Origin: Sphingomonadales bacterium
GTDB taxonomy: Bacteria > Pseudomonadota > Alphaproteobacteria > Sphingomonadales > Sphingomonadaceae
Reading direction: 5' to 3'
NCBI GenBank assembly: GCA_018971065.1
Contig: JAGWVC010000026.1
Span: forward strand, 1-42,538
Length of the DNA stretch: 42,538 bases
The translations under genes and the position numbers were made by a program. A model generated the notes under the pieces. The model was not told the origin of the DNA. It ran no database searches and was given only the letters and a program-made list of their open reading frames with translations. Positions 1 through 42,538 of the stretch are shown one piece after another; position 1 is the stretch's first letter; each line of letters begins with the position of its first letter.

Positions 1-799
1 CCAGTTCCATCGTCACCCGCTTCACCGTGCCGGCGGCGGCGGCGATGATCTTCTGCCCGGTGCCGCACGAGCCGGTGAAGGTGATCTTGTTCACGTCCGG
101 GTGGCTGGAAATCGCCGCGCCCACCGCGCCGTGCCCGGTGACGACATTGACCACGCCCGCCGGAATGCCCGCTTCCAGGCACAGTTCGCCGAAGCGAAGC
201 GGGGTCAGCGAGCCCTTTTCGGATGGCTTCATCACCACCGTGCAGCCCGCTGCCAGCGCCGGCGCGCACTTCCACGCCGCGCAGAACACCGGCCCGTTCC
301 ACGGGATGATCACGCCGACCACGCCCACCGGCTCGCGCAGGGTGTAGGACAGCAGTTCCACCGGCGAGGAATTGGGCGCGGTAGCCCCGCGCACCGATGT
401 TGCCAGCCCGGCATAATGGCGCAGCGCGCGCGTCACCATGCTGACGAAGTTTTTCGACGGGGTGATCGGGCGGCCCATCTCCAGCGTATCGACCAGCGCG
501 ATATCGTCGAACTCGGCCGCGACCAGATCGGCCAGCTTCAGCAGGCACGCCTGCCGCTCGCTGGGCTTGAACCGGCTCCACGGTCCCTCAAACGCGGCCC
601 TTGCGGCAGCCACCGCGCGATTCACATCCTCGTCATTGCCTTCGGCAACTTGCGCGATCACCGCACCGGTGCACGGATCGACCGAATCGAACCACTGGCC
701 GCCGCTGGGTTCCACCAGTTTCCCGTCGATCAGGTGAAGCGACCGCGCGCGATAGGCGGCGGGCAGCGGCGGTTGCGGGATCGACTTGAATACGTTCAC
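1..799 (-). CDS. Aldehyde dehydrogenase, N-terminal part (runs off the left edge)
   Basis: NAD(P)-dependent aldehyde dehydrogenase that would oxidise an aldehyde to the acid. About 266 N-terminal residues are visible. They show the family's IIPWNGP segment (the cofactor-site Asn), the KPSE lysine motif, the FTGSCGTG nucleotide-binding loop, and the start of the VTMEL segment holding the catalytic Glu. The catalytic Cys lies beyond the window. The chosen start is GTG at 799, with AAGGA about 8 bases upstream inside the end of the MFS gene. The gene follows the MFS stop by 4 bases and is the last visible gene of the leftward PQQ-dehydrogenase operon. It is the natural next step after a PQQ alcohol dehydrogenase. 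Truncation is due to the window edge, not decay. Confidence 0.93.
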   Translation of the reverse strand, partial: MNVFKSIPQPPLPAAYRARSLHLIDGKLVEPSGGQWFDSVDPCTGAVIAQVAEGNDEDVNRAVAAARAAFEGPWSRFKPSERQACLLKLADLVAAEFDDIALVDTLEMGRPITPSKNFVSMVTRALRHYAGLATSVRGATAPNSSPVELLSYTLREPVGVVGVIIPWNGPVFCAAWKCAPALAAGCTVVMKPSEKGSLTPLRFGELCLEAGIPAGVVNVVTGHGAVGAAISSHPDVNKITFTGSCGTGQKIIAAAAGTVKRVTMEL

Positions 800-803
800 G
801 AAA

Positions 804-2120
804 TCATTCCTTGTTTGCAACCATCGCGCGCATCTCGGCACGCCCCAGCGCGAGCAGCACCGCCGCCAGCGACAACACGATGGCGACCAGCAGCACCAGC
901 GAGGTGCCGACCTGCTTCGGATCGCCCAGCACATGATCGGTGAACAGCCCGACCAGCAGGTTGCCCAGCACCATGCCGACCAAGCCCGTCACCAGCACGA
1001 AGACCGCCGAAACCCGCCCGCGCAAATGCGGCGGCGTCACCACTTGCGCGGCGGCCGGCCCCATCGAGGCGGTGGACATGATCAGCATCATGTACGCGCC
1101 GAACAGCACCACCGTCACCTGCGGGCTGCTCACCAGATACGCGGCAATCGCGCACGGCCCGGCAATCGCCATCGTCGCGAGGCACCACGCCAGATGCGCA
1201 TCGCCCTTGCCGCGCGAGAACCAGCGATCGACCATCCGCCCGTGGATCGGCAGCGTGGCGGCCGGCACCATCTGCGCCACGCCCATCCACATGCCGATCT
1301 GCGCCGGCTTCCAGCCGTGCACGCGGCCCAGGAACGCCGGGCTCCACAATTGCAGGCCGATCGTCACCGAATAAACGAGGCCAATGCCGAGGATGATGCC
1401 ACCGAACGCGCGCCGGTGCGCCAGGATGAACGCCAGCGCCTCGCCATAGCCGCCGCCCGAAGCCGCCACAGACTTCTGCCGCGAAGGCTCGGGGAACAGG
1501 AACACGAGGAACGCGGTCAAAACCCCCGGAAAGCCGGTGATCAGGAACGCCTGCTGCCACGGCTTGAACCCGGCCATCATCGGCCAGTGCGAAGTTGCCC
1601 CCTGCAGCACCGCGCCCACCAATGGCCCGCCCAGCAGGAAGACGATGCCCGCGCCCATCACCCCGCCCATCACGAACACGGACATCGCGGTGGAGACTTC
1701 CTGCGGCCGGAACGTGTCGCCGATGATCGAATAGGCGCCGGTGGTGAAGCCGGATTCGCCGCCGCCGACCAGCGATCGCGCCATTGCCAGCGCGATGAAA
1801 CTGCCAGCAAGGCCGCACACCCCCGCGCCCAGGCTCCACACCACGATGCAGCCGAACAGCACCCAGCGGCGCCGGTGCCGGTCCAGCATCAGCCCCACCG
1901 GGATCGCGCAGAGCGCGTAAAGCACCGCGAACGCCGGCCCCTGCAGCAGGCCGATCTGGGTGTCGCTCAACCCCAGGTCGTGCTTGATCGGATCGACCAT
2001 CAGCGCCATCAGGTAGCGGTCCGCGAGGCTGCGGATGTACAGCACGAACAGCACCACCACCGCCAGCCACGCCACCGCGCGGCGTGGGTATTGCCGGTCC
2101 CCGGCCACGGCTTGCGTCAT
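804..2120 (-). CDS. Major facilitator superfamily transporter
   Basis: A 438-residue inner-membrane protein with about 12 hydrophobic segments. The cytoplasmic loop after the second segment carries the MFS signature (GLMLDRHRRRW). The N-terminal half resembles the spinster-like/hexuronate-type MFS group, with an ADRYLMALM segment in helix 1 and SDTQIGLLQG before helix 2. Its ATG overlaps the stop of the flavin reductase gene (ATGA, 2117-2120), so the two are probably translationally coupled. Placed among alcohol and aldehyde oxidation genes, it most likely imports the growth substrate or exports an intermediate. The substrate cannot be read from the sequence. Confidence 0.9.
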   Translation of the reverse strand: MTQAVAGDRQYPRRAVAWLAVVVLFVLYIRSLADRYLMALMVDPIKHDLGLSDTQIGLLQGPAFAVLYALCAIPVGLMLDRHRRRWVLFGCIVVWSLGAGVCGLAGSFIALAMARSLVGGGESGFTTGAYSIIGDTFRPQEVSTAMSVFVMGGVMGAGIVFLLGGPLVGAVLQGATSHWPMMAGFKPWQQAFLITGFPGVLTAFLVFLFPEPSRQKSVAASGGGYGEALAFILAHRRAFGGIILGIGLVYSVTIGLQLWSPAFLGRVHGWKPAQIGMWMGVAQMVPAATLPIHGRMVDRWFSRGKGDAHLAWCLATMAIAGPCAIAAYLVSSPQVTVVLFGAYMMLIMSTASMGPAAAQVVTPPHLRGRVSAVFVLVTGLVGMVLGNLLVGLFTDHVLGDPKQVGTSLVLLVAIVLSLAAVLLALGRAEMRAMVANKE

Positions 2121-2779
2121 TCCGGAATTCCCCCCTTGCCCCGCGTCGCTTCGGCGCGCGCCGGGTCATATGCCGGTCGGTCGATCGAAAACTGGTCGCT
2201 GGTGCGTGCGTACCAGCCGCCGCCGTGCGTGCGGCCCAGCAACCGCATTGCCGGCGTATCGAGATAGAACTTCGCCGGATTGGTGACGAATTCATCGCGG
2301 ATATGCGCGACCAGAATCTCGCCGATCAGCACCGATTGCAGTCTGCCGATGTCGAGCAGTTCCAGCTTGCGGCATTCGAAGCTGACCGGGGCGCTGGCGA
2401 TGCGCGGCGGCGCCACCACGTCGCTGGGCAGCGTGGCGATGCCGGCATAGTCGATCTCGGAAACATCGGCGGGCGCATCGACGCTGGACAGGTTCATCGC
2501 CGCCACGTCCGGCTCACCGACAAGGTTCACCACGAATTCGCCATTCGCGGCGATATTGCGCGCGGTATCCTTGTAGCCGCCGGTCTTCATGTCCTTCAGC
2601 AGGCCCAGCATCACCATCGGCGGCTCAACCCCGCAGGCGTTGAAGAAGCTGTAGGGCGCGCAGTTGACCAGGCCCGCTTCGCCGACCGTGGTGATCCACG
2701 CGATCGGCCGGGGCGTGATCGTCGAATTGACCAGCTTGTAGCGCGCGCCCAGGTCCAGTTCGCGCATGTCGAAGCGCAT
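2117..2779 (-). CDS. Flavin reductase-like (FMN-binding split barrel) protein
   Basis: A 220-residue protein of the DIM6/NTAB flavin-reductase-like family, which binds FMN and often supplies reduced flavin to a monooxygenase or acts alone on small substrates. Visible family features are the N-terminal LVNSTITPRPIAWITT stretch, CAPYSFFNACGVEPP and the NGEFVVNLV segment. The start at 2779 is chosen because it begins with MRFDMRELD and sits 4 bases after the crotonase stop; a longer in-frame reading would run into the crotonase gene. It lies between crotonase and MFS genes in the operon. No two-component monooxygenase is visible nearby, so its partner is unknown. Confidence 0.85.
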   Translation of the reverse strand: MRFDMRELDLGARYKLVNSTITPRPIAWITTVGEAGLVNCAPYSFFNACGVEPPMVMLGLLKDMKTGGYKDTARNIAANGEFVVNLVGEPDVAAMNLSSVDAPADVSEIDYAGIATLPSDVVAPPRIASAPVSFECRKLELLDIGRLQSVLIGEILVAHIRDEFVTNPAKFYLDTPAMRLLGRTHGGGWYARTSDQFSIDRPAYDPARAEATRGKGGIPE

Positions 2780-2783
2780 CGTG

Positions 2784-3578
2784 TCAGCCTTTCGCCGCTT
2801 TGCGGGCTTCGGCGGCGGCGATGAACGCCGCCCGCGCCCGCGCCGCCTCGTCGCTGGCCTGGGTGATCTGGCAGAACGCCAGTTCCAGCGCGAAGCCCTG
2901 CGCCAGCGTCGAAGCCTCCGCCTCGTGCAGCATCCGCTTGGCCAGTTCCGCCGCCTGGACGTTGCCTTCGCCGATGCCGCGCGCGAAGGCCAGCGCCGCA
3001 TCCACCGCGGTGCCATCGGGCACGACGCGGCTGGCGAGGCCCAGTTCCAGCGCTTCGGCCGCGCCCAGCGCCCGGCCCGAGAACACGATCTCGGCCGCGC
3101 GGCGCCGGCCCAGTTGCCGGGTCAGTTGCCAGGCCACGCCGCCATCCGGGGTCAACCCCATCTTCAGGAACGGCGCGCCGAACTGCGCGGCCGCGCCCGC
3201 GATCAGCACGTCACAGGCCAGCGCCAGCCCCCAGGCCACGCCCCAGGCGCCACCTTCGACCGCCGCGATCGTCGGGATCGGCAGCGCGGCGATGCGCCCG
3301 ATCACGCGCTGGCCCATTTCCAGCCGCTTGCCCCGGCTCAACGCGCCTTCACCCCGCGCCGGCGGCGTCTTCACGTCGCCGCCGCTGGAAAAGTACCCGT
3401 CCGCCCCCCGGATCACCAGCGCGCGGGCCGGGCTGTCGCCCTCCAGCTCGGTCAGCAGGTCGGCGAACGCCTCCCACATCGCGAACGACACGGTGTTGCG
3501 CATGCGCGGACGGTTGAGCGTGACGATGACAATGCCGTCTTCACGCTCAACCAGCAGGTCATTGCTCGGCTCGGTCAT
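2784..3578 (-). CDS. Crotonase-superfamily protein (enoyl-CoA hydratase/isomerase-like)
   Basis: A 264-residue crotonase fold protein acting on an acyl-CoA. The oxyanion-hole segment is FSSGGDVK (about residues 63-70), followed by VEGGAWGVAWGLALACD. The two glutamates used by classical enoyl-CoA hydratase appear replaced: the first by Gly in WGVAWGLA, the second by Phe in GAPFLKMG. An Asp is present in LTPDGG (D145), the position used as catalytic acid by PaaG-type isomerases. It may therefore be an isomerase or another crotonase chemistry. The ATG at 3578 shares its A with the PQQ dehydrogenase stop (TGATG); a GTG one codon upstream is the alternative start. Confidence 0.88.
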   Translation of the reverse strand: MTEPSNDLLVEREDGIVIVTLNRPRMRNTVSFAMWEAFADLLTELEGDSPARALVIRGADGYFSSGGDVKTPPARGEGALSRGKRLEMGQRVIGRIAALPIPTIAAVEGGAWGVAWGLALACDVLIAGAAAQFGAPFLKMGLTPDGGVAWQLTRQLGRRRAAEIVFSGRALGAAEALELGLASRVVPDGTAVDAALAFARGIGEGNVQAAELAKRMLHEAEASTLAQGFALELAFCQITQASDEAARARAAFIAAAEARKAAKG

Positions 3579-5638
3579 CACTTCGTCGGCATCGTCGCGC
3601 GGGCGCGCTGGCGGATGAAGTGGCGCAGGCCTTCCAGTTCGGCATCGCTGAGGTGCGCGAAGCGGCCCATGCCCCGGTTCATCAGCGCGCCTTCGTGGAC
3701 CACCGAATAGAACGCGTCCTTGTCCAGCGGGATCGGCGACTTGCGCAAGTCGGGCGCGGCGCCGCCGGCGATCATGCCGCCGCCGTGGCAGATGTTGCAG
3801 CCGGCATTGAAGATGCCCGCGCCGATTGCCGCCTTGGCCGGATCGATCACGAAGGCGGGATCGTCAACGATCGGTTCCGCCACGCGTTCGAACGTCGGCA
3901 GCTTGCCATGCCCGCCCAGCGCGAACGTCAGCACCCGGCGCTTCTGCTGGCGATAGTCCCAGTTGGGCTGGTTGGCGAAGCTGGAGCGGAAGCTGGCGAT
4001 CACCGTGACATACTGCCTGCCGCCCGCCGAATAGGAGATCGGCGCGGCCAGAATGCCGTTCTTCGCGTCGAAGCTCCACAGCTTCTCGCCGTTGGCGGCG
4101 TCATAGGCGGCGAAATCGCCGGTGTTCAACCCCTGGAAGATCAGCCGCCCACCGGTGGCCAGCACGCCGCCGTTGAACACGTTCGGCTGCGGGATTTCCC
4201 ACGCCTTCTTCTGGGTCTGCGGGTTCCAGGCCAGCAGCGTGCTGCGCGCCGGCGGCACCACCAGCCCCGGCGGCGGCGCGCCAAGACCGGTGTTGACGAA
4301 CATGCCGTCCTTGAACTTCCAGTCCTTGATGTTCGGCGGATCGATCTGGACGCGGCCGCCCACCATCACCGGAATGTAGGTCAGCCCGGTCTGCGGGCTG
4401 TGCGCCATCGACTGGACGCCGTGCGCGCCGTTGGGGAACGGATAGACGATCGCCGGCTTGCCGTCCGGATAAAGCGATTCCGGGTTCACGTCGGGCCGCC
4501 CGGTGTCCTCGTCCACGTCCTTGGCCCAGTTCACCTGCGCGAAGTTTTTCACCGTCAGCAGCTTGCCGTTGGCGCGATCGATCACATAGTAGAAGCCGTT
4601 CTTCGGCGCCTGCAGCAGCACGTCGTGCTTCTGGCCCTTCACCACCATCGTGGTCAGCGCCATGTCCTCGTCGTTGTCGAAATCCGAACTGTCGCCGGGG
4701 CTGACCTGGTAGTGCCAGGCATACTTGCCGCTTTTCGCGTCCAGCGCGACGATCGAATCGATGTAGAGGTTGTCGCCGCCGCCGGGGCTGCGGATCTTGG
4801 CGTTCCACGGCAGGCCGTTGCCGGTGCCGATGTAGACGCGGTCGTACTTGGCGTCGTAGGTCATCGCGTGCCAGACCGCGCCGCCGCCGCCGAATTTCCA
4901 CCAGTCGCCGTTCCAGGTCTTCGCGGCCTGCTCCTGCGCCTTGTCCTCGAAGCCGTTGGCGGGGTTGCCGGGCACGGTGTAGAAGCGCCACAGCTTCTTG
5001 CCGGTCTTGAGGTCATAGCCGGTGACATAGCCGCGCACCGCCGAATAGTCGCCGCCGCCGAAGCCGATGACCACCACACCGCCCGCCACCAGCGGCGGCC
5101 CGGCGATATAGGCACCGTGCGAGATCGGCTCGTCCAGGGTCTGCACGCTCCACGCCAGCTTGCCGCTGCGGGCGTCCACCGCCAGCAGGCGTCCGTCGCG
5201 CGTGGCGGTGATGACCTTGCCGTCGCGGAAGGCGATGCCGCGAATGCCCCAGCCGGCGCGCATCCGCCACTGCGCGCCTTCGGATTCGGCGACCTTGGGG
5301 TCGTACTTCCACAGGAGCTTGCCGCTGCGCGCGTCGAGCGCGTGGATGACGCTGTGGCCCACCGCGAAGTAGAGCACGCCGTTCACCGCCAACGGTTCGG
5401 TGTAGCCGTCGAACGTGTCGAGATCGTACGACCATGCCAGCCCCAGCTTGCCGACGTTGGCTGTGGTGATCTGGCCCAGCGGGCTGTAATGCTCGCCATT
5501 GTCGTCACCGCCGAAGCTGAACCAGTCGCGCCCCTCAACCGGCGCGGCATCCGGCCCGGCGGACAGCCCGGCCCCGCCCATGCCCAGCAATGCTGCGGCG
5601 GCTGCCGCGAACCCCAAGCGCCTGCTCATTCCGGCCAT
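3578..5638 (-). CDS. PQQ-dependent alcohol dehydrogenase with C-terminal cytochrome c (quinohemoprotein)
   Basis: A 686-residue periplasmic quinohemoprotein of the type II alcohol dehydrogenase group. It oxidises an alcohol with PQQ and passes electrons to its own haem. It has a signal peptide (MAGMSRRLGF followed by an Ala-rich core), an eight-bladed propeller with repeated LDARSGKLLW-type motifs, the SPGGGDNL segment, and a C-terminal haem site CNICH (C614, C617, H618) with a later Met (GMGRF) as likely distal ligand. The vicinal Cys pair of methanol/ethanol dehydrogenases is absent; residues about 127-134 read RAGWGIRG. Start 5638 is preceded by AGGG at suitable spacing; MSRR at 5629 is an alternative. 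First gene of the leftward operon. Confidence 0.93.
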   Translation of the reverse strand: MAGMSRRLGFAAAAAALLGMGGAGLSAGPDAAPVEGRDWFSFGGDDNGEHYSPLGQITTANVGKLGLAWSYDLDTFDGYTEPLAVNGVLYFAVGHSVIHALDARSGKLLWKYDPKVAESEGAQWRMRAGWGIRGIAFRDGKVITATRDGRLLAVDARSGKLAWSVQTLDEPISHGAYIAGPPLVAGGVVVIGFGGGDYSAVRGYVTGYDLKTGKKLWRFYTVPGNPANGFEDKAQEQAAKTWNGDWWKFGGGGAVWHAMTYDAKYDRVYIGTGNGLPWNAKIRSPGGGDNLYIDSIVALDAKSGKYAWHYQVSPGDSSDFDNDEDMALTTMVVKGQKHDVLLQAPKNGFYYVIDRANGKLLTVKNFAQVNWAKDVDEDTGRPDVNPESLYPDGKPAIVYPFPNGAHGVQSMAHSPQTGLTYIPVMVGGRVQIDPPNIKDWKFKDGMFVNTGLGAPPPGLVVPPARSTLLAWNPQTQKKAWEIPQPNVFNGGVLATGGRLIFQGLNTGDFAAYDAANGEKLWSFDAKNGILAAPISYSAGGRQYVTVIASFRSSFANQPNWDYRQQKRRVLTFALGGHGKLPTFERVAEPIVDDPAFVIDPAKAAIGAGIFNAGCNICHGGGMIAGGAAPDLRKSPIPLDKDAFYSVVHEGALMNRGMGRFAHLSDAELEGLRHFIRQRARATMPTK

Positions 5639-5687
5639 CCCGCGAATTCCCTGATCGTGATTGCTTCCCGCGCTGCCAGCGCGAATA

Positions 5688-5705
5688 ACTGCACTGTGGT
5701 GCAGT
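5688..5705. promoter_or_regulatory. Inverted repeat upstream of the first PQQ dehydrogenase (operator candidate)
   Basis: A perfect 7-base inverted repeat, ACTGCAC-N4-GTGCAGT, centred about 58 bases upstream of the start at 5638. Its core CTGCA-N6-TGCAG, flanked by AAAA on the minus-strand upstream side, recurs upstream of the second PQQ dehydrogenase at a similar distance. A TTGACC hexamer lies just upstream on the minus strand and could be a -35 box. The repeat sits in the promoter zone, so it is probably a regulator binding site. The regulator is unknown. Confidence 0.6.
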
Positions 5706-5743
5706 TTTAAGGTCAAGTCAATCGGCCGGCTACTGGCGGCCCG

Positions 5744-7795
5744 CTACTGGCCCTTGTCCACCACCGGCCGCGCCTGCCCGGCCGCCACCGCGCGCGCCCG
5801 CTGCCGCAGGTAATGCGCCACGCCGACCAGCGCGGTCTCGCTCACCTCGGCGAAGGCTGGCATCCCCCGCTCCACCAGCGGGCTGTGGCGGACGAACCCG
5901 GCAAAGCCTGCGGGATCGAGCGGCACGGCCGAGCGCAGCAAGTCGGGTGCGGCACCGCCCGACAGCGCCCCGGCGCCGTGGCAGGTGGCGCAACGGTCGG
6001 CATATTCCGCCGCCCCCGCCTTCGCCAGCGCCGGATCGACCGTGAACCCCGCGTCGTCGGGCAATGCGCGATCGGGCGCGACATAGGCGGGAATGCCGTC
6101 CTTGCCGTCCAGCGCAAACACCAGCACCCGCCACTGCTGGGCGCGATAGTCCCATTCGCCTTTCGCGAACCCTTGCGCGGTGGGATAGCGCGAGCCTGCC
6201 ACCACCGCGACGAACTGCCGCCCCCGCACGCTGTAGGTGATCGGCTGCGCCATCACCGCGGTCTGCGCATCGAACTGCCACAGCAAGCGCCCGCTGTCCG
6301 CCGCCAGCGCGGTGAACTGCCCTTCGCCGCGCCCCTGGAACAGCAGGTTGCCGGCGGTGGTCATGGTGCCGCCGCCGCCGCGCGGGCCTTGCAGCGGCAG
6401 GCGCCAGGCCTCGCGCTGGTTCGCGACATCCCAGGCCAGCAGGAACGAATGCGGTGGGCGCGGCTTCGGGTCGGCGGGAATTTCGCCGATGCCGTTGGAG
6501 ATGCGCTGCCCGTCGCGGAACCGCCACGCGCGCAGCGGCCCCGGCGGATCGAGATAGACCCGCCCCTGATCCATCGCCGGGATATAGGCCAGCCCGGTCT
6601 TTGCATTGAACGACATCGCCTCGATGTTGTGCGCGCCGAACGGCGAGGGGTAGACGATCGTCGGCTTGCCATCGGGGAACCGCGCCGCCGGGTTCTCGAT
6701 CGGCCGGCCGGTGGCCATGTCGATGCCGCTGGCCCAGTTCATCGGCACGATGGCTTTGGCCGACAGCAGCTTGCCGGTGCGACGGTCGATCACATAGAAG
6801 AACCCGTTCTTCGGCGCCTGCATCAGCACATCGTGCTTCTGCCCGTCGATCACCATGCCGTCGGCCAGTTCGATGTCCATGTCGGCGTTGTAGTCCCAGC
6901 TTTCGCCGGGATTGACCTGATAGTGCCACTTGTACCGGCCCGTTTTCGCATCGAGCGCGATGATCGAGCAGACGAACAGGTTGTCGCCGCCTTCCGGCGA
7001 ACGGATCTTGCGGTTCCACGGGCTGCCGTTGCCGGTGCCGATGTACAGCGTGCCGTACTTCGGGTCATAGGCCATCGCGTTCCACACCGTGGCGCCGCCG
7101 CCGAACTTCCACCACGGGCCGGTCCAGGTTTTCGCCGCCAGCGCCATCGCCGGGTTCTCGAACCCCTTTGCCGGGTTGCCCGGTACCGTCCAGAACCGCC
7201 ATGCCTGCTGGCCGGTCTTCTGGTCATAGGCGGTGACATAGCCGCGCACCGGGGCATAATCGGCGCCGCCGTGTCCCACCACCACCAGATTGCCGGCGAT
7301 CCACGGCGCGCCGGAAATATAGCGCTCGTCCCCCGGCACCGTCGTCTGCCGCGACCAGCGCGGCTTGCCGGTCCGGGCATCCAGCGCGATCAGCCGTCCG
7401 TCCATCGTGCCGGTGAACACCTGACCGTGTGCATAGGCAATCCCGCGCGAACCCCATGCCCCGCGCAACGCCACGCCCGCCTTCTGGCGCGCGTGGGTAT
7501 CCACCTGCCACAGCAGCCGCCCGGTCGCCGCGTCCAGCGCCAGCACGGTGCTGGCGCCGGCGGCCAGATACAGCACGCCGTCCGCCTCCACCGGCGCGGT
7601 CAGGCTTTGTCCGCCGACATCGATGTCATGGTGCCACGCCAGCCCCAGCCGCGCCACGTTGCCGGCGTCGATCTGGTCCAGCAGGCTGGAATGCGTCGCG
7701 CCGGGGCCATCGTAATCGGTCCAGTCGCCATCGGCGCCCGGCACCGGGGAAGCCGCCCCCAGCGCCAGCAGCGCCAGTCCATGCCACAATCGCAT
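5744..7795 (-). CDS. Second PQQ-dependent alcohol dehydrogenase with C-terminal cytochrome c
   Basis: A 683-residue paralogue of the neighbouring quinohemoprotein, also predicted periplasmic (signal peptide MRLWHGLALLALGAASPVPGA). It carries the propeller motifs, SPEGGDNLF, a GESWDYNAD stretch where type II enzymes carry the catalytic Asp, and a haem site CATCH (C602, C605, H606) with GMPAF as likely Met ligand. As in its neighbour, the vicinal Cys pair is missing; residues 111-118 read RGAWGSRG. The ATG at 7795 has a clear GGAGAAGG ribosome site. It has its own promoter region, shared with the divergent acyl-CoA ligase. Why the cell keeps two similar enzymes is unknown; different substrate range or inducer is plausible. 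Confidence 0.93.
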   Translation of the reverse strand: MRLWHGLALLALGAASPVPGADGDWTDYDGPGATHSSLLDQIDAGNVARLGLAWHHDIDVGGQSLTAPVEADGVLYLAAGASTVLALDAATGRLLWQVDTHARQKAGVALRGAWGSRGIAYAHGQVFTGTMDGRLIALDARTGKPRWSRQTTVPGDERYISGAPWIAGNLVVVGHGGADYAPVRGYVTAYDQKTGQQAWRFWTVPGNPAKGFENPAMALAAKTWTGPWWKFGGGATVWNAMAYDPKYGTLYIGTGNGSPWNRKIRSPEGGDNLFVCSIIALDAKTGRYKWHYQVNPGESWDYNADMDIELADGMVIDGQKHDVLMQAPKNGFFYVIDRRTGKLLSAKAIVPMNWASGIDMATGRPIENPAARFPDGKPTIVYPSPFGAHNIEAMSFNAKTGLAYIPAMDQGRVYLDPPGPLRAWRFRDGQRISNGIGEIPADPKPRPPHSFLLAWDVANQREAWRLPLQGPRGGGGTMTTAGNLLFQGRGEGQFTALAADSGRLLWQFDAQTAVMAQPITYSVRGRQFVAVVAGSRYPTAQGFAKGEWDYRAQQWRVLVFALDGKDGIPAYVAPDRALPDDAGFTVDPALAKAGAAEYADRCATCHGAGALSGGAAPDLLRSAVPLDPAGFAGFVRHSPLVERGMPAFAEVSETALVGVAHYLRQRARAVAAGQARPVVDKGQ

Positions 7796-7850
7796 CGCCT
7801 TCTCCCGATTGGCCGCCGTGGCCGCTGCGCCCCGTATCGCGCCGCACTTC

Positions 7851-7866
7851 CTGCAACGCAATGCAG
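7851..7866. promoter_or_regulatory. CTGCA-N6-TGCAG inverted repeat in the PQQ dehydrogenase / CoA ligase intergenic region
   Basis: A perfect 5-base inverted repeat with a 6-base spacer. It is followed on the plus strand by TTTTT, so the minus strand reads AAAAACTGCA-N6-TGCAG. It lies 56 bases upstream of the second PQQ dehydrogenase start and 83 bases upstream of the ligase start. It matches the arrangement at 5688-5705 in sequence, spacing and distance to the start codon. Likely the same regulator binds both sites. Confidence 0.6.
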
Positions 7867-7948
7867 TTTTTGCCGGCAGGTGGCTTGCATCCCCGCGCGA
7901 ATTGCCGTTGATTGCGGGCGGCGCGCCACGCGGAGGAGAACCAGACCC

Positions 7949-9490
7949 GTGTACCCCGGCACCCATGCCCGCACCCGGCCGGACCACCCGGCGGTGATCT
8001 GCCCGGCGATCGGCCAGGCGCTCAGCTATCGCCAACTCGACGAGGCGTCGAACCGGCTGGCCCGCGTGCTGCATGGCGCCGGGCTGCGGACCGGCGACCA
8101 CGTCGCGCTGCTGTGCGAGAACAACGCGGCGTTCTTCGTCGTCACCTGGGCCTGCCTGCGTTCGGGCCTCTATCTCACCCCGATCAACTGGCACCTTTCC
8201 GCCAGCGAAGCCGCCTATATCCTCGACGATTGCGACGCGCGGGCGCTGATCGCCTCGGCCGGCATCGCCATCGCGGCCGAGGTTGCCCGGCTTGCCCCCG
8301 ATTGCGGCCTGACGCTGGCGCTGGGCGGGCCGATCCCCGGCTTTGCCGATGGCGATGCCGCCTGCGCCGCGCAGCCCGCCACCCCGCTGCCCGATGAAAC
8401 GCTGGGCTCGCTGATGAACTATTCGTCGGGCACCACCGGCAAGCCCAAGGGGATCATCCGCCCGCTGCGCGGCATTCATCCCGCGCAAGGCAACCCCGCG
8501 ATCACCGCGATCACCGCGCCGTTCGATTTCACCGAGAGCACCGTCTACCTGTCCACCGCGCCGCTCTATCACGCCGGGCCGTCCACCTTCTGCACGGGCA
8601 CGATCCAGGCCGGCGGCACCGTGGTGGTGATGGACCGGTTCGAACCGGAAGCGGCGCTGGCGCTGGTCGAACGGCACCGCATCACCCACAGCCAATGGGT
8701 GCCGACGATGTTCGTCCGCCTGCTGAAACTGCCCGAAGCAGCGCGGGCGCGGCACGATCTTTCCAGCCACACTTGCGCCATCCACGCCGCCGCGCCGTGC
8801 CCGGCAGAGGTGAAGCGGGCGATGATCGCGTGGTGGGGGCCGATTATCGAGGAATACTATTCCTCGACCGAGACCGTCGCCTTCACCCGCATATCCAGTG
8901 CCGAATGGCTGGCGCACCCCGGTTCGGTCGGTCGCAGCACCGGCCTGCCGCTGCACATCTGCGACGACGACGGCCGCGAGCTTGCCCCCGGCCAACCCGG
9001 CCTGGTCTATGGCGAGCCGCCGCCGGGCTCGGCCTTCGTGTACCACAAGGCGGCGGACAAGACCGGCGCATCGTGCCACCCGGTGCATCGCCACTGGATG
9101 ACGGTTGGCGACATTGGCACGCTGGACGGCGACGGCTACCTGTACCTGACCGACCGGCAGGCGTTCATGATCATTTCGGGCGGGGTCAACATCTACCCGC
9201 AGCAGATCGAGGACGCGCTGGCCTTGCACCCCGCCGTGACCGACGTGGCGGTGATCGGGGTGCCGCACGACGAGCTGGGCGAGGTGGTTCAGGCGGTGAT
9301 CGAGCCGGCGCCCGACGTGGTGGCGGATGCGGCGCTGGCCGAGGCGATTATCGCCTTCGTGGCCGAGCGGCTGGGCCGGCAACTGGCGCCGCGCGGCGTG
9401 GCCTTCGTCGATGCCCTGCCGCGCCTGCCCACCGGCAAGCTGGCCAAGCAGCGGCTGCGCGAGCGGTACGCGCGGCCCGCCCCCGGTTAA
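7949..9490 (+). CDS. AMP-forming acyl-CoA synthetase / ligase
   Basis: A 513-residue enzyme of the ANL superfamily that activates a carboxylic acid to its CoA thioester with ATP. Motifs in order: P-loop YSSGTTGKPKGI (about residues 158-169), EEYYSSTET (adenine/Mg site), GDIGTLDGDGYLYLTDR with the hinge region, and the C-terminal PTGKLAKQRL holding the catalytic Lys (K497). The GTG start at 7949 is preceded by GGAGGAG. The long open frame upstream of it is antisense to the PQQ dehydrogenase and is not coding. Context suggests it activates the acid made by the PQQ alcohol dehydrogenase and aldehyde dehydrogenase. The acid itself is not identifiable. Confidence 0.93.
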   Translation: MYPGTHARTRPDHPAVICPAIGQALSYRQLDEASNRLARVLHGAGLRTGDHVALLCENNAAFFVVTWACLRSGLYLTPINWHLSASEAAYILDDCDARALIASAGIAIAAEVARLAPDCGLTLALGGPIPGFADGDAACAAQPATPLPDETLGSLMNYSSGTTGKPKGIIRPLRGIHPAQGNPAITAITAPFDFTESTVYLSTAPLYHAGPSTFCTGTIQAGGTVVVMDRFEPEAALALVERHRITHSQWVPTMFVRLLKLPEAARARHDLSSHTCAIHAAAPCPAEVKRAMIAWWGPIIEEYYSSTETVAFTRISSAEWLAHPGSVGRSTGLPLHICDDDGRELAPGQPGLVYGEPPPGSAFVYHKAADKTGASCHPVHRHWMTVGDIGTLDGDGYLYLTDRQAFMIISGGVNIYPQQIEDALALHPAVTDVAVIGVPHDELGEVVQAVIEPAPDVVADAALAEAIIAFVAERLGRQLAPRGVAFVDALPRLPTGKLAKQRLRERYARPAPG

Positions 9491-9496
9491 GCCCGT

Positions 9497-10228
9497 TCAG
9501 CCGCGCAATTCGGCACCCATGTCGGCAAGTTCCCGGCCAAGCGCCGTAACTTCGACAGGGGTGAGCGCGCCCGAGAACACCGAGGCCGAGACCGCGAATT
9601 CGGCAAACGGTTCCGGCAGTGCCACCGCCACCGAGCATACCCCGGCGAAGGCCGCGCCATCGTCCATCGCGAAGCCGCGCTCGCGCGCCTCGCCCACTTC
9701 GGCGACATAGCGCGCCAGCGACACCGGCTGCTGCCAGCGCAGCCCCGCAAACAGGGCCGTCAGTGCCGCATCGTCCAGCCCCTGCGCGGCGGCCAGCGCG
9801 CGCCCGACCGCCCCGCCCCCCAGCGGCTGGCGCTGGCCATCGGCCAACTGGATGCGCATCGGCGCGTCGCTCTGGGCGTGGGCGATCAACCGCAGGCGAT
9901 TGCCCGGCACGACCTTCCACAGGCCGCATGTGGTGGCGTGGCGACGGGCGAAGCGCACCATTGCCGGACGCAGGCTGTCGATCACATGGCGGGCGCGACC
10001 CGCCCTGAACAGGTCGGCAGCGGCCCATTCCGGAGTCAACCGATAGCGTTTCCCCCGGGCATCCCGCTCGATCACGCCTTCGTCCACCAGCGTGCGCAAC
10101 AGGTTCAACCCGCTCGACGGGCTGAGGCCGAGCGCCCGGCCGATGTCGGACAGGCTGAGCGGGCTGGTTTCCGCCAGCAGGCGAAGGATGGCGAAAGCCT
10201 GCGCGACAGAGCGTACCGAAGCGGTCAT
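9497..10228 (-). CDS. IclR-family transcriptional regulator
   Basis: A 243-residue regulator. The N-terminal winged helix-turn-helix spans about residues 5-65 (LSLSDIGRALGLSPSSGLNLLRTLVDEG region). The C-terminal effector domain contains the LPLGGGAVGRAL-like stretch typical of IclR proteins. It converges with the ligase (6-base gap) and diverges from the acyl-CoA dehydrogenase operon. The start MTASVRSVAQAF at 10228 has no visible Shine-Dalgarno site. A -10 hexamer ends only 6 bases upstream of the ATG, so the mRNA is predicted to be leaderless. A palindrome inside its promoter suggests autoregulation. The ligand is probably a pathway acid or CoA ester (inference). Confidence 0.9.
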   Translation of the reverse strand: MTASVRSVAQAFAILRLLAETSPLSLSDIGRALGLSPSSGLNLLRTLVDEGVIERDARGKRYRLTPEWAAADLFRAGRARHVIDSLRPAMVRFARRHATTCGLWKVVPGNRLRLIAHAQSDAPMRIQLADGQRQPLGGGAVGRALAAAQGLDDAALTALFAGLRWQQPVSLARYVAEVGEARERGFAMDDGAAFAGVCSVAVALPEPFAEFAVSASVFSGALTPVEVTALGRELADMGAELRG

Positions 10229-10234
10229 CGCGGC

Positions 10235-10263
10235 ATCATAGTTTTCATGTATATGAAAATCAA
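10235..10263 (-). promoter_or_regulatory. Promoter of the IclR gene with embedded 18-base palindrome
   Basis: On the minus strand TTGATT (10258-10263) and TATGAT (10235-10240) are separated by exactly 17 bases. The spacer is almost filled by a perfect inverted repeat, TTTTCAT-GTAT-ATGAAAA on the plus strand (10242-10259). A transcription start 7 bases past the -10 box falls on the A of the IclR ATG. Binding at the palindrome would block RNA polymerase, so IclR autorepression with control of the divergent operon is the simplest reading. Confidence 0.65.
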
Positions 10264-10382
10264 TTCTTGATGTTGAAAATATCGGCCGCGTGCGATAGAC
10301 CGTCGTCCGACAGGCGGAACTGACCGCCCGCACCGATTCCCGCCCTATGGCGGCACGGTTCGCAATTCGAGGGATGCCCGGC

Positions 10383-11564
10383 ATGGCCACCATCAACCCC
10401 GGCATGGACGCCGACGTTTTCGAACAGTTCATCGAGCAACTGCGCCGCTATGTGCGGGAACGGCTGGTGCCAGCGGAAGCGGCGGTGATCGAAACCGATG
10501 CCGTGCCCGAGGACATCGTGCAGGAAATGCGCGACATGGGCCTGTTCGGCCTGACCACGCCCGAGGAATTCGGCGGCGCCGGCATGAACATCAGCCAGTA
10601 TGCCCGAACCGTGCACGCGCTCAGCTATGCAATGCCGGCGTTCCGCTCCACGGTGTCGATCAACATCGGCATGTTCTGCTCGGCGCTGAAGAACGGCGGC
10701 ACCCCGGAACAGAAGGCCGAATGGCTGCCGCGTGTCGCGGCGGGCGAGATCACCGCGTTCGGGCTGACCGAGCCGGGTTCCGGCTCCGACTCGGCGGGCA
10801 TGCAGACCACCGCCACCAAGGTGGATGGCGGCTGGGTGCTGAACGGCACCAAGCGCTACATCACCAATTCGCCCACCGCGAAGATCGCGCTGATCATGGC
10901 GCGCACCAGCAAGGAGGCGCTGCCCCGGAACGGGCATGTTTCCGCCTTCATCGTGCCGATGGACACACCGGGCATTGCGATCGGCAAGACCGACAAGAAG
11001 ATGGGGCAGGCCGGCAGCACCATCGCCGACATCATCCTTGAGGACGTGCATGTGCCCGACAGCGCGCTGCTGGGGGGCGAGACCGGCAAGGGCTTCATCT
11101 ATGCGATGAAAAGCCTGGACAACGGCCGCATCTCGGTGGGCGCGGCGGCCACGGCCTATGCCAAGCGCGCGCTCGATTCCGCCATCCGCTATGCCACCGA
11201 GCGCAAGGCATTTGGTGAGCCGATCGCCAACTTCCAGTTGATCCAGCAAATGCTGGCCGATTGCGAGATCGAGATCTACGCCGCCGAATGCATGATGGCC
11301 GACGTGACGCGCCGCGCCGACGCCGGTGAGAACGTGCTGCGCAAGGCGGCGGCGTTCAAGGTGTTCGCCAGCGAGATGTGCGGGCGCGCGGTCGATCGCT
11401 GCGTGCAGGTCTATGGCGGCGCCGGTTATCTGGCCGAATACGATGCCGAGCGCTTCTTCCGCGACGCCCGCGTCTATCGCATCTACGAGGGCACCACTCA
11501 GATCCTGCAATTGCAGATCGCCAAGCATATGCTGCGCGAGTTCAATTCCGGCATCTGGGAGTAA
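10383..11564 (+). CDS. Acyl-CoA dehydrogenase
   Basis: A 393-residue FAD enzyme of usual family length that introduces a 2,3-double bond into an acyl-CoA. Features are the N-terminal helical domain, LTEPGSGSDSAGMQTTA (FAD contact), YITNSPTAKIAL, and the C-terminal RIYEGTTQILQLQIAKHML segment with the catalytic Glu (E369). Start 10383 (MATINPG) has GAGGG 9 bases upstream; MPGM at 10374 is the alternative. First gene of the rightward operon divergent from IclR, with only 5 bases to the next gene. Chain or ring specificity cannot be judged. Confidence 0.93.
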   Translation: MATINPGMDADVFEQFIEQLRRYVRERLVPAEAAVIETDAVPEDIVQEMRDMGLFGLTTPEEFGGAGMNISQYARTVHALSYAMPAFRSTVSINIGMFCSALKNGGTPEQKAEWLPRVAAGEITAFGLTEPGSGSDSAGMQTTATKVDGGWVLNGTKRYITNSPTAKIALIMARTSKEALPRNGHVSAFIVPMDTPGIAIGKTDKKMGQAGSTIADIILEDVHVPDSALLGGETGKGFIYAMKSLDNGRISVGAAATAYAKRALDSAIRYATERKAFGEPIANFQLIQQMLADCEIEIYAAECMMADVTRRADAGENVLRKAAAFKVFASEMCGRAVDRCVQVYGGAGYLAEYDAERFFRDARVYRIYEGTTQILQLQIAKHMLREFNSGIWE

Positions 11565-11569
11565 CCGGC

Positions 11570-12769
11570 ATGTACGACCTGCTGTCCGGCCTGTCGGTCA
11601 TCGAGGCGTCCTCGTTCGTCGCCAGCCCTTCGGCGGGGCTGTATTGCGCGCAGATGGGCGCCGAGGTGATCCGGGTGGACCAGATCGGCGGCGGGCCGGA
11701 TTTCCGCCGCTGGCCGGTGACGGCGAACAACGATTCGCTATACTGGGAAAACCTCAACCGCGCCAAGAAATCGGTCGCGCTCGATCTGGGCAGGCCCGAA
11801 GGGCGCGAGCTGCTGCAACGGCTGGTGCGGGCCACCGGCCAGTTCCTCACCAACTTCCCGGCGGAAGGTTTCCTGGCCCATGAGAAGCTGGCCGAAGGCC
11901 GCGCCGATCTCGTCACGGTGCGGGTGATGGGCTGGGCCGATGGTTCGCCGGCGCTGGATTACACGGTCAACAACGCGGTCGGCTATCCGATGATGACCGG
12001 CCCGGGGCCGGAGCCGGTGAACCATGTGCTGCCGGCGTGGGACCTGCTCACCGGCGCCTATGCCGCGTTCGCGCTGCTGGCGGCGATCCAGCGGCGCAGC
12101 GCCACCGGGCAAGGCGGCGAAGTGCGCATTCCGCTTTCGGACGTGGCGATCGGCACCGTCGCCAACCTCGGCGGGATAGCCGAAGTGCTGTACAGCGGCG
12201 AGAACCGCCCCCGGCTGGGCAACGCGGTCTATGGCCTGTTCGGCCGCGATTTCGTCACCGCCGATGGCGTGCGGACGATGCTGGTGGTGGTGACGCCGCG
12301 CCAGTGGAGCAACCTGCTGGCGGCGCTGGGCATTGCCGAGGCGGTGACGGCTGTGGAAGCACAGCGTGGCATCAGCTTCGCGAAAGACGACGGCCTGCGC
12401 TTCGCGCACCGCGATGCGCTGTTTCCGATTTTCGAGGCCGCCGTTGGTGCTCGCAGCCACGCCGAACTTGCCGCCGCGCTCGATGCCGGCGGGGTGGTCC
12501 ACTCCAGCTATCGCACCATGCTGGAAGCCGCGCAGGACCCGGCAATGGTGGGGAACAACCCGATCTTCGGGCAGGCGTCCAATCCCAGCGGCGTCGCCTA
12601 TCCCGCCGCCGGTTCGTTCGCCAGCGTCCCCCAACTGGAACGCGGCGCGCCCGCATCCGCGCCGCGCAACGGCCAGCACAGTGAGCAGGTGCTGACCGAA
12701 CGCCTTGGCCTTTCATCGGGCGAATTCGCCGCCCTTGTCGACTCCCGCATCGTAGGAACCGCCGCATGA
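11570..12769 (+). CDS. Family III (CaiB/BaiF) CoA transferase
   Basis: A 399-residue enzyme that moves CoA between a CoA ester and a free acid. The N-terminal segment (LSGLSVIEASSFVASPSAGL, MGAEVIRV) and NRAKKSVALDL are family hallmarks. The expected catalytic Asp lies in AWDLLTG (D158). It starts 5 bases after the acyl-CoA dehydrogenase stop and overlaps the thiolase gene by ATGA. Its place between dehydrogenase and thiolase suggests that it recycles CoA to a pathway acid or dicarboxylic acid. It shares only family-level features with the second CoA transferase at 24704-25918. Confidence 0.9.
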   Translation: MYDLLSGLSVIEASSFVASPSAGLYCAQMGAEVIRVDQIGGGPDFRRWPVTANNDSLYWENLNRAKKSVALDLGRPEGRELLQRLVRATGQFLTNFPAEGFLAHEKLAEGRADLVTVRVMGWADGSPALDYTVNNAVGYPMMTGPGPEPVNHVLPAWDLLTGAYAAFALLAAIQRRSATGQGGEVRIPLSDVAIGTVANLGGIAEVLYSGENRPRLGNAVYGLFGRDFVTADGVRTMLVVVTPRQWSNLLAALGIAEAVTAVEAQRGISFAKDDGLRFAHRDALFPIFEAAVGARSHAELAAALDAGGVVHSSYRTMLEAAQDPAMVGNNPIFGQASNPSGVAYPAAGSFASVPQLERGAPASAPRNGQHSEQVLTERLGLSSGEFAALVDSRIVGTAA

Positions 12770-13980
12770 CCCAGCTTCGTCGCGCCGCAATCGTCGCCCC
12801 GCTTCGCACCGCCGTCGGCAAGTTCGGCGGCGCGCTTTCCGGCATGTCGGCCGGCGATCTCGGCGCGGTGACCATCAAGGCGCTGATCGAGCGCACGAAG
12901 ATCGACCCGGCCCGCGTCGATGACGTGGTGTTCGCGCAAGGCTATGGCAACGGCGAGGCGCCCGCCATCGGCCGCTGGTCGTGGCTGGCCGCCGGCTACC
13001 CGATCGAGGTGCCGGGTTACCAGCTCGATCGTCGCTGCGGATCGGGCCTGCAGGCGGTGATCGACGCGGCGATGATGGTGCAGACCGGTGCTTCCGACGT
13101 GGTCGTCGCCGGCGGCGTCGAGAGCATGTCGAACGTCGAGCATTACACCACGCAAATCCGCAAGGGCGTGAAGTCGGGCAGCCTGGAACTGCACGACCGC
13201 CTGACGCGCGGCCGGGTGATGAGCCAGCCGATCAGCCGCTTCGGGGTGATCACCGGCATGATCGAAACGGCGGAGAACTGCGCGAAGGACTATGGCATTA
13301 CCCGCGAGCAGTGCGATGCCTATGCCGTGCGTTCACACCAGCGCGCCGCCAGCGCGTGGGCTGCCGGGCTGTTCGCCGATGAGCTGATCCCGGTGCCCGT
13401 GCCGCAGCGGAAAGGCGAGCCGGTGCTGTTCGACCACGACGAAGGCTATCGCGCCGACGCCAGCATGGATGTGCTGGGCGCGCTGCGGCCGCTGGAAAAG
13501 GGCGTGGTGACGGCAGGCAATGCCAGCCAGCAGAACGACGCCGGCGCAGCCTGCCTCGTCGTTGCCGAGGACAAGCTGGCCGAACTGGGCCTCGAACCGA
13601 TCGCCTGGTTCCACTCGTGGGCCGCCGCCGGGTGTGAGCCGAGCCGCATGGGCATCGGCCCGGTGCCAGCGGTCGATCGCCTGTTCCGCCGCAGCGGGCT
13701 GGGCTGGAACGACATGGGCGTGATCGAGCTGAACGAGGCGTTCGCGCCGCAAGTACTGGCCGTGCTGAAAGGCTGGGGGTGGAGCGAGGACGACAGCCGA
13801 AACGACATCCTCAACGTCAACGGCTCGGGCATTTCGCTGGGCCACCCGATCGGCGCCACCGGCGGCCGCATCCTGGCCAACCTGACCCGCGAGATGCAAC
13901 GCCGCGACGCGCGTTATGGCCTTGAAACCATGTGCATCGGCGGCGGTCAGGGCCTTGCCGCGATTTTCGAGAAGGCATGA
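12766..13980 (+). CDS. Thiolase (acetyl-CoA acyltransferase)
   Basis: A 404-residue thiolase that cleaves a 3-ketoacyl-CoA with CoA, or condenses acyl-CoAs. All catalytic elements are present: nucleophilic Cys in DRRCGSGLQA (C91), the NEAF motif, His in SGISLGHPIGATGG (H360) and Cys in MCIGGGQG (C390). Length is normal for the degradative type. The ATG overlaps the CoA transferase stop, and its own stop overlaps the next gene start (ATGATG). It is the chain-cleavage step of the operon. Confidence 0.94.
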   Translation: MTQLRRAAIVAPLRTAVGKFGGALSGMSAGDLGAVTIKALIERTKIDPARVDDVVFAQGYGNGEAPAIGRWSWLAAGYPIEVPGYQLDRRCGSGLQAVIDAAMMVQTGASDVVVAGGVESMSNVEHYTTQIRKGVKSGSLELHDRLTRGRVMSQPISRFGVITGMIETAENCAKDYGITREQCDAYAVRSHQRAASAWAAGLFADELIPVPVPQRKGEPVLFDHDEGYRADASMDVLGALRPLEKGVVTAGNASQQNDAGAACLVVAEDKLAELGLEPIAWFHSWAAAGCEPSRMGIGPVPAVDRLFRRSGLGWNDMGVIELNEAFAPQVLAVLKGWGWSEDDSRNDILNVNGSGISLGHPIGATGGRILANLTREMQRRDARYGLETMCIGGGQGLAAIFEKA

Positions 13981-15569
13981 TGTTCAGCACGGCCCTGGAC
14001 GCCGCCCGCGAATACCGGGCCACTGCACTCGCCGCGCTGCGGGCCCGGCTGGAAACCGCGCATATCGACAGCGAGCAGCGCGCCGCCCACGGCTTCGCCT
14101 GGGTGGCGACCAGCGTTGCCGCGCTGGAAGCCGTGGCCGAATGGCTGGAGCGCAATGGCGATGCCAACCCGGTGGATGCGATGGTCGCGCGGCTGGCTTT
14201 CGCGGAAACGCTGGCGCAACTGATCGGCGGCCTGCCGATGGGCCAGAACGAGCTGTTCCGGCCAATGGATCTGGGCCTTGGCGATGCGGTGCGCACGCTG
14301 GCGGCGGGTTGTTCCGAAGCGCTTTATGGCGATCATGCGGCCACCCGCGCCGCGCTGGCGCAGGCGCTGGCCGACGGGCAGTGGCCGAGCGAGACCTTCC
14401 ACGACCACGATCTCGACGCGATCCGCGAACAATATCGCCGCTTTACCGATGGCGAGATCATCCCCAACGCGCACAAGTGGCACCTTGCGAATGACCTGAT
14501 CCCCGACGAAACCGTGGCGCACATGGCCGAGCTTGGCACCTTCGGCGTCTGCATTCCCGAGGAATTCGGCGGCCTTGGCCTGGGCAAGCTGGTGATGTGC
14601 CTGGTCACCGAGGAACTCTCGCGCGGCTGGATCGGCGCCGGATCGCTGGGCACCCGCAGCGAAATCGCCGGCGAACTGATCGTGCTGGGCGGAACCGACG
14701 CGCAGAAGGCGCACTGGCTGCCGCTGATCGCCAGCGGCGCAGTGCTGCCCACCGCCGTGTTCACCGAGCCCGACGTCGGCTCTGACCTTGGTTCCCTGCA
14801 AACCCGCGCCGCGCAGGATGCAAGCAGCGATTGGGTGATCAACGGTGCCAAGACCTGGATCACCCATGCCAGCCGCTCCGACCTGATGACGATGCTGTGC
14901 CGCACGCTTCCGGACGCGAAGGGCTATGCCGGCCTGTCGATGTTGCTGGTACCCAAGCCGCGCGGCACTGCTGACGATGCGTTCCCGGCGGAAGGCATGG
15001 CCGGTAGCGAGATCGAGGTGCTGGGCTATCGCGGCATGCGCGAATATGCGCTGTCGTTCGACGGGATGCGCGCGCCGGCCGATGCGCTGCTGGGCGGCGA
15101 GCAGGGCCAGGGCTTCAAGCAGTTGATGCGCACCTTCGAAGGCGCCCGCATCCAGACCGCCGCCCGCGCCGTCGGCGTCGCCCGCCGCGCGCTGGAACTG
15201 GGGCTGGACTATGCGCTGAACCGCAAGCAGTTCGGCAAGGCGATCATCGCCTTCCCGCGCGTCGCCGACAAGCTGGCGATGAGCCTGGTGGACATGGTGA
15301 TGGCCCGCGAGCTGACCTATGCCGCCGCGCGCACCAAGGACCTTGGCAAGCGCTGCGACATCGACGCGGGCATGGCCAAGCTGCTGGGCGCGCGCGCCGC
15401 GTGGAGCAACGCCGATGCCGCGCTGCAAATTCATGGCGGCAACGGCTATGCGATGGAGTTCGAGATCAGCCGGGTGCTGTGCGACGCGCGCATCCTCAAC
15501 ATCTTCGAGGGCGCCGCCGAAATCCAGGCGCAGGTGATTGCCAAGGGCATGGCAGGCGGGCGCAACTGA
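13977..15569 (+). CDS. Acyl-CoA dehydrogenase with long N-terminal domain, (2S)-methylsuccinyl-CoA dehydrogenase-like
   Basis: A 530-residue FAD-dependent acyl-CoA dehydrogenase, about 140 residues longer than usual. The extra N-terminal helical region contains AAHGFAWVATSVAALEA and LIGGLPMGQNELFRP. From memory of the family, these resemble the N-terminal domain of methylsuccinyl-CoA dehydrogenase of the ethylmalonyl-CoA pathway. The core has IPEEFGGLGLGKLVMCLVTE, FTEPDVGSDLGSL and the catalytic Glu in NIFEGAAEIQAQV (E511). No crotonyl-CoA carboxylase/reductase or ethylmalonyl-CoA mutase is nearby, so the substrate may be another branched acyl-CoA. ATG at 13977 overlaps the thiolase stop; the next codon is also ATG. 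Confidence 0.88.
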   Translation: MMFSTALDAAREYRATALAALRARLETAHIDSEQRAAHGFAWVATSVAALEAVAEWLERNGDANPVDAMVARLAFAETLAQLIGGLPMGQNELFRPMDLGLGDAVRTLAAGCSEALYGDHAATRAALAQALADGQWPSETFHDHDLDAIREQYRRFTDGEIIPNAHKWHLANDLIPDETVAHMAELGTFGVCIPEEFGGLGLGKLVMCLVTEELSRGWIGAGSLGTRSEIAGELIVLGGTDAQKAHWLPLIASGAVLPTAVFTEPDVGSDLGSLQTRAAQDASSDWVINGAKTWITHASRSDLMTMLCRTLPDAKGYAGLSMLLVPKPRGTADDAFPAEGMAGSEIEVLGYRGMREYALSFDGMRAPADALLGGEQGQGFKQLMRTFEGARIQTAARAVGVARRALELGLDYALNRKQFGKAIIAFPRVADKLAMSLVDMVMARELTYAAARTKDLGKRCDIDAGMAKLLGARAAWSNADAALQIHGGNGYAMEFEISRVLCDARILNIFEGAAEIQAQVIAKGMAGGRN

Positions 15570-15610
15570 TGCGCGCGAGCCGACAACCTTGACCGGACAG
15601 GAGACGAACC

Positions 15611-16405
15611 ATGCAGATCGATAGCAGCATTTCCGCCGTCGTTACCGGCGGCGCATCCGGGCTGGGCCGTGCGACGGCGGCGGCGCTGGCCGCGTCCGGG
15701 GTCAAGGTGGCGCTGTTCGACATCAACCAGGAGGCGGGCGAGGCCTTCGCCGCCGAGATCGGCGGGCTGTTCTGTCAGGTGGACATCATGGACGAAGCCA
15801 GCGTCGAGGCCGGTTTTGCGAAGGCGCGCGCCGCGCATGGGCAGGAACGCATCGTCGTTCACTGCGCGGTGGTCGCCGCCAAGGGCAAGACGGTATCGTA
15901 TGACAAGGCGACCGGCGGCTACAAGCGCATGGCCACCGCGCTGGTCGCGCGATCGGCCGAAGGCGTGTTCACCGCGTCCTACCGGGTCGCGTCGATCGCG
16001 GCGCTGGGCATGGCCAATGCCGCCGCGCTGAACGAGGATGGCGAGCGCGGCTGCATCATCTTCACCTCGTCGGCGGCTTCGCAGGACGGGCAGATCGGCC
16101 AGGTGCCGTATGGCGGCGCCAAGGGTGGCGTGAACGGCATGGTCTTGCCGATGGCGCGTGACCTGATGGACCTGGGCATTCGCGTCAACGCCATTCTGCC
16201 CGGCACGTTCGCCACGCCGCCGATGCTGGCGGTGCAGACCAGCGCGCCCGCGATCTACGAAGGGCTTTGCCAGTCGATTCCCTTCCCGAAGCGCCTGGGC
16301 AAGCCCGACGAATTCGCATCGCTGGTGCTGGAACTGTGCCGCAACACCTATTTCAACGGCCAACTGATCCGCCTCGACGGCGCGGTGCGGATGCCGCCCC
16401 GTTGA
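15611..16405 (+). CDS. Short-chain dehydrogenase/reductase (3-hydroxyacyl-CoA dehydrogenase-like)
   Basis: A 264-residue NAD(P)-binding SDR with TGGASGLG (residues 12-19), an acidic end of strand 2 (FDINQE) indicating NAD preference, and catalytic Ser-Tyr-Lys in TSSAASQ...PYGGAK (Y167, K171). A roughly 30-residue insertion before the catalytic Ser, including GYKRMATALVARSAEG, resembles type II 3-hydroxyacyl-CoA dehydrogenases (HSD10 group). CAGGAGA precedes the ATG. As last gene of the beta-oxidation-like operon it would supply the 3-hydroxyacyl-CoA oxidation step. Confidence 0.9.
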   Translation: MQIDSSISAVVTGGASGLGRATAAALAASGVKVALFDINQEAGEAFAAEIGGLFCQVDIMDEASVEAGFAKARAAHGQERIVVHCAVVAAKGKTVSYDKATGGYKRMATALVARSAEGVFTASYRVASIAALGMANAAALNEDGERGCIIFTSSAASQDGQIGQVPYGGAKGGVNGMVLPMARDLMDLGIRVNAILPGTFATPPMLAVQTSAPAIYEGLCQSIPFPKRLGKPDEFASLVLELCRNTYFNGQLIRLDGAVRMPPR

Positions 16406-16438
16406 ACGGGGCGGCCTGAACCGTCGGCAGCGGTTCAG
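16393..16438. terminator. Tandem hairpins between convergent genes (bidirectional terminator candidate)
   Basis: Two perfect inverted repeats abut. GCCGCCCCGTT-G-AACGGGGCGGC (16393-16415) is centred on the SDR stop codon. CTGAACCG-N7-CGGTTCAG (16416-16438) covers the stop codon of the convergent TetR gene. Neither has a long T run, so termination would be through hairpin strength or Rho. Confidence 0.55.
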
Positions 16439-17082
16439 CGCGGGGCAAGGCTGGCCTGCAAACCGCCCAGCACGAATTCGGCAACGGCGGCGTGAATATC
16501 ATCGGGGCTGCCCCAGCCTTCGGGGAACAGCCAGTCCTGGAATATCTCGCTCGACAGGATCGCGCCGAACGCGATGCAGGCGACCAGGCCAGGATCGACG
16601 CGCGGGGTGCCTTCGGTGCGCGAGCGGACGATGTCGGACGTCTTTTGCAGATAGCGGTGCAGGCCCGCCACCTTGTCGATGCCGTTGACGTCCTCCGGCT
16701 CGAACGCCTTCGACATGACCAGCAGCAGGATCGCATCGGCCTGATCGCGCAGGAAGGCCTGCATTTCGCCAATGTACTGCGTGCTGACAGTGCGGCGGTT
16801 GCCTTCGGTGTCGATCGGGTGCGAATCCGCAAACGCCGCGAAATGCTGTTCGATGGCGTTGAATACGGTGTCGTTGAACAGATTGGCCTTCGAGCCGAAG
16901 TGCTTGAACAGCAGCGTTTCGCTGACCCCGGCGCGCCGGGCAATATCGGCGGTCTTGGCGCGGCTGAAACCGTTGTGCCCGAATTCCTCGCTGGCCGCAT
17001 CCTTGAGTCGTTCGACGACTTCCCGGCCCGACCGGCGGCGCGCGGGTTTGGCGGCAGGATCGGGACGAGAGGCGGCAGGCAT
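16435..17082 (-). CDS. TetR-family transcriptional regulator (TetR-1)
   Basis: A 215-residue repressor-type protein. Helix-turn-helix residues are about 42-63 (KTADIARRAGVSETLLFKHFG). The C-terminal ligand domain is not assignable. The start MPAASRPD at 17082 is preferred because AGGGA lies about 8 bases upstream; in-frame ATG and other codons further upstream lack this. It is divergent from the Rieske operon, and its own promoter spacer contains the AGTAGT-N4-ACTTCAC motif that recurs upstream of the SDR/Zn-ADH operon. It therefore probably represses itself, the oxygenase and that operon. Confidence 0.9.
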   Translation of the reverse strand: MPAASRPDPAAKPARRRSGREVVERLKDAASEEFGHNGFSRAKTADIARRAGVSETLLFKHFGSKANLFNDTVFNAIEQHFAAFADSHPIDTEGNRRTVSTQYIGEMQAFLRDQADAILLLVMSKAFEPEDVNGIDKVAGLHRYLQKTSDIVRSRTEGTPRVDPGLVACIAFGAILSSEIFQDWLFPEGWGSPDDIHAAVAEFVLGGLQASLAPR

Positions 17083-17183
17083 TGGTGCATTCCCTGGAAC
17101 AGCAAGGCATGCCTTCATGTCCTTGCCGGTGCGCGCTGGCAAGCGCCATCGCCGCCGCGCAATTAGCGCTTGCCGCCGGCCCG

Positions 17184-17211
17184 ATTAGTGAAGTAACCAC
17201 TACTCTATCAA
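17184..17211 (-). promoter_or_regulatory. TetR-1 promoter with embedded operator motif
   Basis: On the minus strand TTGATA (17206-17211) and ACTAAT (17184-17189) are 16 bases apart. The spacer holds AGTAGT-N4-ACTTCAC (plus strand 17188-17204, GTGAAGT-N4-ACTACT). This is an imperfect palindrome with four of five inner pairs matching. The motif is 29 bases upstream of the Rieske GTG start, so it lies in the divergent promoter too. The same 17-base pattern recurs at 23797-23813. Confidence 0.6.
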
Positions 17212-17232
17212 TAAGCAGGGGAGGCCCGGTCG

Positions 17233-18444
17233 GTGAACACACACGCCAGGATTCCGGCCAGCGACGCGGCGCTGACGGCGCTGGGCAAGGGGCCGGTGCC
17301 TACCGCGCCCTATCACGATCCGGCCTGGTTCGAACTGGAGCGCGAGGCGATCTTCAAGCGCACCTGGTTGCAGGTCGGCCACGTCTGCGAACTACCGGAA
17401 CCCAACAGCTACATCGCCCGCGAGATCGAAGTGGCGCGCGCTTCGGTGATCATCGCGCGCGGCAAGGATGGCACGATTCGCGCGTTCCACAATGCCTGCA
17501 CCCATCGCGGCACCCAACTGGTGCAGGGGCAGTGCAGCGGCAAGGGCGCCACGTTCCGTTGCCCCTATCACATGTGGACGTTCGGCACCGACGGCCGGCT
17601 GCTGTCCGCCCCCGATTTCGAGAGCTTCCATCTGGCCAACAAGGCGCAGGCTGACTTGCGCCCCGTCTCGGTAGATGTCTGCGCCGGGCTGATCTTCATC
17701 AACCTCGATCCGGCACCCGCGCAATCGCTGCGGGAATTCCTGGGGCCGATGGGCGAGATGGCGCAGACGCTGCCGGTGGCCGGGGCCACCACCTTCGATG
17801 AATACGTCTACGAGATCGACGCCAACTGGAAGGTGACGTTCGACAACTTCCAGGAGAATTACCACCTGCGTTTCGTCCATCGCCGCACCAATGGCGCGCC
17901 GCCACTCGATTCGACGCCGAATCCGTACAACTATCCCGAATGCTACTACCTGTTCGGGCCGCACCGGATGAACACCAGCCCCGGTGGTGCCCCGCCGGAT
18001 GACAAGCCCAAGCCGCTGGCGTTCTACCTGCTGGGCAAGCTGGCCGAGCAGGTGAAGGCCGACGGGCAAGCGGGCGGCCCGCATGAGCGCGACTATTTCA
18101 TCTTCTTCCCCAACCTCTACCTGTTCGGCAACCCGCGCATGCACTTCACCCACGTGGTCATGCCGATCAGCGCCAACCGGTCGCGCGGGGTGTTCCGGTT
18201 CTACTGGACCGGGGAGGACCGCACCGCGACCGAACAACTGGTGCGCGAATTCTCGATGGCGTTCGCGCGCGAGATCCACACCGAGGACGTCGAACCGCTG
18301 ATCGCCGCACAGAAGGGGCTGGACAGCGGCGCGCTGGAGCATGTCCATTTCCAGCGCCAGGAAGTGATGTGCCGGCACTTGTACGAAGCGACCGTGGCGG
18401 CGGTGCGGGACTGGCAGGCGGAACAAGCGGGAGCGGCATCATGA
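17233..18444 (+). CDS. Rieske non-haem iron ring-hydroxylating oxygenase, alpha subunit
   Basis: A 403-residue oxygenase component. The Rieske [2Fe-2S] ligands are C89-T-H91 and C110-P-Y-H113. The mononuclear iron ligands are H211 and H216 in NYHLRFVH, with D352 in the HTEDVEPLIAAQKGL segment as the likely third. GTG start with GGGGAGG about 8 bases upstream. No beta subunit, ferredoxin or ferredoxin reductase is encoded nearby, so electrons must come from elsewhere or from the flavoenzyme two genes down. The substrate may be an aromatic, alicyclic or steroid-like ring. It overlaps the following small gene by ATGA. Confidence 0.93.
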   Translation: MNTHARIPASDAALTALGKGPVPTAPYHDPAWFELEREAIFKRTWLQVGHVCELPEPNSYIAREIEVARASVIIARGKDGTIRAFHNACTHRGTQLVQGQCSGKGATFRCPYHMWTFGTDGRLLSAPDFESFHLANKAQADLRPVSVDVCAGLIFINLDPAPAQSLREFLGPMGEMAQTLPVAGATTFDEYVYEIDANWKVTFDNFQENYHLRFVHRRTNGAPPLDSTPNPYNYPECYYLFGPHRMNTSPGGAPPDDKPKPLAFYLLGKLAEQVKADGQAGGPHERDYFIFFPNLYLFGNPRMHFTHVVMPISANRSRGVFRFYWTGEDRTATEQLVREFSMAFAREIHTEDVEPLIAAQKGLDSGALEHVHFQRQEVMCRHLYEATVAAVRDWQAEQAGAAS

Positions 18445-18794
18445 GCAACGCGACGACATTGCCCGCCGGGTTCGCCGCGCTGGAAGCGTTCGTGCCGTTC
18501 TGGGCAGCCGGCACATTGGCGGGGCGCGACGCCGCGCGATTGAACAGCACGCCCGAAGAACGGCAGCGGTTCTACACCGTTGCAGGCGAGCTGGCGCCGG
18601 CGGCGATGGACTATCTCGATGCGCGTGAACTGGCATCGTTCACCCCGCCCGAGCGGACGCTGATGAACCTGATGCTGAGCCTGGCCCACGTGGCGCTGGC
18701 GGTGGAATTGCAGGGCGACGACGAGGCCATCCATGCCTTCGGCGCGCGCCGGATGCCGATCGTGCGCGGCCACGCCGACCCTGCGGTGGCCTGA
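18441..18794 (+). CDS. Small protein coupled to the Rieske oxygenase, unknown function
   Basis: A 117-residue, probably all-helical soluble protein without signal peptide, membrane segment or metal-binding Cys. Its ATG lies in the last codons of the Rieske gene (ATGA overlap), so translation is coupled and expression stoichiometric. The middle stretch (STPEERQRFYTVAGEL, ERTLMNLMLSLAHVALAVEL) resembles small uncharacterised proteins that I recall next to Rieske oxygenases in proteobacteria. Possible roles are oxygenase assembly or stabilisation, or substrate binding, but nothing in the sequence proves one. Confidence 0.75.
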   Translation: MSNATTLPAGFAALEAFVPFWAAGTLAGRDAARLNSTPEERQRFYTVAGELAPAAMDYLDARELASFTPPERTLMNLMLSLAHVALAVELQGDDEAIHAFGARRMPIVRGHADPAVA

Positions 18795-18830
18795 CGAACA
18801 ATCAGAACAGATCATCGGGAGAGCAAGACC

Positions 18831-20951
18831 ATGTCGAAATATCCGCACCTGCTGTCGCCGGGGAAAATCGGGACGCTCGAAATCCGCAACCGGCTGGTGC
18901 AGACCGCGATGGGCACCAACCTGGCGCTGCCCGGCGGCTACTTCGGCGACGCGTTGATCGCGTATTACGAGGCGCGTGCGCGGGGCGGGGTCGGCATGAT
19001 CATCACCGAAGCGGTCTCGGTGGGATGGCCGAATGGCGCGGCACTGTTCAACCAGGTGGCGGTGTCCGACGACAAGTACATCCCGGGCCTACGGAAGCTG
19101 GTTCGGGCGGTTCAGCAGCATGGCGCGAAAATCGCGCTGCAGCTCCACTTCGGCGGCATGAACGCCGCGCGCGACATGATCGACGGACGCGACGTGTGGA
19201 TTCCGTCGATGCCACTGCCGCCCAAGGGCAAGGGCTTCGCCGGGGCGCTCTACCCGGACGAGGCGGCGCTGACTCAGGGCGCGAAGATCACCAGCCCGCC
19301 GAAGTTCAAGGAAATCGGCGCGCCGGAAATCGCGCAACTGATCGAATGGTTCGCCGCCGGGGCGCTGCGGGCGAAGCAGGCGGGCTTCGACGGGGTCGAG
19401 ATTCACGGCGGCCACGGCTATATCATCGCCGGGTTCCTGTCGCGCGGCAGCAACCGCCGCAGCGACGACTATGGCGGTTCGATTGAGAACCGCGCTCGCC
19501 TGCTGCGCGAGATCACCGAGGCGGTGCGTGCCCGTGTCGGGCCGGATTATCCGATGTGGGTCAAGCTCGATTCGGCCGAATTCTTCACCGACAACGGCAT
19601 CACCACCGAGGAAGCGGTGTACTTCGCGCAAGTGGCCGAAGCCGCCGGCGCCGATGCCATCACCGCCACCGCCAACCACGACGTCTCGGTGGCCAAGGCG
19701 CTGATCAGTTCCTACTTGCCGCATGAACCGGCCAAGCTGATCCCTTATGCCGCCCCGATCCGCGCTGCGATCAACATCCCGGTCATCACTGTCGGTCGCA
19801 TCGACCCTGAAGTGGCTGATCAAGCCATCGCCGACGGCAAGTTCGATTTCATGGCGATGGGCCGCAAGCAACTGGCCGATCCGGACTATGCCAACGCGCT
19901 GGCGCAAGGGCGCGATCAGGTGCGGCCGTGCATCGTCTGCTACACCTGCTTTTCGCAGGCGATGCTTGCCTCGCCGCTGCGCTGTGCCGTGAATGGCGAT
20001 CTCGGCTATGAAACGGCGGGGCTGCTCGACCGGACCGACAGGCCGAAGCGGGTGGTGGTCGTCGGTGGCGGCCCCGGCGGCATGGAAGCGGCGCGGCGGC
20101 TGACGCTGCGCGGCCACCGCGTCACCCTGCTGGAAGCCGCCGCCCAGCTTGGCGGCACCGCCCGGATTGCCGCGATCGCCTATGCGCCGAATGGCGATTT
20201 CGTCGAATGGCTGAAGCGGCAGCTCCGGCAGTTGCAGATCGATGTGCGGCTGAACACCCGCGCCACGGTGGAAACGATCCACGCGCTGTCGCCCGATGCC
20301 GTTGTCGTCGCCACGGGTGCGATCCGCCGCGCGCCGGAGATCACGGGCAAGCGCCTGCCGCACGTCCACGACGGCCAGTCGCTGCGCGCGATGCTGCTGG
20401 GTGAGGAAGCCGAAGGCGGCACCAGCAAGGCCACGCTGGGCCAGAAACTGGCGATGGGCGCCGCCCGCGCCGTGGGCCTGACCGACAGCCCGGAAGCGGT
20501 GCGCAAGGCCAGCAGGCTCTACATGCCGATCGGCGACAGGGTGGTGATCATCGGCGGCGAACTGGTCGGCATCGAACTGGCCGAGTTCCTCAATGAGCGC
20601 GGGCGCCATGTCACCGTGGTAGACGACCTTGCGCAACTGGGCCGGGGGCTTTCCCCGGCACGGCGCGCGGTGCTGCTGGACGAACTGCCCGAACACGGCA
20701 TCGTCTTCCACGCCGGGGCGGCCGACATCGCGATCGGCGACAAGGCGGTGACCTTCACCGCCGCCGACGGCAGCGCCCAGGCGCTGCCCGCCGACACCGT
20801 CATCATCGCCAAGGGCGCGGAAACCAACACCGGCCTGCACGATGACCTGGTGGCCGCCGGCATCGATGCCCGCATGGTCGGCGACTGCCAGGGCGTGGGC
20901 TACATCCTTGGCGCGGTGCGATCGGCGGCGGATGTCGCGGCGGCGATCTGA
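18831..20951 (+). CDS. 2,4-dienoyl-CoA reductase-like NADH:flavin oxidoreductase (OYE domain, 4Fe-4S, FAD/NAD domain)
   Basis: A 706-residue enzyme with three cofactor regions. Residues about 1-340 are an Old Yellow Enzyme FMN barrel (SRGSNRRSDDYGGSIENR motif). Cysteines C367, C370, C373 and C385 form the 4Fe-4S binding site. From about residue 400 follows an FAD/NAD(P) domain (VVVVGGGPGGMEAARRL, then VVIIGGELVGIELAEF). Such proteins reduce conjugated double bonds in acyl-CoAs or cyclic enones. GGGAGAG precedes the ATG. Following a Rieske oxygenase it could reduce an unsaturated ring product, or its FAD/FeS centres might feed the oxygenase (speculative). Confidence 0.92.
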   Translation: MSKYPHLLSPGKIGTLEIRNRLVQTAMGTNLALPGGYFGDALIAYYEARARGGVGMIITEAVSVGWPNGAALFNQVAVSDDKYIPGLRKLVRAVQQHGAKIALQLHFGGMNAARDMIDGRDVWIPSMPLPPKGKGFAGALYPDEAALTQGAKITSPPKFKEIGAPEIAQLIEWFAAGALRAKQAGFDGVEIHGGHGYIIAGFLSRGSNRRSDDYGGSIENRARLLREITEAVRARVGPDYPMWVKLDSAEFFTDNGITTEEAVYFAQVAEAAGADAITATANHDVSVAKALISSYLPHEPAKLIPYAAPIRAAINIPVITVGRIDPEVADQAIADGKFDFMAMGRKQLADPDYANALAQGRDQVRPCIVCYTCFSQAMLASPLRCAVNGDLGYETAGLLDRTDRPKRVVVVGGGPGGMEAARRLTLRGHRVTLLEAAAQLGGTARIAAIAYAPNGDFVEWLKRQLRQLQIDVRLNTRATVETIHALSPDAVVVATGAIRRAPEITGKRLPHVHDGQSLRAMLLGEEAEGGTSKATLGQKLAMGAARAVGLTDSPEAVRKASRLYMPIGDRVVIIGGELVGIELAEFLNERGRHVTVVDDLAQLGRGLSPARRAVLLDELPEHGIVFHAGAADIAIGDKAVTFTAADGSAQALPADTVIIAKGAETNTGLHDDLVAAGIDARMVGDCQGVGYILGAVRSAADVAAAI

Positions 20952-20974
20952 AGCCGTGGCGCCTGAAGCCCGGG

Positions 20975-21787
20975 TTAGAACCCGAAGCTGCTGACCATGC
21001 CGCCATCGACCAGCACGTCGGTGGCGGTGATGAAGCTGGCGCCCGGTGAGCACAGGAACACCGCGACCGAGGCCATCTCCTCGGGCCGGGCGATCCGGGC
21101 CACCGGCTGGTTGGCGAGCATGGTGTCGAGGTTGGGGCTGTGCGCGCGTTCGCTGGCCACCATCGCCGTGTCGGTCGCCCCCGGCGAGATCGAGACGATG
21201 CGCGCGCCGCGCGCGCCGAACGCCTTGGCCTCGCGCTTGACCAGTTGCATCACGCCGTACTTCGACAGGGGATAGGCAACGATGCCATCGGGGCAATGCA
21301 CGGCCAGCGCCGCCACGCCGTCGGCGGTGGTGGTGGTGCGGCAGGCGGCGGCGGCTTCCGGGGGCAGCGGGAAATAGGCCGAATTCGACGCGATCAGCAC
21401 CGCCGCTGAACCATCGGCCATGTGGTCGCGCAAGGCATCGACCAGCCGGATCGAGGCGGCAAGGTTGATGTCGAGGATCGCCGCCGGATCGCCGCCGCGC
21501 GGGCCGACCCCGGCGGTGTGGACCAGCGCGGCGATGCCCCGGCCGTCCAGCGCGGCCACGACCCGTGCCGGATAATCGGCAGCGGCGATGTTGCCGGCGA
21601 GTACCGCGACGCGGGTGCCCGACGCACGCACGCTGTCGGCCAGCACCGCAAGCCGGTCGGCATCGATGTCGCACAGCAGCAGGTCGGCATAGCCCGCCGC
21701 CGCCAGCGCGCGTGCCGATGCCGAACCCATGCCGCCGGTGGCCCCGGTGACGATGGCGATGCCGCTGGCGTGGTTGCGTTGGCTCAT
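20975..21787 (-). CDS. Short-chain dehydrogenase/reductase
   Basis: A 270-residue SDR with TGATGGMG (residues 14-21), CDID at the end of strand 2 suggesting NAD, a TAG motif in place of NNAG, and catalytic Ser (SNS, about 134-136), Tyr (Y172) and Lys (K176). The C-terminus ends in the common VDGGMVSSFGF. Start 21787 (MSQRNHAS) has GGGAGGA upstream; the longer reading begins inside that ribosome site. Third gene of the leftward SDR/Zn-ADH/SDR operon, converging with the OYE gene. Alcohol/ketone substrate unknown. Confidence 0.9.
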   Translation of the reverse strand: MSQRNHASGIAIVTGATGGMGSASARALAAAGYADLLLCDIDADRLAVLADSVRASGTRVAVLAGNIAAADYPARVVAALDGRGIAALVHTAGVGPRGGDPAAILDINLAASIRLVDALRDHMADGSAAVLIASNSAYFPLPPEAAAACRTTTTADGVAALAVHCPDGIVAYPLSKYGVMQLVKREAKAFGARGARIVSISPGATDTAMVASERAHSPNLDTMLANQPVARIARPEEMASVAVFLCSPGASFITATDVLVDGGMVSSFGF

Positions 21788-21813
21788 GGTGTGGTCCTCC
21801 CGTTCACGTCCGG

Positions 21814-22824
21814 TCACGCCACCGCGAGGGCGACCTGGACCTTGTTTTCCGAATTGGCGCCGAGCAGCCGCGCGAACGTGGCGGGGAACTGGTCGAGCGC
21901 GACGACACGGCTGATCATCACCTTGGGATCGACATGGCCGGCCAGCATGGTGCGCGCCGAAAATTCAAAATCCTGGCGCGAATAGCCGACCGGGAATTGC
22001 AGGCTGACGCCCTTGAAACCGGCAATGGCGGGGACAATCGGGTCAGGCGTGGCGCAGAAGCCCAGCGACAGCACCTTGCCCATCAGCCGCACGTGGTCGA
22101 TCGCCCTGGCCACCATGCCCGGCACGCCCACGCATTCCAGCACGATGTCCGGCGCGCCGCCCAGCGCTTCGGCCACTTCGGCGCGCTCGTGCTCGCCATA
22201 GCCGACGAAGGCATCCGCGCCCATCGCCTGCGCTATCCCGGCCCGGCGGGGCGAGCGCGACATTGCCACGATCCTGCCTGCACCCAGCCGGCGCGCCCAG
22301 TAGATCGCGCTCAGCGCGATGGTCCCGGCGCCCAGCACCAGCACGCGATCCCCCGGCTGGATCGCGGCACGCCGGATACCATAGAGCGAGACCGTCAGCG
22401 GTTCGACCAGCGCGCCGTCGGCCGCGGTCAGACCATCGCCCAGCGGGATCGCCGCAGCGGCAGGGAGCCGGGCGAATTCGGCGAAGCCGCCGAGGATGCG
22501 CGTGGCCCCCGGACACAGAATCCAGTTGCCCGCCGCACAGGCCTCGCAGTGCCCGCAACCCACCGCCGGAAACGCCGCCACGCGCTGGCCGACGCGCAAG
22601 CCCGATACCCCGCTGCCGACTTCGACGATCCGCCCGGCGAACTCATGCCCCATCACCATGCCGCCCGCAAACGCGCGGGGCGGGCCGTCGTTCAGGTGCA
22701 GTTCGCTGCCGCAGATGCCACAGCGCTCCACCGCCACCAGCACCGAGCCGGCATCGCATTCGGGTTCGGGCCGGTCCTCGATCCGCAAGGCTTGCTGCGA
22801 GCCATAGCAGACGGCGGCTTTCAT
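21814..22824 (-). CDS. Zinc-dependent medium-chain alcohol dehydrogenase
   Basis: A 336-residue MDR-family enzyme. Catalytic zinc ligands are C38 (CGICGS) and H60-E61 (MGHEF). Structural zinc is bound by C90, C93, C96 and C104. The NAD(P) fold has VLVLGAGTIALSAI. It oxidises a secondary or sugar-type alcohol to the carbonyl or the reverse. The ATG overlaps the stop of the upstream SDR (ATGA, 22821-22824) and 26 bases separate it from the next SDR, so the three are one operon. Two SDRs plus an MDR imply several consecutive hydroxyl/ketone conversions. Confidence 0.92.
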   Translation of the reverse strand: MKAAVCYGSQQALRIEDRPEPECDAGSVLVAVERCGICGSELHLNDGPPRAFAGGMVMGHEFAGRIVEVGSGVSGLRVGQRVAAFPAVGCGHCEACAAGNWILCPGATRILGGFAEFARLPAAAAIPLGDGLTAADGALVEPLTVSLYGIRRAAIQPGDRVLVLGAGTIALSAIYWARRLGAGRIVAMSRSPRRAGIAQAMGADAFVGYGEHERAEVAEALGGAPDIVLECVGVPGMVARAIDHVRLMGKVLSLGFCATPDPIVPAIAGFKGVSLQFPVGYSRQDFEFSARTMLAGHVDPKVMISRVVALDQFPATFARLLGANSENKVQVALAVA

Positions 22825-23711
22825 CCCCGGGCTTCGGCCATCAGCGGGTTCTGCATCCGCGCGCGCTTGTCGGCGAATTCCGGCGTGCCCGGGATCGGTT
22901 CGGCGGGGTTGAACAGCGGCGAGATCGGCGTTTCCGCCAGCGCCGCCAGCATCCGCGCGTGGCGCTGCGCCACCGGCACGATATATTCGCCATGCGTGAA
23001 GATGTAGAGCCGATCGGCCAGGATGCCCTGCACCACCATCTCGCCCACATGGGCGGCATCCATGCCGAAGCCCTTGGGCAGTGCCACCGCCGGCAGCCCC
23101 ACCAGCCGGTTGGTGCTGTTGGCCAGGTTGGTCTCGATCACCCCGGGGCACAGCACCGAAACGCCGACATCGAACCGGGCAAGCTCCTGCCGCAGCGATT
23201 CCGACATGGCGACTACACCGAATTTGGCGGCGCAATAGGCGCCGACGCTGGCGCTGGTGATCACCCCTTGCGTGGACGAGGTGTTGACGATGTGGCCCTC
23301 GCGCCGATCCGCCATCCCCGGGCCGAACGTGCGGATGCCGTTGAACACGCCGACGAGGTTGATGTCGATCATCCGGTCGAAGCTCTCGGGCGACTGGTCG
23401 ATCAATCCCCGGTCACCGAACGTGCTGTTGCCTTCGTTCATGATCCCGGCGTTGTTGGCCAGAATGCCGACCGGGCCGAACGCCGCTTCCACCGCCGCGC
23501 GTGCATCGGCCCATTGCTGGCGATCCCGCACGTCGAGCAGCAGGCCGATGACGTCGCCTGCCGATCCCGCCACCGCCGCGTCCAGCGCATCGCGGTCGAT
23601 GTCGGCCAGCGCCACGCGGCAACCGCGCGCCGCCAGCGACCGGCCGATCGCCAGGCCGATGCCGCTGGCCCCGCCGGTCACGAATGCCGTCTTGCCCGCG
23701 ATCGCTTTCAT
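22821..23711 (-). CDS. Short-chain dehydrogenase/reductase with C-terminal extension
   Basis: A 296-residue classical SDR: TGGASGIG (12-19), ADID for NAD binding, NNAG (86-89), Ser in NTSS (145-146), Y159 and K163. About 40 extra C-terminal residues follow a region reading LYIFTHGEYIVPVAQRHARML, a pattern common in a sphingomonad/actinobacterial SDR subgroup. ATG start at 23711; an upstream in-frame reading would cross the operator at 23797-23813 and is rejected. First gene of the SDR/Zn-ADH/SDR operon. Confidence 0.9.
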   Translation of the reverse strand: MKAIAGKTAFVTGGASGIGLAIGRSLAARGCRVALADIDRDALDAAVAGSAGDVIGLLLDVRDRQQWADARAAVEAAFGPVGILANNAGIMNEGNSTFGDRGLIDQSPESFDRMIDINLVGVFNGIRTFGPGMADRREGHIVNTSSTQGVITSASVGAYCAAKFGVVAMSESLRQELARFDVGVSVLCPGVIETNLANSTNRLVGLPAVALPKGFGMDAAHVGEMVVQGILADRLYIFTHGEYIVPVAQRHARMLAALAETPISPLFNPAEPIPGTPEFADKRARMQNPLMAEARG

Positions 23712-23796
23712 GCGCCCCCCTCCCCGGAACCCCGGCGGCGCCCCCAATCGGGATGCCGCGCTGCACTTTTGCCCGACGCTGCATTGGCGAACGGTT

Positions 23797-23813
23797 GTGA
23801 AGTGGTGACTACT
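23797..23813. promoter_or_regulatory. Second copy of the TetR-1 operator motif
   Basis: GTGAAGT-N4-ACTACT followed by TATC, the same pattern as at 17188-17204, located about 86 bases upstream of the SDR start at 23711. The N4 spacer differs (GGTG here, AACC there) while both arms are identical, as expected for a dimeric repressor site. Confidence 0.6.
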
Positions 23814-23877
23814 TATCGCGAGGCAGATCGTTGTGCAAGGCTGCGTCCAGCGAACGCCCGCCACTGCCATCGGGCGC

Positions 23878-24582
23878 TCAATCCAGCTCGATCGGCTCGT
23901 TCAGGCGTTCGGCGGCGCGCACCAGCCGCAGCACGCAATCGACGTGGAAATTGACCACGCGATCGTACGTGTACGAATCGGGGTGGTCCGAATTGATCAC
24001 CGTGCTGGTGCGGAACCAGCCGCCGGCCCCGGCCAGCATCCGCGCGATGGTGCCGATCATCATGTAGACATCCATGTCCGGGCGGAACAGCCGCGCCCGC
24101 ATCCCGTCCAGCAGGATCGCCTCCTGCAGCTTGAAGGAACGGGTCTTGGCCGCCTGGACATAAGCGAATTCGGGCCGGCTGCGGAAAAACCCGCCGTCGT
24201 TGAGCAGGATCGCGTTCACGTCCCAATGCTCGATGAAGTTGCGGAAGCGGTGCTGCACGCTGGCGATCAGGCGCTGCTCGGCATTGCCCTCGATCCGCAG
24301 CAGGGCATCCTGGCTTTGCACATTGCGCTCGATCGGCGCCTTGAGGATCTCGTGAAGGATGTCCTCCTTGGTGGCGAAGTGGTGATACAGGCTGCCCGGC
24401 AGCATATCGACCCGATCGGCGATCTGCCGCACCGAGGTCGATTCGAAACCGTGCTCGGCAAACAACGCCGCCGCGGCCTCGACGATGCGTTCGCGCCGAT
24501 CGGCCGGCCGGGTCCGCCGCGCAGGCGACGTCGCGGCTGGCCGCTCGGCGGGACGGCTGGTGGAATTGACCTGTCGCGCCAT
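23878..24582 (-). CDS. TetR-family transcriptional regulator (TetR-2)
   Basis: A 234-residue regulator. A basic, disordered N-terminus (about 30 residues) is followed by a helix-turn-helix (SVRQIADRVDMLPGSLYHHFATKEDIL, about 50-77), typical of TetR proteins controlling acyl-CoA metabolism. The C-terminal domain contains a VYMMIGTIARML helix. It lies between the CoA transferase and the SDR operon, all leftward. It is the best candidate to bind the TAACCAAAC motifs at 25944-26030 (inference by position only). Confidence 0.9.
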   Translation of the reverse strand: MARQVNSTSRPAERPAATSPARRTRPADRRERIVEAAAALFAEHGFESTSVRQIADRVDMLPGSLYHHFATKEDILHEILKAPIERNVQSQDALLRIEGNAEQRLIASVQHRFRNFIEHWDVNAILLNDGGFFRSRPEFAYVQAAKTRSFKLQEAILLDGMRARLFRPDMDVYMMIGTIARMLAGAGGWFRTSTVINSDHPDSYTYDRVVNFHVDCVLRLVRAAERLNEPIELD

Positions 24583-24703
24583 GCCTAGTTCCGTCCCCTG
24601 TTCAGGCCACCCTGCCCGCCCGATGGCAGGTTCAGCCGATAGGCGCGCGCGCCGTTTTCCGCAAACGGTGCATCCGGTTCGCCGTGACGCCCGGCGCCCC
24701 GGC

Positions 24704-25918
24704 TCAGCCGATCGCGCCCGATTCCTTCAGGCGGGAAATGTCTTCCCAGCCAATGCCCAAACCCAGCAGCACCGTCTCGGTATGCTCGCCCAGTTCAGGC
24801 GCCCGCACCGGATGCGCGGGTTGCTCGTTGAACTGCACCGGCGCGGTGACCAGCCTGAGGTTCGTGCCGTTGGCCATCTCGACATCGGCGATATAGCCGT
24901 TGGCGATGGTCTGGGGATCGTCATGCACTTCCAGCGGAGTCTGCATCGGCGCCCACACCCCCTTGGCTGCCGCCATGATCCGGCACCATTCGGCATAGTC
25001 CTTGCCGGCGTAGATGCCGTCGAGCAGATCGACACAGGCGGCCGCGTTGGCCTTGCGCGCGGGCATATCGACAAAGCGCGGATCGTCGATCAGCTCGGGG
25101 TGGTCGATCACCGTGCAGAAATCGGCCCAGTAGCGATCGGCGTCGAGCATGTTGAGCTTGATGTAGCGGCCATCCCGCGTGCGGTACGTGCCCGAAAGCG
25201 GATTCCAGCTATTGCGGCGATCATAGACCTTCGGGGGGTGCCCGGCATTGCCCGGCGCGTGGGTGATGTCGGGCTGGAGCTGCCAAAGGCCGACGCCGAA
25301 CAGCGAGACATCGACCACCGGCGCCTCGCCGGTACACTTGCGCTGGTAAAGCGCGGTGGAAATGGCCCCGGCGATGGTAAGCCCGCCCATCACGTCGCCG
25401 AACGCCGGCCGCTGCATGGCCGGTTCGGTGGCGCCGGGCTGGGTGAAGGCTTCGCCAATGCCGGGCCGCGACCAGTACGAGGTGGCATCATAGCCGCCGG
25501 TCTGGACGTCGGGACCTTTCGGGCCATAGCCGGAGCCGCGGACGTAGATGATGTCGGGGTTCTGCGCCTTGATATGCTCGACATCGATGCCCAGGCGGCG
25601 GCGCGCATCGGGACGGATGTTGGTCAGGAACACGTCGCACTGCTTTGCCAGCCGGTACAGAAGTTCGCGCCCTTCGGGCTGCTTGAGGTCGATCGCGACC
25701 GACTGCTTGCCCCGGTTGGTGAACTGGAAGCTGGCATCGACGCCGTTGTGCAGCGAATGCAGCCCGGCGGTGACCAGGCTGCGATAGGGATCGCCGGTTT
25801 CCGGATGCTCGACCTTGATGATCTCGGCCCCCCATTCGTGCAGCGCGGCGCCGGCGATGGGGACGAAGACATGCGATGCGACTTCAAGGACGCGAACGCC
25901 GGCAAGGGGCTTGTTCAT
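24704..25918 (-). CDS. Family III (CaiB/BaiF) CoA transferase, second copy
   Basis: A 404-residue CoA transferase with the family start (LAGVRVLEVASHVFVPIAG, EWGAEIIKVEHP), NRGKQSVAIDL and the catalytic Asp in AFGDVMGG (D175). The ATG at 25918 has GGAG upstream. Divergent from the amidohydrolase, with both promoters in the 165-base gap. Probably activates a pathway acid by CoA exchange. The 121 bases between it and TetR-2 contain no feature I can recognise. Confidence 0.92.
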   Translation of the reverse strand: MNKPLAGVRVLEVASHVFVPIAGAALHEWGAEIIKVEHPETGDPYRSLVTAGLHSLHNGVDASFQFTNRGKQSVAIDLKQPEGRELLYRLAKQCDVFLTNIRPDARRRLGIDVEHIKAQNPDIIYVRGSGYGPKGPDVQTGGYDATSYWSRPGIGEAFTQPGATEPAMQRPAFGDVMGGLTIAGAISTALYQRKCTGEAPVVDVSLFGVGLWQLQPDITHAPGNAGHPPKVYDRRNSWNPLSGTYRTRDGRYIKLNMLDADRYWADFCTVIDHPELIDDPRFVDMPARKANAAACVDLLDGIYAGKDYAEWCRIMAAAKGVWAPMQTPLEVHDDPQTIANGYIADVEMANGTNLRLVTAPVQFNEQPAHPVRAPELGEHTETVLLGLGIGWEDISRLKESGAIG

Positions 25919-25943
25919 GCGGAACTCCGGGGCGAGGATTTCA

Positions 25944-25965
25944 TAACCAGATGATTGTTTGGTTA
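25944..25965. promoter_or_regulatory. 22-base inverted repeat TAACCA-N10-TGGTTA (operator candidate)
   Basis: Perfect 6-base arms, 26 bases upstream of the CoA transferase ATG and just after its predicted -10 box. On the minus strand the left part reads TAACCAAAC. The same 9 bases recur on the plus strand at 26022-26030 next to the amidohydrolase promoter, so one regulator may control both directions. Confidence 0.55.
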
Positions 25966-25994
25966 GCATAGGCAGAGACGGTTTTCGTCGTCAA
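25965..25994 (-). promoter_or_regulatory. Promoter for the CoA transferase
   Basis: On the minus strand TTGACG (25989-25994) and TATGCT (25965-25970) are 18 bases apart. The inverted repeat at 25944-25965 begins at the end of the -10 box, at the expected transcription start, a typical repressor position. Confidence 0.5.
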
Positions 25995-25997
25995 GGC

Positions 25998-26026
25998 TTG
26001 ACAAGCGCATCAACGAGGCAATAACC
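25998..26026 (+). promoter_or_regulatory. Promoter for the amidohydrolase
   Basis: TTGACA (25998-26003) and, after 17 bases, ATAACC (26021-26026) as a weak -10. The -10 overlaps TAACCAAAC (26022-26030). A weak -10 covered by an operator fits regulated expression. Its -35 box and that of the opposite promoter together form the palindrome GTCAAG-G-CTTGAC (25990-26002). Confidence 0.5.
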
Positions 26027-26083
26027 AAACGCTTGTTAGATTCGTGCCGACTCGCATGGATCGCCCGTTCATGGAGAGATGCA

Positions 26084-27382
26084 ATGGCAACCACAGCCCC
26101 CACCAGCTCGCTGATCAAGGCCGGCGCCGACGACGCGCGGCGTTACTGGCTGGACGAAGGCCGCGCCCCCGGCGGCTTCGTCAAGCAGGTCGATCCCGCC
26201 ACCAACTCGCGCGGGCTCGATCCGATGTTCGCCGGCATCAAGATCATCGACTGCGACACCCATTACACCGAACCGCCGCGCCTCTGGGTCGATAACGCCC
26301 CCGCCGGCCTGAAGGACAGGATGCCGCACGTCGAACGCCACGGCGAGACCGACAAGTGGGTGTGCATGGGCCGCGATTTCGGCTCGATGGGCGGCAACGT
26401 CATCGACAGGAACCGCAACAAGCTGATGGGCCGCCTGGCATTCCAGAACTATGACGAGATCGATCCCGGCTCGTTCGACCTCAACGCCCGGCTGGAGGCG
26501 ATGGACGCGATGGGCATCTGGGGCCACGTCTGCTTCCAGAACGGCGGCGTCACCCAGGCTGGCTCGCTGGTCGCGCTCGATGACGAGGCGGTCGCCGTCG
26601 CCATCACCCAGATCTACAACGACGCCTGCCGCGATCGCATGGTTCAGTCGGGCGGCCGCGTGAACTGCATGGCCACGCTGCCCTACTGGGACAGGAAGCT
26701 GATGAACGCCGAACTGCGGCGCATCGTCGACATGGGCATCAAGGGCATCACCCTGCCCGATCGGCCCGAACGCCTGTCGCAGGGCTACCTCGCGGCGGAC
26801 GGCGGCATCAACCCGTTCTGGGAAGAAGTGTTCGAGACCTGCAACGCCACCGGCCTGGCCATGACCTTCCACCTCAACGGCTCGCTCGATGCCGAAAGCG
26901 CGATGTGGGACCATCTGGGTTTCGACCAGCGCCTGCCGCTGTCGTCGATGATCCACTTCATCGGCTGCGCCGCCACGCTGACCAACTTCATCGTCACCGG
27001 CATCCTCGACAAGTACGAGAACCTGAAGGTCGGCCTGATCGAGAGCGGCGTGGGCTGGGTGCCGTTCTGGCTGGACGGGCTGGAGCACCAGCTCGACGAG
27101 TTCCACACCATCATCAACCGTGGCCTGAAGCGCCGGCCGAAGGAATACTTCCGCGACAACTTCTGGGTCAGCTTCTGGTTCGAGAACGCCACCGTCAACA
27201 AGCTGATCGACGAGATCGGCCGCGACAAGGTGATGTTCCAGACCGACTATCCGCACCCGACCTCGCTCTATCCCGACGTGCAGGACAAGCTGGTCAAGGT
27301 GATGAAGGATTTCGACCCCGCCACCCGCAAGCTGATCCTGCAGGACAACGCGGTCAAGCTGTTCAACATCGACGTGGACTGA
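26084..27382 (+). CDS. Amidohydrolase family 2 (metal-dependent hydrolase/decarboxylase)
   Basis: A 432-residue TIM-barrel protein of the amidohydrolase-2 (ACMSD-like) type. Metal-binding residues are visible as IIDCDTHYTEPP (D56, D58, H60), His in MTFHLNG, and the late Asp in MFQTDYPHPTSLYPD. Family members hydrolyse ring or amide bonds, or decarboxylate aromatic acids without redox cofactors. Start 26084 (MATTAPTS) follows GGAGAG by 5 bases; the upstream ATG at 26071 is out of frame. Monocistronic, ended by a hairpin 25 bases after the stop. In this context it may open a ring or decarboxylate an intermediate; the substrate is unknown. Confidence 0.88.
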   Translation: MATTAPTSSLIKAGADDARRYWLDEGRAPGGFVKQVDPATNSRGLDPMFAGIKIIDCDTHYTEPPRLWVDNAPAGLKDRMPHVERHGETDKWVCMGRDFGSMGGNVIDRNRNKLMGRLAFQNYDEIDPGSFDLNARLEAMDAMGIWGHVCFQNGGVTQAGSLVALDDEAVAVAITQIYNDACRDRMVQSGGRVNCMATLPYWDRKLMNAELRRIVDMGIKGITLPDRPERLSQGYLAADGGINPFWEEVFETCNATGLAMTFHLNGSLDAESAMWDHLGFDQRLPLSSMIHFIGCAATLTNFIVTGILDKYENLKVGLIESGVGWVPFWLDGLEHQLDEFHTIINRGLKRRPKEYFRDNFWVSFWFENATVNKLIDEIGRDKVMFQTDYPHPTSLYPDVQDKLVKVMKDFDPATRKLILQDNAVKLFNIDVD

Positions 27383-27406
27383 CCGGCAAGGACACGAAAC
27401 CGGATG

Positions 27407-27436
27407 CGCGCCATGCCCCGGGCGGGTCATGGCGCG
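27407..27436 (+). terminator. Hairpin terminator after the amidohydrolase
   Basis: Perfect 9-base stem CGCGCCATG / CATGGCGCG with a 12-base loop, followed by TTT, beginning 25 bases after the stop codon. Confidence 0.7.
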
Positions 27437-27714
27437 TTTCCCTGTGGCGGGGCGTGAAACGCGCGTTGCCGGAATTGCGCGCCTGCATCAGGCCATTGGG
27501 CAACAGCTTTACGGGCCGCGTTTCGACCCGGCCCGCGTGCAACCGCATCACGCCGCCACTCGGCCGAAAGCGGCGGGAATACAGTGTAATAATTTGTAGG
27601 ATTATCGCAGGCGGTGGTCAGATACGGACCCGCCCGGCTGATATCGTTAACCATGTTCGGCGAAAACCGTGCCCTGTCGGACAGGATCCGGCGCACCGGT
27701 CAAAGGAGCCGATC
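27437..27714 (+). promoter_or_regulatory. Intergenic region with candidate extended -10 promoter and leader
   Basis: The gene-free stretch 27383-27714 holds the terminator at 27407-27436 and an imperfect GC-rich hairpin around 27511-27535 (CGGGCC/GGCCCG arms). It also holds an AT-rich segment with TGTAATAAT (27585-27593), an extended -10-like element, and the palindrome CCTGTC-G-GACAGG (27672-27684) about 18 bases before the AAAGGAG ribosome site. I see no gene in it. The leader hairpin could modulate translation of the next gene, but that is speculative. Confidence 0.4.
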
Positions 27715-28119
27715 ATGGGCATGAGAGTGGGTGGAGCAGCCTCCAGCGCTGCCATGAACGCCTGGCAAACGCGCAGGCAGGATTTTGGAAGCCTGGTTTC
27801 CGCGATCAGGAGCGGCAACCTCGGCTCGGCACAACAGGCCTTTTCGGCGCTGCAGGCACTGGGCAGTTCGGCCGGCAGCGGTTCGACAGCGACGGGCACG
27901 ACAACCGGCAGCACCACCGCGCCCACCGACAACAGCCCGCTAGCGACGATCGGGCAGGCGCTGGCCAGTGGCGACATCCAGGCAGCGCAGCAGGCGCTGG
28001 CCAAAGCCTTCAACGGTGCCGGCGGCGGCCATCATCACCGGCACGGTTCGGGAACGACGACGCCTGCGGCGCAGTCGACCGCGCTTCCCGCCGGAACCAC
28101 GATCAGCACGATGGCCTGA
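27715..28119 (+). CDS. Small protein with two SGxLxxAQQAxxAL repeats and a His cluster, unknown function
   Basis: A 134-residue protein with a near-perfect ribosome site (AAAGGAG, 6 bases before ATG). Two helical repeats (about residues 29-49, SAIRSGNLGSAQQAFSALQAL; and 79-99, IGQALASGDIQAAQQALAKAF) are joined by a Ser/Thr/Gly-rich linker (50-74). A His cluster (HHHRH, 106-110) and a Thr/Ala-rich tail follow. No signal peptide or membrane segment. The repeats are those of small conserved proteobacterial proteins of unknown role. The His cluster may bind metal, notable beside a metal-type efflux operon, but this is not shown. Confidence 0.75.
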   Translation: MGMRVGGAASSAAMNAWQTRRQDFGSLVSAIRSGNLGSAQQAFSALQALGSSAGSGSTATGTTTGSTTAPTDNSPLATIGQALASGDIQAAQQALAKAFNGAGGGHHHRHGSGTTTPAAQSTALPAGTTISTMA

Positions 28120-28122
28120 CCG

Positions 28123-28314
28123 TCAGCGAAAGCGGACCTGGACGTCGTGTTCGCGGGAGGGAAAAACGTTCCAGATGACGGTTCTGACTTCCAGCGGAAC
28201 ATCGCCCGACTCCATGCAGATGTAGTCCCCTATCCGCGGGACGCTGCTCATCTCCCGCACGAAGCCAGCCCCCTTCCCTCCCGGCTCGATCTTGACGAAG
28301 TTCACGCGAACCAT
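28123..28314 (-). CDS. 63-residue conserved-looking small protein, unknown function
   Basis: Starts MVRVNFVKIEPGGKGAGF and ends REHDVQVRFR; rich in alternating hydrophobic residues, as in a small beta-barrel or ferredoxin-like fold. GGAG lies 8 bases before the ATG at 28314; a second in-frame ATG at 28332 would add six residues. It converges with the 134-residue gene with only 3 bases between stop codons. Codon pattern matches neighbours, supporting a real gene. No domain recognised. Confidence 0.6.
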   Translation of the reverse strand: MVRVNFVKIEPGGKGAGFVREMSSVPRIGDYICMESGDVPLEVRTVIWNVFPSREHDVQVRFR

Positions 28315-28329
28315 TGCCTTTTCTCCATT

Positions 28330-28370
28330 CATGTCCCCAGCCGCGTCGCTCGCCCGACCGGTGGGACATG
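28330..28370. repeat. Inverted repeat CATGTCCC-N25-GGGACATG upstream of the 63-residue gene
   Basis: Perfect 8-base arms (28330-28337 and 28363-28370) in the 95-base gap between the 63-residue gene and the DUF4337-like gene. It could be a hairpin ending the efflux operon transcript, or a regulator site for the small gene. No T run follows on the minus strand. Confidence 0.4.
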
Positions 28371-28409
28371 CCGCACCCCGGTTCCCTGATGGCGCCGGTC
28401 GTTGCCGTG

Positions 28410-29027
28410 CTATCCCAGCGCGTGGGCATAAGTCGCCACCGCCAGCACGATGCCGCTTCCCGCAACCACGCAGGCGCCCGTGGCGACCACGCGCGAAGAG
28501 GCGATCATCGCGATCGAGAGCAGCACGATCGCCATTTGCAGGGCAGTTTCGGCCCATTCGTAATGCTCACCCGCTTCGCCGGCACGCGTGCCGGCTTCCT
28601 CCAGCGCGTCGGCCGTGGCCTGAAGCTGGGTGATGCCATGCCGCTTCGCATCGGCGTGATCCAGCGCGGCGGCATCGGCCAGCAGCCTGTCGCGCTCCAC
28701 CGCCGGCGCCGTGATCGCGGCCGACTGCAGGACGACCTGCCGGATTTTCTTGGCCTGCATGTAGTTGTAGGTATCGGACGCCTTGATGGTATCGACCACG
28801 TTCTCGCGCAGCAGGCCCGCACCGACGAGGTGAACCACCGCCAGCAGCACGGCGAAGATGCCGACCAGCAGCGACAGCCGATCGCGGAATCGGCGCTCCT
28901 CCTTCACGGCCTCGCCTTCGTTCTGTTCCAGTCGTTCGATCGTCTCGTCGATCAACTCCTTGGCTTCGGTAGCTTCCAGCATCGGTCCCTCCATTTGCAG
29001 TTCGTTTTCCGGGCGATTTGACGTCAT
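28410..29027 (-). CDS. DUF4337-like inner-membrane protein
   Basis: A 205-residue protein with a charged N-terminal helix (about 15-45, Glu/Arg-rich, coiled-coil-like), a membrane segment (about 50-72, LSLLVGIFAVLLAVVHLVGAGLL), a middle region with SDTYNYMQAKKIRQVV, and two C-terminal membrane segments. The YNYxQAKxIR stretch and topology match the DUF4337 family of unknown function. Start 29027 overlaps the upstream stop (ATGA); a second start at 28982 with GGAGGG upstream is possible. Last gene of the efflux operon; a role in pump function is only suggested by context. Confidence 0.78.
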   Translation of the reverse strand: MTSNRPENELQMEGPMLEATEAKELIDETIERLEQNEGEAVKEERRFRDRLSLLVGIFAVLLAVVHLVGAGLLRENVVDTIKASDTYNYMQAKKIRQVVLQSAAITAPAVERDRLLADAAALDHADAKRHGITQLQATADALEEAGTRAGEAGEHYEWAETALQMAIVLLSIAMIASSRVVATGACVVAGSGIVLAVATYAHALG

Positions 29028-29698
29028 GGCCGCCCTGCCGGCGTCATCCACAGGCGGTGATGGGCCATGTCCAGCACGACCCGCGCGCCGCCGAACCCGG
29101 CCCAGCCCATCGACAGGACGGTGCCCGGGCACGGCGACGGACCGGCTTCCACCGCATCGACCGTCATCGGCCCCACGCCGATCCGATGCCGCACGGCCGG
29201 GTCCGGCGCCACGGCGCCATCACCCGCCAGGCCGATCGTCACGGCCGTGCCGCGCTCGTCCACGCCGGGCAGGACCAGGCATTTCCCGGCAACCGGTTCG
29301 AACGGAACCGCGATCATGCCCCGGCCAGCCCCGGCGTTTGCGGAATGATCCAGCACGTTCAGTCGCAATCGCCGGAAATCGAACCCGATCACCATGTCGG
29401 CAAGCACATCCGCACCGATAACCATGTCCGCACCGCCGGGGGGATCGCCCACCGATACGTTGCGGAACGAGATTTCGGCATGATCGATACCGATGCCGTG
29501 AACCTGGCGCATTCGCGCCGGTCCCCGGGCGTGGGCAACCCCATCCACGCGCTCGGCCAGGCGCGGCGCGACCACCGTGACCGGACTGGACGGGTCGATC
29601 GTCGCGATCACCGGATGGGTATCGACGCGCACCGACACGAGCAGCAATCCCGCCTTCAGCAGGAACTTGGGCGACATCACGCCAATCGGACCGCCCAT
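29024..29698 (-). CDS. Retropepsin-like aspartic protease-fold protein with altered active-site triad
   Basis: A 224-residue protein with the layout of bacterial retropepsin-like proteins. A strand precedes IATIDPSSPVTVVAPRLAERV (residues about 31-51), where D-T/S-G is expected but D35-P-S is found. Later GADVLADMVIGFDFRRLRLNVLD matches the family's second half (GMDxLxxFRLxxD). The Pro in place of Thr/Ser and Ser in place of Gly make protease activity doubtful. The N-terminal hydrophobic stretch KFLLKAGLLLVSV may be a strand or weak anchor. GGGGGAG precedes the ATG by 7 bases. It sits 4 bases after the outer-membrane factor gene, so it belongs to the efflux operon. Confidence 0.68.
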   Translation of the reverse strand: MGGPIGVMSPKFLLKAGLLLVSVRVDTHPVIATIDPSSPVTVVAPRLAERVDGVAHARGPARMRQVHGIGIDHAEISFRNVSVGDPPGGADMVIGADVLADMVIGFDFRRLRLNVLDHSANAGAGRGMIAVPFEPVAGKCLVLPGVDERGTAVTIGLAGDGAVAPDPAVRHRIGVGPMTVDAVEAGPSPCPGTVLSMGWAGFGGARVVLDMAHHRLWMTPAGRP

Positions 29699-29702
29699 CG
29701 CC

Positions 29703-31136
29703 TCACTCCCCCCCGTTCGAAAGCGTTCCGCTGGCCTGGAACAGGGCTACACTGTCGATCATCCGTGCCGCGCGCACCTGGACGAGCTGCACCGACGCCT
29801 GCGAGGCGGCGCTGGCGATGCCCAGCAACCCGAACCGGCCGATCGCGCCCAGCTCCATCTGCCGCCGGGCCAGCACCAGCGCGCGACGGGCAGCGGCATC
29901 CTGCCGGGCGGCGGCATCCAGCGCGGCGGCGTCGCTGCGCAGTCCGGCCAGGGCATCGTCCACGTCGAGGAACGCCTGCAGCGCGGCGCTGCGATATTGC
30001 GCCTGCGCGGCGGCCAGGGCAGCCTCGGCCGCCCGCTTCTGGTGCAGCAACTGCCCCGAATGGAACAGCGGCTGGGCAACACTGCCCGCCAGCGTGAAGA
30101 ACAGGTTCGATCCCGCCAGCAGGCTGGCAAAGTCCTGCGCCGAACCGCCCGCCGATGCGCTGAGCTGGATCGCCGGCAGCCGCGCCGCAATCGCCGTGCC
30201 AAGATCGGCAGCGGCGCCGCGAACCTGCGCCTCGGCGGCGCGGACATCGGGGCGATGGCTCACGATGTCGGCAGGCAGGCTTTCGGGCAGCCGCGCGGGC
30301 AGTTGCAGTTCGGCCAGTTCGGGCAGCCCGGGAACCTCCGCCCCGGCCGGAATGCCGACCAGCGACCCGACCAGCGCCTGCTGGTGCCGCACCTGGCGTT
30401 CCAGCGCGGGCACCTGTGCTTCGGCGGTGGCCAGCACGGTTTCCGCATTGGCCACATCGGCCTCGCCGGCATCGCCGATACGGCGGCGCTCGCGGGTGAA
30501 GGCCAACAGCTCGCGGTCGGCCGCGACGGCATCGCGGGTGGCGGCCAGTTGCGCCGCCAGTGACGCCCGCTGGATGACGGCCTGGACAAGATTGGTGACG
30601 ACGGTGGTGCGCGCCGCCGCCAGCCGCGCCACCGCCACGTCGGCAGCGGCGCGGGCCGATCGCACCTTGCTGCGCCCCCCGCCGAACACATCGAGCGGAT
30701 AAGCCACGGTCAACTGCGCGGTATGCAGCGTGTAGAGCGTGGCGTTCGGATCGGCCAGCGGCGAGGCGATGACGTTCGAGACCCGTGCCCGCTGCGATTG
30801 CAGCGAAGCGTCGATCTGCGGCCCTTGCGAACTGGCAACGCCACCCGCCAGCGCGCGCGCCTGGCGCAGCGTCGCCTCGGCGGCGGCAAGGTCGGCGTTG
30901 TGCTGAAGCGCCCGCTCGACCAGCGCATCGAGCGCGGGGTTGCCGAACGCGCGCCACCACTCGGCCGGGACCGACCCGCCCGCGTCCAGGCGCTGCGGCG
31001 CTCCCGAAGCCGGCGCGATCGTTTCCGCCGGACGTGCCGGTGGCAGCGGCAGCACCGGCACCGGATGGCGCGGCCCCGGCGTGCAGGCGGCCAGCGCCAG
31101 CGATCCCAGCAGCAAGGCAGGTTGCCGCGCGATCAC
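29703..31136 (-). CDS. RND efflux outer-membrane factor lipoprotein (TolC/CusC type)
   Basis: A 477-residue outer-membrane channel subunit with a lipoprotein signal (LALAAC, lipidation at C18). Two outer-membrane-efflux repeats follow, each with long Ala-rich coiled helices (LVERALQHNADLAAAEATLRQAR and SHRPDVRAAEAQVRGAAADL), and the PLDVFGGGRSKV strand region. GTG start overlaps the RND stop (GTGA, 31133-31136). Forms the exit duct of the tripartite pump with the two upstream proteins. Confidence 0.92.
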   Translation of the reverse strand: MIARQPALLLGSLALAACTPGPRHPVPVLPLPPARPAETIAPASGAPQRLDAGGSVPAEWWRAFGNPALDALVERALQHNADLAAAEATLRQARALAGGVASSQGPQIDASLQSQRARVSNVIASPLADPNATLYTLHTAQLTVAYPLDVFGGGRSKVRSARAAADVAVARLAAARTTVVTNLVQAVIQRASLAAQLAATRDAVAADRELLAFTRERRRIGDAGEADVANAETVLATAEAQVPALERQVRHQQALVGSLVGIPAGAEVPGLPELAELQLPARLPESLPADIVSHRPDVRAAEAQVRGAAADLGTAIAARLPAIQLSASAGGSAQDFASLLAGSNLFFTLAGSVAQPLFHSGQLLHQKRAAEAALAAAQAQYRSAALQAFLDVDDALAGLRSDAAALDAAARQDAAARRALVLARRQMELGAIGRFGLLGIASAASQASVQLVQVRAARMIDSVALFQASGTLSNGGE

Positions 31137-34100
31137 GGTGCCGGCTCCACCGGCGTGCCATCGGCATGGTGACGATGGATGCCGTGGCCATGCGCCCCGC
31201 CATGCCGCGACCAGCGCAGGATCAGCACCGGCAGCACCAGCAGCAGCGGCAGCGGCGCCAGCGTCATCCCGCCGACAACCACCAGCGCCAGCGGCTTCTG
31301 CACCTGGCTGCCGATGCCGCTGGAAAGCGCGGCGGGCAGCAGGCCGATTGCCGCCGCGAAACAGGTCAGCAGCACCGGACGCAGGCAGTGCCGCATCGCC
31401 ACCACCATCGCCATCTCGCGCTCAAGCCCCTCGTTGACCTGCTGGTTGAAGGTGCTGACGACCAGAATGCCGTCCATCACCGCGATTCCGAACAGCGCGA
31501 CGAAGCCGATCGCCGCCGAAATGCTGAACGCGGTGCCGGTGGCCGCCAGCGCCAGCAGCCCGCCGACCAGCGCCATCGGAATCGCGGTGAACGCCAGCAG
31601 GCTGTCGCGCAGCGAGCCGAAATTGGCGAACAGCAGCACCAGGATCAGCGCCAGGCTGATCGGCACGACGATCTCCAGCCGGGCCACCGCATCGGTCAGG
31701 TTGCCCAGTTCGCCCGCCCATTCGAGGTGATAGCCATCGGGCAAGGGCACGCGCGCGGCAATGCGGCGCCGGGCCTCGCTCACCGCGCTGCCGAGGTCGC
31801 GCCCGCGCACGCTGAAGTTCAGCGGGACATAGCGCTCCTGATGATCGCGATAGATGAACGAGGCGCCGGTGCTGAGGTGGACTTGCGCGACTTCCGAAAG
31901 CGGCACCTGCACCAGCCCGCTGCCGCCCTGCGCGGGCGCGCCGATGGTGATGTGGCGGATCGATTCGATCGCGTCGCGCTGGCCCGGGTCAAGCCGGACG
32001 ACGATGGGGAAATGCCGGTCGGTGCCCGGCTCGTAGAGGTCGCCGGTCGATTGCCCGCCGATCGCGGCGGCAACCGTAGCGTTGATGTCGTCGGGCGTCA
32101 GGCCGAAGCGCGCGGCGGCAAGCCGGTCGATGTCGATCCGCAGCGTCGGCTGGCCCAGCGAATTGCCGATGCCCAGATCGGTGATTCCGGGCACTTTCGC
32201 CATTTCCGCCTTGATGCGGTTGGCCAGCCGGGTCAGCGTGGCCAGGTCGCTGCCGAAGATCTTCAGCGAATTGGCCCCCTTCACGCCCGAGGACGCTTCC
32301 TCGACGTTGTCCTCGATGTACTGCGAGAACTCGAAATCGACGCCGGGCCAGCGCTGCCGCAGCCGGTCCTGCAACTGCGCCGTCAGCTTTTCCTTGGTCA
32401 TCCCCGCCGGCCATTCGCTCGCCGGCTTCAGCGGGGCATAGAACTCGGCGTTGAAGAAGCCGGTGGCATCGGTGCCGTCATCCGGCCTGCCGTGAGTCGA
32501 GACCACGCGATCGACTTCGGGCAGCGCCGCGATCGTCCGCCGGACGGCGTTGACCAGCGGCTGCCCGGCCTCCAGCGAGATCGACGCCGGCATCGTCGCG
32601 CGGATGTAGAGGTTGCCTTCCTCCAGGTGCGGTAGGAATTCGATGCCCAGCAGCGGAATCGTCAGCGTGCTGGCCGCCACCACCAGCCCGGCGACGGACA
32701 GGGTAAGCTGCCGGTTGGCCAGCGTGAAGGCCAGCGCCCGTTCGTGAAGCGCGCGCAGCCGCGCGGTGATCGCGGTTTCCACCTCGCTCAGCCGGTCGGG
32801 CAGCAGCATCGCCGCCAGCGCCGGCGAGACCGTGAATGCCGCCACCAGCCCGCCGGCAATGGCATAGGCATAGGTCTTCGCCATCGGTCCGAAGATGTGC
32901 CCTTCCACCCCGGTCAGCGTGAACAGCGGCAGGAAGCTGGCGATGATGATGGCGGCGGCAAAGAAGATGCTGCGGCTGACATCGCTGGACGCGTGCAGCA
33001 TGGCGGAGAACCGCGTCGCCAGCGAGCCGTGGATGCGCCCGGCGCCGATCGCTTCGGATCGGTTGACCATGCGCCGGAAGATCGCCTCGACCATGATGAC
33101 GCTGGCATCGACCACCAGCCCGAAATCGAGCGCGCCCAGCGACAGCAGGTTGGCGCTTTCGCCTTGCAGGATCAGCACCAGGATCGCCACCGACAGCGCC
33201 ATCGGGATCGTCAGCGCCACGATCAGCGCGCTGCGCAGGTTGCCCAGGAACAGCCATTGCAGCGCGAAGATCAGCACCACGCCCATCGTCAGGTTTTCCA
33301 TGACGGTGCGGGTGGTGACGCCGATCAGTTCGGAGCGGTCGTAGATCCGTTCCAGACGCACCCCCGGCGGCAGCACCCCGCCGGCATTGATGGCATCGAC
33401 TTCCTTCTCGACGGCATGGATCGTCGGCAGCGACTGCGCGCCCCGCTGCATCAGCACGATGCCCATGACGATGTCGTCGTGGCGCCCGTCGCCGGCTATC
33501 CCCAGGCGCGGGAGGTTGCCGATGTGGACCTCGCCGACATCGCGCAGCAGCACCGGCGCCACGCCCGGCCCGCCGACCAGCACGTTGCGGATGGCATCGA
33601 CCGACTGGATCAGGCCGATGCCGCGCACGATCGCCGCCTGCTCGCCGAAATTGACGGTCTGGCCGCCGACATTGCTGTCGCTCTTGCCGATCGCCGCAAC
33701 CACCTGCGGCACGGTGACGCCGTGCGCGACCAGCCGGTCGCGATCGAGCCGCACCTCGTAGCTGCGCAGCTTGCCGCCCCAGCCGGTCACGTCGATCACG
33801 CCGGGAATGCGCTTGAACCGCCGTTGCAGCACCCAGTCCTGCAGCGTTTTCAGGTCCATCGGCGAGTAACCGGCCGGCCCGGCCAGGCGATAGCGGTAGA
33901 TTTCGCCGATCGGGCTGGTCGGCGAAATCAGCGGCTGCGCGCCCGCCGGCATCGGCGGCAATTGCGACAGGCGGCCCAGCACGAGCTGTTCGGCCTCGCG
34001 GAACGAGACATCGTAGCTGAACTGGATGCGCACGTCGGACAGGCCGAACAGCGAGATCGAGCGCACCGCCTTGATGTGCGGCAGCCCGGTCACCGCCACC

Positions 34101-34306
34101 TCGATCGGCGTGGTGACGTTGCGTTCGACCTCCTCGGCCGAGACCCCGCTGCTTTGCGTGACCACTTCGACCATCGGCGGCACCGGGTCGGGATAGGCCT
34201 CGATGTTCAGCGCGATGAAGCCCGCGATCCCGGCGCCCAGGATCGCGATGAGCAGCGCGATGACCAGCCGGCGCTGGCGCAGCGAAAGTTCCACCAGCCG
34301 GTTCAT
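31133..34306 (-). CDS. Heavy-metal-efflux (HME) type RND transporter, CzcA/CusA family
   Basis: A 1057-residue inner-membrane proton antiporter of usual CzcA length. There is a membrane segment at the N-terminus (RRLVIALLIAILGAGIAGF), two large periplasmic loops, and 12 predicted membrane helices. Helix 4 reads GALDFGLVVDASVIMVE, with the two Asp and the Glu that mark metal-type RND pumps. The C-terminus carries six His within about 18 residues (SRHGGAHGHGIHRHHADG), a likely metal-binding tail. ATG at 34306 is preferred to GTG at 34312. Neither has a clear ribosome site, so coupling to the adaptor gene is likely. Metal (Zn, Co, Ni, Cd or Cu) undetermined. Confidence 0.93.
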   Translation of the reverse strand: MNRLVELSLRQRRLVIALLIAILGAGIAGFIALNIEAYPDPVPPMVEVVTQSSGVSAEEVERNVTTPIEVAVTGLPHIKAVRSISLFGLSDVRIQFSYDVSFREAEQLVLGRLSQLPPMPAGAQPLISPTSPIGEIYRYRLAGPAGYSPMDLKTLQDWVLQRRFKRIPGVIDVTGWGGKLRSYEVRLDRDRLVAHGVTVPQVVAAIGKSDSNVGGQTVNFGEQAAIVRGIGLIQSVDAIRNVLVGGPGVAPVLLRDVGEVHIGNLPRLGIAGDGRHDDIVMGIVLMQRGAQSLPTIHAVEKEVDAINAGGVLPPGVRLERIYDRSELIGVTTRTVMENLTMGVVLIFALQWLFLGNLRSALIVALTIPMALSVAILVLILQGESANLLSLGALDFGLVVDASVIMVEAIFRRMVNRSEAIGAGRIHGSLATRFSAMLHASSDVSRSIFFAAAIIIASFLPLFTLTGVEGHIFGPMAKTYAYAIAGGLVAAFTVSPALAAMLLPDRLSEVETAITARLRALHERALAFTLANRQLTLSVAGLVVAASTLTIPLLGIEFLPHLEEGNLYIRATMPASISLEAGQPLVNAVRRTIAALPEVDRVVSTHGRPDDGTDATGFFNAEFYAPLKPASEWPAGMTKEKLTAQLQDRLRQRWPGVDFEFSQYIEDNVEEASSGVKGANSLKIFGSDLATLTRLANRIKAEMAKVPGITDLGIGNSLGQPTLRIDIDRLAAARFGLTPDDINATVAAAIGGQSTGDLYEPGTDRHFPIVVRLDPGQRDAIESIRHITIGAPAQGGSGLVQVPLSEVAQVHLSTGASFIYRDHQERYVPLNFSVRGRDLGSAVSEARRRIAARVPLPDGYHLEWAGELGNLTDAVARLEIVVPISLALILVLLFANFGSLRDSLLAFTAIPMALVGGLLALAATGTAFSISAAIGFVALFGIAVMDGILVVSTFNQQVNEGLEREMAMVVAMRHCLRPVLLTCFAAAIGLLPAALSSGIGSQVQKPLALVVVGGMTLAPLPLLLVLPVLILRWSRHGGAHGHGIHRHHADGTPVEPAP

Positions 34307-34316
34307 CGGCACGCCG

Positions 34317-35558
34317 TCACTGGTCGGTGCCCGCTTCGTTGACGAACAGCGCGCCCGAGACGACCACCCGGTCGCCGGGATTCAGGCCCCCGACGATCCG
34401 GGTCAGGCCGCCCTCGGTCTCGCCCACGATCACCGGCCGGCCATGCAGCAGCCGGTCGTTGCCCAGCGTCCACACCCGCGCGGCATCGCCTTCGTGAATC
34501 ACCGCCGGCGCGGGAACCAGCACGCCGGCCGCGCCCTGCAGGGTGCGGCGGATGGTGAAGCTGGCGAACATCTGCGGCTTCAGCAGGCCCGCCGCATTGG
34601 CGATCGTGGCGCGAACCGGCAATCGGTGCGTGGCCGGGTCCAGCGCCGCGCCGACGTTGTCGATCATCGCCTTGAACACCCGGCCCGGCAGGGCAGGCGT
34701 CGTCACCTCGACCGAGTCGCCGACATGGACCAGCGCGGCATCGCTTTCGGCAAGCTGCGCGACCAGCCAGACCCGCGACAGGTCGGCGATGGTCATCAAC
34801 GCGGCACTGCCCCCCGCCGCAACGAACTGCCCGGGCGCCACCGCCCGGTCGGCGACGATGCCCGGCACCGGCGAGCGATAGACCGTTCGCGGCCCGCCGC
34901 TCAGCGCGGTGCCGCCCGCCTGGCCATACAACGCCAGCCGGGCACGCGCGGCCGACAGCGCGGATTGCGCGGTGCGCTGCGCGCCTTGCGCCGTGGCGGC
35001 ATCGGCCTGGGCCTGCAGGAAGTCCTTCTGGGCGCCACCCGCGCTTTCGAAAATCGCCTTCTGTCGTTCGGCATTGCGGCGCGAGACCAGCGCCGCCTCG
35101 CTGGCGGCTGCGGCCTGCGCGGTTGCCGCGTTGAAGGCGTTGCGGGCATCGACCAGTTCGGGCGATGCCACCTCCAGCAGCGCCTCGCCCCGGCCGACGC
35201 GCTGGCCCGGCTCAACCATGACGCGCAGCACCTGCCCCGAATAAGGCAGCAGGATCGGCGTGCTCTGATCGGCATCGACGGCAATCGACCCGGACGCCCG
35301 CACCAGTTCCACGTTCGCCCCCAGCCGGGCGGGCAGGATGCGAAGCCCGGCCAGTTGCGCGGGCGTCGGCCGGAACGCATCCGGCGGCAGGACTTCCGGC
35401 GCGGGGCGATCGGGGGCAAGCGCCCAGTGGATGACAGCGGCCAGCACCGCCGCGCCCGCCATCCCGGCCGCGACCAGCAGCGCCAGCCGGCGTTGCTCGG
35501 GCACGGAAAACTGCCGGGCCGGCGGCAATGGCGCTTGCGATGCGGCGTCGTCCGACAA
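34317..35558 (-). CDS. Periplasmic adaptor (membrane fusion protein) of the RND pump
   Basis: A 413-residue HlyD/CusB-type adaptor. One membrane anchor (about 24-47) is followed by a lipoyl-like half motif (SGQVLRVMVEPGQRVGRGEALLEV), an Ala/Gln-rich helical hairpin, then the second half (SPVPGIVADRAVAPGQFVAAGG) and beta-barrel domains. The open frame begins at TTG 35558 (SDDAASQAP); no better start is visible, so the first residues are uncertain. First gene of the leftward efflux operon, divergent from the two-component genes 109 bases away. Confidence 0.9.
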   Translation of the reverse strand: MSDDAASQAPLPPARQFSVPEQRRLALLVAAGMAGAAVLAAVIHWALAPDRPAPEVLPPDAFRPTPAQLAGLRILPARLGANVELVRASGSIAVDADQSTPILLPYSGQVLRVMVEPGQRVGRGEALLEVASPELVDARNAFNAATAQAAAASEAALVSRRNAERQKAIFESAGGAQKDFLQAQADAATAQGAQRTAQSALSAARARLALYGQAGGTALSGGPRTVYRSPVPGIVADRAVAPGQFVAAGGSAALMTIADLSRVWLVAQLAESDAALVHVGDSVEVTTPALPGRVFKAMIDNVGAALDPATHRLPVRATIANAAGLLKPQMFASFTIRRTLQGAAGVLVPAPAVIHEGDAARVWTLGNDRLLHGRPVIVGETEGGLTRIVGGLNPGDRVVVSGALFVNEAGTDQ

Positions 35559-35631
35559 CGTTCGGTTTCCAGTCTGATTTCGTGCCGGCGCGATTGGCCG
35601 CAGCCGGCCGGGCGGCTATTAGGAGCGCGCG

Positions 35632-35647
35632 CTTACACACGCCTTAC
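35632..35647. promoter_or_regulatory. CTTAC-N6-CTTAC direct repeat in the efflux/two-component intergenic region
   Basis: Two CTTAC half-sites (35632-35636 and 35643-35647) with an 11-base period, the spacing used by OmpR/PhoB-type regulators binding as tandem dimers. Located 20-35 bases before the response-regulator GTG and about 75 bases upstream of the adaptor start. Likely recognised by the adjacent response regulator. Confidence 0.4.
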
Positions 35648-35667
35648 GGCCTTTGCGGAGAGACACG

Positions 35668-36345
35668 GTGCGCCTGCTGATCGTCGAGGATGACCGGAAA
35701 CTGGCGGCCGCGCTGCAGGAAGCGCTGGCCCGGCGCGGCTATCAAAGCGATCATGCCACCCACCTCGACGATGCCGAACTGATGGCGAACAGCGCGCAGT
35801 ATGCCGCCATCCTGCTCGATCTGGGCCTGCCCGACGGCGATGGCCTGGCGCTGCTGCAGCGGCTGCGGGCGGCACGCAAACCCACGCCGGTGCTGGTGAT
35901 CACCGCCCGCGAAGCCATCACCGAACGGATCATCGGGCTCGATTCCGGGGCCGACGACTACATCGTCAAGCCGTTCGATCCCGATGAGCTGGTCTCGCGC
36001 ATCGCGGCGGTGCTGCGGCGGGGCGGGCACTTCCTGGGCACGCAGATGGAACTGGGCAACGCCACGCTCGACACCGCCTCGGGCGACCTGACGGTGGCGG
36101 GAAAGCCGGTGCTGCTCTCGGCCCGCGAACGCCAGTTCGCCGAACTGCTGTTCCGCCGCTCCGGGCAGGTCGTCAGCAAGCAACTGGCGGAAGACCAGCT
36201 TTTCGGGCTGGACGACCCCGTGGGATCGAACGCGGTCGAAGTCTATGCCCACCGCCTGCGCCGCAAGCTGGAGAAGGCGGGCGCCAGCCTGCGCATCGAA
36301 ACCGTGCGCGGCGTGGGCTACCTGATCCGGCAGGTGCCCGCATGA
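35668..36345 (+). CDS. OmpR/PhoB-family response regulator
   Basis: A 225-residue regulator. The receiver domain has the acidic pair EDD (residues 7-9), phospho-acceptor D51 in LLDLGLPDGDG and K101 in IVKPFDP. The C-terminal winged helix is residues about 125-222 (LSARERQFAELLFRR, VEVYAHRLRRKLEK, TVRGVGYLI). GTG start at 35668 is favoured by GGAGAG 5 bases upstream; the TTG at 35653 lies before this site. Overlaps the kinase gene (ATGA). Divergent position beside the RND operon suggests it activates the pump in response to metal or envelope stress. Confidence 0.92.
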   Translation: MRLLIVEDDRKLAAALQEALARRGYQSDHATHLDDAELMANSAQYAAILLDLGLPDGDGLALLQRLRAARKPTPVLVITAREAITERIIGLDSGADDYIVKPFDPDELVSRIAAVLRRGGHFLGTQMELGNATLDTASGDLTVAGKPVLLSARERQFAELLFRRSGQVVSKQLAEDQLFGLDDPVGSNAVEVYAHRLRRKLEKAGASLRIETVRGVGYLIRQVPA

Positions 36346-37676
36346 AGCTCACCCGATCGCTGACGTTCCGGATGCTCGCGGTCGAGATCGCCGGCATTCT
36401 GGTGGTGCTGGCCATCATGGCGGCGCTGGCCATTGCCCTCATGCAGAAGACCATCGACGCCCAGCAGGGCGCGTTGCTGGGCAATCAGGCGGGCAACATC
36501 GAGACCGCGCTGACATTCCACGACCGGCAGCCGGCGCTGGAACTGACCGGCAAGGTTCGCGCCGCCTACGATTCGGCGATCGACGGCCGGTTCTATCTGC
36601 TGGTCGGCGGCGATGGCGCGGTGCTGCTGCGCAGTCCGGAAAGCCGGCTGCTGTCGCCCGCCGCCATCCCGCGCGGCGCGCATGACCTGTTGTTCCATGC
36701 CGGCGCGCTTGTCGGATTCAGCCGGCCGATCAGCACGCCGGCCGGGCCGGCATGGATCGTCGTCGGCCAGGATCAGGCGGCGGCGGCGGCTATTCTCGAC
36801 GACGTCGCCCGGGCGTTCCTGCTGCGCTACATCGTCGTCCTGATCGTCGTGCTGGCGCTGCTGCCGGCGATCAATGCCCTGATCCTGCGCCAGTTGGGCC
36901 GACGCGTGCGCGAAGTGGCCGACCAGGCCGAATCGATCGGCCCGCAGAACCCCGGCCAGCGGCTGGACGAGACGCGATTGCCGCGCGAGGTGGCCAGCCT
37001 GGCGCGGGCCACCAACCGGCTGGTCGAGCGTCTTGAAAAAGCCGTCGCCCAACAACGCGCGTTCGTGGCGAATGTGACGCACGAGCTGAAGACGCCGCTG
37101 GCAACCCTGCGGATGCAGATCGACGCGATCGCCCCGGAACAGCGGGCCAGGCTGGGGTCCAGTGTCGACAGCCTGTCGCATGTCATCTCGCAGATGCGGG
37201 CGCTGGCGGAACTGGAATCGCTGGACGCCGCCGCGCGTGACGCGTTCGACTTGGGCGAACTGGCCCGGAACATGGCCGAGAATCTGGCCCCGCAGATCTA
37301 TGCCGATGGCCACAGGCTGGAACTGCGGCTGCCGGAGGGACCGGTGCCGGTTTCAGCAGGCCCCATCCTGATCGAGCTGGCCATCCGCAACCTGGTTGAC
37401 AACGCCCGGCAGCACACCCCGGCGGGAACCACCATCGCCATCGAGGTCAGCCCACAGGGCGAACTGGCGGTCAGCGACGACGGCCCGGGCATAGCCGAGG
37501 AAATCGCCCCTTACGTCAAACGGCGCTTCTGGCGCGCCGATCAATCGCGCACCGACACCGCCGGCCTTGGCTTGTCGATCGTCGAACGCATCTGCGAAGT
37601 CCACGGAACCCGGCTCGGCCTGATGAGCAATCCGGGCAAGGGCGCACGCTTCTCGTTCATCCTGCGGCGGTTGTGA
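36342..37676 (+). CDS. Sensor histidine kinase
   Basis: A 444-residue membrane kinase. Membrane helix 1 (about 10-33), a periplasmic sensor of about 130 residues, helix 2 (about 165-188), HAMP-like linker, then the H-box FVANVTHELKTP with H247, N-box LVDNARQHTP, G1 DDGPGI and G2 GLGLSIVERI. Phosphorylates the response regulator encoded just upstream. The periplasmic domain has no Cys or His cluster obvious enough to name a metal ligand, so the signal is unknown. Confidence 0.92.
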   Translation: MKLTRSLTFRMLAVEIAGILVVLAIMAALAIALMQKTIDAQQGALLGNQAGNIETALTFHDRQPALELTGKVRAAYDSAIDGRFYLLVGGDGAVLLRSPESRLLSPAAIPRGAHDLLFHAGALVGFSRPISTPAGPAWIVVGQDQAAAAAILDDVARAFLLRYIVVLIVVLALLPAINALILRQLGRRVREVADQAESIGPQNPGQRLDETRLPREVASLARATNRLVERLEKAVAQQRAFVANVTHELKTPLATLRMQIDAIAPEQRARLGSSVDSLSHVISQMRALAELESLDAAARDAFDLGELARNMAENLAPQIYADGHRLELRLPEGPVPVSAGPILIELAIRNLVDNARQHTPAGTTIAIEVSPQGELAVSDDGPGIAEEIAPYVKRRFWRADQSRTDTAGLGLSIVERICEVHGTRLGLMSNPGKGARFSFILRRL

Positions 37677-37731
37677 ATTCTCGCGAAGCCGGCACCGCCG
37701 CCGCGTTCGGGGCGCCGGGCGGGACGCCGGA

Positions 37732-38508
37732 TCAGGCGGCGCAAAGCGCGCGGATGCGGGTGAGCGCCCCGGCGGTGTCGGCAATGGTGGGGGTGCATTC
37801 GATGCCGATCGGGCCGGTATAGCCGATGCTGTCCAGCAGCCGCAGCATCGCGGGCCAGTCCACCCCGCCCGAGCCGGGCTCGCCGCGACCGGGCGCGTCG
37901 GCAATCTGGACATGCTCGATAAGATGGGCGACGCCGGGCGCGACCACCGCCGGGTCCTCGCCCTCGACGATCGAGTGGTACATGTCGTAAAGCAGGCGGA
38001 CGCGCGGCGAGTTCACCGCCTCGATCACGCTGACCGCGTCCTCGGTGCGGCTGAACAACACGCCGGGGTGGTCCATGCGGGTGTTGACCGCTTCAAGGAT
38101 GATGGTGACGCCCAGTTCCTCGGCGATCGGGACTATGCTGGCGACCGCTTCGGCAACGATGGCAAGCTGCACCGGGCGCTTCATCCACGGCACGCCCGGG
38201 CCGGAGCCGACGACGACACGGCGGCAGCCCAGCGCGATGGCATCCTCGGCCGCCTGACGGAACATCCGGCGAAAACCGTCGTGAGTCTCCCGCTCGATCA
38301 GCCGGGTGCGCGGATCGGCAACGACGGTCCAGAGTTCAGCGCCGTGATCGGCCAGCGCGCGGGCCAGCGCGGGGACGTCGCGGTTGCCGGTGGTGAAGAT
38401 TTCCACCTTGCGGAAACCGGCACGGACCGCAGCGGCGACGCGGTCTTCCAGGCGGTCGCCCGCTTCGGTGAACATGTATTCGAGATTGACCGAGAGTTCG
38501 AAGGCCAT
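37732..38508 (-). CDS. Sugar phosphate isomerase/epimerase-like TIM-barrel protein
   Basis: A 258-residue AP-endonuclease-2/hydroxypyruvate-isomerase-type barrel. Metal-site residues fit the family: Glu in IILEAVNTR, Asp and His in LLYDMYHS, His in IEHVQIADAPGRGEPG, and the late Glu in GIECTP. AAAGGA lies 6 bases before the ATG. Last gene of the leftward operon with the GMC oxidoreductase. Members of this family epimerise keto sugars or cleave 3-keto-glycosides by beta-elimination, which fits the neighbouring oxidoreductase. Confidence 0.88.
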   Translation of the reverse strand: MAFELSVNLEYMFTEAGDRLEDRVAAAVRAGFRKVEIFTTGNRDVPALARALADHGAELWTVVADPRTRLIERETHDGFRRMFRQAAEDAIALGCRRVVVGSGPGVPWMKRPVQLAIVAEAVASIVPIAEELGVTIILEAVNTRMDHPGVLFSRTEDAVSVIEAVNSPRVRLLYDMYHSIVEGEDPAVVAPGVAHLIEHVQIADAPGRGEPGSGGVDWPAMLRLLDSIGYTGPIGIECTPTIADTAGALTRIRALCAA

Positions 38509-38519
38509 GACCGGTCCTT

Positions 38520-39935
38520 TCAATGGGAAGAGGCAAAGATGCCGTCGGGGAGGCGCAGCGCCACCAGCGTGCAACCGATCAGCGCGGCGGCAATGGCCAG
38601 CGCGGCGACAAGCGAGGGCGGCAACAAGGGCGGCTGGCCCTGCCCCGCCCCGCCGGCAAAATAGGCGGCGCCGACCAGCGCCACGCCAAGCGCGCTGCCG
38701 AATTGCTGGCAGGTCTTGAGCAGGCTGCTGGCGGCGCCGGCGTGGGCGCGATCGACCTGGGCGACGGTGACCGGGCCGATCGACCCCGAGGCGGTGCCCA
38801 TGCCGGTTCCCGCCAGCACCAGCCACGGCACCAGCGCCGGCAGCGACAGCGCCCAGACGCCGATTCCGGCCATGACCCCCAGCACCGCCGCCGCCATTGC
38901 CAGCGTGCCCGTCACCAGCACCCAGCGCCCGAAGCGCGGCAGGAAGGTGCGGCCCAGCACGCCGATGCCCAGCATCGCGCCGAAGCCGAACGGCATGTGC
39001 AGCAGGCCCGTGGCCAGCGGTGACTGGCCGCGTTCGGATTGCAGCGCGAAGGCGAAGACCAGCAGGAAGCCGGCATTGGCGGCGGCGAATGCCACCGACA
39101 TCGCCAGGCCAAGGCGGAACGAGCGGATCGTGAACAGCGCCGGATCGAACAGCGCCGGACGGTGCGCCGCGACGCGGGCGCGGACGTGCCGCCAGCCGAG
39201 GGTGCCGAGCACGGCGGCAGCGGCGAGCCCGCCGGCGATGACCGCAGGGGCGCCGGCATGGTCACCCGCCAGCGGCCAGAACACGCAGGCGACGGCGGCG
39301 GCGAACAGCGCCATGCCCGGCAGATCGTAACCCGCCGGTCGCGGGGAACGGGTGGCGGGCAGGAACGCGGCGGCGGCGGCCATCGCCAGCACGCCCACCG
39401 GCAGGTTGATGAGGAACACGATCCGCCAGCCGAGGCCGAACAGGTCGGCCCTGATCAGCAGGCCGCCGATGATCGGGCCGGCGATCCCGGCAAGACCGCC
39501 GATCAGGCCGAACATCGCCATTTTGGCCACGCGTTCGAGCGGCGAGAACAGCACCTGCATCAGCGCCAGCGACTGCGGCGCCATGATCGCGCCGGTGGCG
39601 CCTTGCAACATGCGCGCGGCGACAAGCTGGCCGCCGGTCTGCGCAAGGCCGCAGGCGGCCGAGGCGAGGGTGAATCCGGCGACACCGAGAAGGAACATGC
39701 GGCGGTAGCCGAAGCTGTCGCCCATCCGCCCGCCCGCCATCAGCAGCAGCGCGAAAGCCAGTGAGTAGCCGGCGACGATGCCCTGCGCGGCGGCGCTGTT
39801 GGCGCCGATCTCGGCCTTGATCAGCGGCAGCGCGGTGTTGACGATGGTGAGATCGACGATCTCCAGCACCAGCGCGACGACCAGCGTGACCAGCGCCAGC
39901 GTCTTCTGGCGCGGCGACATGGTGGCGATGTCCAT
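38520..39935 (-). CDS. MFS transporter of the DHA2 (EmrB/QacA-like) type
   Basis: A 471-residue inner-membrane protein with about 14 hydrophobic segments. Motifs: LDLTIVNTALP-like segment in helix 1 (reads EIVDLTIVNTALPLI), GGRMGDSFGYRRMF loop, and ARMLQGATGAIMAPQSLAL. These are drug:H+ antiporter-2 features. Begins 2 bases after the GMC gene stop. In a sugar-type operon it could export or import a glycoside or aglycone; it may equally be a general efflux pump. Confidence 0.9.
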   Translation of the reverse strand: MDIATMSPRQKTLALVTLVVALVLEIVDLTIVNTALPLIKAEIGANSAAAQGIVAGYSLAFALLLMAGGRMGDSFGYRRMFLLGVAGFTLASAACGLAQTGGQLVAARMLQGATGAIMAPQSLALMQVLFSPLERVAKMAMFGLIGGLAGIAGPIIGGLLIRADLFGLGWRIVFLINLPVGVLAMAAAAAFLPATRSPRPAGYDLPGMALFAAAVACVFWPLAGDHAGAPAVIAGGLAAAAVLGTLGWRHVRARVAAHRPALFDPALFTIRSFRLGLAMSVAFAAANAGFLLVFAFALQSERGQSPLATGLLHMPFGFGAMLGIGVLGRTFLPRFGRWVLVTGTLAMAAAVLGVMAGIGVWALSLPALVPWLVLAGTGMGTASGSIGPVTVAQVDRAHAGAASSLLKTCQQFGSALGVALVGAAYFAGGAGQGQPPLLPPSLVAALAIAAALIGCTLVALRLPDGIFASSH

Positions 39936-39937
39936 GA

Positions 39938-41608
39938 TCAGATCCGTCCTTCGCGCAGCATCGAGACCGCCGCATCGCAGGCGCGGGCGGTGAGGGCCAT
40001 GTAGGTGAGCGAGGGATTCTGGCACGCGGACGAGCTCATCTGCGCGCCATCGGTGACGAACAGGTTGGCGATGTCGTGCGCCTGGCTCCACTTGTTCAGC
40101 ACTGAAGTGGCAGGATCGTGGCCCATGCGCGCGCCGCCCATTTCGTGGATGGCGGTGCCGCCCGGACCGGGCCGGTCGAACCCCATCATCACCTTGCCAC
40201 CGGCGGCGGTGAGCATTTCGGCGGCATCGACCCGGGCCTGGGCCAGCGCGGCCAGTTCTTCCTTGCCGAACGCGAATTCGACGCGAAGCTGCGGCAGGCC
40301 GTTGGCGTCGGTGCGGGCGCGGTCGAGCGTGAGGCGGTTGGAGGCGCGGGGCACACAATCGGCAAACCCGACCAGCACCATGCGCCACATTCCCGGTGTG
40401 CGCAGGTGCGCCTTGAATTCGGCGCCGATGCCGGGCTCGCGCTTGCCGACGCTCCAGCCGCTTTGCAACGCGCCGCCCTGGAACGAATAGCCCCGGGTGT
40501 GGCCCGCACCATCCATGCTGTCCATGTTGCGATAGCGGGCGACGACGACGCCGGTGGGGCGGTTGCCGAAGCTGGTGTGGCCCTCAAACCCCGGCATCAG
40601 CGCCATCGCCGAAAGCGTGTTGGCGTGATCCATGATGTGGGTGCCCAGCACGCCGCTGGAATTGGCAAGCCCGCCCGGCGCCGAATTCAGCAATATCTGC
40701 ACCGAGTTGAACGCGCCGGCGTTGAGGAACACGAGGCGGCCGGTGGCGCGTCGCCGCACCTTCGCGCGCGTGTCGAGGAAGCGGACGCCGGTGATGCGGC
40801 GGGTGGCCGGGTCGTGGTCGAGCGCTTCGACGACGGCATCGGTGACGACGGTGAGGCGGCCGGTCTTCTCGGCAGCGGGCAAAGTGCTGGACTGGGTGGA
40901 GAAGTAAGCGCCGAACGAACAGCCGCGCGCGCAGATCGAGCGGTACTGGCAGGGCGTGCGCCCTTCCTTCGGCTGGGTGAGATTGGCGGTGCGGCCGATG
41001 GTGAGGCAGCGCTCGGGCCATTTCGCGGCGATGGCGGCACGGGTATGCCGTTCGACCGCGTTCAGCGCCATCGGCGGCTGGAAGCGGCCATCGGGGAGCT
41101 GGGCCAGCCCTTCGGCCGCGCCCGAGACGCCGATGAATTCCTCCACCTTGTCATACCACGGGGCGAGGTCGGCATAGCGGATCGGCCAGTCGGTGCCGTG
41201 GCCGTCGCGCCGGTTGGCGCCGAAGTCATAGTCGGACCAGCGATAGGCCTGCCGCCCCCAGGTCAGCGAACGGCCGCCGAGCTGGTAGCTGCGGAACCAG
41301 GTGAAATCGGTGCCGGGGGCAGTGGCATAGGGGTTTTCGGCGTCGTTGACGAAGTGGCCTTGCGTGAACTCGTTGAAGTGGCGGTTCAGCGCCTGCACCG
41401 GGTATTCGCGATCATACAGCGCCGTATCGCCCTGGCCGCGAAACGGCATGTCCCACGGCGCCTTCATCTCGGTCTCGTAATCGCCGTGGCGGATGGCGCG
41501 ACCGCGCTCGATCATCAGCACCTTCAGCCCGGCTTCGGCCAGCTCCTTGGCCGCCCAGCCGCCGGTGATGCCGGAGCCGACGACGATGGCATCGAAATCG
41601 TACGTCAT
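39938..41608 (-). CDS. GMC-family oxidoreductase (gluconate 2-dehydrogenase/glycoside 3-dehydrogenase large-subunit type)
   Basis: A 556-residue FAD flavoprotein. The N-terminus has the dinucleotide fold VVGSGITGGWAAKELAEAG; GGRSLTWGRQAYRW is the GMC signature region. The C-terminal active site has H488 (HEMGGARMGHDP) and N531 (SSACQNPSLTYMALT). A Cys-containing stretch, CQYRSICARGCSFGAY, is typical of the gluconate-dehydrogenase group. It has no signal peptide of its own and would be co-exported with the Tat-type small subunit, with which it overlaps (ATGA). Related pairs (LacA/LacC of Caulobacter) oxidise C3 of sugars. Confidence 0.92.
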   Translation of the reverse strand: MTYDFDAIVVGSGITGGWAAKELAEAGLKVLMIERGRAIRHGDYETEMKAPWDMPFRGQGDTALYDREYPVQALNRHFNEFTQGHFVNDAENPYATAPGTDFTWFRSYQLGGRSLTWGRQAYRWSDYDFGANRRDGHGTDWPIRYADLAPWYDKVEEFIGVSGAAEGLAQLPDGRFQPPMALNAVERHTRAAIAAKWPERCLTIGRTANLTQPKEGRTPCQYRSICARGCSFGAYFSTQSSTLPAAEKTGRLTVVTDAVVEALDHDPATRRITGVRFLDTRAKVRRRATGRLVFLNAGAFNSVQILLNSAPGGLANSSGVLGTHIMDHANTLSAMALMPGFEGHTSFGNRPTGVVVARYRNMDSMDGAGHTRGYSFQGGALQSGWSVGKREPGIGAEFKAHLRTPGMWRMVLVGFADCVPRASNRLTLDRARTDANGLPQLRVEFAFGKEELAALAQARVDAAEMLTAAGGKVMMGFDRPGPGGTAIHEMGGARMGHDPATSVLNKWSQAHDIANLFVTDGAQMSSSACQNPSLTYMALTARACDAAVSMLREGRI

Positions 41609-42222
41609 CCGAAGTCCACCGCGGTCCAGTCGTTGGAGATGGCGCGGGTCTGCGCGGTCTGCGGCAGGTCCGCGTCCCAGCGGCCGGGGACCGGTTCATA
41701 GCGCAGCTCACGCGCACCGCCGGCCTGGCTGGTGTAATAGCCGGTGAGCACCAGCGCCTTGATCGTGCGCCAGGGGTGGAATGCGACACCATCGGCATGG
41801 GCCTCGGCATCAAGCGCGCGCAGCGCCGACCAGCGGGCGCCTTCGGGCGCGGCGACGAACGCGCCCCCGACACGGCGGTTCAGTTCCGCCGCCAGCCAGG
41901 CGGGGTAGCGCAGCGAACCGTCGGTCCGTTGCCAGCGGGCGTAGGCGGCCGGAACCGGCTTGCGGCTGCCCTCAAGGCCATGCGCCAGCGCGAGCGCGAC
42001 GAAATCGCCGGTGCCGGCATCGCCCGCACCCGGCGTGGTGGTGCGCGGGATGACGAGCTGGCTGACTTCGCGAAACAGCGCGCGGGTGGCGTCGTCAGGC
42101 GCCTGGTCTTCCGGGACGGTAAGCCGGACGGCGGCGGCGGGAATGCCCAGGGCAAGCGCGAGCAACGACGCCGCGCTGACGAATTCGCGCCGATCCCAGC
42201 CCCCATCTCCGCGTTCGGCCAT
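41605..42222 (-). CDS. Gluconate 2-dehydrogenase subunit 3 family protein with Tat-like signal
   Basis: A 205-residue small subunit. The N-terminus DRREFVSAASLLALALGIPAA has a twin-arginine (RR) followed by a hydrophobic core, so the protein, with its bound GMC partner, is probably exported by Tat. Later RTTTPGAGDAG and WRTIKALVLTGYYTSQ are family-typical. Start 42222 (MAERGDGG) has AAGGG upstream; ATG at 42261 would overlap the promoter palindrome and is disfavoured. First gene of the leftward operon. No cytochrome c partner gene is visible in the window. Confidence 0.88.
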   Translation of the reverse strand: MAERGDGGWDRREFVSAASLLALALGIPAAAVRLTVPEDQAPDDATRALFREVSQLVIPRTTTPGAGDAGTGDFVALALAHGLEGSRKPVPAAYARWQRTDGSLRYPAWLAAELNRRVGGAFVAAPEGARWSALRALDAEAHADGVAFHPWRTIKALVLTGYYTSQAGGARELRYEPVPGRWDADLPQTAQTRAISNDWTAVDFG

Positions 42223-42247
42223 CCCGGCAGCCCTTTTCGATAAATTA

Positions 42248-42284
42248 GAATACACATTCATATAAGCTGCGTAGCACCTGTCAA
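42248..42284 (-). promoter_or_regulatory. Sigma-70-like promoter with palindrome GAAT-N4-ATTC
   Basis: On the minus strand TTGACA (42279-42284) and TATGAA (42257-42262) are 16 bases apart. A perfect palindrome GAATGTGTATTC (42248-42259) overlaps the -10 box. It drives the subunit-3/GMC/MFS/isomerase operon starting at 42222, and the palindrome is a likely repressor site. Confidence 0.6.
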
Positions 42285-42313
42285 GAACGAAGATTCCTGT
42301 TTTGAAATGCAAA

Positions 42314-42341
42314 GGGGCGGAGCGCCTGCGCGCCCCGCCCC
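42314..42341 (-). terminator. Terminator of the TonB-dependent receptor gene
   Basis: A 12-base-pair stem with one mismatch (GGGGCGG-A-GCGC against GCGC-C-CCGCCCC) and a 4-base loop, followed on the minus strand by TTTGCATTT. It begins 26 bases after the receptor stop codon. Confidence 0.75.
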
Positions 42342-42367
42342 CTCGATCACGCTTCGAAAGGCCTGGG

Positions 42368-42538
42368 TCAGAAATCGACGCTGACCCGTGCCCCGAAGGT
42401 GCGCGGGCTGCCATAGCCCCAGTTCAGGATGTCGTCCGGCCCGGCCGCGATATAGCCGCCATAGACCAGCGCGCGCTTGTTCTCGAGGTTGTGGACGAAA
42501 GCCTGGACCGAGAACATCTTGTTCGCCGGCTTGTACTC
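42368..42538 (-). CDS. TonB-dependent receptor, C-terminal end (runs off the right edge)
   Basis: The last 56 residues of a protein: MFSVQAFVHNLENKRALVYGGYI, then SPRTFGARVSVDF and stop. Alternating beta-strand pattern, a VxNLxNK motif and a C-terminal Phe are typical of the final barrel strands of outer-membrane TonB-dependent receptors. It would import a sugar, glycoside or other large nutrient. It is on the same strand as the GMC operon and directly upstream, but a terminator and a new promoter separate them, so they may share only a regulator. Confidence 0.8.
   Translation of the reverse strand, partial: EYKPANKMFSVQAFVHNLENKRALVYGGYIAAGPDDILNWGYGSPRTFGARVSVDF

Follow-up and report, generated by a model that had tools for sequence, protein, structure and literature searches.

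We analyzed a 42,538-base stretch of DNA (the window, meaning the whole stretch) and found that one of its TetR-family regulators, TetR-1, most likely binds two putative operators and would thereby join a Rieske/OYE unit to an SDR/ADH/SDR unit. The assignment is drawn from sequence comparison: sites of this kind lie beside homologous regulator genes, a sibling clade with a TEAQ helix shares the core of the site as well as the link to the alcohol dehydrogenase, and the loci of homologues of a second regulator, TetR-2, are without the site. TetR-1 is probably a ligand-responsive repressor, acting on both units through putative operators of the NGNAGT-N4-ACT type.

Gene organization

TetR-1 (16435..17082, minus strand) is a 215-aa protein with the recognition helix region VSETLLFKHFGSK. 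Its N-terminal TetR helix-turn-helix was recognized by PF00440 (TetR_N, 5.6e-14) at 52 bits, above the cut-off of 24, and 27 homologues with 45-72% identity were present among the 40 database matches listed. Against NCBIfam the protein reached no cut-off, and KstR was not among the 12 families listed. The Rieske oxygenase alpha subunit (17233..18444, plus strand, 403 aa) carries a Rieske domain (PF00355, 1.6e-18) and a ring-hydroxylating catalytic domain (PF00848, 2.4e-30), both above cut-off, and its best solved-structure match was the oxygenase subunit of carnitine monooxygenase. The stop codon of this gene is overlapped by a small uncharacterised partner gene (18441..18794, plus strand), which directly followed the Rieske gene in 9/9 orthologous loci; its 117-aa product had no match in Pfam, NCBIfam or PHROG. 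An OYE / 2,4-dienoyl-CoA-reductase-like flavoenzyme (18831..20951, plus strand; PF00724 5.6e-65, PF07992 1.9e-30) comes next.

The SDR unit is transcribed from the minus strand. The first gene behind operator 2 encodes an SDR (22821..23711; PF00106 5e-48) that shares 39% identity with the SDR that follows the Rieske gene in Novosphingobium sp. P6W. It is followed by a Zn-dependent alcohol dehydrogenase (21814..22824, minus strand; PF08240 6.3e-25, PF00107 1.8e-18) and, as the third gene, by another SDR (20975..21817, minus strand; PF13561 2.9e-29). TetR-2 (23878..24582, minus strand; PF00440 1.1e-17) is the upstream neighbour of operator 2; its gene was absent from the account of this site in an earlier reading of the window (the sequence-only reading).

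Identification of two candidate operators

The sequence-only reading had reported an intergenic motif, GTGAAGT-N4-ACTACT, at two places. A search of both strands of all 42,538 bases identified exactly these two copies, GTGAAGTAACCACTACT at 17188-17204 and GTGAAGTGGTGACTACT at 23797-23813; neither of them falls within a gene. With up to 3 mismatches allowed, the window gave 4 matches, including the reverse reading of site 2, while shuffled sequences gave a mean of 1.21 and a maximum of 4, with at least 4 in 3/100. The 150 bases that separate TetR-1 (16435-17082, minus strand) from the GTG start of the Rieske gene (17233, plus strand) contain site 1. We define putative operator 1 as AGTGAAGTAACCACTACTCT (17187..17206, plus strand), in which the 17-base motif is 28 bases from the Rieske start and 105 from the TetR-1 start. 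Putative operator 2, TGTGAAGTGGTGACTACTTA (23796..23815, plus strand), is located in the gap that runs from the stop of TetR-2 (23878-24582, minus strand) to the first SDR start (23711, minus strand), with the motif 85 bases from the SDR gene. Judged as sequence only, one operator-like element thus precedes two transcription units within a single cluster.

Site 1 is a weak, imperfect palindrome with 5/9 pairs and site 2 has fewer than 5/9. A consensus-free search for inverted repeats near TetR-1 did not return site 1 among the four listed, and a scan of both gaps for sigma-70-type promoters recognized none. The AGT-N4-ACT core occurred 3 times in the window against 1.39 expected, a number reached by 13/100 shuffles; the places are the two putative operators and one position within the OYE gene, at 19707.

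These counts raise the question whether two unrelated gaps share 13/17 bases by chance. The whole window contains 605 repeated pairs of the 7-N4-6 shape, and the TetR-1/Rieske gap shared such a pattern with some other gap in 7.3% of 3000 dinucleotide shuffles, a figure obtained with a rough set of gene borders. The best ungapped 17-mer identity was 15, which was equalled in 72/300 shuffles. Taken within the window alone, the repeat is therefore weak evidence and not compelling, and the argument from identical arms in two gaps, on which the sequence-only reading had relied, is insufficient by itself. Since the window statistics are not compelling, the significance of the repeat rests on other genomes. 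There, the same rare element and a second copy in the cluster are found beside homologous tetR genes, and a matrix built from other genomes picks exactly the two places as its best distinct matches, which makes chance an unlikely explanation even though the score of site 1 does not stand out from that of the best match in a random window. The claim of a TetR-1 regulon is itself supported by these comparisons.

Conservation of the site next to homologous regulators

Three distant TetR-1 homologues, in the closely related genomes G502, G562 and G608, have the same recognition-helix start, VSETLLF. In each of them TGAAGT-NNN-CACTACA, a near-twin of the window sites with 7/9 palindromic pairs, adjoins the tetR stop, and a second copy with one mismatch lies 3.5 kb from the first. 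In G608, where gene content was checked, the first site precedes P450 - ferredoxin - SDR genes and the second precedes ECH - OYE genes. The exact element occurred at 5 sites across 397 genomes and 3/5 were those beside the three tetR genes; the other two, in G611 and G430, had no recognisable TetR gene within 3 kb. Weaker sites were present beside the VSETLLF TetRs of G734 (AGT-N4-GCT) and G960b. A sibling clade with a TEAQ helix keeps the AGT-N4-ACT core within GATAGT-N4-ACTATC in G556, G603, G700 and G938, and the operon beside the TEAQ-helix TetR ends in a Zn-ADH 51-55% identical to that of the window in G556, G603, G700 and Novosphingobium sp. RL4. Near-identical sites with second copies at same-helix homologues, together with the shared core (4 loci) and the ADH-orthologue operon (4 loci), support the view that both window sites are TetR-1 operators.

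An AGT-N4-ACT site with at least 6/9 pairs was missing in 9/16 comparison TetR loci, a comparison from which the closest TetR-1 homologues (45-72% identity, on metagenome contigs) were left out. Loci in G676, G960a, G544, G975, RL4 and M. branderi were among those nine. We set aside a site-like sequence with 2 mismatches, GTAAGTGACCACTGCA, downstream at a Deinococcus TetR locus, and the only match at the M. branderi TetR locus, which had 3 mismatches to the pattern of the sequence-only reading; both loci were too distant to count. Pattern matches in G700 (2 mismatches) and RL4 (3) were rejected as well, as they fall in the neighbouring glyoxalase-like reading frame.

The reversed control pattern was commoner than the motif, at 43 vs 7 places with one mismatch (nine genomes) and about 46 vs 5 without mismatch among the matches listed (397 genomes). 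The motif patterns are thus not over-represented, and therefore only their placement counts. The matrix was built from 8 sites in 5 other genomes, and the window sites were its two best distinct matches in the window. Operator 2 scored 19.4, the best in the window, against a maximum of 15.3 in 60 random windows. Operator 1 scored 10.4 oriented and 7.7 symmetric, where the best matches of random windows averaged 9.2 and 7.3; its score is ordinary for the best match of a random window. The matrix is not independent, because the comparison sites were first found through a consensus derived from the window; the same palindromes ranked first or second without any consensus in G608, G562, G502, G556 and G603.

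We also considered whether TetR-2 regulates the SDR unit and perhaps uses both sites. TetR-2 is encoded directly upstream of operator 2 and on the strand of the SDR unit, a layout like that of the TetR - site - P450 unit in G608. On the other hand, its homologues (5/64 genomes, 35-39% identity) had AGT-N4-ACT in 0/5 loci of about 3.5 kb, its recognition helix region is different (MLPGSLYHHF), and it matched nothing at E<=1e-5 in the loci of TetR-1 homologues (L021-L029). Control by TetR-2, whose homologues show no association with such a site, is quite unlikely.

Distribution of the Rieske gene and its regulators

The comparison set was centred on G016, because among 40 genomes its RpoD came closest to that of Novosphingobium sp. 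P6W (70% identity); the family of G016 is presumably Sphingomonadaceae. Rieske orthologues were present in 7/64 genomes and a TetR-1-type gene in 6 of those 7, which agrees with the proposed link between oxygenation and alcohol oxidation. The hypergeometric p-value of 8e-5 is indicative only, because the 64 genomes were hand-picked (mostly large, with TetR-1-positive ones added) and relatives were counted as independent. TetR-1-type calls came from the best 7 or best 8 candidates at most per genome, so the negatives are soft. Wider Rieske matches in Alphaproteobacteria (E<=1e-60, 7/385 genomes) gave 11 listed places at 34-39% identity and were too distant to use. A contig search with TetR-1 identified 4 loci with 26-37% identity, all labelled as Rhizobiales; no new TetR-1 relative was found in the family of G173 (7 genomes) or the genus of G734 (10 genomes), and the viral contigs searched gave no match.

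A different, P6W-type TetR precedes the Rieske gene in 7/9 orthologous loci, accompanied in 6 of the 7 by a different palindrome, which suggests that the regulator was swapped in the window. Neither the P6W-type TetR nor an ACAACA-N4-TGTTGT-like palindrome was found in the window.

Proposed regulation

In our model, a dimer of TetR-1 would bind 17187-17206 and 23796-23815. In the absence of inducer, it would block the Rieske - small protein - OYE unit, possibly its own divergent gene, and, at a distance of 6.6 kb, the SDR - Zn-ADH - SDR unit, each unit being a presumed operon. Release of TetR-1 by a pathway compound, the presumed inducer, would turn on the oxygenation step and, at the same time, the oxidation of the alcohol that it yields; if this presumed chemistry holds, the dehydrogenases may return NADH used by the Rieske oxygenase. 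TetR-1 could instead act at both sites as an activator or as a ligand-insensitive regulator, with the units linked by something other than derepression. This alternative overlaps the repressor model save for the sign of control, and no -10/-35 elements were recognized against which the sites could be placed. TetR-family regulators of catabolic clusters are, however, repressors for the most part, and EdcR is one according to the accessible part of its description (PMC8700777); we regard an activator or ligand-insensitive role as very unlikely.

The kind of circuit is familiar, and the oxygenase gene appears to have been captured from beside a different regulator in relatives. In these relatives, the Rieske - small protein pair stands behind a P6W-type TetR with an ACAACA-N4-TGTTGT-like palindrome, and the orthologous ADH operon stands elsewhere in the genome beside a TetR-1-type regulator with GATAGT-N4-ACTATC. 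There is about an even chance that the Rieske pair and the ADH module, under separate TetRs in relatives, have been brought under a single TetR-1-type regulator by matching AGT-N4-ACT operators, with the helix and the outer operator bases changing together. The comparison points to AGT-N4-ACT, with flanks specific to each clade, as the probable operator class of a TetR group of which we found no description, and it predicts which genes of an unassigned catabolic cluster are co-induced. It also offers an example, open to experiment, of an enzyme gene exchanging its local regulator for a different one. The helix-operator pairs VSE[TN]LLF/NGNAGT and TEAQ/GATAGT could be orthogonal biosensor parts.

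Comparison with known systems

Among the listed papers that we examined, none described an AGT-N4-ACT operator or a TetR regulon shared by Rieske and ADH genes; the one on PheR, in its accessible part, deals with an IclR regulator (PMC13273656). EdcR of Caenibius tardaugens, a TetR repressor of the oestradiol cluster, is similar in being a sphingomonad TetR with one conserved palindrome ahead of two catabolic operons; the copies at edcR and edcT are less conserved. The operator proposed for it, TnnCnnTACnAnTnGTAnnGnnA, does not resemble AGT-N4-ACT, and EdcR targets the edc operons (accessible text of PMC8700777). TetR-1 did not appear as an orthologue of KstR, as judged from the NCBIfam listing, or of EdcR, as judged only from the operator sequence in that text. 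Rv3160c / Rv3161c of Mycobacterium tuberculosis likewise pairs a TetR repressor with an adjacent Rieske-related oxygenase and inverted repeats, but tetR and oxygenase form one operon, the repeats are of 12 bp and 8 bp, and the accessible part of the paper mentions no second target operon (PMC7810876). The P6W-type TetR of Novosphingobium sp. P6W and relatives neighbours the orthologues of the window Rieske gene; it is similar to TetR-1 at the helix level only and has its own palindrome. The TetR - P450 clusters of G608, G562 and G502 share the VSETLLF helix, a near-identical operator and two sites per cluster, and in G608 also nearby OYE and SDR genes, the OYE being 34% identical to that of the window over its full length. 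They differ in that a cytochrome P450 replaces the Rieske oxygenase and the TetR is 30-35% identical to TetR-1.

Putative TetR operators in the window

The pattern GTGAAGT-N4-ACTACT was found at 17188-17204 and 23797-23813, as the sequence-only reading had located it, and a pattern search of the window gave no further exact copies. Its gene calls also held: TetR-1 (PF00440; 16435-17082, minus strand), the Rieske gene (PF00355 and PF00848; 17233-18444, plus strand), the OYE gene (PF00724; 18831-20951, plus strand) and the minus-strand unit of SDR (22821-23711), Zn-ADH (21814-22824) and SDR (20975-21817). A second TetR gene absent from that reading, TetR-2 (23878-24582, minus strand), sits directly upstream of site 2. 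The repeat had been offered as evidence of a regulon; two exact copies are indeed present, but inside the window alone they are not decisive, as a same-shape match arose in 7.3% of 3000 gap shuffles. The whole window holds 605 pairs of the motif's shape.

The putative operators, site 1 (17187-17206) and site 2 (23796-23815), share an AGT-N4-ACT core (17192-17201 and 23801-23810), and one additional core lies within the OYE gene. Around the centre, site 1 paired at five of nine positions and site 2 at fewer than five. Site 1 was not among the four best inverted repeats listed by a consensus-free search near TetR-1.

Sites beside TetR-1 homologues

TetR-1 homologues were detected in 9 of 397 genomes (E<=1e-12) of one family, probably Sphingomonadaceae. 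When the nine loci were scanned with a window-derived consensus, genomes G502, G562 and G608 each showed a site beside tetR with one or two mismatches, and G734 showed one with three mismatches, an AGT-N4-GCT differing from the core by one base. Two matches to the original pattern were not counted as sites, one with two mismatches in G700, which falls in a glyoxalase-like neighbour, and one with three in G556. In the nine whole genomes, TGAAGTNNNCACTACW occurred with at most one mismatch at 7 places: G502, G562 and G608 each had one exact site adjoining tetR and a single-mismatch site 3.5 kb away, G608 had one extra place, and the other six genomes had none. The reversed control gave 43 places, so that match number is uninformative and placement alone counts. 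Exact TGAAGTNNNCACTACW occurred 5 times in the 397 genomes, compared with about 46 (counted by hand) for the reversed control; three were the tetR-adjoining sites, and the remaining matches (G611, G430) had no recognisable TetR gene nearby. The first G608 site separates tetR from a P450-ferredoxin-SDR unit; the second is flanked by beta-lactamase-like and ECH-OYE genes that diverge from each other. When 366 genomes of the order were searched with a profile, four were positive (E<=1e-30), and G938, G960 (two TetRs) and G975 were added. TACAGTGTTTACTACA was found immediately past the stop codon of the VSETLLF TetR of G960 (G960b), while no such site was seen at the G975 TetR locus.

The VSE[NT]LLF helix was present in TetR-1 and in 26 of 27 database homologues (P0002-P0028), P0028 having VAEALLF. 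The helix was VSETLLFRYYGDK in G502, G562, G608 and G734, VSETLLFRYFGDK in G960b and G975, TEAQ[LI][FY] in G556, G603, G676, G700, G938, G960a and RL4 (a Novosphingobium sp. strain), and TETQLF in G544. An AGT-N4-ACT palindrome with at least six of nine pairs lay no more than 700 bases from the TetR gene at 7 of 16 comparison loci, of TGAAGT type in G502, G562 and G608 and of GATAGT type in G556, G603, G700 and G938; such places totalled 10 in the 260,623 bases scanned. In a consensus-free search these palindromes took one of the top two ranks near tetR in G608, G562, G502, G556 and G603. Those of G700 and G938 were not among the four listed for each; the G700 site is inside a reading frame that had been called, beyond the stretch scanned. 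A 28-row tree, which fixes no branching order among its clades, separated TetR-1 with its database homologues, a VSETLLF-P450 group and the TEAQ group. On a Deinococcus plasmid, GTAAGTGACCACTGCA (L049:4674-4689) lies downstream of a TetR gene (helix ISEGTLFKRY) and ahead of TolC and efflux genes; judging from this locus, the AGTG-NN-CACT operator perhaps reaches wider.

We also scored the window with a matrix from eight sites in five other genomes (three close kin, down-weighted). The best distinct sites were 23796 (19.4) and 17187 (10.4); a symmetric matrix gave 19.1 for site 2 and 7.7 for site 1. For 60 random windows the mean best score was 9.2 and the maximum 15.3, or 7.3 and 15.0 with the symmetric matrix, indicating that site 2 is exceptional and that site 1 rests mainly on its rank. 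The test is not independent, because the matrix sites came from a search with the window-derived consensus.

Candidate regulators of the SDR/ADH unit

TetR-2, adjacent to site 2, is the rival candidate. Its homologue loci (about 3.5 kb each; 5 of 64 genomes, E<=1e-25) contained no AGT-N4-ACT. In G556, G603, G700 and RL4, an ADH sharing 51-55% identity with that of the window lies close to the TEAQ-helix TetR and comes last in a glyoxalase-like, DUF1214-like, sulfotransferase, ADH operon. This operon is divergent from tetR in three genomes, G556, G603 and G700, the last of which has an inserted SDR. RL4 differs, its glyoxalase-like gene being co-directional with tetR and the other three pointing away. 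In G938 the glyoxalase-like and DUF1214-like genes are visible before its stretch ends, and no such ADH was found within the stretches searched of G676, G960a and G544. Judged by gene neighbourhood, the TetR-1 type is tied, in part of its relatives, to the enzyme behind site 2, the ADH. Glyoxalase-like, DUF1214-like, sulfotransferase and Zn-ADH genes are conserved beside the TEAQ-helix TetR at loci L034, L035, L036, L048 (different gene order) and L054 (first two only).

The Rieske genes and their neighbours

Rieske orthologues (54-58%) occurred in 7 of 64 genomes examined. The TetR-1 type was present in 12, which included six of these seven (hypergeometric 8e-5, with kinship left out of account). 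The Rieske and TetR-1-type genes are about 19 kb (G676) and 20 kb (G960) apart on one contig, over 100 kb apart in G700 and over 700 kb in G556. A TetR of the type found in Novosphingobium sp. P6W precedes the Rieske gene at seven of nine orthologous loci (P6W, V4, G556, G603, G938, G676, G960); V4 was assigned by eye, and in the five genome loci this TetR was 47-57% identical to P6W's. At six of the nine, the Rieske gene is directly preceded by a palindrome resembling ACAACA-N4-TGTTGT (0-3 mismatches). The Rieske loci of G700 and G724 had neither; all that G700 offered was a match of 27% on the opposite strand. No AGT-N4-ACT with at least five pairs was present in the seven genome Rieske loci (L062-L068). 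The unrelated TetR and this palindrome apparently form another local regulator-operator pair. The window had only helix-level matches to the P6W-type TetR, and its matches to the ACAACA-N4-TGTTGT-like palindrome were never better than three mismatches (4 such versus 3.7 expected). At L062, L063, L066, L067, L068 and L007 the palindromes mostly have runs of T and A at their flanks, and the TetR preceding the Rieske orthologue is an unrelated one.

A 117-aa protein is encoded behind the Rieske gene (18441-18794, plus strand). It follows the Rieske gene at all nine orthologous loci fetched and also occurs at 7 others, those of more distant Rieske genes, with no match in Pfam, NCBIfam or PHROG. 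Of ten close sequences, eight were aligned and showed 40-55% identity to the window's and 22 invariant columns; it is possibly a small partner subunit. In P6W the SDR that follows the Rieske-small protein pair shares 39% identity with the first SDR of the window. In G556 the first pair is followed, at L062:219-763, by the C-terminal part of a Rieske gene and another full-length copy of the small partner gene. Upstream of TetR-1, an IclR-type regulator gene (9497-10432) adjoins genes for acyl-CoA dehydrogenase and thiolase; its position suggests that this catabolic cluster has an additional regulator.

Proposed regulation and known systems

Most likely, TetR-1 would control both the Rieske/OYE and the SDR-ADH-SDR units through the putative operators. 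A bold reading of these arrangements is that the window may represent a regulator swap that merged two formerly separate modules. Joint control would be chemically sensible because Rieske oxygenation would yield an alcohol that the SDR/ADH enzymes would oxidise, a step able to return NADH; PMC10579966, as its extract indicates, deals with NADH recycling for a Rieske oxygenase. By analogy, the mechanism is likely derepression by a pathway compound. In extracts of the respective papers, EdcR is a case of TetR control by derepression through a pathway compound (PMC8700777), and Rv3160c belongs to a TetR-oxygenase pair and is released by a small molecule (PMC7810876).
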